Made by a program: the position numbers and the translations under genes
Notes under the pieces: model-generated
The model's input: only the letters and a program-made list of their open reading frames with translations
The model's database searches: none
Told to the model about the DNA's origin: nothing
In this document: one piece after another, positions 1-64,000 of the stretch
Position numbering within the stretch: the stretch's first letter is position 1
Layout: each line of letters opens with the position of its first letter
Assembly: GCF_963082655.1 (NCBI RefSeq)
Contig: NC_081554.1
Span: forward strand, 45,070,291-45,134,290
DNA: 64,000 nucleotides
From: Stomoxys calcitrans
Lineage: Eukaryota > Arthropoda > Insecta > Diptera > Muscidae
Reading direction: 5' to 3'

Positions 1-512
1 TCTCATATATATGTTTGTCCGATTTTGGGAAATATTGCAAAAAAGTGATCATTTGTTATAAGATTCTGTCGAAATTTTGCAGAAAATATTTACTTATGAC
101 TCTCAATATTACTGGTGAATTTCATAGAAATCGGCCCAGATTTAGATATAGCTGTCATATATGTATATCGCCCGATTTTCACTTTAAGAGCCACTGCAAG
201 CGCATTGTTTGACCAATCCTGCCAAAATTTTGCACAACGCTTTCCTTGACGACTACCGCATTCTCTGAGAAGTTTGCGCGGAATCGGATCAGAATTATAT
301 ATAGCTCCCATATATACGCTCGTCAGATTTTGGGTAATTTACCCTAATGTTGTCATTTGTCAACCGTAGTTTTTACAGTTTGAACATATTTGCTCGCCGA
401 GGTCCTTCAAAATTGGTTCAGAATTGGATATAGGTCCGCCATTATACTTATAGGGTAGGTATAGGGTATTATACAGTCGGCACCGCCCGAATTTTGCCCT
501 TGCTTACTGGTT
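1..512 (-). mobile_element. Helentron-like element, E-type core, truncated by window start
   Basis: The core reads as the reverse complement of the E repeats near 35-36 kb (shared phrases such as gccactgcaagcgcattg and gctcccatatat). It ends near 460-512 with tatacagtcggcaccgcccgaa and cttactggttt, a diverged reverse complement of the forward 5' terminus. No coding capacity. Family assignment is by resemblance to DINE-1-type termini and is inference. Confidence 0.5.
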
Positions 513-1289
513 TATATAAGATTGTAAATATATACGAAAATTTAACTAAAACTTTTTTTTGTTACCCTTCTTCCATTTGTATATACCAGTGCAGTTCTGT
601 TACGTCAATATGCTGTTTGTTTTTGTTTGTTTACTGCAAATCTAATTTTTCTACTTAACCTACAAAAACTTATATGTTGTCTTTGTGTTTATCCTCGACT
701 GAGAACTTTACTTAGAGATGCCTATTTTTGTTTAAGAATTGACTGCTTGGATGGTAGACTCCAAGCATCGCTGAAGCTGTATAGCTTCCTAAATCTACAC
801 AGGTTTTATTAAAATCGAGTTGTGTGCACTACGTCATATCAGCATCAATTAAATCAGCACATATGCCTTGTGTTCCATGTCACAAGAAACTCTTTGTCTG
901 CAGTTCTAAGAACCTTTTATCATATGGCTGACTGTCATATACTGACTCATGCTTTTAACAAATTGCCATCAATGACCAAAGCTTTCATTTTGTGTGTTTA
1001 TGTTCATCGCCCAAGTGCTTTGTATCGCAAAATCTTCCACTGCTTATGTCTAATTATCACCTACAACAGCTCATGCTCCAGCGTTATAATAAAGGTCACT
1101 AATTTCTAATTTGCACAATGCAATTTCATGTCTTTTGTACTTTGACTGCAAACTGCAGATAAGAAATTTTAATACTCTCCAACGCTAGTATATACGTACG
1201 TTGTCCACCGATGAATATAACTGCCAATAATGTTATTTGGCTTGTGTTTAAAGGTCATTAACAAAGTATACTCAAAATTCAGCCACATA
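513..1289. other. Unique AT-rich DNA, no gene seen
   Basis: No splice-consistent exon, tRNA or recognisable transposon was found. The short open frames have no protein-like composition. Confidence 0.5.
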
Positions 1290-2137
1290 TGGCAAAAATT
1301 CTAAAATTCTTAATAAGCAAAAAGTTTAAGGAACGACTTTATGGAAACAAAAATGAATGCCAATTTCCCTCTAGATGGGATAGTTAAGGAGATATAGCCA
1401 GTTAAAAAAATTAAAGGACGATTAGATTTAAGAATTTCTTGGTGATATTTCAACTTTTGGTGGACTTTTGATAAAATTTTGATCTTTTTCAATGTTTCAA
1501 GAAGTAGGACTCATTTTCCCCTAAAAGGCATAGTCTAGGATACATAGCCATCTTAAGGAAAATGTGTAGTCAATTGCCCTAAATATACCGGTCTTACACT
1601 GGAGAATTAGTCACCTGTCACAGGACATGTCCTACAGGGAATGAAAAGTTTCCATAGTCATAACTTATGATTCTAAATTATTTTTTAAAAAGTCGCTTCA
1701 TTACTGTAAAAAATTGCTTTTCCGTTAAATATATTTCCTAACTAATGATATTTCCCTTAAAAATACTTGCGAAGTATACTCATCCCAGCGCCTATCCTAC
1801 GGCTTAGAATGGTGGCAATTCGTAACCTTAAGCGATAAACCATTATAAAAGTGATAGGTTCTTGCCATGTAAGGGGACGAGAACTGGGACCGGTGCATAT
1901 CACCAGAGGACATATCCCTTGACAGGTTTGGGACCTGTCTCATTTCCCTTAGGGATTTTTTTAACGATTTTATAGCGAAATTTCGATTTGTCATAAATTT
2001 TCGATAAAGTTCGGATTATTTTTTTTTTTTGATGCAGTCATGAATTAAGGCCCATTTCCCCCTAGGACACAGAGTTTAGGAGATGGTTAGATAAGGTTAG
2101 ATAAGAGTGTCAGTTCATTACAGACTCAGTTAGATAA
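1290..2137. repeat. Degenerate F-type repeat block
   Basis: Scattered units carry the phrases aattaaggcccatttccc and tctaggacrcatagttaaggag, also found in the regular 125-bp array at 5.65-6.6 kb. Units here are diverged and interrupted near 1600-1960 by sequence containing two gacaggt/acctgtc motifs. Noncoding. Confidence 0.45.
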
Positions 2138-2818
2138 TTTTTATACCCACGACCATAGGGTGGAGGTCTCTTGATCGTCTCGGCGTTCTAAATCCGTCCG
2201 TCCGTCTGTCAAAATTATAATAGAGGTTGAACGCATAAAGCTAGCCGCTTAAAATTTTGCACAAACACTTAATATCGATGTAGGTCGTTGGGGATTGCGA
2301 ATGGGCCATATCGGTTCCGATTTAGATGTTGCTCCCATATAAACCGATCGTCGGATTTGACTTCTTGAGCCTCTGAAAGCCGCAATTTTTGTCCGATTTG
2401 ACTGAAATTTTGCATGCAGTGTTCCGTTATGACTTCCAAAAACTGTGCCAAGTATGGTTCACATTGGTCTATAACCTGATATAGCTCCCATATAAACCGA
2501 TCTTCCGATTTGACTTCTTGAGCCCTTACAAGACGCAATTTTGGTTATGACTTCCAACAACTGTGTCAAGTACAGTTCAAATCGGTCTTTAGCCTGATAT
2601 AGCTCCCATATAAACCGATCTCCCGATTTAACTTCATGAGCCCTTACAAGGCTCAATTTTTGTCCGATTGGCTGAAATTTATCATGTTGTGTTTTGTTAT
2701 GACTTCCAACAACTGTGTTAAGTGCGGCCAAACTCCGTCTATAACCTGATATAGCTCCCATGTAAACCCGTCTCTCGATTATTCTTGTTGCAACCTTGCT
2801 ACAACTTAATTTATTTTG
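2138..2818 (-). mobile_element. Helentron-like element, A core, 5' truncated
   Basis: Starts with tttttatacccacgaccatagggtgg (3' terminus reversed) and a short GTCY tract (ccgtccgtccgtctgtc near 2195-2211), then 'agctagccgctt' and A-core units (gctcccatataaaccgatc, gacttcttgagcc). It stops at the D-element start at about 2819, so the forward 5' terminus is missing. Confidence 0.6.
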
Positions 2819-4603
2819 TACTAGCTGGACAGGGCCCGCTCCGCTACGCCTTCTTTTACTTTATATGGAACAAAATTATCCTTCGAATATTTATCTTCGA
2901 CAATTAATGAGCTTTTAGTGAAATATCATTCTACGAAAATATTGGATTGCCCAAAAAGTAATTGCGGATTTTTCATATAGTCGGCGTTGACAAATTTTTT
3001 CACAGCTTGTGACTCTGTAATTGCATTCTTTCTTCTGTCAGTTATCAGCTGTTACTTTTAGCTTGCTTTTGAAAAAAAGTGTAAAAAAGTATATTTGATT
3101 AAAGTTCATTCTAAGTTTCATTAAAAATGCATTTACTTTCTTTTAAAAAATCCGCAATTACTTTTTGGGCAACCCAACATGCATGCATGTCGCTAGACTA
3201 ACAGTATAACTATAATGCCTCTTTCTGAATCCCATTTGATCTTTATTGGACTACGAATTGTACTCGGAGGGTTTAATGTCATTTAAGTTTGGATGTACGA
3301 TGTACTCCATTCTTAAAAGATTTCAGCCAATATTCTCATGATGTCCGATTTAGTGGTGTTTTCGGTGGTGAAGAGGTGCCTGGCTCTGAAAAAAATATAA
3401 GCGTCGTGCTCTTCTCTCAAATACCATTTATTTAAACCCCAAATTGCCATTGGTTTAAGGAGATTTTATAGGACGAGGCGTCCCCCAAACACTTTACCCC
3501 AAAAATGGTTATTAAATTTGTTTTCTTATCTCAAATATCTTTCATTTAAACCACATATTGGCATAGTCAGTAAATTTTTACACTTTAGGGGGTGTTTTGG
3601 GGAAGGGGAGGTGCCCCAAAAACATTGTGCCAAATACCTTTATCTGAGCCCCATATTGTGATGGTCAGTAAATAATTGTTGTTTGTGTGTGGTATTTTGG
3701 GAAAGGGGTAGACCCCCATAAAATTGGTCCCGAAAGTGGGTACCAATTTCGTGTTCTACTCCCCAATACCTTTCATTTGAGTCCCACATCGACATTGTCG
3801 GCAAATATGCCCGTTTTCTAATTTCAAATACATTTAATTTAAATCTCTTATTGCAAAAGTAAGGAAATATGTTCGGTTTGGGGTATGGACCTTAAAAGTT
3901 ATCAGTAACGAGCTCTTGAAGGCCCAAATTGTCTTGGCGGGCTAATACGTCCTACTTGGGGGGTTTTTATGGTGTTGGGACGTCCCGTAGACAGTTGGAC
4001 CCGAATGTTGATATCAGATGCGTGGTCTACTCTCAATAACCTTTCATTTGAGCCCCATATTTACATAGTCGGTAAACATGACCGGTTTGGGGGATGGGGC
4101 AGCCACTCAGTGACTCGGCCTTGAAAATATATATCAGATTCGCGTCCGACTCTAAAATACTTCTTATTTGAGCCCCATATTGCAATGGTCAGCAAATACA
4201 TCCTATTTGGGTGGTGTTATGGGGGTGGAGTTGCCCCATAGAAACTTTTTCCCGAATATTGATATCAGTTGCTTAGTTCCCAAAGATCTTTCATTTGAGC
4301 TCCATATTGTTATGGTCGTTAATGTGTCCTCTTTGGACCATGTTTTTGAGAAGGGGCGCCCCCCCTGAAACATTTGCTCCCACATTTGGATATCACATTC
4401 GTATTCTACACTCAAATAGCTTTTATTTGAGACCCATATTGCCATGGTCGGTAAATATGTCCGATTTAGGGGTATTTTGGGGGTTGCGGTAGTCCCCCAA
4501 AATCTTGATCCAACAATTGGATATGAGATAAGTTTTCTAATCTTAAATACCTTTCATTTGAAAATTTTCTGAAAATTAGGGTAAGGGGGAGGGTCCTCCC
4601 CCT
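2819..4603 (+). mobile_element. D-type element with 120-132 bp tandem repeats
   Basis: Begins at ctagctggacagggcccgct and continues as repeats built on catttgagccccatattg, with starts near 4045, 4165, 4292 and 4424. G-rich stretches (gggggtggggc) alternate with the motif. A mariner MITE sits inside at 2942-3177. The block is cut off at a B-type HLE near 4604, so the CAAA-rich 3' end seen in other copies is absent. The ctgacccggc-like start resembles ends common in insect non-LTR-derived repeats; the class is not certain. Confidence 0.5.
2942..3177. mobile_element. Mariner-type MITE, copy 1
   Basis: A 236-bp element with inverted termini TTGGRTTGCCCAAAAAGTAA and its complement, both continuing into TTGCGGATTTTT. 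TA precedes it (2940-2941); the right flank is CA rather than TA. A near-identical copy lies at 19884-20119. No transposase is encoded, so it must have been mobilised in trans. Confidence 0.85.
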
Positions 4604-5460
4604 AAGTTGTGTTAGAGCTTTCGATATATTTTTTCAATTTGGCCCCGATCGGTTCAGATTCGGATATAGCTGCCGTATAGAACGATCACCCGATTTAAGG
4701 TTTTGGGCCCATAAAAGGCGCATTTATTGTCCAATTTTGCCGAAATTTGGGGCAGTAGGTTGTGTTAAGGCCATCGATATCCTTTTTCAAATTGATCCAG
4801 ATCGGCCCAGATTTGGATATAGCTGCCATATAGACCGTTCAGTCGATTTAAAGTTTTGGACCCATAAAATTCGCATTTATTGTCCGATGTCGCCGAAATT
4901 TGGGATAGGGAGATGAGTTAGGCCTCTCAACATCTTTTTTCAATTTGGCCCCGATAGGTTCAGATTTGGATTGGATTTGGATATAGCTGCCATATAGATC
5001 GATCACCCAATTTATGGTCTTGGGCCAATAAAAATCGCATTTATTGTAAGATTTTGCCAAAATTTGGCCAGTCGATATCCTCCTTCAATTTTGCTCAGAT
5101 TGGTCCTGAATTGGATATAGCTGCCATATAGACCGATTTCTCGAGTTAAGGTTTTGGGTTCATAAAAGGCGCATTTGTTGTCCGATTTCGCCGAAATTTG
5201 GGACAGTGAGTTGTGTTAAGGCCATCGATATCCTTTTTTAATTTGATCCAGATCGGTCCAGATTTGGATATAGCTGCCATATAGACCCATCTCTCGACTT
5301 AAGGTCATGGGCCCATAAATAGTTCATTTATAATCCGATTTCGCTGAAATTTGACACAGTGACTTATGTTAGGCTTATCGACATTCGCGTCATATGTGGT
5401 TCAGATCGGTCTATATTTGGATATAGCCTACAAAAAGATCAGTATTTTATATTGAACAAT
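4604..5460 (-). mobile_element. Helentron-like element, B core only
   Basis: Reverse-oriented B units (gatatagctgccatatagaccgatc, gggcccataaaaggcgcattta, cgccgaaatttgggacagtgag) at about 153-bp spacing. No terminus is recognisable on either side; the left edge abuts the D element. Confidence 0.55.
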
Positions 5461-5649
5461 GATTTGTATTGAACAATGACTTGTATGTGGTCCAAATCTG
5501 AACATATTTCTGAGTCTTTCAAGTCCATTTGCAGCTTGCTGCTGAAAAGCTTTAAAATTATTGCTCAATAGGTAGTACCCATTGGGAGATCTATACCTTT
5601 TTCTATGAGGAGCGAAAAGAAACATGTCCGCTCCACTTAACGGTAGCTC
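5461..5649. other. Short unique segment
   Basis: Contains an approximate local repeat (attgaacaatgatttgtat / attgaacaatgacttgtat) and nothing else recognisable. Confidence 0.4.
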
Positions 5650-6625
5650 TTTCTTTTTTTTTAGCTAGGGTGCTTAGTTCAGCAGATACTGCCAATTTAA
5701 AGTTTTCATATAGAAATTTCTAATTTTTTGATAAATCTTCCAAAAATTTTGATTTTTTGATGGAGTCACGAATAAACGTCTATTTCCCTCTAGGATGTAT
5801 AGTTTAAGAGATACAGCAAGTTAAAAGTTGTCGTAGTGAAATTTCGAATTTTGATGGATTTTCCATAAAATTTCTAAATTTTTGATGGAGTCATGAATTA
5901 AGACCCGTTTCCCTCTAGGAGGCATAGTTAGGGCGATACAACCAATTTAAAGTTTTCATAGTGAAATATCGATTTTTGATTAGATTTTCTACGAAATTTT
6001 GAATTTTTTGATGGAGTCACGAATTAAGGCCCATTTTCCTTTGGAGCGCATAGTTTTGGAGATACAATCAATTTAAAGTTTTCATAGTGAAATTTAGATT
6101 TCTGATGAATTTTCTATAAAATTGTGAATTTTTTGATGGAGTCACGAATTAAGGCCCATTTTCCTTTGGAGCGCATAGTTTTGGAGATACAATCAATTTA
6201 AAGTTTGCATGGTGAAATTTTGATTTCTGATAGATTTTCTATAAATGTTTAAAGTTTTTGATGGAGTCACGAATTGAGGCCAATTTCCCTCTAGGACGCA
6301 TAGTTAAGGAGATACAATCAATTTAAAGTTTTCATAGTGAAATTTAGATTTCTGATGGATTTTCCATAAAATTTTGAATTTTTCGATGGAGTCACGAATT
6401 AAGGTCGATATTCCTCTAGGACGCGTAATTAAGGAGATACAGCCAATTTAAAGTTCTAAAGTTAAAAATTCGATTTTTGACGGATTTTTCATGAATGTTT
6501 GAGATTTTTAGTCTCATCTCCACACTTATCCTAAAGTGTACAATGTGTTGGAGTAAAGCCTATAGCGAATGTTCCGATATTGCAAACGAAATGGCAAAAT
6601 GTGTATACCCCACCCTAAAAATTTT
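5650..6625. repeat. F-type tandem array, 125-bp unit
   Basis: The phrase gatggagtcacgaattaagg recurs near 5759, 5884, 6010, 6135, 6260 and 6385, a steady 125-bp step. Each unit also has tctaggacgcatagttaaggag and tttaaagttttcatagtgaaatt. The block ends at tgtataccccaccctaaaaa (about 6600-6620), similar to HLE ends, so it may be the core of another such element. Confidence 0.75.
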
Positions 6626-7774
6626 TTATAGAAAAAGGATAATCCATACATGAATGAATATGAATTTTTTTCCCACATTTGGTATACGCAGATACCAAAC
6701 ACGACACGCGTTAGCTCATTTCGTCTATTATTTTATTTTAGAAATATTCTCCATTGTATTCATTAGTCGCCATTGCCACCACCTTCCTTTTTCATGTCTA
6801 TACGATTTACTTTTTATTTGTCGTCTTCCATCCCTCTATCTCCCGGAAGCGATGCTGGTGATGTGGTGATGGCTGTGCGGTTCTGATGCTTACGTTGGTG
6901 GAAATGCTGCAAATTCCTTTTGATTGATTATTGTTTCACACAAACTTTATGCGTTACATTTATTTAATGAATTATTTACAAGAAATCTTAATTTTCAAAA
7001 GGTAACCAAACATGAACGTCCGTGTGTGCGAGTAGCAAAAACAAACCTAAACGGCTAAAATGCCAACGTATTTTTACCTATAAATATATGCGAATCCTAG
7101 GGATAAATAAATTGGGACTCATGGTAGTACACATGCGAATATACCCAGAGACTCACACCCCCAATAGCCCAACAGGGAAATTCTTGTGTTTTAAATGAGT
7201 TTGTGTGTGTGTATGTTTGTCTAAGCCTAAACCGAAGTCATAAATGTAAGATTTATGCAATATTTAAGAAGCGAGCGAGCTTTCCCATATATACATACTC
7301 CTGTGGTGACTGTGATTCTTTAGCGCGAAGCGCGAGCTCATGTTGGAATGGAGGCGGAAACGGAAATGGCTTTTGTGGCCATTTGAAATTACCAAAGTTA
7401 ATGCGCAAGGAAGGTATTGAAACATTTACTCACATCAATGAATGCTTCGCACAAGCAAAGTATCCAAAGTATAATACACGTGCTTGAGGTTTTAGCATAA
7501 ATGTATGGAATAAATTACCTGGCTGCAAGTTTTTCATTGTTAATAGAAGACAACATACCGCTTGAATGGAGTTCCAGTGACTACAACGCTTGTGGGGGGC
7601 AACTTTAAAAAAGTTGATGTAAAATTTCAGCACGCAACGAATTCGAAGAATCGCCTTTTATTGCCTTTGCTAGGGCAATAAACAATGTGCAGTTAAGGAT
7701 TCATATCAGAATTTGTGTTGATTTTGAAATTGGTTACTGCATCGTGTTTGAACTTAAGGAGTAGCTACATGAAT
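6626..7774. other. Unique AT-rich DNA, no gene seen
   Basis: Short TG tracts (7202-7214) and open frames under 100 codons without recognisable motifs. No exon or RNA gene supported. Confidence 0.5.
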
Positions 7775-9412
7775 GAAGTTAAATGGATGGTCCTGACATT
7801 CTAAGCCGATTAAGGCATGTCCGTCCATCCGTCTGTCTGTCCATCCGTCCGCCTGTTCATCCGTCCGCCTGTTCATCCGTCCGTCTGTTCATCCGTCCGT
7901 CTGTCCATCCCTCCGTCTGTCCATCCGTCCGTCTGTCCATCCGTCCGTCTGTCCATCCCTCCGTCTGTCCACCCGTCCGTCTGTCTATGCGTCCGTCTGT
8001 CCATCCGTCCGTCTGTCCATCCGTCCGTCTGTCCATCCGTCCGTCTGTCCATCCGTCCGTCTGTCCGTCTGTCCGTCTGTCCATCCGTCCGTCTGTCCAT
8101 CCGTCCGTCTGTCCATCCGTCCGTCTGTCCATCCGTCCGTCTGTCCATCCGTCCGTCTGTCCATCCGTCCGCCTGTCCATCCGTCCGTCTATCCCCCCGT
8201 GCGTCTGTCTATCCCTGCGTCTGTCCATCCGTCCGTCTGGATGATCTTGGGTCTTGATTTCTTGAGCCTATAGAGGGCGCAATTCTTATCCGATTGAAAT
8301 GAAATTTTGTACGACGTGTTTCACTATGACTTCCAACATTTGTGCTAAATAAGGTTCAAATCGGTCCATAACCTGATATAGCTGTCATATAAACCTATCT
8401 GGGGATTTGACTTCTTGATCTTCTAGAGGGCGCAATTCTTATCCGATTGGAATGAAATTTTGCACCACGTGTTTTGTTATGACATTTAACAACTGTGCCA
8501 AATATGGTTCAAATTGGTCGATAACCTGATATAGCTGCCATATAAACCGATCTTGGGTCTTGACTTCTTGAGCCTCTTGAGTGCGCAATTCATATCCGAT
8601 TGGAATGAAATTTTGCACGACTTGTTTTGTTATGATATCCAACAACTGTGCCAAGTATGGTTCAAATCCGTCCATAATCTGATATAGCTGCCATATAAAC
8701 TGATCTTGGGTCTTGACTTCTTGAGCCTCTAGAGGGCGCAATTCTTATCCGATTGGAATGAAATTTTGCACGACGTGTTTTGTTATGGTATCCAACAACT
8801 GTGCCAAGTATGGTTCAAGTTGGTATATAACCTGATATAGCTGCCATATAAACCGATCTTGGGTCTTGACTTCTTGAGCCTTTAGAGAGCGCAATTCTTA
8901 TCCGATTTTAATGGATTTTGGCACGACGTGTTGTGTTATGATATCCAACAACTGTGCCAAGTATGGTTCAAATCGGTTAATAACCTTATATAGCTGCCTT
9001 ATAAACCGATCTTGGATCTTGACTTCTTGAGCCTCTACAGGTCGCAATTATTTGCCTGATATTTGTACGAAGGATCCTCTCATGACCATCAACATACGTG
9101 TTTATTATGGTCTGACTCGGTCTATAGCCCGATACAGCTCCCATATAAATCGATCTCTCTATTTTACTTCTTGAGCCCCCAAAGGGCTCAATTCTTATTT
9201 GAATTGGCTGACATTTTACACAGGTCTCCAACATATAATATAATTGTGGTCCAAACCGGACCATATCTTTATATCGCACTAATAGCAGAGCAAATCTTTT
9301 CTTTTATCCTTTTTTGCCTAAGAAAAGATGCTGGGAAAAGAACTCGACAAATGCAATCCATGGTGGGGGGTATATAAGTTTCGGCCCGGCCGAAGTTAGC
9401 TGGCTTTTATTT
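7775..9412 (-). mobile_element. Helentron-like element, A core, large GTCY array
   Basis: Reverse-oriented A element. The outer 3' terminus is lost; the first recognisable sequence is ggtcctgacattctaagccgat, then a 421-bp GTCY array. Core units with ctgccatataaaccgatct recur near 8536, 8689, 8841 and 8994 (152-153 bp). The forward 5' terminus is complete: ccatggtggggggtatataag, then ggcccggccgaagttagctggc. Confidence 0.7.
7819..8239. repeat. GTCY microsatellite, 16-nt higher-order unit
   Basis: About 421 bp of the 16-mer ccatccgtccgtctgt with a few substitutions. It lies exactly where other HLEs have a short ccgtccgtccgtctgtc tract, so it is an in-place expansion. Open frames across it (Ser-Val-Arg-Pro or Asp-Gly-Arg-Thr repeats) are not genes. 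Confidence 0.9.
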
Positions 9413-10621
9413 GTTTAATTTTAATATTTTTTTAAAAATTTTTTTCTTAATTTTATAAATTTATATTAAATCAGTTTTGTTTATCAGAGCCTAGCAACAA
9501 ATAAAGTCCCTTCATCAATTTCTCAAAGCCATGAAAGTAGGCGTGTAAAAGCCAATAGAATTAATAAAATCCGCAAACAAACAAAACAAAACAGCAGAGG
9601 AAAAAAACTGGAAACAAACACATGAATAAAAGAATTTGGCTTTTGCCAAAAGAATTTCAATTAAATAAACCTATAATTTTCTTTCATCCTCTTGGGCGTC
9701 ATACTCCAGTGGTTTTCTTCAGTTCTTCGTCATTTTGCCATAGACTTTTATGCTGGATATGTTCTCTCTCTCTCTCTAATACAGGGTACTTAAAATAATC
9801 CGATTTTTCGTGTGGTTGTTGTTGGAATTTCGGGGTATTTAAGATGATGTTGATGACAATTGTAATATATAAAAGGATATTCATTTGGTCTACATCTATG
9901 TGTACATATGTGTGTGTGCGTCTGTGATTATTCAATGTGTATTTGTATAGAGTTATCTTGGATTTCATTGTGCATTTCAGTGTGTGCGTATAAATGATCA
10001 ACTTTTGCTTAAATTACATGAATATTTGATTGAGCTGGAAAAGGCTGTGCCTTAGGTAAAAACACTAGAAAACCAAAAAAGTCGTGTATGATCATGGGCA
10101 CACCCTAATAAACATATAAATATTCTTGAATTAGTACTTATTTTTGTATGTGCGAGTGTATGTGTGTGCTATGCCTTCGTTGGAAGTTTGTCCTTCCGTC
10201 TTACAATACGTTTTTGCAGTTTTAATACCTTTACCCAGCAGTGATTGGATTATGTGGCATTTATTAAAGCGGAATTAATGATTGTTGCCTCGATTTCATT
10301 TCGGTTCATTAAACGCATGTGTTGTTTTCTGTTTTTCGTTTGTGTTGACAAACAGAAATGCTAACATTTACAGATAAATACATACGCATATTATGTGTGT
10401 GTGTGTGTGTATAAGTGTATATATATACGTTGGGTATAAATATATTCAAAAAGTATTCTTGCAGCATTAGCAGATCTGGGAAATCCTAAATTAAGTTTGC
10501 TAAAATAGACTATGGGTCAAGGTTCATGTTATAACCATAGAGGCCTCAACCTATACTCATAACATTGTACCCTAGGTAACACCTCAAAATATTGGTCTTT
10601 CCTATCCTACAAAATTTATCG
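9413..10621. other. Unique AT-rich DNA with simple repeats
   Basis: Holds a (CT)n tract near 9764-9778 and a (TG)n tract at 10394-10410, with A/T-rich DNA between. No coding exon recognised. Confidence 0.5.
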
Positions 10622-11402
10622 TTTTTATACTCACCACCATAGGATGGGGGTATACTAATCGAGTCATTCCCTTTGTAACATCTCGGATTATTCGTCTTTG
10701 ACTATATTCTTGGTCGTCTCGACATTCTGAGTCGATCTAGCCATGTCCGTCCGTCCGTCTGTCGAAATCACGATATCGGTCGAACGCATAAAGCTAGCCG
10801 CTTGACAGTTTGCTAAGGTACTTACTATTGACGTATGTCGTTGGGGGTTGCAAATGGGTCATATCGGTTCAGATTTGGATATAGCTCTCACATAAGCTAA
10901 AACTTTGCATGTAGTGCTCTATATTATGATTTTTGGGCAACCCAATAGCTCCCACATAAACCGATCTGGCGATTTGACTTCTTGAGCCCTGGAAGCCGTA
11001 ATTTTTATACGATTTGTCTATAATTTGACTTATGACTTTAAATATCCATACCAAGTACGATCCTAGTTGGTTTTTATACTCATATAGCCCCCATATAAAC
11101 CGATCTCCAGATTTGACTTCTTGAGCCCCTAAAAGCTTCAATTTTTATCCGATTTGACTGAAAGTTGGAACAAAGACTTGTGTTTTGACTTCTAACTTCC
11201 ATGCCAAGTACGATCCTAGTCGGTCTATAAACTGATATAACCCCCCTATATAAACCGATCGTTGGTTTTGAATTCTTGATCCCCTAGAAGCCAAAATTTT
11301 TACATGAATTTGTTGAAATTTGGCCCAAAAACTATCTATCTTATGACAACATCGGTGCCAAGTTTTATTCGAACCGGTCAATATGGTGAAATATTCCTCT
11401 CT
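10622..11402 (-). mobile_element. Helentron-like element, A core, left part split by Jockey insertion
   Basis: Starts with tttatactcaccaccataggatggggg and tactaatcgagtcattcc, then the 3' unique part with ccatgtccgtccgtccgtctgtcg (about 10740-10766) and A units. The core is interrupted near 11402 by the Jockey-type retrotransposon; the missing 5' terminus reappears at about 13406-13484. Confidence 0.65.
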
Positions 11403-11427
11403 AAGTACCGATATCTCATCGGTACTT
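11403..11427. repeat. 10-bp inverted repeat
   Basis: AAGTACCGAT (11403-11412), spacer ATCTC, then ATCGGTACTT (11418-11427), a perfect inverted repeat at the HLE/Jockey junction. Confidence 0.8.
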
Positions 11428-12475
11428 TGAGTGGATCACAGGACCTCAGTCACTTTTGGCGAAGTAACCGTGACTGATCCGAAGAGGAGCGCCGTCAATT
11501 TATTGGGGATCCTGAGAGTGACAAGCCAAGTAGGAGAGCCATTCGCCGTATCCGTGGTCTCCGAGTTGATGGACAGCCATCACAATTTACCGTGCGCGAA
11601 GTTACGAATGTCATCCTAGGCGCCAAATTATCCAAGGCGTTGGGCTCAGACGGAATCTCTACATTGATGTTGACCAATCGGGATTTACCTGGAGTTGAGT
11701 ACCTTACTACCGTCCCCAACCTATCTTTGAACACTTTTATAGTTTCCGATGTCTTGAAGATGGGCAGAGTGATCCCTCTACTGAAGTCTCGAAAGAATTC
11801 GAGTAAGGGACAGTCGTGCAGACCTATCTCCCTTCTCTCATCATTAGCAAAGACGCTTGAGGCATTACTCCTCCCGAGCCTCGTTGGAGAATTTCCATTC
11901 GCCGAGAATCAACATGGATTTCGAATACTGCATAGCACAAAAACTGCTTTGCATGCCATCACTGCACACATTTGCCATGGCTTCAATCAGCACAGGATAG
12001 GACCTCGTGGCACTGGACCTATCGAAGGCATTCGCCACGGTCAGCCATACCAAACTATTTGAGAACATCGCCAACACGTCCCTTCAGACAGGCCTGAAAC
12101 GTTGGGTCGCGAATTATCTGTGTGGTCGCCAGTCATTTGTGGAATTTAGGGATAAGAAGTCGAAGCACCGTAGAATGAAACAGACACTTTACAAAGGCAG
12201 GGTGATATCTCCGGCACTGCTTAACCTCTTCCTATCCTCCATTCCACCCCCTCCAGAACGCATAGAGATCGTATCATATGCGTACGATTGTACGATCATG
12301 GCATCAGACCCCCACCCATTGCTAACATCTGCGAAAGGTTGAACTTCTACCTCAACAAATTTACCTCATATTTCGCTGCAAGAAATCTGAAGATATCTGT
12401 CACCAAATCTTCAGTCACATTGTTCACTACAAATACGCGTGAGGTGAAAGCCGACCCACCTCAACTACTAAAGAT

Positions 12476-12608
12476 CAAGAATTGATGCCGACGTGCAAGA
12501 TGCATTTCCCGATTGTAATCAGGAATCACACGATACACGTCACCTGTTAAACTGCCCCGCCAGACCCACTCACCTCAGACCCAAATCCCTGTGGACGCAC
12601 CCCATCTT
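12476..12608 (+). repeat. Displaced duplicate of the Jockey C-terminal segment
   Basis: About 133 bp closely matching 13184-13315 (both run from caagaattratgccgacg to ccccatctt). It replaces the sequence expected between the RT domain and GITFDSSYTF. Both copies end in the octamer CCCATCTT, which continues natively in each place. Confidence 0.85.
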
Positions 12609-13183
12609 GGCATCACATTTGACAGCTCTTACACATTCTCCCCACATGCCACAGCAATTTGTGATAAAGTCAAAAGTAGAAACAAGGTCCTCAAGTCACG
12701 TGGGTGCAGACAAAGAAACCTTGTTGATCACGTACAAAGCAATGGGCCGGTCTTTGCTAAGTTATGCAGCGCCAGTGTGGTCTCGTCAGCTCTCTGACAG
12801 TGGAATAATTTTCAGATCTGTCGGAATGCCTCCCTCCGAACTGCGACGGGTGCCCTCACTTCTCATGTGGACCACCTCTATCGTGAGACAAAGATCCTTG
12901 CATCCACCGCCCAGAAGTTTTAATGTGGCTCAGCATGATCTAGAGCGTGAGGTTCAGTGCTACAAGAGAGAACCTCTAGATCAAGCGGCATATCAAGCAG
13001 GTCCAGACAACATTCATGAGGACACGGTAGCAGATGCGGTAAATAGCTACCGGGTGAATGTAGTCCTTGAAGAGCGACCGCCTCCCATTGCACCTGAAGA
13101 AATTGACCTCCACCGGCAAACCAGATTAGTTCCAGCTCACACGATTGTAACGTCAGATGCAACTGCCTCAATTACTACAAAGC

Positions 13184-13315
13184 AAGAATTAATGCCGACG
13201 TGCAAGATGTGTGTCCCGAATGTAAGCAGGAACCACACGATACACGTCACCTGTTTAACTGTCCCGCCTAACCCACTCCACTCAGACCCAAATCCTTGTG
13301 GACGCGCCCCATCTT
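13184..13315 (+). repeat. Source copy of the Jockey C-terminal segment
   Basis: In-place C-terminal segment of the Jockey-type remnant, with Cys/His-rich residues (CKMCVPNVSRNHTIH) of the kind that ends many Jockey RT proteins. Paired with the displaced copy at 12476-12608. Confidence 0.8.
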
Positions 13316-13405
13316 AGTCGCAGAGTTCCTGTGTCTTGACACTCAACAGAATCAAGCAGACGAAAGAAAGAACACAACAACAAATACAAATTCAATTAAT
13401 AAGGG

Positions 13406-13484
13406 TAAATTTTTAGCGGAATCCATGGAGGTGGGTACCCAAAATTCAGCCCAGTCGAACTTAGCACGTTGTTACTCGTTTTTG
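13406..13484 (-). mobile_element. 5' terminus of the split A-type Helentron-like element
   Basis: Reads gcggaatccatggaggtggg and cagcccagtcgaacttagcacg, the reverse of the forward 5' terminus, closest to the copy starting at 14937. It completes the element begun at 10622, dating the Jockey insertion after the HLE. Confidence 0.7.
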
Positions 13485-14856
13485 TTTTTTGTCTCTGAGT
13501 ATCAACAATACTCGTTTAATGTGATTATTAATCAATTTTGATGGCGGGCCAAAGTTTGTTCTGCCCAGTAGTCGATAGCCATAGAAGAGAAACATTCTTG
13601 TGAAATTAATTGCACAGACGAAAGAAGAAAAAAAGAGAAAAAAATACCCACGATATCGAAATTATAATAAGATTTCCATTTTCAATAGAATGTTTGTGTA
13701 ATTTGCCCTACAATGGATTCCTCGTACAAATCTATGTGTAATTGTAAGCCGAACCAAATACACATACACGAGCGCGGCGTACACACATAGCCATGCACGC
13801 AGAAATTCTGCAAATAAACACAAATACATAGAAACAATAACTATGAGTTTAATTGCTAATTGACATACGCTGAAACATATAAATTTTTATGTCTTTCTTA
13901 AGGCGTCGGCATCGACATCGACAATAAAATGTATTTGGCTAAATGGGAAATGTCGTCCTTTTTGCGTACAAAGAAGAAAGAAAGTTTCCCTCCAGCTACG
14001 CTTTTGTTTGAGAGATGGGCTAAAGAGCTCAACTGAAATTTAATAAACATTAGTTTGGGGAGGTTAGCATTAACATAATTTATACCAAACAAAGGGATTT
14101 AAATTTCCTTCTTAACACTCGCTACCAAAACGCAACGCAACTCAACTCAACTCAAGTTGACAACAATTCCGCCATTGGCTGCCTTGGCCTCAATGAAACT
14201 GCGAATCGAATAAAAATTGCCAAAAGCTAAAGTAATGGCAATCATTTAATTTATATGGAAATATGTATTGAATTTTGAATTAAAAGTTAATCATACGCAG
14301 CATGTGCTGTCTCAAGCAAAATAAAAAGTTCTTGCCACTTCTTCTGTTGTTCTGTTCAGTTCTGTTCGCTTCGACTTTTGGCATTTACAGTTGGATCGCT
14401 AAAGTTTTTGTTTGAAAGTTTCTTTGTGAAATTGTCGATGGTTCTAGATACCCTAATCGAAATTTTATTTAAATAGGCAACTAAGACATTAAATTATCGT
14501 TGAGCATGAAGTTTTTGCAAGATGAAATGATATGCAGACTTCACTCAACTTAACTGACATTGTCTGCTACATCTGTTGGCAATAAGCTAAAATGGATTTT
14601 GTATAATGCCTTCTTCACATACAGACGAACTTAGATTAATTTGCTGATATGAGATTAAGTCAAAATGTTTGTTGGCTTCACAACAACAAGAAGGCAATAA
14701 AGACTAAAATCTGCTTGCCCAAAAAAAAAAAAAACGCAAGGTGGAAAACATATTTGATTTTAAAGTCAAGGAATGAATGAATGAAAAAAAAAAAAACAGT
14801 AGGGAAAGCAGAAATTGCAGAAATTGCACAATATATCGACGCTTTATTTAATTATT
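13485..14856. other. Unique AT-rich DNA, no gene seen
   Basis: Includes the pentamer run caactcaactcaactcaa near 14140 and A-runs at 14720-14735 and 14784-14796. No exon or RNA gene recognised. Confidence 0.5.
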
Positions 14857-14932
14857 GCCACCGTAGCGCAAAGGATATCATATCCGCCTATGATGCTGAA
14901 CGCCTGGGTTCTAAAAATGGCGAGAAAATGAA
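14857..14932 (+). mobile_element. tRNA-derived SINE, 5' fragment
   Basis: Matches the SINE head: GCCACCGTAGCGCA (box A region), then tccgcctatgatgctgaacgcctgggttc (box B, damaged after TTC). Only about 76 bp remain before the adjoining HLE. Confidence 0.75.
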
Positions 14933-14936
14933 AAAA

Positions 14937-15615
14937 CAAGTAAAAGCGTGCTAAGTTCGGCCTAGCCGAATCTTGGAAACCCACCAATAAGGATTCTGCT
15001 AAAATATGGGTGTTATATGGGTGCGAATGGTTTATATGAGAGCTATATCAGTTTGTAGACCGATTTCAACCGTACTTGGCACAGTTATTGGAAGTCATTA
15101 CAGAACATTACATGCAAAATTTTAGCCAAATCGGACGAAAATTACGGACGCCAGGGACTAAAGATGTCGAATCGGGAGATCGGGTTATATGGGAGCTATA
15201 TCAGGATATATGCCGATTTCAGTCGTACTTGGCAGGATCAGTAGACGTCGTAACAGAATACTACATGCAAAATTTCAGCCCAATCGGATGACAATTGCGG
15301 CTTGTAGCGGCTCAAGATGTCGACTCGGGAGATCGGGTTATATGGGAGCTATATCCAACTCTGAACCGATTAGGCCCATTGTTTTGATGTAGCGACATAC
15401 ATCAAAAGGATGTATCTTGCAAAATTTTAAGCGGCTGACTTGCTGCGTTCGACAGCTGTCCTGATTTCGACAGACGAATGGACGGACGGACAGGGCTAGA
15501 TCAGCTCAAAATGTCCAGACGATCAAGAGAATGGGGTCGTAGAACAATATTTCGAGGTGTTACATGCAGAGTGACTAGGTTAGTATATCCCCATCATATG
15601 GTGATGGGTATAAAA
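14937..15615 (+). mobile_element. Helentron-like element, A core, short form
   Basis: Complete by termini: aacaagtaaaagcgtgctaag with ggcctagccgaatc at the left and atggtgatgggtataaaa at the right. Three core units (atatgggagctatatcag) precede a brief GACR tract (cagacgaatggacggacgg, about 15470) and the usual gatcaagag/cgaggtgttac tail. First of three HLEs in head-to-tail order. Confidence 0.75.
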
Positions 15616-15626
15616 AATAAATAAAC

Positions 15627-16966
15627 AGGTAAAAGCGTGTTAAATTCGGCCGGGTCGAATCTTATATACCCTCCACCATGGATCGCATTTGTCGAGTTCT
15701 TTTCCCGGTGTCTCTTTTTAGGCAAACAAAGGAAAGGATAAAAAAGCAAATTATTATGCTATTGAAGCTATATTAAGTTCGATTCGGATCATAATAGAAT
15801 GTATGTTGGAGACCATAGTAGAAGTCATTGTGTAAAATTTCTGCCAAATCGAATAATGATTTCGCCCTTAAGGGCTCAAAAAGTAAAATAGGGAGATCAT
15901 TTTATAGGTATTAGGTTATAGACCGATTCAGACCATATTTGACACGTATGTTCAAGGGAGAAGCCGTTGTATAAAATTTCATCCAAATCAGATAATACTT
16001 GCGCCCTATGGAGGCTCAGGAAGTCAAGATCCCAGATCGGTTAATGTGACAGGTATATCAAGTTATGGATCGATTTGAACCGTACTTTGCACAATTGTTA
16101 AAAGTCATAACGAAACACCTCATGCAAAATTTAAGCCAAATCGGATAAGAATTAACTCCTCTAGTGACTCAAGAAGTCAAGATTCCAGATCGGTTTATAT
16201 GGCAGCTATATCAGGTTATGAATCGATTGGATCCATACTTTGTACAGTTGCTGGAAGTCATGACGAAACACATCGTGCAAAATTTCAGCCAAAGCGGATA
16301 GGAATTGCGCCCTCTAGTGGTTCAAGAAGGCAAGATTCATGATCGGTTTATATAGCAGCTATATCAGGTTATGAACACATTAGAACCATACTTTGTATAG
16401 TTGTGCTGGAAGTCATGACAAAACACGTCGTGCAAAATTTCAGCCAAATTGGATAGGAATTGCGCCCTCTAGAGGCACAAGAATTCAAGACTCAAGATCG
16501 GTTTATTTGGCAGCTATATCAAAACATGGACCGAAATGGTTCATTTACAATCCCAACCGATCTATACCTATTTGAAGTATTTGTGCAAAATTTGAAGCGG
16601 CTAGCTTTACTCCTTCGAAAGTTAGCGTGCTTTCGACAGACAGACGGACGGACCGACAGACGGACAGACGGACGGACCGACAGACGGACAGACAGACGGA
16701 CGGACAGACGGACGGAAAGACGGACGGACGGACAGACGGACAGACGGACGGACAGACGGACGGACAGACAGAAGGACGGACGGACAGACGGACAGACGGA
16801 CGGACGGATGGACGGATGGATGGACATGGCTTGATCGACATAAAATGTCATGACGATCAAGAATATGTATACTTTATGGGGTCTGAGACGAATATTTCGA
16901 GGAGTTACAAGCAGAATGACAAAATTGGTATACCCCCATCCTATGGTGGAGGGTATAAAAACAAAT
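15627..16966 (+). mobile_element. Helentron-like element, A core, full length
   Basis: Runs from aacaggtaaaagcgtgttaaattcgg through ataccctccaccatggatcgc, about five core units with gcgccctctag, a 191-bp GACR array, tcatgacgatcaagaatatg and cgaggagttacaagcagaatg, to cctatggtggagggtataaaa. A good reference copy for the family's layout in this window. Confidence 0.8.
16635..16825. repeat. GACR (GTCY complement) microsatellite
   Basis: 191 bp of gacagacggacgg with irregular cagacgga/cggacgga order, ending gatggatggacatgg. It occupies the microsatellite slot of the surrounding HLE. Confidence 0.9.
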
Positions 16967-18178
16967 AAAAAGGTGTTAATTTCGGCCAAGCCATCTTTTG
17001 ATGGGTATCCATGGTATTATGTAAACCATTTTTGTCATAATCCGGTGAAAATGCATAATTTATGCCCCCATAGGAGCTTTACCGAAATATGGTCCGATTT
17101 GGACCAAATTCGACACGGATATTGAGAGGTCTAATAAGTATAATTCACTGTTCAATTTTGTAGAACAAAATATTGGTTTTTTGTAGCCATATCCAATTAT
17201 AGACCGATCTGAACTATATACAACACGGATGTCGAGAAGCCTAACATAAGTCACTATGTTAAATTTGAGCAAAATCAGATTAAAATGTGCCTTTTATGGG
17301 GGTAAGACTTTAAAGCGAGAGATCGGTCTGTATGGCAGCTACATCCAAATCTGGAACGTTGTGAGTCAAATTAAGGACGAATGTCAAAGGCCGTAACACA
17401 AGTCACTGTCCAAAATTTCGGCGACATAGGACCACAAGACCTTTTATGGATCCAAGACCTTAAATCGAGAGATCGGTCTATATGGCAGCTATATCAAAAG
17501 CTGGACCGATCTATTCCAAATTGACGAAGCATGTCGAATGGCCTAACATAGCTCACGGTCTCAAATTTCGGCGAAATCGGACAATAAATGCGTCTTTCAT
17601 GGGTCCAAAACCTTAATTAGAGAGATCGGTCTATATGGCAGCTATTTCCAAACCGGAACCGATCTGAACCAAATTGAAGAAAGATGTCGACTGGCCTAAC
17701 ACAACTCACTGTTCCAAATTTTGCCAAAATCGGACAATAAATGCGCTTTTTATAGGCCCAAGACCTTAAATCGAGAGATTGGTCTATATGGCAGCTATAT
17801 CCAAATCTGGACCAATCAAAGCCAAATTGAAGAAGAATATCGAAGGGCCTAACGCAATTCACTATCCCAATTTTCAGCAAAATCGGATAATAAATGTGGA
17901 TTTTATGGGCCTAAGCCCATATTCGAACTTAACCTGCTTATGGACAAAAAGAAGAATCTGTACAAAGTTTCAGCTCACTATCTCTTTTTTTAAAGACTGT
18001 AGCGTGATTTCAACAGACAGACGGCCGGACACACCGACGGACATGGCTAGATCGTCTCAGATTTTTACGCTGATCAAGAATATATATATTGTATAGTGTC
18101 GGAAATGGATATTTCGATGTTTAGCAAACGGAATGACAAAATGTATATATTCTCATCCTTCGGTGGTGGGTATACAAA
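16967..18178 (+). mobile_element. Helentron-like element, B core, full length
   Basis: Starts aaaaaggtgttaatttcggcc and gggtatccatgg, with the B leader (accatttttgtcataatccgg). Core units read gagagatcggtctatatggcagctatatccaaatctgg with aaatcggacaataaatgcg. Tail: cagacagacggccggacac, tagatcgtctcagatttttacg and tcggtggtgggtatac. Third in the head-to-tail series. Confidence 0.75.
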
Positions 18179-18180
18179 TT

Positions 18181-18312
18181 CAACGGTGAATATCCCCTCC
18201 TAATGCTAACGATATTTATGAGATACTATGTCATGTAGAGACTTCTTCCTATGAGGTGTCGCAGTGCGGCGCGCCGTTCAGGCTCGGCTATAAAAAGGAG
18301 AGCTATTACCTC
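18181..18312 (+). mobile_element. tRNA-derived SINE, central fragment
   Basis: Contains cccctcctaatgctaacg, gaggtgtcgcagtgcggc and ctcggctataaaaaggag, the central body of the SINE, without the tRNA-like head or the tail. Confidence 0.75.
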
Positions 18313-18771
18313 TAGCTTTGGATCGATGTTCATCTACAAACTGTACTGCCTGCAACTGGAAATTTGCTTTCACCTTTTCTATTCGATCAGATAAGGTTTT
18401 CCGAAATTTCTTCTCAGCATCAAGTACATGTGAGGTGGGATGGTAGATCACTGAAGAAACGACTCAGTTTCCCCACAATTTGCGACAAAATTTAATATTT
18501 ATTACATATTTCTTTTAATAAATTTTTATTTGTTTTTGAAAAATTCTTGAGTAAAAACTTTATAACAAAATTTTTAAAAATAAAAATTTGAACTATTTTT
18601 TCAGATAATCTTACCACGCTGTTAAGAAAGTAAAATAAATAAATTTTTTACATTCAATTAATGACTAGAAGTCCATCATTATCATCATAAATTGTCATCA
18701 TCTACTACAATTTAAGGGGTAAGTCTTGCAAATACATCTCCTTCTTAATCTTAACCATCAAACTGTGATTG
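18313..18771. other. Unique AT-rich DNA downstream of the unc80-like fragment
   Basis: No exon recognised. On the minus strand this follows the putative stop codon at 18772 and could include former 3' UTR; AT-rich stretches such as attttttacattcaatt are present but no poly(A) signal can be singled out. Confidence 0.4.
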
Positions 18772-18979
18772 TTAAATGAGTGTATCCTCATCTTGACTCT
18801 AATAAACCATTAAAAGTGAATATTGAGAGGGTGAAAGGCCCAAGGTCAAACCTCCCAGAGAAACATCGAGTGATATGAGACCAGTTTGTAGACTATTGGT
18901 GTAACGATAACCGGAAGTGGATGAAGTTTTGCAATACCGAATCCCATGAAATTTCTCCAATAGGCTTGGGATGCTCTTC
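18772..18979 (-). pseudogene. unc80: unc80-like terminal exon
   Basis: Acceptor accctatcccag, then EEHPKPIGEISWDS; an extra A near 18929 shifts the frame, after which TSSTSGYR, NSLQTGLISLDVSLGGLTLG and SPSQYSLLMVY follow, then TAG, SQDEDTLI and stop TAA (18772-18774). The TAG near the end may stand for an original Glu codon (GAG). Confidence 0.65.
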
Positions 18980-19062
18980 CTGGGATAGGGTTGTGACATG
19001 TGATTAGTTAAAGACTCTATAGCAATCCATTCTTTCTTTTGCTTTTAATGCGATGAACTTAC

Positions 19063-19586
19063 TATACTCGGTGGTTCCATGGGGGTGAGACGGCTACGCT
19101 TCAAACGAAACGTTTTGCGGCTAGCAACCTTTGTCCTTTGTAATCTTGAGCGTGTACGATCTCCCGAGCTATCCTCTGCTGGACTTTCGGGCGATAGTGG
19201 TGTGCTGGAAGTCTCCCCTGAGGCTTGTCTAAATTCTACCGAAGAGACAAAACGTAACTTTGGTGGCTATGTTTCGAAGGGAGCCTGTTGCAAACTCTGG
19301 GAATACGATAGCTCTGAGGTTATCCCTGATGGCAAAGCTGTGTCAATGGTGGCAGAGCTGGTACCCTGGCAGGATGCCACACCTGATCGTGAGGCCCCAA
19401 TTAGCGTAGGAGCTGAACCTGATTGCCTGAATACCACCACTATAACTTTCACTGGTAGTGGTGTGATGATCTTTGCCCTGGAACTGGTTGACTGCGATTC
19501 TTTTGGAGGAGGTAACATTTAATGGGGCTGAGTGTCGCTGGGCATACAAATACCGTCGGAGCCGCTGCGGGAGTCAATGGGTGCCG
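19063..19586 (-). pseudogene. unc80: unc80-like exon 3 of 4
   Basis: Acceptor actaacacatttcag at 19587. Reads APIDSRSGSDGICMPSDTQP, changes frame to NVTSSKRIAVNQFQGKDHH, and changes again to a Ser/Thr-rich stretch (GITSELSYSQSLQQAPFET), TAG, PPKLRFVSSVEFRQASGE, ETSSTPLSPESPAEDSSGD and a basic SRKTFRLKRSR. Donor is the consensus GTAAGT at 19062-19057. The plus strand here is also open for 147 codons, which I treat as a shadow. Confidence 0.65.
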
Positions 19587-19883
19587 CTGAAATGTGTTAG
19601 TGTGTAGCTTGCCCTGTAGTGGTACCAGTGAAAATTGAAATTAAAGAAGGTCGTTGTTGTGATTTATTATGAACATCTGTACCACAAGCCACAAGGCCAC
19701 AAGCCCGCTGGGGTGTCACTCTTCATTTGGTCGGAACTCTCACGATCTGGAAATTGTAGTTCGACAATGAAAATAATTTAAGAAAATGTTCAAGGAAGTT
19801 GATATTCAATTCATATCAAAGCAACGATATGAAGTCGAACCGTTTTTCGCTTGGAAATACCCTTCGATAAATGGAGGGATGTA

Positions 19884-20119
19884 TGGGTTGCCCAAAAAGT
19901 AATTGCTGATTTTTCATATAGTCGGCGTTGACAAATTTTTTCACAGCTTGTGACTCTGTAATTGCATTCTTTCTTCTGTCAGTTATCAGCTGTTACTTTT
20001 AGCTTGCTTTAGAAAAAAAGTGTAAAAAAAGTATACTTGATTAAAGTTCATTCTAAGTTTTATTAAAAATGCATTTACTTCCTTTTAAAAAATCCGCAAT
20101 TACTTTTTGGGCAACCCAA
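19884..20119. mobile_element. Mariner-type MITE, copy 2, in an unc80-like intron
   Basis: 236 bp with termini TGGGTTGCCCAAAAAGTAAT and complement, preceded by TA (19882-19883). Differs from copy 1 (2942-3177) at only about seven positions. It lies inside the intron between unc80-like exons 2 and 3, close to the donor at 20133. Confidence 0.85.
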
Positions 20120-20133
20120 AAAAAAAGTCTTAC

Positions 20134-20301
20134 CCTAACGTATTTCCTCCAGCCCATCTCTGAGATCCCTACTGTTTCGAGCCAATTCAAAAAGCAAGGC
20201 TCGTTTGGATTTTATGCCCCTCTGGAGTGGAGTACCTCTTAATCTCTCTCGTATAAGGAACTGCATATGATCTCATGATCTCCTATGGAAGGCTGGGATA
20301 T
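20134..20301 (-). pseudogene. unc80: unc80-like exon 2 of 4
   Basis: Acceptor gacctacttgcag, then ISQPSIGDHE; one base is missing near 20270-20271, after which the frame reads MQFLIRERLRGTPLQ and onward to GLEEIR, ending TAG G before donor GTAAGAC. The single leftover base joins the first two bases of the next exon to make GCG (Ala). Confidence 0.65.
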
Positions 20302-20364
20302 CTGCAAGTAGGTCAAACATTTTCGAAAGGTTTATAGAAAAAACTTTTTTGCACTTTCGCTAAC

Positions 20365-21024
20365 CTTAACCAAAATAAAAGGCAGCAACACTATATACAG
20401 AGGTGTTCTATGGGTTGCCACAAACTTCAAGAAACTCCATAGGACAAGGACAGCCTCATTTCTTCTTCCCAAATCCCTCATGACTCTTACAATTCTAGGC
20501 CATTTTGTTGAAAGGCGACTCTCAAAGGATATGCAGACTATGCGCAGGCCCAAAAAGGCTGCCTGGTAAAGGGAGCTAGCGATGCAGGCTATTCTTTTGG
20601 CATCTCTGCCGCCCGTAAAGGTTATCGAACTTGTTCTCCAATCTCCTGCCACACGATTAATTTCCGAAACAGCGTGGCCTGTGTGTCCTGCAGTAGGACT
20701 CGTGGCATCTAAAACGGCCGTTAGCAAATAGCTGGCATCGGTCATTTTCAATTCGCCCACATCGGAAACACCTCGGCCGGAGTATAGCTTCAAGCATAGT
20801 GGCGTTATCAAATGCATTGGATGTCCTTTGGCCTTGTCCTGTGTGGATAATTCGATAAAGCCTCTACATATTTTCACCAGGGAAGAAGAATCGACAGGAC
20901 TTACCGCTGTGCATTGCTACCAGGCCTACCACAGTCGAGCAAAAGAAGGCCGGCGGTGTGTTTTACATTCGACTTTGATGACAAGGGGAATGATGATATA
21001 TGTCTCTATTTCCTGTATCTGTGC
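20365..21024 (-). pseudogene. unc80: unc80-like exon 1 of 4
   Basis: Acceptor aaaaatccag precedes gcacagatacag (exon start 21024, tentative). The frame reads IETYIIIPLVIKVECKTHRR, then two TAG codons (LW-stop-AW-stop-QC), then an uninterrupted stretch of about 185 codons with KICRGFIELSTQ, MTDASYLLTAVLDATSP, IACIASSLYQAAFLGL and KWPRIVRVMRDLG. Both stops fit CAG-to-TAG changes. Donor AAG/GTTAGC at 20365; the next intron is 63 bp. Confidence 0.65.
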
Positions 21025-21288
21025 CTGGATTTTTGCTACTTTACTTGTTTGAAATTTAAACTTAAACTAATTTTACTTTAGTAGAATTTAAAATTCCCTT
21101 AAGTACGGATCACAAGCATGTTAATGAAAAAAAAAAAAAAAACGAATTCAACAAAGTTTAATTTTCTGGTTATAGTATATGTTCAATTATTCCATTCCTG
21201 GGTACAATGTATCTCAGACAGATGGGGTGTGGTCTCGACCTAATAAGAGCACTTATCATATTCATTGAACTAGTGCGTTCCTCTACTT
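21025..21288. other. Unique AT-rich DNA, possible former intron
   Basis: Upstream (on the minus strand) of the first unc80-like exon seen here. Contains an A-run at 21127-21142. No further exon recognised. Confidence 0.4.
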
Positions 21289-21404
21289 TTTTGTACCCTT
21301 CACCTTGGATGGGGGTGTACTAACCTAGTCATCCCGTTTGTAACATCTCGAAATATTTGTCTAAGAACCCATAAAAAAAATATTTCATTGATCTCAACGA
21401 CCTT

Positions 21405-21748
21405 CTGTCTGTCCGTCCGTCTGTCCGCCCGTCCGTCTGTCCGTCCGTCTGTCCGTCCGTCTGTCCGTCCGTCTGTCCGTCCGTCTGTCCGTCCGTCTGT
21501 CCGTCCGTCTGTCCGTCTGTCCGTCCGTCCGTCTGTCCGTCCGTCTGTCCGTCCGTCCGTCCGTCTGTCTATCCGTCCGTCTGTCTATCCGTCCGTCTGT
21601 CCGTCCATCTGTCCGTCCGTCTGTCCGTTCGTCCGTCTGTCCGACCGTCCGTCTGTTCGTCCGTCTGTCCGTCCGTCTGTCCGTCCATCTGTCCGTCCCT
21701 CCGTCTGTCCGTCCGTCTGTCCGTCCGTTCGTCTGTCCGTCCGTCTGT
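21405..21748. repeat. GTCY microsatellite, 12-nt higher-order unit
   Basis: 344 bp dominated by the 12-mer ccgtccgtctgt, with a less regular right half (gttcgtcc, gaccgtcc, gtctatcc variants). Occupies the usual HLE microsatellite slot. Confidence 0.9.
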
Positions 21749-21919
21749 TGAATGAATGCTTACTTTCGAAGAAGTAAAGCTAGACACTCGAAATTTTGCA
21801 CAAATACTTCCTATTAGTGAAGGTCGGTTGGGATTGTAAATAGGCCAAATCGGTCCATGTTTTGATATAACTGCCATATAAACCCATCTCCCGATTTGAC
21901 TTCTTGAGCTTCAAAGAGC

Positions 21920-22150
21920 ATAATGCAAATGCAAATATTATCCATGGACATTTCACTACGGAACAGGGGCAAACTTCTCACATATCAATGAGTCCGATTC
22001 CAGCTTAAGCTCAATGATAAGGAGCCTCCTTTTTATAGTCGAGTCCGAACGGCGTGCCGCAGTGCGACACTTCTTTTGGGAGATGTTTTTACATGGCATA
22101 GTACCTAGTACAAGTGTTGCCAGCATTAAGAGGGTAAAACCATCGCTGAA
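21920..22150 (-). mobile_element. tRNA-derived SINE, 5' truncated
   Basis: Reverse-oriented body and tail: gcaaacttctcacatatcaatgag, gcttaagctcaatgataaggag, cggcgtgccgcagtgcgac, tgttgccagcattaag. The tRNA-like head is missing. Inserted in the A core of the surrounding HLE. Confidence 0.8.
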
Positions 22151-22386
22151 ATTTTCCGAATTGTTTGAAATTTTGCACAATGGCTTCTACTATGGTCCCC
22201 AACATTCAAAGTAAGTATGCCTCGATTCGGTGTGTAACCTAATTTTGCTAAAAAGCACAGCAATTCTTATTCATTATACTTTGTTTGCCTATTAGGAAAC
22301 ACCAGGAAAAGAACTTGACAAATGCCATCCAAGGTGGAGGGTATATAAGATTCGGCTCGGTCGAACTTCGCGCTTTTACTTGTTTT

Positions 22387-22669
22387 CTGTCATTTTAGGG
22401 TGAATTGAAGTTCAATTTCCATATGGTCATGTTGGTTTTTATCAGTTTCAAGAGTTTTGCACAAATGCACGCTCATTGATGTGTGAGTAGACGAGTTTGC
22501 CTCGCAAATAATTGAATGAAATCAATTCACATCCTTTCATTCGCTGTCAATGTATACATAGTATATGTGAATGTACACTCGTATAAACTCACTTACATTT
22601 GTATGGCTGTATGACATTGTAATACATCTCAAATGGACGTGTCTGAGAGACTTTTGTTAACAACTACTC
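22387..22669. other. Unique segment between HLE and satellite
   Basis: Contains tgtatacatagtatatgtgaatgtac-type AT/TG sequence near 22548-22575. No gene seen. Confidence 0.4.
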
Positions 22670-23158
22670 ATAAGAGGACTAGGTCTCAACCAGTGTTACC
22701 ATTCATGAGTTTTGACCATAATTGACTTTAAATCTAGTCTTTAATAAACTGGAAAAAAACAAGGAACCAATATTCAGGGATATAAGTCACCAGATATCAA
22801 CAAAAATTGTCTGTTGATATTTAATTAAATTTTTATAGCACCCTCGACATAAGAGGAATAGGTCTCATTCTGTGCTACCATTCTTGAGTTTTGACTATAG
22901 TTGACTTTAAATGTAATCTTTAATGAACTGGGAAAAAACAGGGAACCAACATTCAGGGATATATGTCATCAGATATCAACAAACTATGTCTGTTGATATT
23001 AAATTAAATTTTTATAGCAACCTAGTTATAAGAGGACTAGGTCTCAACCTAATCTTTAATAATCTGGGAAAACATCAGGGAACCAACATTCAAAGAAATA
23101 AGTCACCAGATATCAACAAACGTTGTCTGTTTATTTTAAATTAAATTTTTTTAGCACC
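22670..23158. repeat. 179-bp tandem satellite, 2.7 units
   Basis: Units begin at ataagaggamtaggtctca near 22670, 22849 and 23028, giving two 179-bp units and a third of about 131 bp that lacks some 48 bp after ggtctcaacct. Shared internal phrases: gggaaccaacattcagggat and ccagatatcaacaaa. Not related to HLE cores. Confidence 0.8.
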
Positions 23159-23254
23159 CATCAACGATTGAGGTTATACTTACTTTGGAATTCCATTTGT
23201 TAAACAGCGAAATATTGGTCTAAGTATTTATATATGTGGTCGTCAAGACATTTA

Positions 23255-23547
23255 GTCCGTCCGTTCGTCTGTCTTTCCGTCCGTCTGCCCTACCGTCCGT
23301 CTGTCCTTCCGTCCGTCTGTCCTTCCGTCCGTCTGTCCTTCCGTCCGTCTGTTCTTCCGTCCGTCTGTCCTTTCTTCCGTCTGTCCCTCTGCCCGTCTAT
23401 CCTTACGTCCGTCTGTTCTTCCGTCCGTCTGTCCTTCCGTCCGTCTGTGCCTCCGTCCGTTTGTCTTTCCGTCCATCTGTCCTACCGTCCGTTTGTCTTT
23501 CCGTCCGTCTTTCATTTAGTCCGTCTGTCCTTCCGTCCGTCTGTCTT
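23255..23547. repeat. GTCY microsatellite, first block
   Basis: 293 bp of ccttccgtccgtctgt-type 16-mers with many variants (cctaccgtccgt, gttcttccgtcc). Confidence 0.9.
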
Positions 23548-23680
23548 AGTACTTCCGTACTAATGGAAAGACATACGCTGTCCTTGCGTCCATGTACTCA
23601 TATTGGTCCATGTTTTGATACAATATATGGACTCCAAATAAAACAATTTGCCAATCCCAAATAAACCAGTCTGACTTTAT
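23548..23680. other. Unique HLE-like segment between two GTCY arrays
   Basis: Contains agtacttccgtactaatg, catattggtccatgttttgat and ggactccaaataaaac. The agtacttcc...taa(c/t)g...ttccaaataaac pattern is repeated after the second array (25441-25480), pointing to duplication of array plus flank. Confidence 0.65.
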
Positions 23681-25440
23681 GTCTGTCTCTCGTTCCGTAC
23701 ATCTGTCCTTTCGTCTGTCTGTCCTTCCATGCATCTATCCTTCCGTTCTTCTCTCCTTCCGTCCATCTGTGCATCCTTCCGTCCATCTGTGCATCCTTCC
23801 GTCCATCTGTCCATCCTTCCGTCTGTCCTTCCGTCCGTCTGTCCTTCCGTCCGTCTGTCCTTCCGTCCGTCTGTCCTTCCGTCCGTCTGTCCTTCCGTCC
23901 GTCTGTCCTTCCGTCCGTCTGTCCTTCCGTCCGTCTGTCCTTCTGTCCGTCTGTACTTCCGTCCGTCTGTCCTTCCGTCCGTCTGTCCTTCCGTCCGTCT
24001 GTCCTTCCGTCCGTCTGTCCTTCTGTCCTTTCGTCTTTCTGTCCTTCTGTCCGTCTGTCCTTCCGTCCGTCTGTCCTTCCGTCCGTCTGTCCTTCTGTCC
24101 GTCTGTCCTTCCGTTCTTCTCTCCTTCCGTCCATCTGTCCATCCTTCCGTCTGTTTGTCCTTTCGTCCGTCTGTCTTTCCGTTCGTGTGTCCTTCCGTCC
24201 GTCTGTCCTTCCGTCCGTCTGTCCTTCCATCCGTGTGACCTTCCGTCCATCTATCTTTCCGCCTGTTGGTCCATCCGTCCATCTGTCTTTCCGCTCGTTT
24301 GTCTTTCCATTCGTCTGTCCTTCCGTTCGTGTGTTCTCCCGTCCGCCTGTCCGTCTGTCCTTTCGTCCGTCTGTCCTTCCGTCCTTCTATCCTTCCGTCC
24401 GTCAGTCCTTCCATCCGTGTGTCCTTCCGTCCATCTATTCTTCCTTCCGTCCGTCTGTCCGTCCTTCCATCCGTGTATCCTTCCATCCATCTATCCTTCT
24501 GTCCGTCTATCCTTCCTTCCGTCTATCCTTCCTTCCGTCTGTCTGTCCTTCCATCCGTGTGTCCTTCCGTGCATATATCCTTCCGTTCTTCTCTCCTTCC
24601 GACCATCTGTCCATCTTTCCATCTGTCCTTCCGTCCCTTTGTCCTTCCGTCCATCTATCCTTCCGTCCATCTGTCCTTCCGTCCCTTTGCCCTTCCGTCC
24701 ATCTATCCTTTCGTCCGTCAGTCCTCCAGTCCATCGGTCCTTCCGTCCATCTATCCTTCTGTCCTTCCTTCCATCTATCCTTCCGTCCGTCTGTCTGTCC
24801 TTCCATCCGTGTGGCCTTCCGTGCATCTGTCCTTCCGTTCTTCTTTCCTTCCTTCTGTCCTTCCGCCCCTTTGTCCTTCCGTCCCTTTGTCCTTCCGTCC
24901 ATCTATCCTTCCGTCCATCTATCCCTCTGTCCGTTTTTCCTTCCGTCCGTCTATCCTTCCGTCCGTCTGTCTGTCCTTCCATCCGTGTATCCTTCCGTGC
25001 ATCTATCCTTCCGTTCTTCTCTCCTTCCATCCATCTGCCCATCTTTCCGTCTGTCCTTCCGTCCCTTTGTCCTTTCCGTTCGTCTGTCCTTCCGTCCGTC
25101 TATTCTTCCGTCCGTTTGTCCTTCCAATCGTGTGTCCTTCCGTTCGTCTTTCCTTCCGTCCGTCCTTCATTCCATCCGTCTGACCTTCCATCCGTGTGTC
25201 CTTCCGTCCATCTATCCTTCCTCCCGTATGTCCTTCCTGTCTTCTGTCCTTGCATCCGTGTATCCTTCTGTCCGTCTGTTCTTCCGTTCGTCTGTCCTTC
25301 CTTCCGACTGTCCTTCCATCCGTGTATCCTTTCGTCCGTCTGTCCTTCCGTTCGTCTGTCCTTTCTTCCGACTGTCCTTCCGTCCGGCTGTCCTTCCGTC
25401 CGTCTGTCCGTTTATTCTTCCATCTGTCTATTCTTCCATC
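23681..25440. repeat. Giant GTCY microsatellite, 16-nt higher-order unit
   Basis: About 1760 bp. The left 350 bp are nearly pure ccttccgtccgtctgt; to the right, longer composite units appear (ccttccatccgtgtgtccttccgtccatctatcc and ccgttcttctctccttcc recur). An open frame of 597 codons crosses it only because GTCY repeats rarely form stop codons in that frame. Confidence 0.9.
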
Positions 25441-25530
25441 AGTACTTCCGAACTAACGTAGATTCCAAATAAACGAATCTGCCTATATAACTTCTTGAGT
25501 CCCTGGACAGAGCAATTCTTATGCGATTTA

Positions 25531-25964
25531 ACTGATACCCTTTGACATCTTGAGCACGAACAGGAAGACTCATGTACTAAAAAAAGAACTGTCTCCTAAT
25601 AGATCTAACAGCACTTACCTCTTTTAGCAATCTTTAAATCTTTATGTACATCTTTCAAAGTTGTTTTTCGTCTTCCCCTCATAATGCTTTATTTATTCAT
25701 TTGTCTTGTATGTCTTTGTCTTGGTATGTTATAACAAAAGATGTGATGAATACTGACCCAAAAGATGCCAGGGTCTCATATGGCCATTTGTGTCATTGAT
25801 GTGAATTCATTTGTTAAAGAGGACAAGCAGAGCATTGGTATTTCACATAATTAATTTATGGCAGATATTAAGACCCATCTACTTTTTAATCCCGTATCAT
25901 TTATACTGTCCAAGATGATCATTTATTATACGAATGAAGCGAAAAAAAGGCCTCAACAACGATT

Positions 25965-26001
<37 letters not shown>

Positions 26002-26700
26002 ACCTCACCACCCACTCACTCACTCATCAAGAATTGCCTTTTGTGAAAGACAAGAAAATCGGCTACTTCTCTACATTCGAGTCAGGGCAAAACTGAAGCG
26101 TTACCCACCGAATTCAATCATAGCGTTGTTTTCCAATGTTGCTGTGTGTTAATGATACCAACTGTCAGGCAAGCGTTTAACACAAACACAAATGATAGAA
26201 TAACAGAATAACACTTATTATTTCCGGTTTACTTCTTTATCATCTCTGAATTCTGATTCCTTCAACCATCCATCTATCCACCGCCCCCCCGCCCACATAA
26301 CTGCCATCTTGTCGGCTGCCATCTTGTTTGTCGTCCCATTGTTGTGTGGAAAATAATATTACATTGTTGTCGACAAGGAGACAAACTAACAAATAAGCAA
26401 ACAAACAAAAGAGCGAGCGAACACAGAAATATGTCTCTAAAGGCAAATAAAAAATTACTTTTGATATCTGAAATAAATATAAAACACATTTCATTTTGTC
26501 ATTTTCAATGGTCATCGACAATAGAAAAACGGGCTGCTGTATAGGAAGGAGTTGGGCAAAGGGTAGGAGTAGTTTCGGGATGAGTTTAGGAAAGCCATAT
26601 CTAAAGTCTGATCGCTGTGAACAGTGTTTTATAGGGATACAGCGTATGCGTATTGTACTCTGTATAAGAAGAAATTTCGGAAGTATTGTACATGGATAGG
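25531..26700. other. Unique DNA with a long C homopolymer
   Basis: No exon recognised. Contains the C-run at 25966-26001, ACTC repeats after it, and an (ACAA)-like stretch near 26385-26410. Open frames rich in proline here come from the C-run. Confidence 0.5.
25966..26001. repeat. Poly(C) homopolymer, 36 nt
   Basis: An uninterrupted run of 36 C (G on the other strand), followed by acctcaccacccactcactcactc. Very rare length for a C homopolymer in AT-rich DNA; the exact length may be uncertain in the assembly. Confidence 0.9.
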
Positions 26701-27323
26701 GTAAGGGCAGGGTCCGCTCAACAAAGTTTGGATGTTAGATCTACTTTATTTTCTTGATTTTGGTGATAGATTGGAGAAGCCAAACCCTTTGTCCCAAAAT
26801 TGCATTTGTAGGGTGGGGAAGACCCTCAAACACCAGCGAATAAATTTTTATCTCAGATTTGTACTGTATTTTTAAATACCTTACATTTGATACCCATATT
26901 GCCCAAAGTGGTAAAAGTGTCCTGTAGGGTGGTGTTTTGGGTGGTTGGGGACCCCCCATAATGAGGGTGACATTTTAATGCCAAGTTCGCACTCTACTCT
27001 TAAATACCTTTCATTTGATACCCATCTTGTCCCAATCGGTAAACATATCCGTTTGGGTGGGTTTTGGAATGGGGCGTCCCCCTTGGTTATTTGACCCCAA
27101 AATGTTATACCAATTTCGTGTTTTTTTGGGGTACCATAATTTGGCATCTAAAATTTCGTTGAAATCTCCGAGATCTCCCTTTCGGGGGTATGGGGGAGGG
27201 TCCGCATCCCCCTCGGATATTAAAAAATGTGGTACCCTGTTTCCACCGGGGGCTCAAACTCTACCTACAAATTGGCTCAACCGTTTTTTGGTCTATACGA
27301 AACAGACAAACAAACAAAGCGCA
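26701..27323 (+). mobile_element. D-type element, 3' part with CAAA end
   Basis: Units contain catttgatacccatattgcccaa and gtttgggtgggttttggaatgg. The end is diagnostic: ggctcaaccgttttttggtctatacg, then cagacaaacaaacaaa. Directly followed by a SINE. No protein coding visible. Confidence 0.6.
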
Positions 27324-27475
27324 AGAAGTTTTTACATGGTATAGTACCTCACAAATGTTGCCAGCATTAGGAGGGGAAACCCACCGTTGAAAATTATTTC
27401 CGTTGTTCTCGCCAGGATTCGAACCCGAGCATTCAGCGTCATAGGCGAACATGGTAACCTCTGTGCTACGGTGGC
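27324..27475 (-). mobile_element. tRNA-derived SINE, head portion
   Basis: Reverse orientation: tgttgccagcattaggagggg, ctcgccaggattcgaaccc (box B complement), gctacggtggcc (box A/start complement). The 3' half is missing, cut at the D-element end. Confidence 0.8.
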
Positions 27476-27594
27476 CTCTGTACATTGTGGTTAGACAAAT
27501 TGCTGTGACCACTGTTGTGAGGCTGAAATTTGTTTCTGATAGTCTCGCCAGGATTCCATGCATGCGAAACGGTGACCACTATCGCCCAGGACTA
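27476..27594 (+). mobile_element. LOA-type and SINE scraps
   Basis: tgtggttagacaaattgctg and accactgttgtgaggctg match the VRQIAATT segment of the LOA-type copy near 55.06 kb, here on the plus strand. A SINE scrap (tctcgccaggattcca) follows at 27541-27557. Confidence 0.5.
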
Positions 27595-27773
27595 TATCTT
27601 TATAAAATGCCCATATAAACCAATCTATCGCATTGATTTCTTGAGCCTCTAGAGGGCGAAATTATCATCCGATTTGGCTGAAATTTCGCAAACCGGATCT
27701 TTTATGACCTCCAACATTCTTGTCAAGTATAGTCTAAATTGGTCCATAACCATGAATAGCTCCCACATAAACC
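27595..27773 (-). mobile_element. Helentron-like element, A core fragment before the gap
   Basis: One core unit (cccatataaaccaatct, cttgagcctctagagggcg, tccgatttggctgaaatttcg) running into the N gap. Confidence 0.6.
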
Positions 27774-27973
27774 NNNNNNNNNNNNNNNNNNNNNNNNNNN
27801 NNNNNNNNNNNNNNNNNNNNNNNNNNNNNNNNNNNNNNNNNNNNNNNNNNNNNNNNNNNNNNNNNNNNNNNNNNNNNNNNNNNNNNNNNNNNNNNNNNNN
27901 NNNNNNNNNNNNNNNNNNNNNNNNNNNNNNNNNNNNNNNNNNNNNNNNNNNNNNNNNNNNNNNNNNNNNNNNN
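27774..27973. other. Assembly gap, 200 N
   Basis: Exactly 200 N, the look of a fixed-size scaffold gap; the true size is unknown. Left flank is A core, right flank is gaaaaaaagttattac, so a repeat boundary is hidden here. Confidence 0.99.
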
Positions 27974-28044
27974 GAAAAAAAGTTATTACATTTTTTTTTG
28001 GTAGCGGCTTTCATCAGCCACCCTGTATGTATTTCGCCATGGAG

Positions 28045-28350
28045 GCCACCGTAGCGCAGAGGTTAACATGTCCGCCTATGTCGCTGAACGCCTGGGTTCG
28101 AATCCTGACGAGACCATCAGAAAAAATTTTCAGCGGTGGTTTTCCCCTACTAATGCTGGCAACATTTGTGAGGTACTATGCCATATAAAACTTCTCTCCA
28201 AAGAGGTGTGGCACTGCGGCACGCCGTTCGGATTCGGCTATAAAAAGGAGATCCCTTATCATTGAGCTTAAACTTGAATCGGACTGCACTCATTGATATG
28301 TGAGAAGTGTGCTTCTGTTCCTAAGTGGAATGTTCATGGGCAAAATTTGT
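28045..28350 (+). mobile_element. tRNA-derived SINE, near full length
   Basis: GCCACCGTAGCGCAGAGGTT (start and box A), gggttcgaatcctgacg (box B), then the body tgctggcaacatttgtgagg, ctgcggcacgccgttcgg, ggctataaaaaggag, and tail ggaatgttcatgggcaaaat. About 306 bp. Confidence 0.9.
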
Positions 28351-28351
28351 A

Positions 28352-28502
28352 TTTGTATATGTATGTCGTCCGATTTTCACTTCTAGAGCCACTGCAAGCG
28401 CATTGATTGATCACTCCTGCCAACATTTTGCTCAACGCTTTCCTCACTATCTAAGAAGTTTGGTCGTAATCGGTTCAGATTTGAATGTAGCTCCCATATC
28501 AT
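28352..28502 (-). mobile_element. Helentron-like element, E core fragment
   Basis: Matches the window start (ccgattttcactt, gagccactgcaagcgcattg, ttgctcaacgctttcctcac). Cut on the right by the mariner copy. Confidence 0.6.
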
Positions 28503-29532
28503 GGGTGATTTTTTAAGAGGAAAGTTTTTCTAAAAAAAAGGGGAAAAAAAACGCATAATGTTCAGAAAAATTAATGAAATCTTTATTTGAATCGATAGAA
28601 CGGTCCATAAACTCCACCTCAAATGGTCAATCCTCTAAGTTTAATTTTGGAATACTCTTTCCAACATTTCGGCCGGTATCTCACGAATAAATGCTTCAAT
28701 AATGTCTTCCAATGCGTCAATTGCAGCGGGCATGTCTGTATAGACATGAGCTTTAACATAGCCCCACAAAAAATAGTCTAAAGGTGTTAAATCGCACTAA
28801 CCAGGCGGCCACTTGACCGGTCCCGAACGTGAAATGAAATGTTCACCGAACCCGCCTCTCAATAAGTCCATTGTTATGCATGCGGTGTGGCATGAAGCAC
28901 CGTCTTGTTGAAACCACATGTCATGCAAGTCAAGCTCTTGCATTTTGAGCAAAAAAGAAAAATTGGATAACATCTAATGGGAGTGCTCACCATTAACAGT
29001 TATGTTACGATTTGCATCACCTTTGAAGAAGTACGGTCCAATGATTCCACCAGCCCATAAACCGCACCAAAATGTGACTTTCTGTGGATGCATTGCATTT
29101 TGGGCAAAAAAATAAGTTGGATGACATCTCATGGTAGCGTTCACCATTCACAGTTAAGTTACGATTCGCATCATCTTTGAAGAAGTACGGTCCAATTATT
29201 TCACCAGCCCATAAACCAAACTGTGACTTTTCTGGATGCATTGGTAGCTCTTGCAATGTTTCTGGCTGATCTTTACTTTAAATTCGACAATTCTGCTTGA
29301 CCCTAAAATGAGCTTCGTCGCTGAAGAAGAAGAAGCACGCTATGAACTTTCTTAACAGAGCACGCATTTTGTTAATAAAATTCAATAATTTGCAAGCATT
29401 GTTCGTTTGCAACACGATTAGTGATTAAATTATAGACCAAACTGAAAATGTTTGACAGTGAAACAGAACACGAAACGTGCGTGAGCTGTTTAAACCAGTG
29501 TTGCATAAACATAATAGCTAAAAAATCACCCT
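28503..29532 (-). pseudogene. Tc1/mariner-family transposon with broken transposase
   Basis: Terminal inverted repeat GGGTGATTTTTTA at 28503 and its complement ending at 29532. Reverse-strand transposase pieces, in protein order: KFIARF-like start region, LQELPMHPEKSQFGLWAG, GPYFFKDDANRN, an MWFQQDG segment holding the second acidic residue (about 28920-28880), RGGFGEHFISRS, and LTPLDYFLWGYVKAHVY with the third acidic residue. A DDE transposase of this superfamily cuts and pastes at TA; no clean TA duplication is seen. It is broken by frame changes and by an internal tandem duplication (28940-29244). Confidence 0.8.
28940..29244. repeat. Internal tandem duplication in the mariner copy
   Basis: 28940-29094 and 29095-29244 are two diverged copies of the same segment, each running from gcattttgrgcaaaaaa to ggatgcattg. 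The duplication puts a second, out-of-frame AGGIIGPYFF segment in the transposase. Confidence 0.85.
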
Positions 29533-29549
29533 TTTTAAGAAGTACACTC

Positions 29550-30585
29550 TCAAACGCTAAAAAAGTTAAGGTGCGAGATCGCTTCATCTGGCGACTATAT
29601 CAGTTTATGAACCGACTTGGATCATATTTGGAACAGTTGTTGGTGGTCAAACCAAAACACTTCATGCCAAATATCTGTCAATTGCGTCTTCTACATCCGG
29701 GATCGGATTATATGGGAGCTATATCAGGTTATGAACTGATATGAGAAGTGCTTGGCACTGTTGTCATAGGTAGGAACAAAACACTTTATGCAAAATTCAG
29801 CCAAATCGGATACAAATTGCGCCCTCTAGCGGCTCTGGAAGTCAAGATCCAAGATTGGTGTATATGGGAGCTATATCAGTTTATGAGCCAATTTGAGCTA
29901 TACTTAGCAGAGTTGTTGTTAGTCAGAACTAAATCGTGTAAGAATTGCGCCCTCTAGCGGCTCAAAAAGTCGAGATCCGAAATCGGTTTATATGGCAGCT
30001 ATATTAGATAATGAACTGATTTAGGCCTTACTTAGCAGAGTTGTTGCTAGTCAGAACAAAACACTTGGTGCAAAATATCAGCCAAATCGGGTAAGAATTG
30101 CGCCCTCTAGAGGATTAAGACGTAAGGATCCTAGATCGGTGTATATGGGAGCTATATCAGCTTATTAACCGATTTGGACAATACATTGCAGAGTTGTTGG
30201 ATATCAAAACAAAACACTTGGTGCAAAATGTCAGCCAAATCGGATAAGAATTGCGCCCTCTAGAGGCTCAAGAAGTCGAGATCCGATATCGGGCTATATG
30301 GCAGCTATACCTAAACATGGACCAATTTGGCCCATCTACAATCTCAACCAAGCTGTATCAAGAAGTATTTATGCAATATTTCAAGCACCTAGCTTTACTT
30401 TTTCGAAAGTTAGCTTGCGTTTGATAGACAGACAGACGGATGGACATGGCTAAACAAACTAAAAATGTCCAGACTATCAAGCAGATATTTGTACACTTTG
30501 TTGGGTCTCAGATCAATATTTCGATGTGTTACAAACGTAATGACGAATTGCGTATACCCCATCCAATGATGGAGGGTATTAAGAT
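29550..30585 (+). mobile_element. Helentron-like element, A core, 5' truncated
   Basis: Starts within the core at gcgagatcgcttcatctgg, followed by about five more units (gcgccctctagcggctc, gtatatgggagctatatcag), a minimal GACR tract (gacagacagacggatggac), tatcaagcagatatttgtac and the terminus ccaatgatggagggtatta. Confidence 0.7.
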
Positions 30586-30838
30586 CCGCCTAGAGTAGCA
30601 GTTGGGCAAGTGTATTTTGTTTTAATAGTTAGATGTCTTTATTTGGTTGAATAATATAAAGTGAAGTAATTTTCTCTTGCTGCGTTGCAAAAGGAAAATG
30701 GTCTTAAGAGCATTGTTTCAACAGGAAGACATATGTTTTTTGGCATATGCGACCTACAAGTTTAGTGGTACCAAACGAAATCGCTATCTAGGAAAACACT
30801 TAAATGCTATTACAAAGCAAAAACACATTTTCTGCTTG
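30586..30838. other. Unique segment
   Basis: No recognisable feature; a 62-codon open frame here has no known motif. Confidence 0.4.
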
Positions 30839-31904
30839 ACTGAAAAACACTTAAAAAGGCGTTAAGTTCGGCCGGGGCGAACTTAGGATACCCAACACCT
30901 CGGGTATATATGTATACCACCTTTCGTCATAATCCGTCATTGACTGGTCCAATAAGTACAAGTCATTATTAAATTTTGTAGAACAAAATATTGGTCTTTT
31001 TGATAGCTATATCCAAATATAAAACGATCTGAAATATATACAATACGGATGTCGAAAAGCCTAATATAAGTCACTGAGTCAAATTTCGCCGCAATCGGAT
31101 TATAAATGTGCCTTTTATGGGGCTAAGACTTTATATCGAGAGATCGGTCTATATAGCAGCTATATCCAAATCTGGACCGATCTGGGCAAAATTGATTAGG
31201 GATGGCGAAGGGCCCAACACAACTCACTGTCCCGCATTTTGACGAAATCGGTCAATAAATGCGTATTTTATGGGACCAAAACCTTAAATCGAGAGATCGG
31301 TCTATATGATAGCTATATCCAAATCTAGACCGATCTGAGCCAAATTGCAGAAAGATGTCGAGGGGTCTAAAAAAAATCTCGCTGTCCCAAATTACGGCAA
31401 CACGGGGCAGTAAATGCGCCTTTTATGGGCCCAAAACCTGAAATCGAGAGATCGGATCCAAATCTGGACCGATCTGGACCAAATGGCAAAAGGATGTCGA
31501 AGGGCATAACACAAATCACGTTCCCTAATTTCGGCGACATCGGAAAATAAATGGGCCTTTTATAGTCCCAAAACCTTAAATCGAGGGATCGGTCTATATG
31601 GCAGCTATATCCAAATCTGGGCCGATCTGGGTCAAATTGAAGTTGGATGTCTAAGGACCTAACACAAATCACGTTCCCTAATTTAGTCGACATCGGAAAA
31701 TAAATGGTTCCAAAACCTGAGATCTATCTGTATGGCAGCACTTTTCACTTTATTCGGGACTATCGGCTGATTGGTCTATATGGCAGCTACATCTTGATAT
31801 GGTCAGATTTTGACCATTTGCGGTTCGTACATTGGTGACACTACCGTATCTCAGTGGTCTGAATTTCAGCAAAATCGGTTCAAAAATGTGGCTTTTTGGG
31901 CTTT
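30839..31904 (+). mobile_element. Helentron-like element, B core, 3' truncated
   Basis: 5' terminus aaaaaggcgttaagttcggcc and ggggcgaacttaggatacccaacacctcgggtat; core units gagagatcggtctatat with aaatcggtcaataaatgcg. It fades out near 31900 before any microsatellite. Confidence 0.65.
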
Positions 31905-33130
31905 AAATCCCATACTTACGAAAATCTTATCCGCAACGGGTCAGAATTATTTGTATTCCATGATAAGTCATATTGCTATAGAAATAAGGCCATACATATT
32001 CGACACTGGACATATTATGAAATATTTTATCTGCCATCCAGTTAACTTGGTCAACTTTATATTTGATTTATTTTGATAACAGCAATTAGGAAATCACTGT
32101 GCGTAAAACCATTAATAAACTTAGGTCATGGTAAGGAAGAAAAAAATTGTAAATGTTTTATGGATGTGTTAGAGTTAGAACAACACTACCAATACGAGTG
32201 TATGTATGTACGTGTACGTGTTCGTACGAGTGAATTGCTGTTAGTAGTTGTCATTGTGTGACAATACGCGCGTCAGCAAGGATGAGTGAGTGAACGGTGG
32301 TGTTCTACGGACACAACAGAGCTTAAAGTATTTGGATTCGTTGTGAGGGGACGAAAAGGTCATCATGTGATGTCTCCCTGGGGAACAATAAACAATGATT
32401 GTATATGAGTGTTGGCGCGTGTTGTCCTTGTGTGTTTCACACACACACACACACACACACATACACATAATATTGGCCTGCCACTTGAGGTGTCCGTTAT
32501 TTTGTTGGCATTGTTTTTGTAGGCGGATGTGTGAAAATGTAAAACTATGTACTTAAATTGTCAACAAATACCAAAACAATAAACATTGTTTTTATATTAA
32601 ATTAATTACATTTTTTTTGGGGATTTTATTTGTCTGGTTTTCCCCGTCTGCCATGGTTTAACAGCGAAAACTTATGACGACAAAAACGTGTATTTAACAA
32701 CAAAATATATTGAGCAGGCTCATACAAAAAAAAGCCATTTAGCGTTTGTGCTGCCATCGGTCCCCAAATCCCCGAGGAGCATTTAGTTGTTATTAGAAAC
32801 ACATTTAGAAACGCGCTTTTTCCTTGGTATTAGCCATAAAATATAGTCATTAATGATAATGTCAATGTATAAAAACAAGTCAAGGTTGACCATTATTCTT
32901 GGTTATTGAATCCTCAAAATCGTGATGAAATTGTTGAAGTGGGGTCTAGGTATTGAACATAACGATGTATGTATTAGGATATATTTTAGTTTGCTTTAGA
33001 ATTTTAAGCATATAATAGCGCTATGGGGAGAAAATGGAAGGACATTTAGATATTCCATGAGTTAAAATGCGATTTTACCTTATTTTGCTTTGATAATGGG
33101 GAATATAAATGTGTTGCCAATTCAAACGAC
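31905..33130. other. Unique AT-rich DNA with CA repeat
   Basis: A (CA)n tract at 32439-32460. No exon recognised. Confidence 0.5.
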
Positions 33131-33414
33131 CACATGCCCACCACCATAGGATAGGGGTATACTCATTTAGTCATTCCGTTTGTAACACATCGAAATATTC
33201 ATTTTCGACCCTACAAAGTGTACATATTTCTGATCGTCGTAATATGCGAAGACGACTGAGCGATGTCCGTGTGTCTGTCCGTCCGTCCACCTGTCCGTTA
33301 GTTGTAATCACGCTACAATATTTAAAAATTGAAATATTGAGTTGAAATTTTGGACAGATTCTTATTTCTCTATACGCAGGTAAAGTTTTTGAATAGGACA
33401 AATCGGACTATATA
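33131..33414 (-). mobile_element. Helentron-like element, C core, 3' portion
   Basis: Terminus ccaccaccataggataggggtatac, atcgaaatattcattttcgaccc, a short GTCY tract (gtgtctgtccgtccgtcc, 33272-33293), then ttggacagattcttatttctc leading to the core start. Interrupted at about 33414 by a D element; resumes near 34617. Confidence 0.65.
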
Positions 33415-34616
33415 TGGGTACTTGGACCCAAATTTTAATACCATATTAGTTTTCTGGTCTCCAATACCTTTCGTTTGATCCCCTTATTGTGCCCATCGGA
33501 CACCTTTCGGATATGGGTGGCGTTTTTGGGGTAAGGGGGAGGGTCTGCCTCCACTCGATATCTAAAAATTATATAGCCTATGTTTTCTTCCAGTCAAACG
33601 TACACAATCTATCAAAATTATAAGAAAACCGGTTCAGCCAAGTATCATATAGTCATAATTGGGCTAATGGCGTTTTTGAGGGGTGGCATGACCCCCTATA
33701 AACAGATCTGATTTTGTATGCCAGGTTCGAAATCTATTCCCGAATACCTTTCATTTGAGCCCCATATTGAAATGGACGTCCAATATGTCTGTTTGGTGGA
33801 GTTTTGGGGTTGGGACGACCGATGGGTACTTAGAATCAAATTTTAGTACCATATTCGTATTCTAGTCTCCAATACCTTTCATTTGATACCTATATTGTCC
33901 CGATCGGTTCACTTTTGATTTTGGGTTGTGTTTTTGGCATAAGGGGGAGGGTCCGTCCCCCCTCCGATACCGAAAAATTATATGCGACAATTTTGAGAAA
34001 ATCGGTTCTGCCGATTTTCAGTCTATACGGAACAAACAGATCGAGTCCCATATATCCGTGATTGGGTAATGTGCTCATTTCGGGCGTTTTTGGGAGACCC
34101 CCTAAACTTCGACATGAATTTATATGCCAGATCCGTTATCTACTCCCGCACAATTTTCATTTGATACTCATATTGTCCTTATCAGCCCACTTTTGATTTT
34201 GGGTGGTGTTTTGGGGTTGTGGTGGAGGGTCCGCCCCCTTCCGTTACCAATAAATTATAAAGCCTATTCCTACTTCCTGACCATATTCGTAATTTGCTCC
34301 CGAATACTTTCATTTGAGTCCCTTATTGTCATGATAGTCAAATAAACCTATTTTAAGGAGTTTTCGGGGTGGGGCGCTCCCCTCCCCAGGTACTTGGACC
34401 CAACTTTTGTTATGAAATTCGTACTCTACTCGTGAATACCTTTCATTTGAATCCCATATTGCCCCGATCGGTCCGCTTTTATTTTTTGGTAGTACTTTTG
34501 GGGTAGGGGGAGGGTCCGCCCCCTCCCGATATCAAATAATTATATAGCCACCCTACACAATATGTGAAAATTTCACGGTAATCCGTTCAGCCGTTTTTGA
34601 GTCTATACGGAATTGA
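33415..34616 (+). mobile_element. D-type element inserted in a C-type HLE
   Basis: Repeated catttgatacctatattgtcc and gggtagggggagggtccgcccc units; ends with cagccgtttttgagtctatacgg but without the CAAA repeats. Flanks rejoin as C-core sequence. Confidence 0.6.
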
Positions 34617-35148
34617 GGGTCTTATGTCCGTAAAAGCCGCATTCTTTTACCGATTTCGCTGAACTTTAAAACAGGAAGAGAGCCCCGATGTTAAAATTAA
34701 ATATGGCCTATATCGGACAATATTTAGATATAGCTTCCTTGTAGACGGATCTGCCCATAAAAGCCGCAATTATTACCAGATTTCGCTGAAATTTGAAATG
34801 GTGAGTTGTTATAAGCCCACCGACATTCGACCTAAATATGGTTCAGATCGGACTTTATTTAGATATAGCATATAGACCGATCTGCCGATTGAGGGTCTTA
34901 AGCCCATAAAAACCGCAATTATTATCCGATTTCGCTAAAATTTGAAATGGTGAGTTGTTATAGGTCTTCCGATATAAGACACTAATATGGTTTAGATAGG
35001 GCTATATTTAGATATAGCTGCCATATAGACCGATCTGCTGATTAAGGGTATAAAGCCCATAAAAGTCGCAATTATTACCCGATTTCGCTGTATTTTGACG
35101 CAGTGACTTGTCTTAAGCTCCCCAAAATCCGACTCAAATATGGCGGAC
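34617..35148 (-). mobile_element. Helentron-like element, C core continuation
   Basis: Units gagggtcttaagcccataaaa, gcaattattatccgatttcgct and tagacatagctgccatatagac-like sequence, reverse of the 47-48 kb copy. Ends where a forward E-type element begins. Confidence 0.6.
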
Positions 35149-36247
35149 CATTAAGTGGAAATCGGGCGATACAGATATAGGGGAGCTATATCTAAATCTG
35201 AACTGATTTTGATGATTTTGTGCAAATGTCTTAAAATTAGTAACGAAATAGTCGGTGCCAAGTTTTGTGCAGATCGGTTGAAAATTGTAGCTACTGCCGC
35301 CATTTAAGTGGAAATCGGGCGATACATATACATGGAAGATATATCTAAATCGGGACCGATTTAGATGAAATTCCGCAGATATGTTGAGACCAGTAACGAA
35401 ACAATCCGTGGAAAATTTTGTGCAGATCGGTTGAAAATTGTCCTAACGACGGCTATTTAAGTGCAAATCGGGCGGTACATATATATGGAAGCTATATCTA
35501 AATCTGAACAGATTTTGATGAAATTTTGTAAATGTCTTAAAATTAGTAACGAAACAGTCCGTGCCAAGTTTTGTGCAGTTCGGTTTAAAATAGTAGCTAC
35601 TACGGCCATTTAAGTGAAATCGGGCGATACATATATATTGGAGCTATATCCAAATTTGAACCGATTTTGATTATATGTAGCAGATATGTTGGGATCAGAA
35701 ACAAACCAGTCTGTGACAAGTTTTGTGCAAATCGGTTGAAAATTGTTGCTACTGCCGCCATTTAAGTGGAAATCGGGCGATACATATATTGTACATGGAA
35801 GATATATCTAAATCTGAACCGATTTTGGTGAAATTTTGCAAATATATTTAAAGCAGTAGCAAAACAATTCATGCCAAATTTTGTGCAGATCGGTTGAAAA
35901 TTGTAGCTACTGCGGCCATTTAAGTGCAAATCGGCCGATACATATATTTGGGAGCTATATCTAAATCTAAACCGATTTTTATCAAAATCAATAGCGTTCA
36001 TCCTTGGGCCAAAAAAGTGATATGTGCAAAATTTCGTGATGATTGGACAACATATACGACTTGCATTTTGATAACAAGAATACATGGACTCACAGACGGA
36101 CAGACGAACATGGCTAAATTGCATCAGAAAGTGATTCTGAATCGATCGGTATACTTATCAATGGGTCTAGCTAGCTCTTCTCCTTCTTAGCGTTGCAAAC
36201 AAATGTACAAATCTCTACACCACAGTGGTGGTGTAGGGTACAAAAAA
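35149..36247 (+). mobile_element. Helentron-like element, E core
   Basis: Units with aaatcgggcgatacatata start near 35161, 35313, 35467, 35619, 35771 and 35929, mostly 152-154 bp apart. Tail: cacagacggacagacgaacatgg, gttgcaaacaaatgtac and the terminus gtggtggtgtagggtacaaaaa. The GACR tract is minimal. Confidence 0.7.
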
Positions 36248-36259
36248 ATCCATTGCAGT

Positions 36260-37406
36260 TGTAGTGCAACTCCACCATAGGACGAGGGTAAACTAATTTC
36301 GTCATTCTGTTTGTAACTTCCCGAAATATTCGTCTAAGACCCCACCAAGTCCATAACTTAATTAGCTGTCATATTAACCGATCTGGGGTCTTGACTTCTT
36401 GAGCATCTAGAGTGCGCAATTCCTATCCGATTTGGCTGAAATTTTGCACAACGTGTTTCGTTACGACTTCCAATGACTGTGTTAAGAATATTTCAAATCG
36501 GTCCATAACCTGATATAGCTGCCATATAAACGGATCTGGGGTCTTGATTTCTTGAGCCACTAGAGGGCGCAATTCTTATCCGATTTGGCTGGAATTTTTC
36601 ACAACGTGTTTTGTTATGAGTTCCAACAACTGTGCTAAGTATGGTTCAAATCGGTCCATAACCTGATATAGCTGCCATATAAACCGATCTGGGGTCTTGA
36701 CTTTTTGAGCCACTACAGGTCGCAATTATTATCCGATTTGGCTGAAATTTTGCATGAGGCGTTTTGCTTTTGACTTCCAATAACTGTGTTAAAAATAGTT
36801 CAAAACGGTCCACAACCTGATATAGCTGCCATATAAACCGATCTGGGTTCTTGACTTTTTGAGCCACTACAGGACGCAAATATTATCCGATTTAGCTGAA
36901 GTTTTGCATGAGGTGTTTTGCTATGACTTCCAACAAGTGTCTTAAGAATTGTTCAAATCGGTCCATAACCTGATATAGCTGCCATATAAACCGATCTTGA
37001 ATCTTGACTTCTTGAGCCACTAGAGGGCGCAATTCTTATCCGATCTTGAGCATCTAAAGGTCGCAATAACTATCCGATTTGCCTGAAATTTTGTACGACG
37101 GATCTTTCATGACCATCAACATACGTGTTTATTACGGTCTGAATCTGTCTATAGCCTGATACAGCTCCCATATAAATCGAGCCTCTAGAGAGCACAATTC
37201 TTAGTCGAATTGGCTGCATTTTACACAGGTCTCCAATATATAATTTAATTGTGGTCCAAACCGGACCATATCTTGATATCGCTCTAATAGCAGAGCAAAT
37301 CCTTTTTTTTGCCTAAGAAGAGATGCCGGGAAAATAATTCGACAAATGCGATCCATGGTGGAGGGTATATAAGTATCGGCCCGGCCGAACTTAGCACGCT
37401 TTTTTA
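36260..37406 (-). mobile_element. Helentron-like element, A core, lacking the microsatellite
   Basis: Terminus ccaccataggacgagggtaaac and cgaaatattcgtctaagaccccac jumps straight into core units, so the GTCY region is deleted. Core starts ctgccatataaaccgatct lie near 36521, 36673, 36829 and 36981. The 5' terminus is complete (gatccatggtggagggtatat, cccggccgaacttagcacgc). Confidence 0.75.
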
Positions 37407-38420
37407 GTTCCTGCTTTAAAGAGAAACCATGCAAAGAACTTCAGACATACGATCTATGGTGGTGGCTTCCCAAATGACCTAAACAATTTGGCACTTTAAG
37501 CTCTTGAAGTTAATTCCATCCCATCAATTATTGAAATTAATGCAAAGTTTATTTTTACAAAACTTCATCCCATTGAACATGATTTATTTTTCCGTTGCAT
37601 TCTTTGAACCCAATTGTAAACATTTTGCATAAAATTAATAAAAATTCATTTATTTCATTTCTCTGGTAATTTCGATGTTATACATATTTATGAAATTTTC
37701 CAGATGATTGTGCCAATATAATATCAAATTCAATTTATGTTTAACAACCGATGATATTGAGACCCTTAATGATGCTTAGTGGACTACGCGACGGTTCCAT
37801 TAGCCTGCTCATTAGCATTTTTCTTGCTGCTCCACCCTCTTGCGGTTGCTGTTGTGGCTTTTAGGCTTGGATGGATTTTCTAGAAATTTGCTTTAATTGC
37901 GTTTTTGCTGTCATTTTAAATATGGACGAGTATTCCGCCATTGTTTTATTGAAATTTTCAATTAGCACAACAATTTCGTTCTAAATTCAAATTACCTGTG
38001 TAAAATTGCTTGCGATTTTTGTTGTGTGTTTTTGGTCTCTGTTGTTTGCTGGGGACGTTTTGCAACTTTGTCATTTTTGATGCTGCTGTCGTTGTGGGCT
38101 TGCTATAATGATAATCATATTTTGTTTATTAAAGTGTCACAGCACTAAACATGGTCTTAAAATGTTAACGGAAATTATGCTTGATGTATATCACATCTTA
38201 ACTGCCATCAACTTTTGATGTTATTATTTCAAAAGCTAAATTGTCAGGGTTACCCAAAAAATGTAAAATAAAGTAAAGTAAGATATAAATTGTCGTTAGT
38301 TTTCAAACCAACTTTGGTATTGTTTTAACTGGGGAAGTACTCAATATATGGAAATTATGCTAGGTTTTCGAAGTTACTTAACGGGGTGAGGAAGAAATTG
38401 GGCTAGTTTCAGTTGATTTG
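37407..38420. other. Unique AT-rich DNA, no gene seen
   Basis: Contains tgttgtggctt/ttgctgtcattt-type sequence and no exon, RNA gene or repeat that I can support. Confidence 0.5.
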
Positions 38421-38466
38421 AGTTAGGTTAGGTTAAGGTGGCAGCCTGCCATCTGACTCGTTGGAT

Positions 38467-38786
38467 GCCATCGTAGCGCAGAGGTTACCATGTCCGCCTA
38501 TGACGCTGAACGCCTGGATTCGAGTCCTGGGGAGACCATCAGAAAAAATTTTCAGCGGTGGTTTTCCCCTCCTAATGCTGGCAACATTTGTGAGTAACTA
38601 TGCCATGTAAAACTTCTCTTCAAAGAGGTGTCGCACTGCGGCACGCCTTTCGGGCTCGGCTATAAAAAGGAGTCTCCTTATCATTGAGCTTAAATTTTAA
38701 TCGGACTGCACTCATTGATATGCGAGAAGTTTGCCCCTGTTTCTTAGTGGAATGTTCATGGGCAAAATTTGCATTTTTTTGCATTT
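38467..38786 (+). mobile_element. tRNA-derived SINE inserted in the LOA 3' tail
   Basis: GCCATCGTAGCGCAGAGGTT, cctggattcgagtcctgg (box B with two changes), gctggcaacatttgtgag, ctcggctataaaaaggag, ggaatgttcatgggcaaaat, tttgcatttgcaat. The flanks join as LOA tail (compare 52131-52255). No exact target duplication is visible. Confidence 0.85.
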
Positions 38787-39587
38787 GCAATACCACAGAA
38801 GAAGGAAGATGCCTTCTAGTCTCTACCGTTGAACCATTCAGATCGCTTTAAAAAGCCCAACAACGAATGGAGTCCAACAACGAATGAAGTCCAACAGTGA
38901 ATGTTCTCATCCTCTAAATCAGACAGGTTCTCAATGAATGGAAAACCTTAAGTGGAACTCCTTCTGTATGCCAGGGCGGGCCACATAGGTTTTCTATACT
39001 CTCCTCTTTTATGATGTCCTCACAGCTTCTGTGAAAGTCGTTGCTGGCAACCTTTAGTATGTCACCATTTTTTCCGATTAGACAGTGACCTACAAACACA
39101 ATGACTGAGACGTCTGTTCTAGCCAATGACAGCAAAGCGTTAAACCTCTTCAAGTCTTGATTAGGCCACATAGTTTTGGAATGCTCACAGCCCCCTCTTT
39201 GTGACCATCTATCATTCGTTGTTCTTCGAGCATAATCCCGAAAACTTTGCTTACATGTCGCTAGAGGCATACCCACAGATTCGAGCTTCCCTGGAAGGTG
39301 TAAGGTTGTTCCTAGTCTCGCAAGCTCGTCCGGTTTACAATTCCCTGAGATATCTCTGTGGTGAATTTTGAACTGTTCAGCCATCTCGTTGAGAGATCTG
39401 CAACAGTCGAGGGTGGTTTTTGTGTTCAGAAATATGTTCTACAGGGATTTAATGGCTGCCTGGTAGAGCTGGCAAACTATCGATAATCTCAACATTCGAT
39501 ATTTTCGATAGTTTATAATAAATATCAATTGTATCGATACTGCCATTAATATCCGATCACCTATATTTCAAACGAAAATGAGAAGTA

Positions 39588-40430
39588 GCAAGTAAAAGCG
39601 TGCTAAGTTCGACCGAGCCCAATCTTTTATACCCTCCACCATGGATCGCATTTGTCAAGTTCTTTAAATGACTTTTTCGTCATAGAAAAACACCACATTC
39701 AAAATTTTAGGCAAATCTAGTAATAATTGAGCCCTCTTGAGGCTCAAAAAGTCAAACTGGAAGATTGGTTTATATGACAACTATGATACCGATTTAGACC
39801 ATATTTAGAACAGTTGTTGGAAGTTATACCAAAACAACATATGCATTTCAACCCTATATTCAACAATTAACCCCTCTAGAAGCTCTAGAAGTCAAGACCA
39901 AAGACCGGTTTTTATGACAGCTATATCAAAACATGGACCGATTTGGCCCGTTTACAATCCCAACCGACCTACACTAATGGGAAGTATTTGTGCAAAATTT
40001 CAAGCGCCTAGCTTTACTCCTTCGAATGTTAGCGTGCTTTCGACAGACGGACGGACAGACGAATGGACGGACGGATGTATGGACTGACGGATAAACAGAC
40101 GGATGGACGAACGGATGGATGGACGGACGGATGGACAGACGGATGGACGGACGGATGGACGGACGGACGGATGAAGGGATGGACGGACGGATGGACGGAC
40201 GGACGGATGAAGGGATGGACGGACGGATGGACAGACGGACGGACGGATGGACGGACGGACAGACGAATGGACGGACAGATGGACGGACGGACGCACATGG
40301 CGAGATCGACTTTAAATGTCATGACGATCAAGAATATATGGGGTCTTAGACGAATATTTCGAGGAATTACGAACAGAATGACGAAATTAGTATACCCCCC
40401 ATCCACTATAGGATGGTGGGGTATAAAAAT
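39588..40430 (+). mobile_element. Helentron-like element, A core, inside the hAT element
   Basis: Starts caagtaaaagcgtgctaag and cgaccgagcccaatc, has the ccctccaccatggatcgc leader, about two core units, a 251-bp GACR array, cgaggaattacgaacagaatg and ends gatggtggggtataaaa. Both ends are intact. Confidence 0.8.
40042..40292. repeat. GACR microsatellite with gatggacggacg units
   Basis: 251 bp, mainly the 12-mer gatggacggacg, with two copies of ggatgaagggatggacggac as a longer internal repeat. Confidence 0.9.
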
Positions 40431-40860
40431 CAGGAGATCGATCTCCTATCGATCTCATATGGAAGTATTTTCACAGCACAAACCAAATAAAACCAAGGTT
40501 ATTAAAGTCAGTTGGAAGACATGAGATGAAAATTTCGCCCTCTATAGGCGCAATATATCTTAATGGATATATTCAGTGTCGGATTGGTTATTTCTGTTTA
40601 GTTTTGCAAAAAATTTTACTTTTACAATAACATCCATCGGAAAAATAACAATCGATATTCAGTCAAAAAATTAAATATCAATATTTTGCCAGCTCTACTG
40701 CCTGGATATTTGAGAAGATATTTATGCCAATCGTCGTAATGACATTATATCTTAGCCATTCCACCACTTCCTTAATGGCAAGGATCTCTACTTGATACAC
40801 ACTGCGGTGGTCGAGTAACCTTTTCGATATTACCACTTCAAGATCTTTGGATTTTACCCC

Positions 40861-41050
40861 AAAGCCCACCTGGTCGTTAAGTTTGGAGCTATCGATATAG
40901 AAGTCTATGTTACTTCTATTGCCAGAGATATGTAGTTGCAATCGGCCAGGTGGGCTTTGGGGTATAAAGCCCACCTGGTCGTTAAGTTTGGAGCCATCGA
41001 TATAGAAGTCTATGTTACTTCTATTGCCAGAGATATGTAGTTGCAATCGG
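40861..41050. repeat. 85-bp direct duplication with inverted 20-bp spacer in the LOA RNase H region
   Basis: 40861-40945 and 40966-41050 are near-identical, both from aaagcccacctggtcgttaag to gtagttgcaatcgg. The 20-bp spacer 40946-40965 is the inverted complement of 40856-40873 (accccaaagcccacctgg) and neighbours. It duplicates the FYIDGSKLND segment. Confidence 0.9.
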
Positions 41051-42598
41051 TTCTATTGGGAATAGTGGAACAGTACTTTTTTATCAAAAAAAAAAAAGGC
41101 TCACGTAAAGTGTAATCCACACTGCCTGTAACATCGCACATTGTATCAAGGGTAACACAGTGTCCATAGCCAAAGAGAAAGCTCCCTAAGCCTCATGGCA
41201 GTGGTCTAGGGTGTACTCCACACTGCCTATCAAGGGTAACACAGTGTTCATAGTCACTGCATGACCAAAGAAAAGCTGCCTAAGCCTCACGGCAGTGGTC
41301 GCAGCAATTTGTCTACCTACAATGTCCAGAGGCATCAGGTGAAGCATTTAGTTCAGTGTATCAGATGGTGTCATCCTCAGTGCGGCTGTAATGCACAAAC
41401 AAGCCATCCTTTGGATCTGGTTGACTATTGATGAGTAGCTGGACTTTTGAAGTGCCGTCCACCAGACCACAACACCCTATAGCATTATAGGTCTGACAAC
41501 TGAAGTATTTACCCATTTGATGACGTACTGCCTAAACCCCCAACTTTTGCCAATGGCTCTCCTGCAGGTGTATAGGGCAAGAGTTGCCTTTCTTGCCAAA
41601 ATGTTAGATTTGAACTTCAATTTCCTGCCCAGCAAAACACCCAGATATTTTGCGCCTTTTTGTAAATGAACATTCTATCCTCCCAAGTAGACAGGTGCCA
41701 CTGTAGGTAACTTGTATCTCCTGCTGAAAAGAACTACTTCTGTCTTGCAACGATTTACGCCTAGACCACTTTCAGTAGCCCACTTCGCTGTTGCACGTAG
41801 AGCTTCCTGAAGTATATCTCTTAGAGTGCTGGGAAACTTTCCCCTAACAGAAATTGTCACATCATCAGCATACTCGACCACTTTTACGCATATTTCTTCC
41901 AGAGACAATAAGATATTGTTAATGGCTATATTTCGAACTAAAAAAGACAGTACACCTTATTGAAGTGCTCCTCTGCTGACCCATCTTTTGAGATGCACAT
42001 ATCCCAAGTCTGCCGTAATGCATTTTTTAGTAAGTTATTAATAAACTTTTTTACGGCTGAGTTTATGCTCCAACTCCTTCATGATTGACGTCGATTTCAC
42101 ATTACTGAAAGCACCTTCAATGTCCAGAAATGCTACCATTGTATATTCCTTGACAGCGAGAGAACCCTCTATGTAGCCGACTAGATCTTGAAGGACTGTT
42201 TCAGTGGATTTGCCTTTACTGTATGCATGCTGGCGATCTCCAGGGATCTTTGCCCTAAAATATATTTATATCAACCTCTCAAGAATCTTCATCATGAAGC
42301 ATGACTGCCTCATAGGACGAAGATCTTCCTCTTTCGTGTAGTAGGGTTTTCCTGTTTTCGGAATGAAAATGACCTTCGTATCCCTCCATCCCACAAGTAT
42401 ATATGACATTCTGAAACAAGCAGAGTATATCTCCCTAAGCCGAGAAACCCGTCTATCAGACACAGCTTGTAATTCAACCGGTGATATATCATCAGGGCCT
42501 GGAGACTTAAAAGAGTCGAAACTTCTTATCGCTCAAAGGATTTTCAGCTCAGACACAATATCCCTAATAACCTCGAATGTATACCAGTGATTGTTTGG

Positions 42599-42881
42599 GT
42601 AAATGCAAATTCTCAAACTTCTCACCTATCAATGAGTGCAGTCCGATTCAAGTTTAAGCTAAATGATAAGGGGCCTTCTTTTTTTAGCCGAAACCGAACG
42701 GCGTGCCGCAGTGCAACACCTCTGTGGAGAGAAGTTTAACATGGCATAGTACCTCACAAATGTTGCCAGCATTAGTAGGGAAAAACCACCGCTGAACATT
42801 TTATCTGATGGTCTCGCCAGGATTCGAACCCAGGCGTTCAGCGTCATAGGCGGACATGCTTAACTCTGCGCTATGGTGGCC
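42599..42881 (-). mobile_element. tRNA-derived SINE, near full length
   Basis: Tail gcaaattctcaaacttctcacc; body cggcgtgccgcagtgcaac, tgttgccagcattagtaggg; box B complement ggattcgaacccaggcg; start gcgctatggtggcc. It marks the 5' boundary of the LOA remnant. Confidence 0.85.
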
Positions 42882-44333
42882 TTCTTATCATCGCCTCCTT
42901 ATTATCGTCTTAGCTCATCGAAATATTGATCTGCGACTCATTAAAGTTCATATGTTCTTGATCGCCTAAGTCCTAAGTCGTTCTTACAATGTGTGTCCAT
43001 GCTTCTGTCTGTCTGTCTGACAGACAGACTGACGGAGTAACGCTAGACACTTGAAATTGTGCACATCCAAGTATTTTATTTTGACTTCCAACAACTCTGC
43101 CAACTATATTCCAAATCGGTTTATAATCTGATATAGCTCCCATATAAACCGATCTCGCATCTTGACTTCTTGAGCCGCTAGAGGGCAAAAGTGGTATCCG
43201 ATTCTTACTTCTAACAACTGCGCCAAATATGGTCTAAATCGGTTCATAACCTGATATAGCTCCCATATAAACCGATTTCGGACCTTGGCTTCTTGATCTG
43301 ATAGGATCTTGACTTCTACAGCGGATAGAGGGCGCAATTACTATTTGACTTGGCATGATGTGATTTGTGCTTGTTTTTAAATTGCGCCAAATATGGTCCA
43401 AACCGGTTTATGACCTGATATAGCTACCATATAAACTGATCTTTGACTTCTTGAGCCGCTAGAGGGCGCTATTATCCGATTTGGCTGAAATTTTGCATGA
43501 AGTGTTTTGGTTTGACCCTCAACAACTGCATTAACTATGGTTCACATCGGCTTATAACCTGATGTAGCTCCGATGTAAACCGATTTGAGATCTTGACTTC
43601 TTCAGCCGATAGAGGGCGCAATTATTGTTAGATTTGGCTGAAATTGAAAATGAAAAACAACAACGGTGCTAAGATCGTCTAAATTGGTTCATAACCTGAT
43701 GTAGCTCCCATGTAAACCGATTTCTGATCTTGAATTCTTGAACCGTTAGAGGGCGCAATTATTATCAGCTTTGGCTAAAATTTTTTTTGAAACGTTTTGT
43801 TGTAAATTCTAACAACTGCTCCAAGTATTGTTCAAATCGGTTCATAACCTGATATAGCTCCCATATAAACTGATCTTTGATCTTGGCTTCTTGAGCCGCT
43901 AGAGGGCGCAATTGTTATTAGATTTGGCTAAAATTTTGCTTGAATTGTTTTGGATTGACCATCAACAACTGCGTTAAGTATGGTCCACATCGGTTCATAA
44001 CCTGATTAAGCTGCCATATAAACTGATCTTTGATCTTGACTTCTTGAGCCGCTAGAGGGCGCAATTTTTATCAGATTTTGCTGAAATTTTTCATGAAGTG
44101 TTTTGGTTTGACCATCAACAACTGCGTTAAGTATGGTTCACATCGGCTTATAACCTGATATAGCTCCGATGTAAACCGATTTGAGATCTTGACTTCTTCA
44201 GCCGCTAGAGGGCGCAACTATTATTAGATTTGGCTGAAATTTTGCTTGAGGTGTTTTTTCCAAATTTTAAGAACTGCGCAAGTATGGTTCAAATCAGTTC
44301 GTAACCTGATATACTTCCCATATAACCTTCAAC
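42882..44333 (-). mobile_element. Helentron-like element, A core, long
   Basis: Degraded 3' terminus (catcgaaatattgatctgcgac, ttcttgatcgcctaagtcc), a small inverted GTCY tract (43007-43029), then about eight core units (agccgctagagggcgcaatt, ctcccatataaaccgat). No 5' terminus; it abuts a B-type element at 44334. Confidence 0.7.
43007..43029. repeat. Inverted GTCY microsatellite palindrome
   Basis: GTCTGTCTGTC, T, GACAGACAGAC: perfect 11-bp arms around one base, at the place where HLEs carry a one-direction GTCY tract. Confidence 0.9.
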
Positions 44334-45822
44334 AAAACATCGAAATATCCATTTCCGATCCTATAAAGTATATATATTCTTGATCGTAGTAAAAATCTAA
44401 GACCATCGTAGTAAAAATCTAAGACGCCACAGCCTTTAAAAATAGAGATATTGAGATGAAACTTTGCACAGATTATTTTTTGTGTCCATATGCAGGTTAA
44501 GTTCGAAGATGGGCTATATTGGACTCTATCTTGATACAGCCTTTACTTAGACCGATCCGCCGATTATGGGTTTTGGCCCATAAAAACCACATTTATTATC
44601 CGATTTTGCTGAAATTTGGGTTAGTGAGTTGTGTAAGGACCCTTGTCATTTTCCTGCAGTTTGGCCCAGTTCGGTGCAGATTTGGATATAGGTGCCATAT
44701 AGTCCGATCTCTCGATTAAAGGTCTTGGGCCCATTAAAGACTCATTTATTGTCCGATTTGGCCAAAATTTAAGACAGTGGGTTGTGTTATGCCGCTCGAC
44801 ATATTTTTGCAATTGGATTCGGATCAGTCTAGATTTGGATATATCTGCCATATAGACCGATCTCTCGATTTAGAGTTTTGGGCCCATAAAAGGCGCATGT
44901 ATTGCCCGATGTCGCTGAAATTTGGGACAGTGAGTTGTGTTAGGCTCTTCGACATCATTCTTTAAATTGGCATAGGTCGATCAAGATTTGGATATAGCTG
45001 CCATATAGGCCGATATCACGATTTTAGGTCTTGGGTCCATAAAAGGCGCATTTATTTTCCGATTTCGCCGAAATTTGGGACAGTGAGTTGTCTTAGGCCC
45101 TTCGACATATTTCTGCAATTTGGTCCAGATCGGTTCAGATTTGGATATAGCTGCCATATAGGCCAATCTCTCGTTTTATGGTATTGGGCCCATAAAAGGC
45201 GCATTTATCGTCCGGTGTCGCCGAAATTTGGGACAGTGAGTTGCGTTAGTCCTTTCGACATCATTCTTTAATTTGGAATAGATCGGTCCAGATTTGGAGA
45301 TAGCTGCCATATAAGCCGATCTCTCGTTTTATGGTTTTGGACCCTTAAAAGGCGCTTTTTTTGGGTAAGTGAGTTGTGTTAGGCCCCTCGACATTTTCCT
45401 GCAATTTCTCCCAGATCTGGTTAGATTTGGACATAGCTGCGATATAGGCCGATCTCTTGTTTTATGGTATTGGGCCCATAAAAGGCGCATTTATTGTCTG
45501 ATTTCGCCAAAATTTGGGACAATGGATTGGGTTATGTCGCTCGATATCTTTCGGCAAGTTGGTTCGGAACGGTCCAGGTTTGAGTATAGCTGCCATATGG
45601 ACCGATCTTTCGATTTAAGGTCTTGGGCCCATAAAAGGCGCATTTATTGTACGATGTGGCCGAAATTTGAGACAGTGTGTTATGTTAGGCCCTTTGACAT
45701 CCCTCTTCGATTTGGCCCATATCGGTGGTGTACATATGACGAAAGTTGGTTTACATATATACCCGAGGTGGTGGCTATCCAAAAATCGGTCCGGCAGAAA
45801 TTAACACCGTTTTACTTGTTAA
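44334..45822 (-). mobile_element. Helentron-like element, B core, near full length
   Basis: 3' side acatcgaaatatccatttccgatcc, with aaaaatctaagac repeated twice in place of the microsatellite; core starts near 44845, 44998, 45151 and 45305 (153-154 bp); 5' side ggtttacatatatacccgaggtgg, ttaacaccgttttacttgtt. Confidence 0.7.
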
Positions 45823-47197
45823 GTTCTCAAGTTGAACCATCGTTTAATACTGAAACATATTTCACATGACTGATGGCAATCATACAAAACCACCTATACC
45901 TAACGACAGGTTAAAGCAATGAAAGGATCCAAAACATGTCATCCATCCATACCATTACCACCAACCTAAACTTTTGCTATGAACACCATTAACGTCTACG
46001 TCCAACAGTCATCTTACTGTCAAAGATTTAATTCTTTGTTAGAAGAAACCACTTCTCTTCATCATCCCCATCGCCATCATCATCATTATCGTCATCAACA
46101 GAGCAGTCTCGGTACTCTTATGGCATAGAGCTCGGAGAGTACTTTGCCAGTTCTTCTTTTAATTACAATTTTGCATTTTAAAAATATGCTATAAATGGCA
46201 TAAAGAATTTAATTAACCGCGTTTGGTAAATTATGAGTGAAGTTTATGTCGAAACACAGTCGAGCAAAAAACCAAAAAACCAAAAAAAAAGACGATGCCA
46301 ACGAAACCGTTCCACCAAACCACGAACGCAACCAGTGCGAGAACGAATAGAATTGCTGTTGCTCTCACAGGATGATTGCAATGCCGAAAGCCAACACAAG
46401 AATCTATAAAAAATTACTTTATGACTGCGAAGTTAAGTAGGAGCCCTGGCAAATAACTCAGAAACCGACATTAAAATGTTAATATCAAAAGCAAATGTTG
46501 CTTTTTCTTGGCTCTTTTCTTAGGAAATGAAATCGTTTTTCTCTGACGTCCGCCCACAAATGGCAGTTTCTTGGGTTTCGGCCGCTGCAGCAGCAGCACA
46601 ATGGCAAAATAGCAATGCGAATGCGGATGGCGACCACACCAAAGAGGAAATTATTTTCATGAAATTGCATAATTTTTGTTAAATTTATCGCAATATTTTT
46701 TAATAAGTTTCCTTTTTTCGGGTCTTCGAAATGAGCTTTATGCCATTTAAACATTCATTATTTTTGTGCCATATTTTTTGCCGCGATTTTGGTTTTTTCT
46801 TTTTTTTGGCTGAAACAGGAAGCCATCTTGGTTATGTTTAATTTGAAGATACTTTTGATGCCTACTTTCACAATGTTTCATGAAGTTAGATGAGTGCATT
46901 TTTAAATAGGGCAAAATTTAAAACAGTAAAAATGAAAACTGTTTCTCCGTAATGCCTAATACTAAGCTCATTCGCACGAAATATGGCGCATGCCATGGGA
47001 CGATGTAACGTAAACAAAAGTCAAACAACGAGACACAATAAAAAAAAAACAATGAAACAGTGTTGTTTGTTACCCAGTTCGGGAGAAATTAATTACATTT
47101 GCAATTAATTGAAGCGAAATTTATTTTGACGGAGCGACATGTCGCTACAATTTTGCTCATATAACTCAGTGTCACTTCTACGGAATGTGTTTGCCTC
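45823..47197. other. Unique DNA, no gene seen
   Basis: Includes trinucleotide stretches catcatcatcattatcgtcatc (46072-46095) and gctgcagcagcagcac (46584-46600). A reverse frame of 89 codons at 46485-46754 shows no recognisable domain. No splice-consistent gene. Confidence 0.5.
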
Positions 47198-48484
47198 CAT
47201 TTTTATACCCTACACCTCTACTGTGGTACAGGGTACTAAACCTTTGTAAACTTTTGTTCTATAACACCCCAGAGGGTGTTAAGTATACCGATAGACAACA
47301 ACAACACGATGAAAATTGGATAACTTATGCACTCTCAGACATTAAGTGGTCCTATAAATATAAATCTCTGTTGAATTTTGTATATCAAATTTCAACAAAA
47401 TCGGGTAATAAATAAAGCTTTTATGAGCTTTAGACCCTTTATCGGCAGATCGACCTATATGGCAGCTATATCTAAACACAGTCCTATTTTTACTATATTT
47501 GGGTTGGATGGTGGGTGGCCTAAAACTACTGACTGTTTCAAATTTCAGCGAAATCGGCTAAAAAATAAAGCTTTGATGGGCCTCAGACCCTTTATCGGGA
47601 GATCGGTCTAAATGGCACCTATATCTAAATATAGTCCGATCTTAACCATATATGGGTCCTATATTTGGAGGCCTAAGACTACTGACTGTTTCAAATTTCA
47701 GCGAAATCGGTTAAAAAATAAAGTTTTTATTAGCTTCAGACCCTTTATCGGGAGATCGATCTATATGTCAGCTATATAAATGTCGGGAGGCTTAAAGTAA
47801 CCCACTGTTTCAAATTGCAGCGAAATCGGTTAAAAAATAAAACTTTTATGGGCTTCAGACCCTTTATCGGCAGATCGGTCTATGTAGCAGCTATATCTAA
47901 ATATAGTCCGATCTGAACCATATTTACGTCAGATTTCGAATTTCATCGAAATCGGGTAATAAATAAAGATTTTATGGGCTTCAGACCCTTCATTGGAAGA
48001 TCGATCTATATGGCAGCTATATCTAAATATAGTCCGATCCGAACCATATTTACGTCAGATGTCGGGAGGCTTTAAATAACCCACATTTGCAAATTTCAGC
48101 GAAATCGGATAATAAAATAAAGCTTTTATGGCCTTCAGACCCTTTATCGGGAGATCGGTCTATATGGCAGCTATATCTAAATATGGACCGATCTAATCCA
48201 TATTTAAGTCAGATATCGGGAGTCTTAAAATAACCCACTTTTGCAAATTTCAGACCCTCTATCGGGAGATCGGTCTAAATGACAGATATATCTAAATATA
48301 GTCCGATCTGAACCATATTTGCCATATAGACGGACAGACACACAGACATTGTTCAATCGTCTTAGAATTTTACGAGGATCCGAAATATATATACTTTGTA
48401 GGGTCGGAAGTTGTTATTTCGATGTGTTGCAAATGGAATGACTAAATGAATATACCCCCTATCCAACGGGGGTGGGTATAAAAA
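47198..48484 (+). mobile_element. Helentron-like element, C core, full length
   Basis: Starts tttttataccctacacctctactgtggtac; core units gatcggtctatatggcagc with cttcagaccctttatcggg start near 47447, 47600, 47753 and 47873. Tail: agacggacagacacacagac, cgaggatccgaaatatatatac and terminus ccaacgggggtgggtataaaa. A reference copy for core C. Confidence 0.75.
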
Positions 48485-48534
48485 TGGGGTCAGATATGAT
48501 TACCACTTCCATTTATAAGTCCGTCCGTTATAAG

Positions 48535-49371
48535 TACGTTATCGTACTTTGTGTTACCTCAGAAACAAAAGAAGGAAGATGCTTTCTAGTTCTTACCGTT
48601 GAACCATCCAGATCGCTTTAAAAAGCCCAACAACTTGCGAATGTTCACAACCACTTAATCAAACAGGTTCTCAAAGAAAAAATAACTTAAAATGGAACCT
48701 CTTCTGACTGCCAGTGGGACACACACACGCAGATGTCCACACAGCTTCTGCAAAAGTCGTTACTGGCAACCTTCATTCTGTCAGCATGTGTGCCGATTAG
48801 ACAGTGACCTGTCATGACGGCCACAATAACTGAGATATCTGTTCTAGCCAGTGACAGCACATCGATAGCGCTCTTCCAGTCCAGATTAGGCCAAATAGTT
48901 TTGGAAAGCTCACAATCCGCTCTTTATGACCATATATCATTCTTTGTTCTTCGGCCCTGGTCTTGAAAACTTAGCTTACGTGTCGCTAGAGGCATACCCA
49001 CAAATTCCAGTTTCCCTGGAAGTTCGCAAGTTCGTTCGCATTACAATTCCCTTGGATTTTTATGTGGCCCTTCACTCAGAACAAGTGAATTTTTAACTGT
49101 TCAGCCGGACATCGTTGAGAGATCTGCTACAGTCGAGGGCGGTATTTGTGTTCCGAAATACGTTCTCCAGGGATTTAATGGCTGTCTGACAAGATATTAT
49201 GCTAATCGTCGTTATGAAATTATATCTTCGCCCTTCCACCACTTCCTTAATCGCATGGTTCTCCGCTTGATACACACTGCAGTGGTCGGGCAATCTTTTC
49301 GATATGACCAGTTCTAGATCTCTAGAGTACACCCCAAGCCCATCTGGTCGTCTAGTTTGGAACCATACCAT
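48535..49371 (-). pseudogene. LOA-type fragment: RNase H and C-terminal region
   Basis: Minus-strand pieces: LELVISKRLPDHCSVYQAENHAIKEVV (RNase H), AIKSLENVFRNTNTALDCSRSLN, PLATRKLSF, LSLARTDISVIVAVMTGHCLIG and VASNDFCRSC, the same order as the 38-42 kb copy. The RNase H start reads PDGLGVYS with the DGSKL motif lost. 5' truncated at a mariner boundary (49372). Confidence 0.7.
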
Positions 49372-49372
49372 A

Positions 49373-50216
49373 TAAAATTGGAAAAAAATGCATGAAATCT
49401 TTTTGTTTGAATCGAAAGTATGTTCTATATAATTTAATGTTTGAAGATTATTTCATGCAAATGTTGACCGTGACTGCGCCTCAAATGGTCCATCTGCTTA
49501 GCCCAACATTTCAGCCAGTATCTCACGAATAAATGCATCAATGTTGTCTTCCAATGCACCAATTGAAGCGGTCTGGTCTGATAGACATGAGCTTTAACAT
49601 AGCCCCACAAAAAATAGTCTAAGGGCGTTAAATAGCATGAACTAGGCGGCCAATTGACCGATCTCGAACGTGAAATGAAATGTTCACCGAACTCGCCTCT
49701 CAATAAGTCCATTGTTGAGACATGTAGCACGGTCTTATTGAAACCACATGTCCTGCAAGTTAATCTCTTGCATTTTGGGCAAAAAAAGTTGGGTACCATC
49801 TCACGATAGATGGTACTCACCATTCACCTCACGATTCGCATCATCTTTGAAGAAGTACGGTCCAATGATGCCACCGCCATATAAACCTCACCAAACCATG
49901 TTTTTATCTGGATGCATTGGTAGCTCTTGGAATGCTTTTGGCTGATCGTCACTCCAAAATCGACAATTCTGCCAACTGTACCCAATGAGCCAGAAATGAG
50001 CTTCGTCGCCGAAGTAGAAGCGCGCGATGAACTTTCTTAACAGAGCACGCATTTGGATAATAAAATTCAATAATTTGCAAGCGTTATTCGAGTGTAAGAG
50101 ATTTATGGTTAGATAATAGACCAAACTGAAGATGTTTGACAATGAAACCTAACACAAACCGTGCATGAGCTGTTTAAACCAATGTTGCCAATAAGATAAT
50201 AGCTTAAAAATTACCC
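49373..50216 (-). pseudogene. Tc1/mariner-family transposon, second copy
   Basis: Reverse-strand transposase segments: SDEAHFWLIGYSWQNCRFW (first acidic residue in DEAHF), QELPMHPDK, FKDDANRE-like, then TMDLLRGEFGEHFISRSR and CYLTPLDYFLWGYVKAHVY, where the Asp found before LTP in the first copy is Tyr. The right end aaaaattaccc resembles the GGGTGATTTTTT terminus with changes; the left terminus is not complete. Inactive. Confidence 0.75.
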
Positions 50217-50228
50217 TTTGAATTAAGA

Positions 50229-50471
50229 GATCTCAAGGTCTGGGGGCTAGTTCATATTGTCAGAATGGATGAAGGAGCTTCAGCAAATAGGTCTTCTGAA
50301 GGCAATCACGGTGGTACATGCAAACCGGGGCGACCAAAAGCCCGATGGAAAGATCAAGTGATGGGAGACACCTCGAAACTTGGTGTCAGAGATTTTGGAA
50401 TAAGCGCAGAAGATCGGGATGCTTGGAACGCCATTCTACGATCTGATAATGGGACAAATGTTCTGTTATAG
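50229..50471 (+). pseudogene. RTE-type retrotransposon C-terminal fragment
   Basis: Open through to TAG at 50471. Reads VHIVRMDEGASANRS, CKPGRPKARWKDQV and LGVRDFGISAEDRDAWNAIL, the usual tail of RTE-clade reverse transcriptase proteins (GH-xRM ... GRPxxRW ... DR-xW). Nothing of the RT domain is present upstream, where the mariner copy ends. A short 5'-truncated remnant. Confidence 0.65.
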
Positions 50472-50478
50472 TCAATTT

Positions 50479-51450
50479 AAAACAAGTAAAAGAGTGCTAA
50501 GTTCGGCTGGGCCAAATCTTTTATACCCTCCACCATGGCTAGAATTTATCTCTTTTTAGACATACAAAGAATAATTAATAAAAACTGTTATGCTATTGGA
50601 GCTATATCAAGTCTGATTCGGACCATAAATTAATTGAATACTTAGCATTGTAGGAGTCATTGTGTATTATTTCAGTCCATTCGGATAAGAATTGCACCTT
50701 GTAGGGGCTCAAGAACAAAAATCGGGAAATCGGATTATATGGGAACTGTATCAAGCTATAGATCGATTCAGACCATATTGGACACATATGTTGAAGGTCA
50801 TGGGAGAAGCCATTGTACATAATTTCTGCCAAATCGGATGAGAATTGAACCCTCTAGGGCTCAAGAAGTCAAGATCCCACATCGTTTTATATGGCAGCTA
50901 TATCAAGTTATATAACAATTTGCGCCATACTAAGCACAGTGTTTGGAAATCATAGCAAAACACCTCATGCAAAATTTCAGCCAAATCGGATGAGAATTGC
51001 GTCCTCTAGCGGCTCAAGAAGTCAATACACAGATCGGTTTATATGGCACCTATATCAGGATATGTACCGATTTGCGCCATACTAACCATAGCTGTTGGAA
51101 GTCATACCAAAACACCGCGTGCAAAAATTCAGCCAAATTGGATAAGAATTGCGCCCTCTAAAAGCTGAAGAAGTCAAGACCCAAGATCGGTTTATATGGC
51201 AGCAATGTCAAAACATGGACCAATTTGGCTCATTTACAATGCCAACCGACCTACACTAATAAAAAGTATTTGCGCAAAATTTCAAGCGGCTAGCTTTAAT
51301 CCTTCGAAAGTTAGCATTCTTTCGAAAGACAAACGGACGGACAGATGGACGGACAGACAGACGGACGGACATGGCTAGATCGACTTAAAATGTCATGACG
51401 AACAGACGAAGAATATATGTACTTTGTGGGGTCTTAGACGCATATTTCCT
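50479..51450 (+). mobile_element. Helentron-like element, A core, 3' truncated at the last bases
   Basis: 5' terminus aacaagtaaaagagtgctaag and tataccctccaccatggctag; core units gaattgcgccctctaaaagc, atatggcagctatatcaag; tract gacaaacggacggacagatggacgg (51329-51372); ends after gtcttagacgcatatttcctc without the terminal GGGTATAAAA. Confidence 0.7.
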
Positions 51451-52130
51451 CAAACTTTAACAATTCCAGCAAAATAATTTGTTGCATTTCAATTCAACTT
51501 CAAATTTATATTTGTTGGTTTAGCATTATGCACATTCTATCAATCGACTGTTAATGAGGTCTTATCTTTGCCATTTGCAAGCTTTATTTGCATACTAATT
51601 ATAAAATTGCAAACCCCCCACATAGTGTCTCAACTATGCACTGTGCTTTTAGGTTTCGATTTTTAGTTATTCCGACTCACAATTTTATACAGATTTTTTG
51701 TTTTGTATTTTATATACCATATATAACAGCAAATAGGTAAAATTAATTAAATTATCCTGAAGGTTGCAAGAGTGCAAGCAGTTGTTGATACAGTCGCTTA
51801 AAGAAAACAATGTTCACAAGTTAATCTCCTAAACTGAATTCATACATATATTACACATGTTTGTTGTTCTTAGTGCAATTTGAAAAGCTAAAATTATAGG
51901 GAACAACAAAATGAAATGTAGATAGGAAATCAGGTAGAGGGTTTGAGTGGCGCAGCTTATATGGAATTTAATAAGTTATCAAAACGACGCAGGAAACTCT
52001 GATATTGATTATTATATGGCCTGCACTATGAGGTCGCAGGAAAATAATAAAAATAGTTTAAAATGCATTTATTAGAGATGGAGAGAAAGAGAGAGAGAGA
52101 AAGAGGGATAGCAATGTCAAAGAGAAATTA
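51451..52130. other. Unique AT-rich DNA with GA repeat
   Basis: A (GA)n tract at about 52078-52104. No gene recognised. Confidence 0.5.
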
Positions 52131-52260
52131 GGTTGGGTTTTTAGTGGCAGTCTGCCACAAAGCTAGATGTTTTCGCCCATAGTGAGACCACAGGAACAGG
52201 AGACGGAAAATGCCTTCCAGATCTTATCATTGAACCATCTACACTCGTTTTCATTTTCAA
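52131..52260 (-). mobile_element. LOA-type 3' tail fragment
   Basis: Contains aaattaggttgggtttttagtggcagtctgcca, gagaccacaggaacagg and atgccttccagatcttatc, matching the tail around the SINE at 38421-38830 in an uninterrupted form. Noncoding. Confidence 0.65.
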
Positions 52261-52311
52261 TTTTTTTTTTGCTAAAACAGCAAGCATTTCCTGCTGTTTT
52301 CAAAACTGACA

Positions 52312-53024
52312 AGTAACAAGTAAAAGCGTGCCAAGTTCGGCCGGTACGAATCCTTATAACCACCCTCCATGGATTCTGCAAAAATATGGGAGCTATATCT
52401 GGTTAGAGGCCAATTTGGACCGTATTTGGCTCAGTTATTGAGAGTCATAACATAACATGATGTCTCATCGGATGAAAATTGAGGCTTCCAGGGGATCAAG
52501 AAGTCAAATCGTAAGATCGGTTTATATGGGAGCTATATCAAGTTCTTGACCGATTCAAACCGTACTTGACACAATTGTTGCAAGCCATAGCAGAATACTA
52601 CGTGCCAAATTTCAGCCAAATCGGACAAAAAGTGCGGCTTACAGGGGCCCAGGAAGTCAAATCGGGAGATTGGTTTATATGGGAGCTATATCAGGTCCTT
52701 GACCGATTCAGATCATACTTGGCACAGTTGTTGGAAGAAATAAAGGAACACCACATGCATAATTTCAGCCAAATCGGACAAAATTGCGGCATCCAGGGTC
52801 TCAAGAGGTCAAATCGGGAGATCGGTTTATATGGGAGCTATATCCAAATCTGAACCGATATGGCCCATTTCAAGCGGCTAGCTTAGCGCGTTCGACCTCT
52901 ATCGTGATTTCGACAGACAGACGGACGGACAGTCGACTTAGAATATCGAGACGATCAAGAATATATATATACTTTATGGAGTCCTAGATAAATATTTCGA
53001 GGAGTTACAAACGGAATGACTATA
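52312..53024 (+). mobile_element. Helentron-like element, A core, short form
   Basis: 5' terminus aacaagtaaaagcgtgccaag and cggccggtacgaatcc; core units agatcggtttatatgggagctatatc; tail cagacagacggacggacag, gacgatcaagaatatatatatac, cgaggagttacaaacggaatg. Resembles the 14937 copy. The last terminus is replaced by B core. Confidence 0.7.
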
Positions 53025-53901
53025 ATGTTAAATTTTAGCTCAATACTAGTCTTTTTGGCAGCTATATCCAAATATAGACCGATCTGAACCATATAGAACC
53101 CGGATGTCGAAAAACCTAACATTAGTCACTGTGTCAAATTTCAGTGAAATCGGATAATTAATACTCCTTTTATGGAGATCAGTCTATATGGCAGCTATAT
53201 CCAAACCTGGACCGATCTGGGCAATCTTTGAGAAAGTTATCGAGGGTCCTAACACATCCCAGTGTCCTAAATTTTAGCAAAATCGCACAAAAAATGTAGT
53301 TTTTATGGGCCAAGACCTTAAATCGAGAGATCAGACTATATGGTAGCTATATTCAAATCTGGACCGATCGGAGCCAAATCAAACGAGGATGTCAAGGGTC
53401 CTAACACAACTCATTGTCCCAAATTTTGGCGAAATCGGATTGTAAATGAGGCTTTTATGGGCCCAAGACCTTAAATCGTAGCTACATCCAAATCTGGGCC
53501 ATACCCAAGAAGGATCTAGAGGGCCCTAACACAACCCACTGTCCTAAATTGCAGCGAAATCGGACTAAAAATGCGTCTTTTAGGGGACCAAAGTCTTAAA
53601 TCGAGAGATCGGAATATATGGCAGCTATATTTAAATCTGGACCGATCGGAGCCAAGTTAAACGCCGATGTCGAGGATCCTAATACAACTTTCCGTACCAA
53701 ATTTCAGCGAAATCGGACAATAAATGCGCCTTTTATAGGCCCAAGACCTTAAATCGGGAGATCGGTCTATATGGCAGGCATATCAAAATCTGTATCGATT
53801 TGTGCCAAACTGAATAAAAAGATGTCGAAGGGCTGACTGTTCCAAATTTCAGCAAAATCAGACAATAAATGCGTCTTTTATGGTCCGAAGACCTTAAATC
53901 G

Positions 53902-54219
53902 GCCACCGTAGCGCAGGGGTTAGCATGTCCGCCTATGACGCTGAACGCATGGGTTCGAATCCTGGCAGGAACATCAGAGAATTTTTCAGCGGTAGTTATC
54001 CCCTCCTAATGCTGGCGACATTTGTGAAGAATTTTGCCATGTAATAACTTCTACCCAAAGAGGAGTCACTCTGCGGCACGCCGTTCGGACTCGGACTCGG
54101 AATATAGAAAGGAGGGCCCTTATCATTGAGCTTAAAATTTTATCGGACAGCACACATCGATTTGTGAGAAGTTGACCCAAGTTCCTTAGTGGAATGTTCA
54201 TGGGCAAATTTGCAGTGGC
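53902..54219 (+). mobile_element. tRNA-derived SINE with 14-bp target duplication
   Basis: 318 bp, GCCACCGTAGCGCAGG to gcaaatttgcagtggc. Flanked by AAGACCTTAAATCG at 53888-53901 and 54220-54233, an exact 14-bp duplication of B-core sequence, which fixes the element's ends and supports insertion by reverse transcription with LINE machinery. Confidence 0.95.
53909..53962 (+). promoter_or_regulatory. SINE internal RNA polymerase III promoter (box A and box B)
   Basis: Box A TAGCGCAGGGGTTAGC (53909-53924) and box B GGTTCGAATCC (53952-53962) at tRNA-like positions. The head folds roughly as a tRNA with a possible anticodon loop CTATGAC; the parent tRNA cannot be named. Confidence 0.75.
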
Positions 54220-54431
54220 AAGACCTTAAATCGCAAATCGGTCTCTATGGGGGCTATATGTAGTCCGTTATAGCCTATCTTCAAACTTAACCAGCCTAGG
54301 GACAAAAAAGAATCTGGGCCAAGTTTCAGCTCAATATCTCTATTTTTAAAGACTGAAGCGTGACTTCAAAAGCCAGACGGGCGGACGGACATGGCTAGAT
54401 CGTTTTAGATTTTTACGATCTCTTAGATATT

Positions 54432-55092
54432 TACGAGCCCCCGGGCTTTGTCCCTGCCACAAACTTCAGTTTCCCAGCAATGTCTAAGGTGGTTCATTGT
54501 CTCGCAATTTCGTCTGCTCTACAATTTCCCCAGATATCTGTGGCCTGACAACCAGAACTGATAAATTTTGAACTGAGAGATCTGCGACAGTCAGGGGGCG
54601 AATCTTGAATTTAGAAATATGTTCCCCAGAGATTTAATGCCTGCCTGGCTGTCTGAGAAGATTTGTGTGCCAATCGTCGTAATGACGTTATATCTTAACA
54701 GTTCCACCACCTCTTTAATTGCAAGGATCTACGCTTCATACATAATACTGTGATCGGTTAAACTTCTCGATGTGGCCAGTTCTAGTTTTGAAGAGTACTC
54801 CCCAAAGCCCACTTGGTCGTCTAGTTTAAAGCCATCCTTGTGGAAGCCTATGACACTTCTAAATATTACCAGGGATTATGTAGTTCCTATTGATTCTATC
54901 AGGAATAGTGGGTACATTACTTTTTACCAAAAAGTCGCTGAGCCAATGTGTAATCAACAATCACTGGAACATCGGTCCTTGTATCAAGGATGACATAATG
55001 TCCTTTGCCGCCGCATGACCAAAGACAAAGCTGCCTTTTCCTCTCAGCAGTGGTCGCAGCAATTTGTCTAACCATAGTGACCAGAGGCATTA
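54432..55092 (-). pseudogene. LOA-type fragment: connection and RNase H
   Basis: Minus strand: VRQIAATTAERKRQLCLWSCG, VDYTLAQRLFGKK, HKDGFKLDDQVGFGEYS (RNase H start; expected T/SDGSKL), ILAIKEVVELLRYNVITTIG, IFSDSQAGIKSLGN. It retains the stretch between RT thumb and RNase H. Broken by stops and truncated at both sides. Confidence 0.7.
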
Positions 55093-56207
55093 TTTGGATA
55101 CCCTCCACCATAGAATGCGGGTATAATAATTTCGTCATTCTGTTTGTAATTCCTCGAAATATTCGTGTAAGACCCCATAAGGTCTTCTTGATCATCATGA
55201 CATTTTAAGTCGATCCAGCCATATCCGTCCTTCAGTCCGACCGTCCGTCCGTCCGTTTGTCTGTCGAAAACACACTAACTTTCGAAGGAGTAAAGCTAGC
55301 CGCTTTAAATTTTGCACAAATACTTCTTGTTAGTGTAGGTCGGTTGGGATTATAAATGGTCCATGTTTTGTTATAGCTGCCATATGAACCGATCTTGGAT
55401 CTAGACTTTTTGAGCCTCTAGAGGCCGCAATACTTATCCGGTTTGGCTGAAATTTCGCATGAGGCATTCTGTTATCATTTCCAACAACTGTGCTAAGTAT
55501 GGTTTAAATCGGTCCATAACCGGATGTAGCTGATATATAAACCGATCTGGGGTCTTGACTTCTTGGGCCTCTAGAGGGCGCAGTTCCTTTTCCATTTTGC
55601 TGAAATTTGGCGTAGCGTGTTTCGTTATGACTTCCATCAACTGTATGAAGTATAGTTTAAATCGGTCTTTAACCTGATATAGCTGTCATACAAACCGATC
55701 TGGGATCTTGACTTCTTCAGCCACTAGAGGGCGCAATTGTTATCCAATTTATCTGAAATTTTGCTTGTGGTGTTATGTTATGACTTCCAACAACTGAGTC
55801 ATTTATGGCTCAAATCGGTCCATAAGCTGATATAACTGCCATATAAACCGATCTGGGATCTTGACTTCTTGAGCCTCTAGAGGGCGCAATTCTCATCCGA
55901 TTTGGAAGAAATTTTGTACAACCACTTCTCTCATGACCTTCTATATACGTGTCTAATATGGTCTGAATCGACCAATAGCTTGATACAGCTCCCATCTAAA
56001 CCGTTCTCCCGATTTTGCTTCTTGAGGCCCTACAAGGCGCAATTCTTATGCGAATGAACTGAAATATTACACAATAGCATATTCTTATTCAATATTCTTT
56101 GTTTGCCAAAAAAGAGATACTGCTCATAGAATTAGACAGATGCGATCCATTGTGGAGGGTATATAAGATTCGGCCAGGCCGAACTTAGCACGCTCTTACT
56201 TGTTTTT
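55093..56207 (-). mobile_element. Helentron-like element, A core, complete
   Basis: Terminus ggataccctccaccatagaatgcggg, tcatcatgacattttaagtcgatcc, a short tract ccgaccgtccgtccgtccgtttgtctgtcg, gaaggagtaaagctagccgc, about five core units, and 5' terminus gtggagggtatataag, aggccgaacttagcacgc, ttacttgttttt. Confidence 0.8.
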
Positions 56208-56755
56208 TTTAAAATCCACCACATGATGTGCTCGTAATTCTTTAGAAAATATCCAACTTCCACCAAGCATAAACCCCACCCTTTATTGTAAAAATCTAAT
56301 TTCTTATTTCATTGGTAATCATCCGCTTCATGTAAATATTGTTTTCGTGTTAATAAAAATATATTATGCGCTTAATTTTATTTACACGCATTTTCTACGA
56401 TATTTACCATGAACGTATGTGGTGCAAATGTAAAATATCCATTTAGAACATCTACTCTATACACATTGGCAATATCCTTTCAAGTGGAAATGCAGCCAAG
56501 TGGTGTGTGTAAGAGTTATTCTATTTGAACACGTCCTCTGCCAGAAGGTCGATGAACCATTATGCTTCGTGAAAAGAAGTATCCAAAAAAGCATTTTCAG
56601 ATTAATACAAACATGAAATATGAACAAAATTACAAATGAATTAATGTGCTTTTTGTCGGTGTATGTGTGTGTGTGTGTGCCTGTGTTCCCAGTACTATTT
56701 GTACTTGGAAGGAGTGGACTTATGTACGTACGTGATAGATATAAGTCTAGACAGA
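56208..56755. other. Unique AT-rich DNA
   Basis: (TG)n at about 56662-56679. No gene seen. Confidence 0.5.
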
Positions 56756-57642
56756 ATTTGCAAAAACCGTAATATGAAATACGTACTCTACTCCTGAATA
56801 CCTCTCATTAGAGTCCCATATTGTCCCTATCGGTCCGCTTTCATTTTTGGGTAGTACTTTTGGGGTAAGGGGGAGGGTCCGTCCCTTCCGACACCGAAAA
56901 ATTATATAGTATTTATTTTTTCTTCCAGACCAACCTAAAAAATGCGAAAATTTCAAGAAAATCGGTTCTGCCGTATTTCAGTCTGTTCGGAACAAACAAA
57001 CCGAGTCCCATATATCCGTGAGTGGCTAATGTGCTCATTTTTGGCGTTTTTGTGGGGGTGGGGTGACCCCCTATACTTCGACATGAATTTGTATGCCAGA
57101 TTCGTTATCTACCCCCAAATACTTTTCATTTGATACCCATATTGTCCTTATCGGTCCACTTTTGATTTTGGGTGGTGTTTTTAGGGTAACGGTGCAGGGT
57201 CCGCCCCTTCAGTTATCAAAAAATTATAGAGCCTATTCCTACTTCGTGATACATATTCGTAATCTACTCCCGAATACCTTTCATTTGAGTCCCATATCGT
57301 CATGATCGACAAATAAGCCTATTTTAAGGGGGTTTTGGAGCTGGGGCGGCCCCCCGGGCACTTGGACCCTACTTTTATTATGAAATTCGTACTCTACTCT
57401 TGAATACCTTTCATTTGAATACCATATTGTCCCGATCGGTCCATTTTTATTTTTGGGTAGTACTTTTGGCGTAAGGGGGAGGGTCCGCTCCCCTCTCGAT
57501 ATCAAGAAATTATATAGCCTATGTTTCCATCCAGACCAACCTAAACAATCTGTGAAAATCCCAAGGTAATCGGTTCAGCCGTTTTTCAGTCTATACGGAA
57601 CAAACAAACAAACCGACAAACAAAGAAGCAAACAAACAAACA
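56756..57642 (+). mobile_element. D-type element with CAAA end
   Basis: Units catttgagtcccatatcgtcatg and gggtagtacttttggggtaag; ends cagccgtttttcagtctatacgg followed by aacaaacaaacaaaccgacaaac and repeated caaacaaacaaa. The clearest 3' end for family D in the window. Confidence 0.65.
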
Positions 57643-57761
57643 ATAAGAGATGATGGACATCACAACAAACATAAGAGATCAAGCCTAATGTGAATGTAGT
57701 GTCCTTCGTAGAGGACATGGGTAGCTAACGTTTTCCAAATCATTGTGTTTGCTTAACTTGT

Positions 57762-57853
57762 CATGTATGTTGAAAGCAACAACAGAAGTCATCATGTAAA
57801 ATTTCAGCCAAATCGAATAAAGATTGCGCCCCCTAGGGGCTCAAGACGTCGTA
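57762..57853 (+). mobile_element. Helentron-like A core piece, inverted relative to its neighbour
   Basis: Plus-oriented core phrases (catgtaaaatttcagccaaatcg, gattgcgccccctaggggctc) end abruptly at about 57853, after which the core runs in the opposite direction. Confidence 0.6.
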
Positions 57854-59147
57854 GATGTTTTGTTATGACTTTCAACAACTTTGCTAGGTATGGTTCAAAT
57901 CGGTCCATAACCTGATATAGCTGCCATATAAACCGATCTGGGGTCTTGACTTCTTGAGTCACTAGAGGGCGCAATTATTATCCGATTTGGCTGAAATCTT
58001 GCGTGAGGCGTTTTGTTATGACTTTCAATCACTGTGCGGAGTATGGTTCAAATCGGTTCATAACCTGATATAACTGCCATATAAACCAATCTGGGGTCTT
58101 GAGTTCTTCAGCCACTAGAGGGCGCAGGTATCATCTGATTTGGCTGAAATTTTGCACAACGTGTTTGTTTATGGCTTCCAACAACTGTGTTAAGAATAGT
58201 TCACATCGGTCCATAACCTGATATAGCTGCCATATATACCGATCTGGGATCTTGACTTCTCGAGCCACTAGAGGGCACAATTATTATCCGATTTAGCTGA
58301 AAATTTGCATGAGGTGTTTTGTTATGACTTGCAACAACTGTGCTGAGTATGGTTCAAATCGGTCCATAACCTGATATACCTGCCATATATACCGATCTGG
58401 GATCTTGACTTCTTGAGCCTCTAGAGGGCGCAATTCTTATTCGATTTGAATGAATTTTGGCACGACGTGTTTTGTTATGATAACCAACAACTGTGCCAAG
58501 TATGGTCCAAATCGGTTCATAACCTGATATAGCTGTCATATAAACCGATCTTGGGTCTGGACTTCATGAGCCTCTAAAGGGCGCAATTCTTATCCGATTT
58601 GAATGAATTTTGGCACGACGTGTTTTGTTATGATAACCAACAACTGTGCCAAGTATGGTCCAAATCAGTTCATAACCTGATATAACTGTCATATAAACAG
58701 ATATGGGGACTTGACTTTTTGAGCTTCTAAAGGGCGCAAGTATACTCCGATTTGGCTGAAATTTTGGCCCACCCCATATTTTTTCAAAATTGAAAATTTC
58801 CAAAATTCTTCTGTTACTGTGAAATTGGTAAAGATACCTTAATTTTTTTTTTTTTAAATTGTGGTCGCTATTGGGCGCATGGACTAATCCGGTGACATTT
58901 GGCCATAAAGTCAGGGCTGAATTTTCTACTGATTGCCAACGCACTATTTGTACTATCCAATATCCAATTCAATTATGGTCCGAAATAAACCATAACTTGA
59001 TATTGTTCCATTAACATAGCAACTCCTTTCTTTTACCCTTTGTTGGCCTAAAAAGAGATACCGTGGCAAGAACTCGACAAATGGGATCCATGGTGGAGGG
59101 TATATAAGATTCGGCTCGGCCGAACTTAGCACGCTTTTACCTGTTTT
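57854..59147 (-). mobile_element. Helentron-like element, A core, with internal insertion
   Basis: About six core units (ctgccatataaaccgatctgggg, ttgacttcttgagccactagaggg), then about 200 bp of unrelated sequence (58760-58950), then the 5' terminus ccatggtggagggtatataag, ctcggccgaacttagcacgc. No 3' terminus. Confidence 0.7.
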
Positions 59148-60465
59148 TGCATACATTTTTATCAGAATCCATGGCAATGGATACCCCAGATTCAACAGAT
59201 ATTTCATGCATTTAATTGATAATTATATAGATTATGATTTAAAATATTGTGATTTTCATCTAATTGCTGTAAGAGTGGCATTAAAATCGAAAAATTTTGC
59301 ATTTTGTTCAATATATTTGTTCTACTACTGATTGAAATATAGGCTCAAGTTTTTTTTTTCATTTGTATTTTTGCTATTCGAAAACATACGCACTCAGCAG
59401 ATATTTGCATATTTTCCGATTCAATGACAAAGAAGTAATACGCCCACTAACAAATATCTATGCACACACCACCACATACAAAAACAATCTAAATCCAAAA
59501 TATTCAAATTCCAGTTGTGAGTTTTAATTTTAATGCCGCAAAATATATGCAAAATGTCTCTAACATTTCATAAATTTATGCTTCTGCTTCTGCTTCGGCT
59601 TCTGTTGGAGGCAAGTGGTAAACCAATGGTGAGTTAGGAATGGCAAATGATGATTTGCATGAATCGCAATAAATACTTCGAGTGGATGATTTGTGGCATT
59701 TGGGATGATTCCGATCCCAAGTTATGGTCCCCCCAAAAATTTGTTCTGGGGTAAAATAAATCAACCTTGAAATCAAATATTTTAACTCACAAAGGGCTTA
59801 ACGTTTGCGGTTGTTGCTTGATTGGTTTTTCTATTCAATTTGCAAAAAAAAATTTATTCCAATATTTGTTGTGCAAACAGTTTTTTTTTTTATTTTTTTT
59901 ATTCTGCACAATGCTTATATTTGTGCTTTAAAATGCAAATCATATTTGAAGTTTAAAGGTTGTTAAATAGAATTGGATGACGTTTGTGTAAATAGGAATT
60001 GAAGACATATTTATTATGGCATATTTAATCGTTTTGTAATTTCGACCACATGTTGTGTGCAAACCTCAAAAAAATAGAAAAAAAAAGATTTTAGATTTAA
60101 TCAAATATAAGTGACGTTCAAAAAAAACATGTGTGCAATTTTCTGGGAAATTAAATGGTTTTTGCCATTTCACTTGGAAAATATTTGAAATATTTATCTG
60201 GGAACATTATCAGTATTAATATGTACATAGTTTGAACAACGTTAAATGCTAAGATGGATTTTAAGTATGGATTTATTGCTAAATCTGGCAAAAATTAAAG
60301 CTTCTAGGATAGTTATGTTAAGTTATATTTGAATTAGATGTGACAGAAGAGGCAAAAAATATTTTCAAACTATTGCCATAATTTTTAAAATATTTTTCCC
60401 TTTTGCGCTTTCTTACGCGTCTACAAAATATCTTTGCATGCGGCGCTTGGTAATATTCCTAATAA
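59148..60465. other. Unique AT-rich DNA, no gene seen
   Basis: A/T homopolymer-rich with a short gcttctgcttctgcttcggcttctg repeat at 59580-59604. No exon or RNA gene recognised. Confidence 0.5.
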
Positions 60466-60825
60466 AAAACAAGTAAAAAGGCTTGAAGTTCGGCCGGGCC
60501 GAACTTTGGATACTCACCACCTCGGGTATATATGTAAACCCCCTTTCGTCACAATCGAGTGAATATCGGATAACTTATGCACCCAAAATCGGCATACACA
60601 TTGGGTGATCTAATAAATAAAAGTCACTGTTCAATTTTGTAGAACAAATTTTTGATCTTCTTGGCAGCTTTATCCAAATATAAACCGATCTGAACCATAA
60701 AAGACACGGATGTCGAAATGCCTAACATAAGTCGCTGTGTCAAATTTCAACGAAATCGGATAATAAATGCGCTCGGGAGTTCTTTTTATATGGCACCTTT
60801 TTCAAATTTCAGCGAAATCGGATAA
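60466..60825 (+). mobile_element. Helentron-like element, B core, truncated by the next HLE
   Basis: 5' terminus aacaagtaaaaaggcttgaag, cggccgggccgaactttgg, caccacctcgggtatat. One and a half core units follow, then caaatttcagcgaaatcggataaa is joined directly to the 5' terminus of an A-type HLE. Confidence 0.75.
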
Positions 60826-61747
60826 AAAACAAGTAAAAACGTGCTAAGTTCGGCCGGGCCGAATCATATGTACCCTCCACCATGTATCGCATTTGTCGAG
60901 ATCTTTTCCCGGCATCTCTTCTTAGGCAAAAAAGGATATAAGAAAACATTTGCTCTGCTATTAGGGCGATATCAAGATATGGTCCGGTTTGGATCACAAT
61001 TAAATTGTATCTAGGAGACCTGTGTAAATTGTCAGCCAATTCGAATAAGAATTGAGCCCATTGGGGCCTCAAGAAGTAAAATAGAGAGACCGATTTATAT
61101 GGGAGCCGTATCAGACTAAAGCCCAATAATAAACACGTATGTTGATGGTCATGAGAGGATCCGTCGTACGAAATTTCAGGCAAATCGGATAGTAATTGCG
61201 ACCTCTAGAGGCTCAAGAAGTCAAGATCCCAGATCCAAGGTTTATATGGCACCTATATCAGGTTATAAACCGATGTGAACCTTATTTGACACAGTTGTCG
61301 AAAGCCATAATAAAATACGTCATGTAAAATTTCAGCCATATCGGATGGGAATTGCGCCCTCTAGAAGCTCAAGAAGTCAAGTCCCCAGATCTGTTTATAT
61401 GACAGCTTTATCAGGTTATGAACCGATTTGAACCATACTTGGCACAGTTGTTGAATATCCTAATCAAGTACTTCGTGCAAAAATTCATTCAAATCGGATA
61501 ATAATAACGCCCTCTTGAGGCTCAAGAAGTCAAAACCCAAGATCGGTTTATACGATAGCTATATCAGGTTATAAACCGATTTGAACCATACTTAGCGCAG
61601 TTGTTGAATGTCATAACAAAACACGTCGGGCAAAACTTCATCCAATCGAATAAAAATTGGGCCCTCTATTCGGACCAGAATTGCGCCCTCTAGAGACTCA
61701 AGAAGCCAAGACCCAAGATTGTTTTCTATGGTGCTGGGTATAATAAT
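60826..61747 (+). mobile_element. Helentron-like element, A core, lacking the microsatellite
   Basis: 5' terminus aacaagtaaaaacgtgctaag and ccctccaccatgtatcgc; about five core units; then a jump from core (cccaagattgttttctatgg) to the end tggtgctgggtataata, with no GACR tract. Forms a tail-to-tail pair with the following copy. Confidence 0.7.
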
Positions 61748-61750
61748 ATT

Positions 61751-62290
61751 TGTATACCCTGCAAAATAGGATGACTGAAATTTAGCACGAAATGTTCTGG
61801 TATGAGCCCAACAACTGTGCTAGGTATAGTATAAATCAGTACATAACCTGATATAGCCGCAATATAAATCGATCTCCCGAATAGACTTCTTGCGCCTCCA
61901 GAGGGCGAAATTCCAATCCGATTTGGCTGGAGTTTTGCCTTACTTGATTCGTTATGACTTCCAACAACTGTGCTAAGTATGGTTCAATATCGGTCCATAA
62001 CCTGACATAGCTGCCATATAAACCCATCCCCAGATGGGTCTGAGTCTTAATTTCTTGAGCTTCTACATGGGCGCATTTCTTATCCGATTCGGCCGAAATT
62101 TTGCATGGAGTGTTTTATTTTGACTTCGAACAACTGTGTCAAGTATGGTCTAAATAAGTGTATATACTGATATAGCCGCCATATAAACCGATCTTCCGAT
62201 TAGATTTTTTGGGTTTCTGATGGGCACAATTTTTACTCGATTTGCCTGAAATTTTGGAGGTGATATTTTTCTATGACTGGTGTTTTTCCA
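61751..62290 (-). mobile_element. Helentron-like element, A core, lacking the microsatellite
   Basis: Terminus gtataccctgcaaaataggatg leads straight into core (gactgaaatttagcacg). About three core units. The 5' terminus is missing; unrelated sequence begins after ctatgactggtgt (62270-62282). Confidence 0.65.
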
Positions 62291-62636
62291 GTTGAAAAAG
62301 TTAATCAAAGAACTTGACAAATGCGATCTAATATCGGGATGTCTGTCTGCAATTGAACAATATCTATTTCTTAAGCATGGGGCATATACAAAAATTGGAA
62401 AGTTTTTGGGTCCCCACAATTCCAAAAGTCTCCCTCAACCAATGTTTCAGGTTCTGGCTGCAAAAAACTCCTCTATTCTTTGCACCACCTCACGTACGAA
62501 AGTCTCTACCTGTCTTTCACATGTGCGTGTTGTCTACACTTGAGCCATTCACTGTGGCTCAATTGTATGCCCTATGATCTACACCTTATTCATCTGCTCA
62601 TTAGCATGTGATTACCCTATTACAAAGGGTGATTTT
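62291..62636. other. Mostly unique segment
   Basis: Carries a scrap of HLE leader (agaacttgacaaatgcgatc) at 62309-62328 and otherwise no recognisable feature. Short open frames lack motifs. Confidence 0.4.
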
Positions 62637-62746
62637 TTCAGAGCTATAGGAAATTTCTTAAAAAAAAAAAAAAAAAAAAACACATAAAATTAAAAAAAAA
62701 TGCATGAAATCTATATTTGAACCGGTAGAACTGTCAATGGATGGAG
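62637..62746 (-). mobile_element. Tc1/mariner terminal fragment
   Basis: Begins GGGTGATTTTTTcagagctatagg, an A-run of about 20, then atgcatgaaatctatatttgaac, like the terminus and flank of the two larger copies. Cut off by a SINE. Confidence 0.7.
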
Positions 62747-63078
62747 GCCAACGTAGCGCAGAGGTTAGCACGTCCGCCTATGACGCCGAACGCCTGGGTT
62801 CGAATCCTGGCGAGAACATCAGAAAAAATTGTCAGCGGCGGTTATCCCCTGCGAATGCTAGCGACATTTGTGAGGTTCTGTACCATTCGGTATGGCAGGC
62901 ATGTATAAACTTCTCCACAAAGCGGTGTCGCATTACGGCAAGCCGATGGGACTCGGCTATAAAAAGGAGGCCCTCCTCATCATTGAGCTTAAACTTGAAT
63001 CGAGCACCACTCATTGATATGTTAGATGTCTGTCACTGTTCCTTAATGGAATGTTCATTGGCAAAATTTGCAAATTTT
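62747..63078 (+). mobile_element. tRNA-derived SINE, near full length
   Basis: GCCAACGTAGCGCAGAGGTT, gggttcgaatcctggcg (box B intact), gctagcgacatttgtgagg, ctcggctataaaaaggagg, gaatgttcattggcaaaat. A small insertion (gtatggcaggc) lies near 62890. Confidence 0.85.
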
Positions 63079-64000
63079 GGCTGAAATTTTTGCACGTGGT
63101 GTTCTGGTACTGCTTCTAACAAGTGTGCCAAATATGGTCTAAATCGGTTGATAATCTGATATAACTGCCATATAAACCGACCTTGGGTCTTGACTTCTAG
63201 AGCATCTAGAGGGCGCGATTCTTATCCGATTTGGCTGAAATTTATCATGAAGTGTTCTGGTATGATTCCCAACAACTGCGCCAATTATAGTCTAAATCAG
63301 TCTATAACCTGATTTGGCCGCCATATAAACCGCTCTCCTGATTGGACACTTTGAGCCTCTAGAGGGCGCAATTCCCATCCGATTTGGCTGAAATTTTGAA
63401 TGAGCAATTTTGTTATGACTTCCATTAACTGTGCTAAGCATGGTTCAAATCGTACCATAACCTGATGTAGCTGCCATATAAGCCGATCTTGGGTCTTGAC
63501 TTCTTGAGCGTGTAGAGGGCGCAATTATTATCCAATTTGCTGAAATTTTGCACGTGGTGTTCTGGTATTACCTCTAACTACTGTGCCACGTATGGTTTAA
63601 ATCGGTTATTATCCTGATATAGTTGCCACATAAACCGGTTCTAGATTTATAGAGTTTCTAGAGGGCGCAATTCATATCCGATTTGGTCGAAATTTTGCGT
63701 GAGGTGTTTCATTTTGATTTTTAAATACGGCTCATGTATGGTCTTCCTTATCCTGCTAAAGCCGCTATATAAACCGATCTCCCGTTGAGACTTCTTGGGC
63801 TTCTAGCAGACTCAATTCTTATTCAATATGGTTGAAATGTTGCATATGTCGTTTTGGTATGACTTCCAACAACTGTTCCAAATATGGTCTAAATCCGTTG
63901 ATTAACTGATATAGCTGCCATATAACCCCATCTCTAGAGGGCGCAATTATTACTCGATTTGCCTGAAATTTTGTAGGTGGTGTTTTTCTATGACTGGTGT
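63079..64000 (-). mobile_element. Helentron-like element, A core, runs past the window end
   Basis: About six reverse core units (ctgccatataaaccgacc, ctagagggcgcaattctta, ccgatttggctgaaatt). Ends in gaaattttgtaggtggtgtttttctatgactggtgt, also found at 62250-62282. Confidence 0.7.

Follow-up and report, generated by a model that had tools for sequence, protein, structure and literature searches.

A putative duplicated pseudogene of the 3' end of unc80 that retains its introns and carries a later MITE insertion

The window, i.e., the whole stretch of 64,000 nucleotides that was analyzed (G000:C3:45070291-45134290), contains on its minus strand a block of damaged coding sequence. Judged from its sequence, the supported reading is that this block is a partial, intron-retaining, duplicated pseudogene derived from the unc80 3' end. 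Its parent, located on contig C2 of the same genome, encodes UNC80, the auxiliary subunit of the NALCN/narrow abdomen channel, and the two are 85-89% identical in nucleotides across the copied part. Unlike the parental gene, the window copy lacks everything before position ~858 of the UNC80_C profile and is not translatable. The features of the locus and the copied part of the parent are as follows (window positions unless a contig is given).

20956 to ~18302 (C3:45088592-45091246), minus strand: the whole putative unc80 pseudogene, delimited by homology to the parent
20957..21286, strand not assigned: non-unc80 sequence adjoining the 5' breakpoint; a genome search returned only itself
20365..20956, minus strand: exon A, its 5' end cut in mid-exon; +1 frameshift near 20911-20908
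20302..20364, minus strand: intron 1, phase 0; GTTAGC as donor and TTGCAG as acceptor, the same in the parent
20134..20301, minus strand: exon B; -1 frameshift near 20271, TAT (Y) to TAG at 20137-20135
19747..20133, minus strand: intron 2, phase 1, containing the MITE; placed by alignment to the parent
19884..20119, minus strand: mariner-type MITE of 236 bp with terminal inverted repeats TTGGGTTGCCC...; flanked by TA on the right, with no TA seen on the left
19063..19746, minus strand: exon C; +13, -1 and +1 frameshifts, TAA at 19599-19597, TAA at 19521-19519, TAG at 19269-19267
18998..19062, minus strand: intron 3, phase 0; donor GTAAGT retained, acceptor AG replaced by AT at 18999-18998
18772..18997, minus strand: exon D, including the terminal stop; +1 frameshift near 18931, GAG (E) to TAG at 18801-18799
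18302..18771, minus strand: copied 3' UTR and downstream sequence; homology to 18326 by BLAST and to ~18302 by global alignment
18179..18301, strand not assigned: repeat fragment adjoining the 3' breakpoint, interrupted inside the element; beyond this point, five other window copies continue
C2:96629475 to ~96627068, minus strand: copied part of the unc80 parent, located by DNA match

The first-pass annotation had recognized four minus-strand exons of an unc80-like gene, and this assignment was confirmed. The longest open reading frame (ORF) of the block (20916-20335, 194 codons) matches the Pfam family UNC80_C with an E-value of 9e-33 and 113.6 bits, where the curated cut-off is 22.1 bits, and a read-through of exons A-D reaches 119.8 bits, with exons A and B aligning to profile positions 858-1078 of 1079, its very end. 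Membership of the UNC80 family by sequence origin is further indicated by matches to PDB chains titled 'Protein unc-80 homolog' (2e-13). Exons B-C-D are 68% identical to GH23510 of Drosophila grimshawi over 100% of the query, and exon A shows 66% identity to protein homologs with 98% coverage. When 73 aa of exon C were searched against proteins, no candidates were returned, and none of four pieces of exons B-D scored above the Pfam cut-off; one weak match to PknH_C was taken for chance. Among the publications listed on unc80 and pseudogenes, none appeared to be about this copy, judged by their titles.

The 5' limit had to be revised. An exon edge at 21024 or 21012 was rejected: homology to the parent stops at 20956, in mid-exon, and the exon continues upstream in the parent and in homologs. 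The segment 20957-21024, which had been assigned to the gene, is not unc80. When the residues of the upstream exon from six homologs were aligned to 21300-20957, the scores were no better than those of 30 shuffles each. The start of exon A lies in another frame than first read (PPAFFCSTVV...). The TAA at 20965 falls outside the copied part and was excluded from the lesion count, and the two TAGs in the frame-1 reading of 21012-20917 are out of frame.

A DNA search of the same genome (1.07 Gb) revealed a second copy at C2:96627544-96629475 with 89% identity and a gap at the position of the MITE. In this search, the best 40 of 2339 candidates were scored and MITE matches were dominant; the copy count was repeated without the MITE. 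The DNA of parental exons A-B then matched two places (2 of 2 candidates scored), and that of exons C-D with the 3' flank also two, plus matches of 70 bp (80%) and 82 bp (76%) (5 of 5 candidates scored). Within the scope of these searches, the genome would contain one unc80 gene and one pseudogene. All four coding blocks are open in the C2 copy, an intact paralog (C2:96629475-96627544) that is far closer to other insects than the window copy is: its exons B, C and D are 91%, 87% and 92% identical to those of D. grimshawi, and its exon A is 84% identical to homolog P0001. The second, intact copy with higher identity to other flies that had been put forward as support for the pseudogene is thus present (84-92%). 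Parental exon A sits in an ORF of 594 aa that matches UNC80_C with an E-value of 5e-172. UNC80 Pfam domains (C-terminal, central or N-terminal) were found in 7 of 10 parental ORFs, sampled ORF by ORF rather than as a spliced cDNA. The central and N-terminal domains are encoded upstream on the strand of the parent; for UNC80_N, where 6 of 6 candidates were scored, all three genome matches lie on that strand at 70-85 kb upstream.

Ahead of the last exon, the parent has a pair of in-frame AG acceptors separated by 18 nt (TTGCAG/GTAACCGCCCTATCACAG/GAA, L010:745-783, C2:96627744-96627782), which could give rise to two C-terminal isoforms.

The presence of this gene, with its C-terminal, central and N-terminal domains, refutes the idea that the window locus is the sole unc80 of the species, caught in decay, for which there is practically no chance left. 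Against that idea also stands the finding that no other unc80 exon was detected in the window: in a tblastn search with 10 parental ORFs, the best match outside the pseudogene had an E-value of 0.087. The statement that the window holds no other host-gene-like sequence was likewise upheld, in a scan that covered 10 other window ORFs of the 43 listed: no upstream unc80 exon was found, and none of these ORFs matched a Pfam family above the cut-off, with RVT_1 and DUF4397 as weak matches.

Relative to the parent, the window copy carries six coding frameshifts, five in-frame stops and one lost acceptor, with all four exons affected. The frameshifts are +1 in exon A, -1 in exon B, +13, -1 and +1 in exon C, and +1 in exon D. 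In the parental frame, the stops replace Y by TAG in exon B, S by TAA and Q by TAA and by TAG in exon C, and E by TAG in exon D. The earlier description of a frameshift, a TAG or both in each exon is therefore right as to the damage of all four exons, but the stops include TAA beside TAG. Similarly, the proposed GT/AG splice sites with agreeing phases at three junctions hold for five of the six sites, i.e., all three donors and two of the three acceptors, which match those of the parent. The acceptor of exon D is mutated (TTGCAG/GTAACC in the parent versus CACAT/GTCACA in the window), and the AG preceding 18979 that fits the phases read earlier lies in the interior of exon D, 18 nt further in, where the phase is preserved. 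The final peptide SQDEDTLI had been recognized as UNC80-like; the parental tail reads GQDEDTLI, a form also found in the Drosophila homologs P0023 and P0024, and the S is a change in the window copy. Given six frameshifts, five stops and a window in which no exons were detected further upstream, the copy does not qualify as a functional UNC80 gene. We infer that it makes no UNC80 protein and is silent. It is very improbable that the fragment is transcribed, e.g., from the promoter of a neighboring transposon, and that the resulting RNA acts on the parental unc80 message, e.g., through small RNAs.

Loss of coding constraint is also apparent from the substitutions. The dN/dS ratio between the window copy and the parent is 0.553 (bootstrap 0.40-0.79; dS 0.158, dN 0.087; 546 comparable codons), where about 0.5 is expected for an unconstrained copy beside a constrained parent. 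Taken alone, exon D gives a ratio of 0.23 and exon A one of 0.95, a wide scatter that is read as small-sample noise. Of 61 amino-acid differences polarized with homologs (108 of 119 homologs found, 45 of which passed at an identity of at least 55% to the parent), 57 fall on the window copy, none on the parent and four on neither; this evidence for decay is independent of the indels. Furthermore, at 185 sites invariant in at least five homologs, the window copy differs at 34 and the parent at two. In a leave-one-out control, 22 of the 23 homologs examined showed differences at 0-8 conserved columns each (at most 10%). The exception, the functional homolog P0054 of the moth Eumeta, differed at 33 of 160, above the 34 of 185 in the window copy, and the conserved-column test alone would therefore not separate dead from living copies. 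The dN/dS ratio and the polarized changes together demonstrate relaxed constraint, and the window copy would have evolved neutrally after it was copied.

Substitution divergence from the parent amounts to 9-15% in the exons and the 3' flank, and in the introns to 25% for intron 3 and 10% for the measured part of intron 2, in segments for which 20957 was taken as the edge and the boundaries of exon A/intron 1 and of exon B deviate by 2 bases. The divergence of the exons and 3' flank is at odds with an assembly artefact or a haplotype duplicate with consensus errors, an explanation for which a run of exactly 200 N inside the window (27774-27973), i.e., a scaffold gap, might be adduced. An artefact would also have to account for the 57 of 61 polarizable changes on the window side with none on that of the parent, for a MITE on the window side that is missing from the parent, and for flanks in which the parental locus does not run on; it is extremely unlikely. 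A Drosophila-like figure for neutral change is 1 to 1.5% per million years per lineage. At that rate, the dS of 0.158 would correspond to roughly 5-8 million years, to be read as an order of magnitude only.

How the copy arose may be deduced from its introns and its ends. All three parental introns align in the window copy. At the 3' side, the copy ends ~450-470 bp after the stop codon and ~180-220 bp past the parental AATAAA (C2:96627286), with the parental end of homology at C2:96627103 by BLAST and at ~96627068 by global alignment, and no poly(A) tract is present at the 3' junction. The retained introns, the sequence beyond AATAAA and the absence of poly(A) together point to duplication at the DNA level, as had been concluded earlier from the introns. 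The same features speak against retroposition of an unspliced pre-mRNA, in which the introns would stem from the unspliced template and the missing 5' part from incomplete reverse transcription. A 5' end in mid-exon does resemble that of 5'-truncated retrocopies, but the 71-base stretches surrounding its two ends have no word of more than 5 bases in common, and this origin is very improbable. Like processed pseudogenes, the window copy is 5'-truncated and dispersed; it differs from them in keeping its introns, in passing the polyadenylation signal without a poly(A) tract and in showing no target-site duplication, and does not belong to that class, which is defined by absent introns and poly(A).

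The preferred reading, to which a probability of roughly 97% is assigned, is that a DNA copy of the unc80 3' end moved from C2 to C3, decayed neutrally and received a MITE afterwards. Some 2.4 kb would have been copied, starting within the large exon, taking in three introns and the last exon, and ending past the polyadenylation signal. It would have reached C3 without a promoter or 5' exons, presumably dead on arrival, after which frameshifts, stops and the loss of an acceptor would have accumulated and a mariner-type MITE would have inserted into intron 2. Since neither breakpoint coincides with a recognized element end and no target-site duplication was seen at the breakpoints, the segment would have been joined by non-homologous insertion, e.g., during break repair, rather than by transposition, or else a larger duplication may have been trimmed later by rearrangement, as the left junction lies inside a repeat fragment.

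Capture by a transposon (Helitron/Pack-type) would likewise leave a piece of an intron-bearing gene between repeats. It was rejected, as there is no recognized element end at either breakpoint and only a single such copy in the copy-count searches: the 5' flank found nothing but itself in the genome (1 of 1 candidates), a result that does not prove rarity, and the other flank is an internally broken repeat. Apart from its location on another contig rather than in tandem, its length of ~2.4 kb and the later MITE, nothing essential distinguishes the DNA copy from typical duplicated (non-processed) pseudogenes, with which it shares introns, a partial extent without the 5' end, an intact parent elsewhere, lesions and a neutral dN/dS.

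The element in intron 2 can be placed among the Tc1/mariner MITEs by its terminal inverted repeats, its copy number and the TA flanks of its copies: more than 30 near-full-length copies are among the genome matches listed, and TA was found on both sides of the copies L004 and L005 and on the right side of the copy in the intron. The view that it entered the intron after duplication was borne out: it is absent from the C2 parent, and it is 96-99% identical to the full-length genome copies listed, as compared with the 9-15% by which the exons and 3' flank of the pseudogene diverge from the parent. Another copy of the 236-bp MITE, 97% identical to that in the pseudogene, is present in the window at 2943-3177.

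The pseudogene is one more instance of a very common kind, an ordinary genomic fossil, and opens no long-standing question. In annotation, it carries the risk that a gene finder takes the long frame of exon A as part of a live gene or counts unc80 twice. On the other hand, it offers a neutral sequence that can be dated and that stands next to a highly conserved parent, of use for neutral substitution and indel rates and the timing of MITEs in a fly genome.

The window consists mostly of repeats, with 65% of its bases matching other positions inside it. Much of it is made of many arrays in which a unit of ~153 bp is repeated in tandem and of long arrays of GTCC/GACGGACA (15973-16521, 17239-17909, 43383-44325 and others). 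The segment 11478-12059 matches RVT_1 weakly (E-value 6e-4, under the curated cut-off) and is likely a decayed LINE fragment. At 49437-49823, a frame resembles the end of a mariner transposase by eye, with no Pfam match at an E-value of 0.01. A 125-bp tandem array of ~6.7 copies, unlike the 153-bp family, occupies 5675-6509, and within an open frame, at 40861-41050, a 105-bp tandem duplication is nearly perfect (98%) and reflects a recent event.
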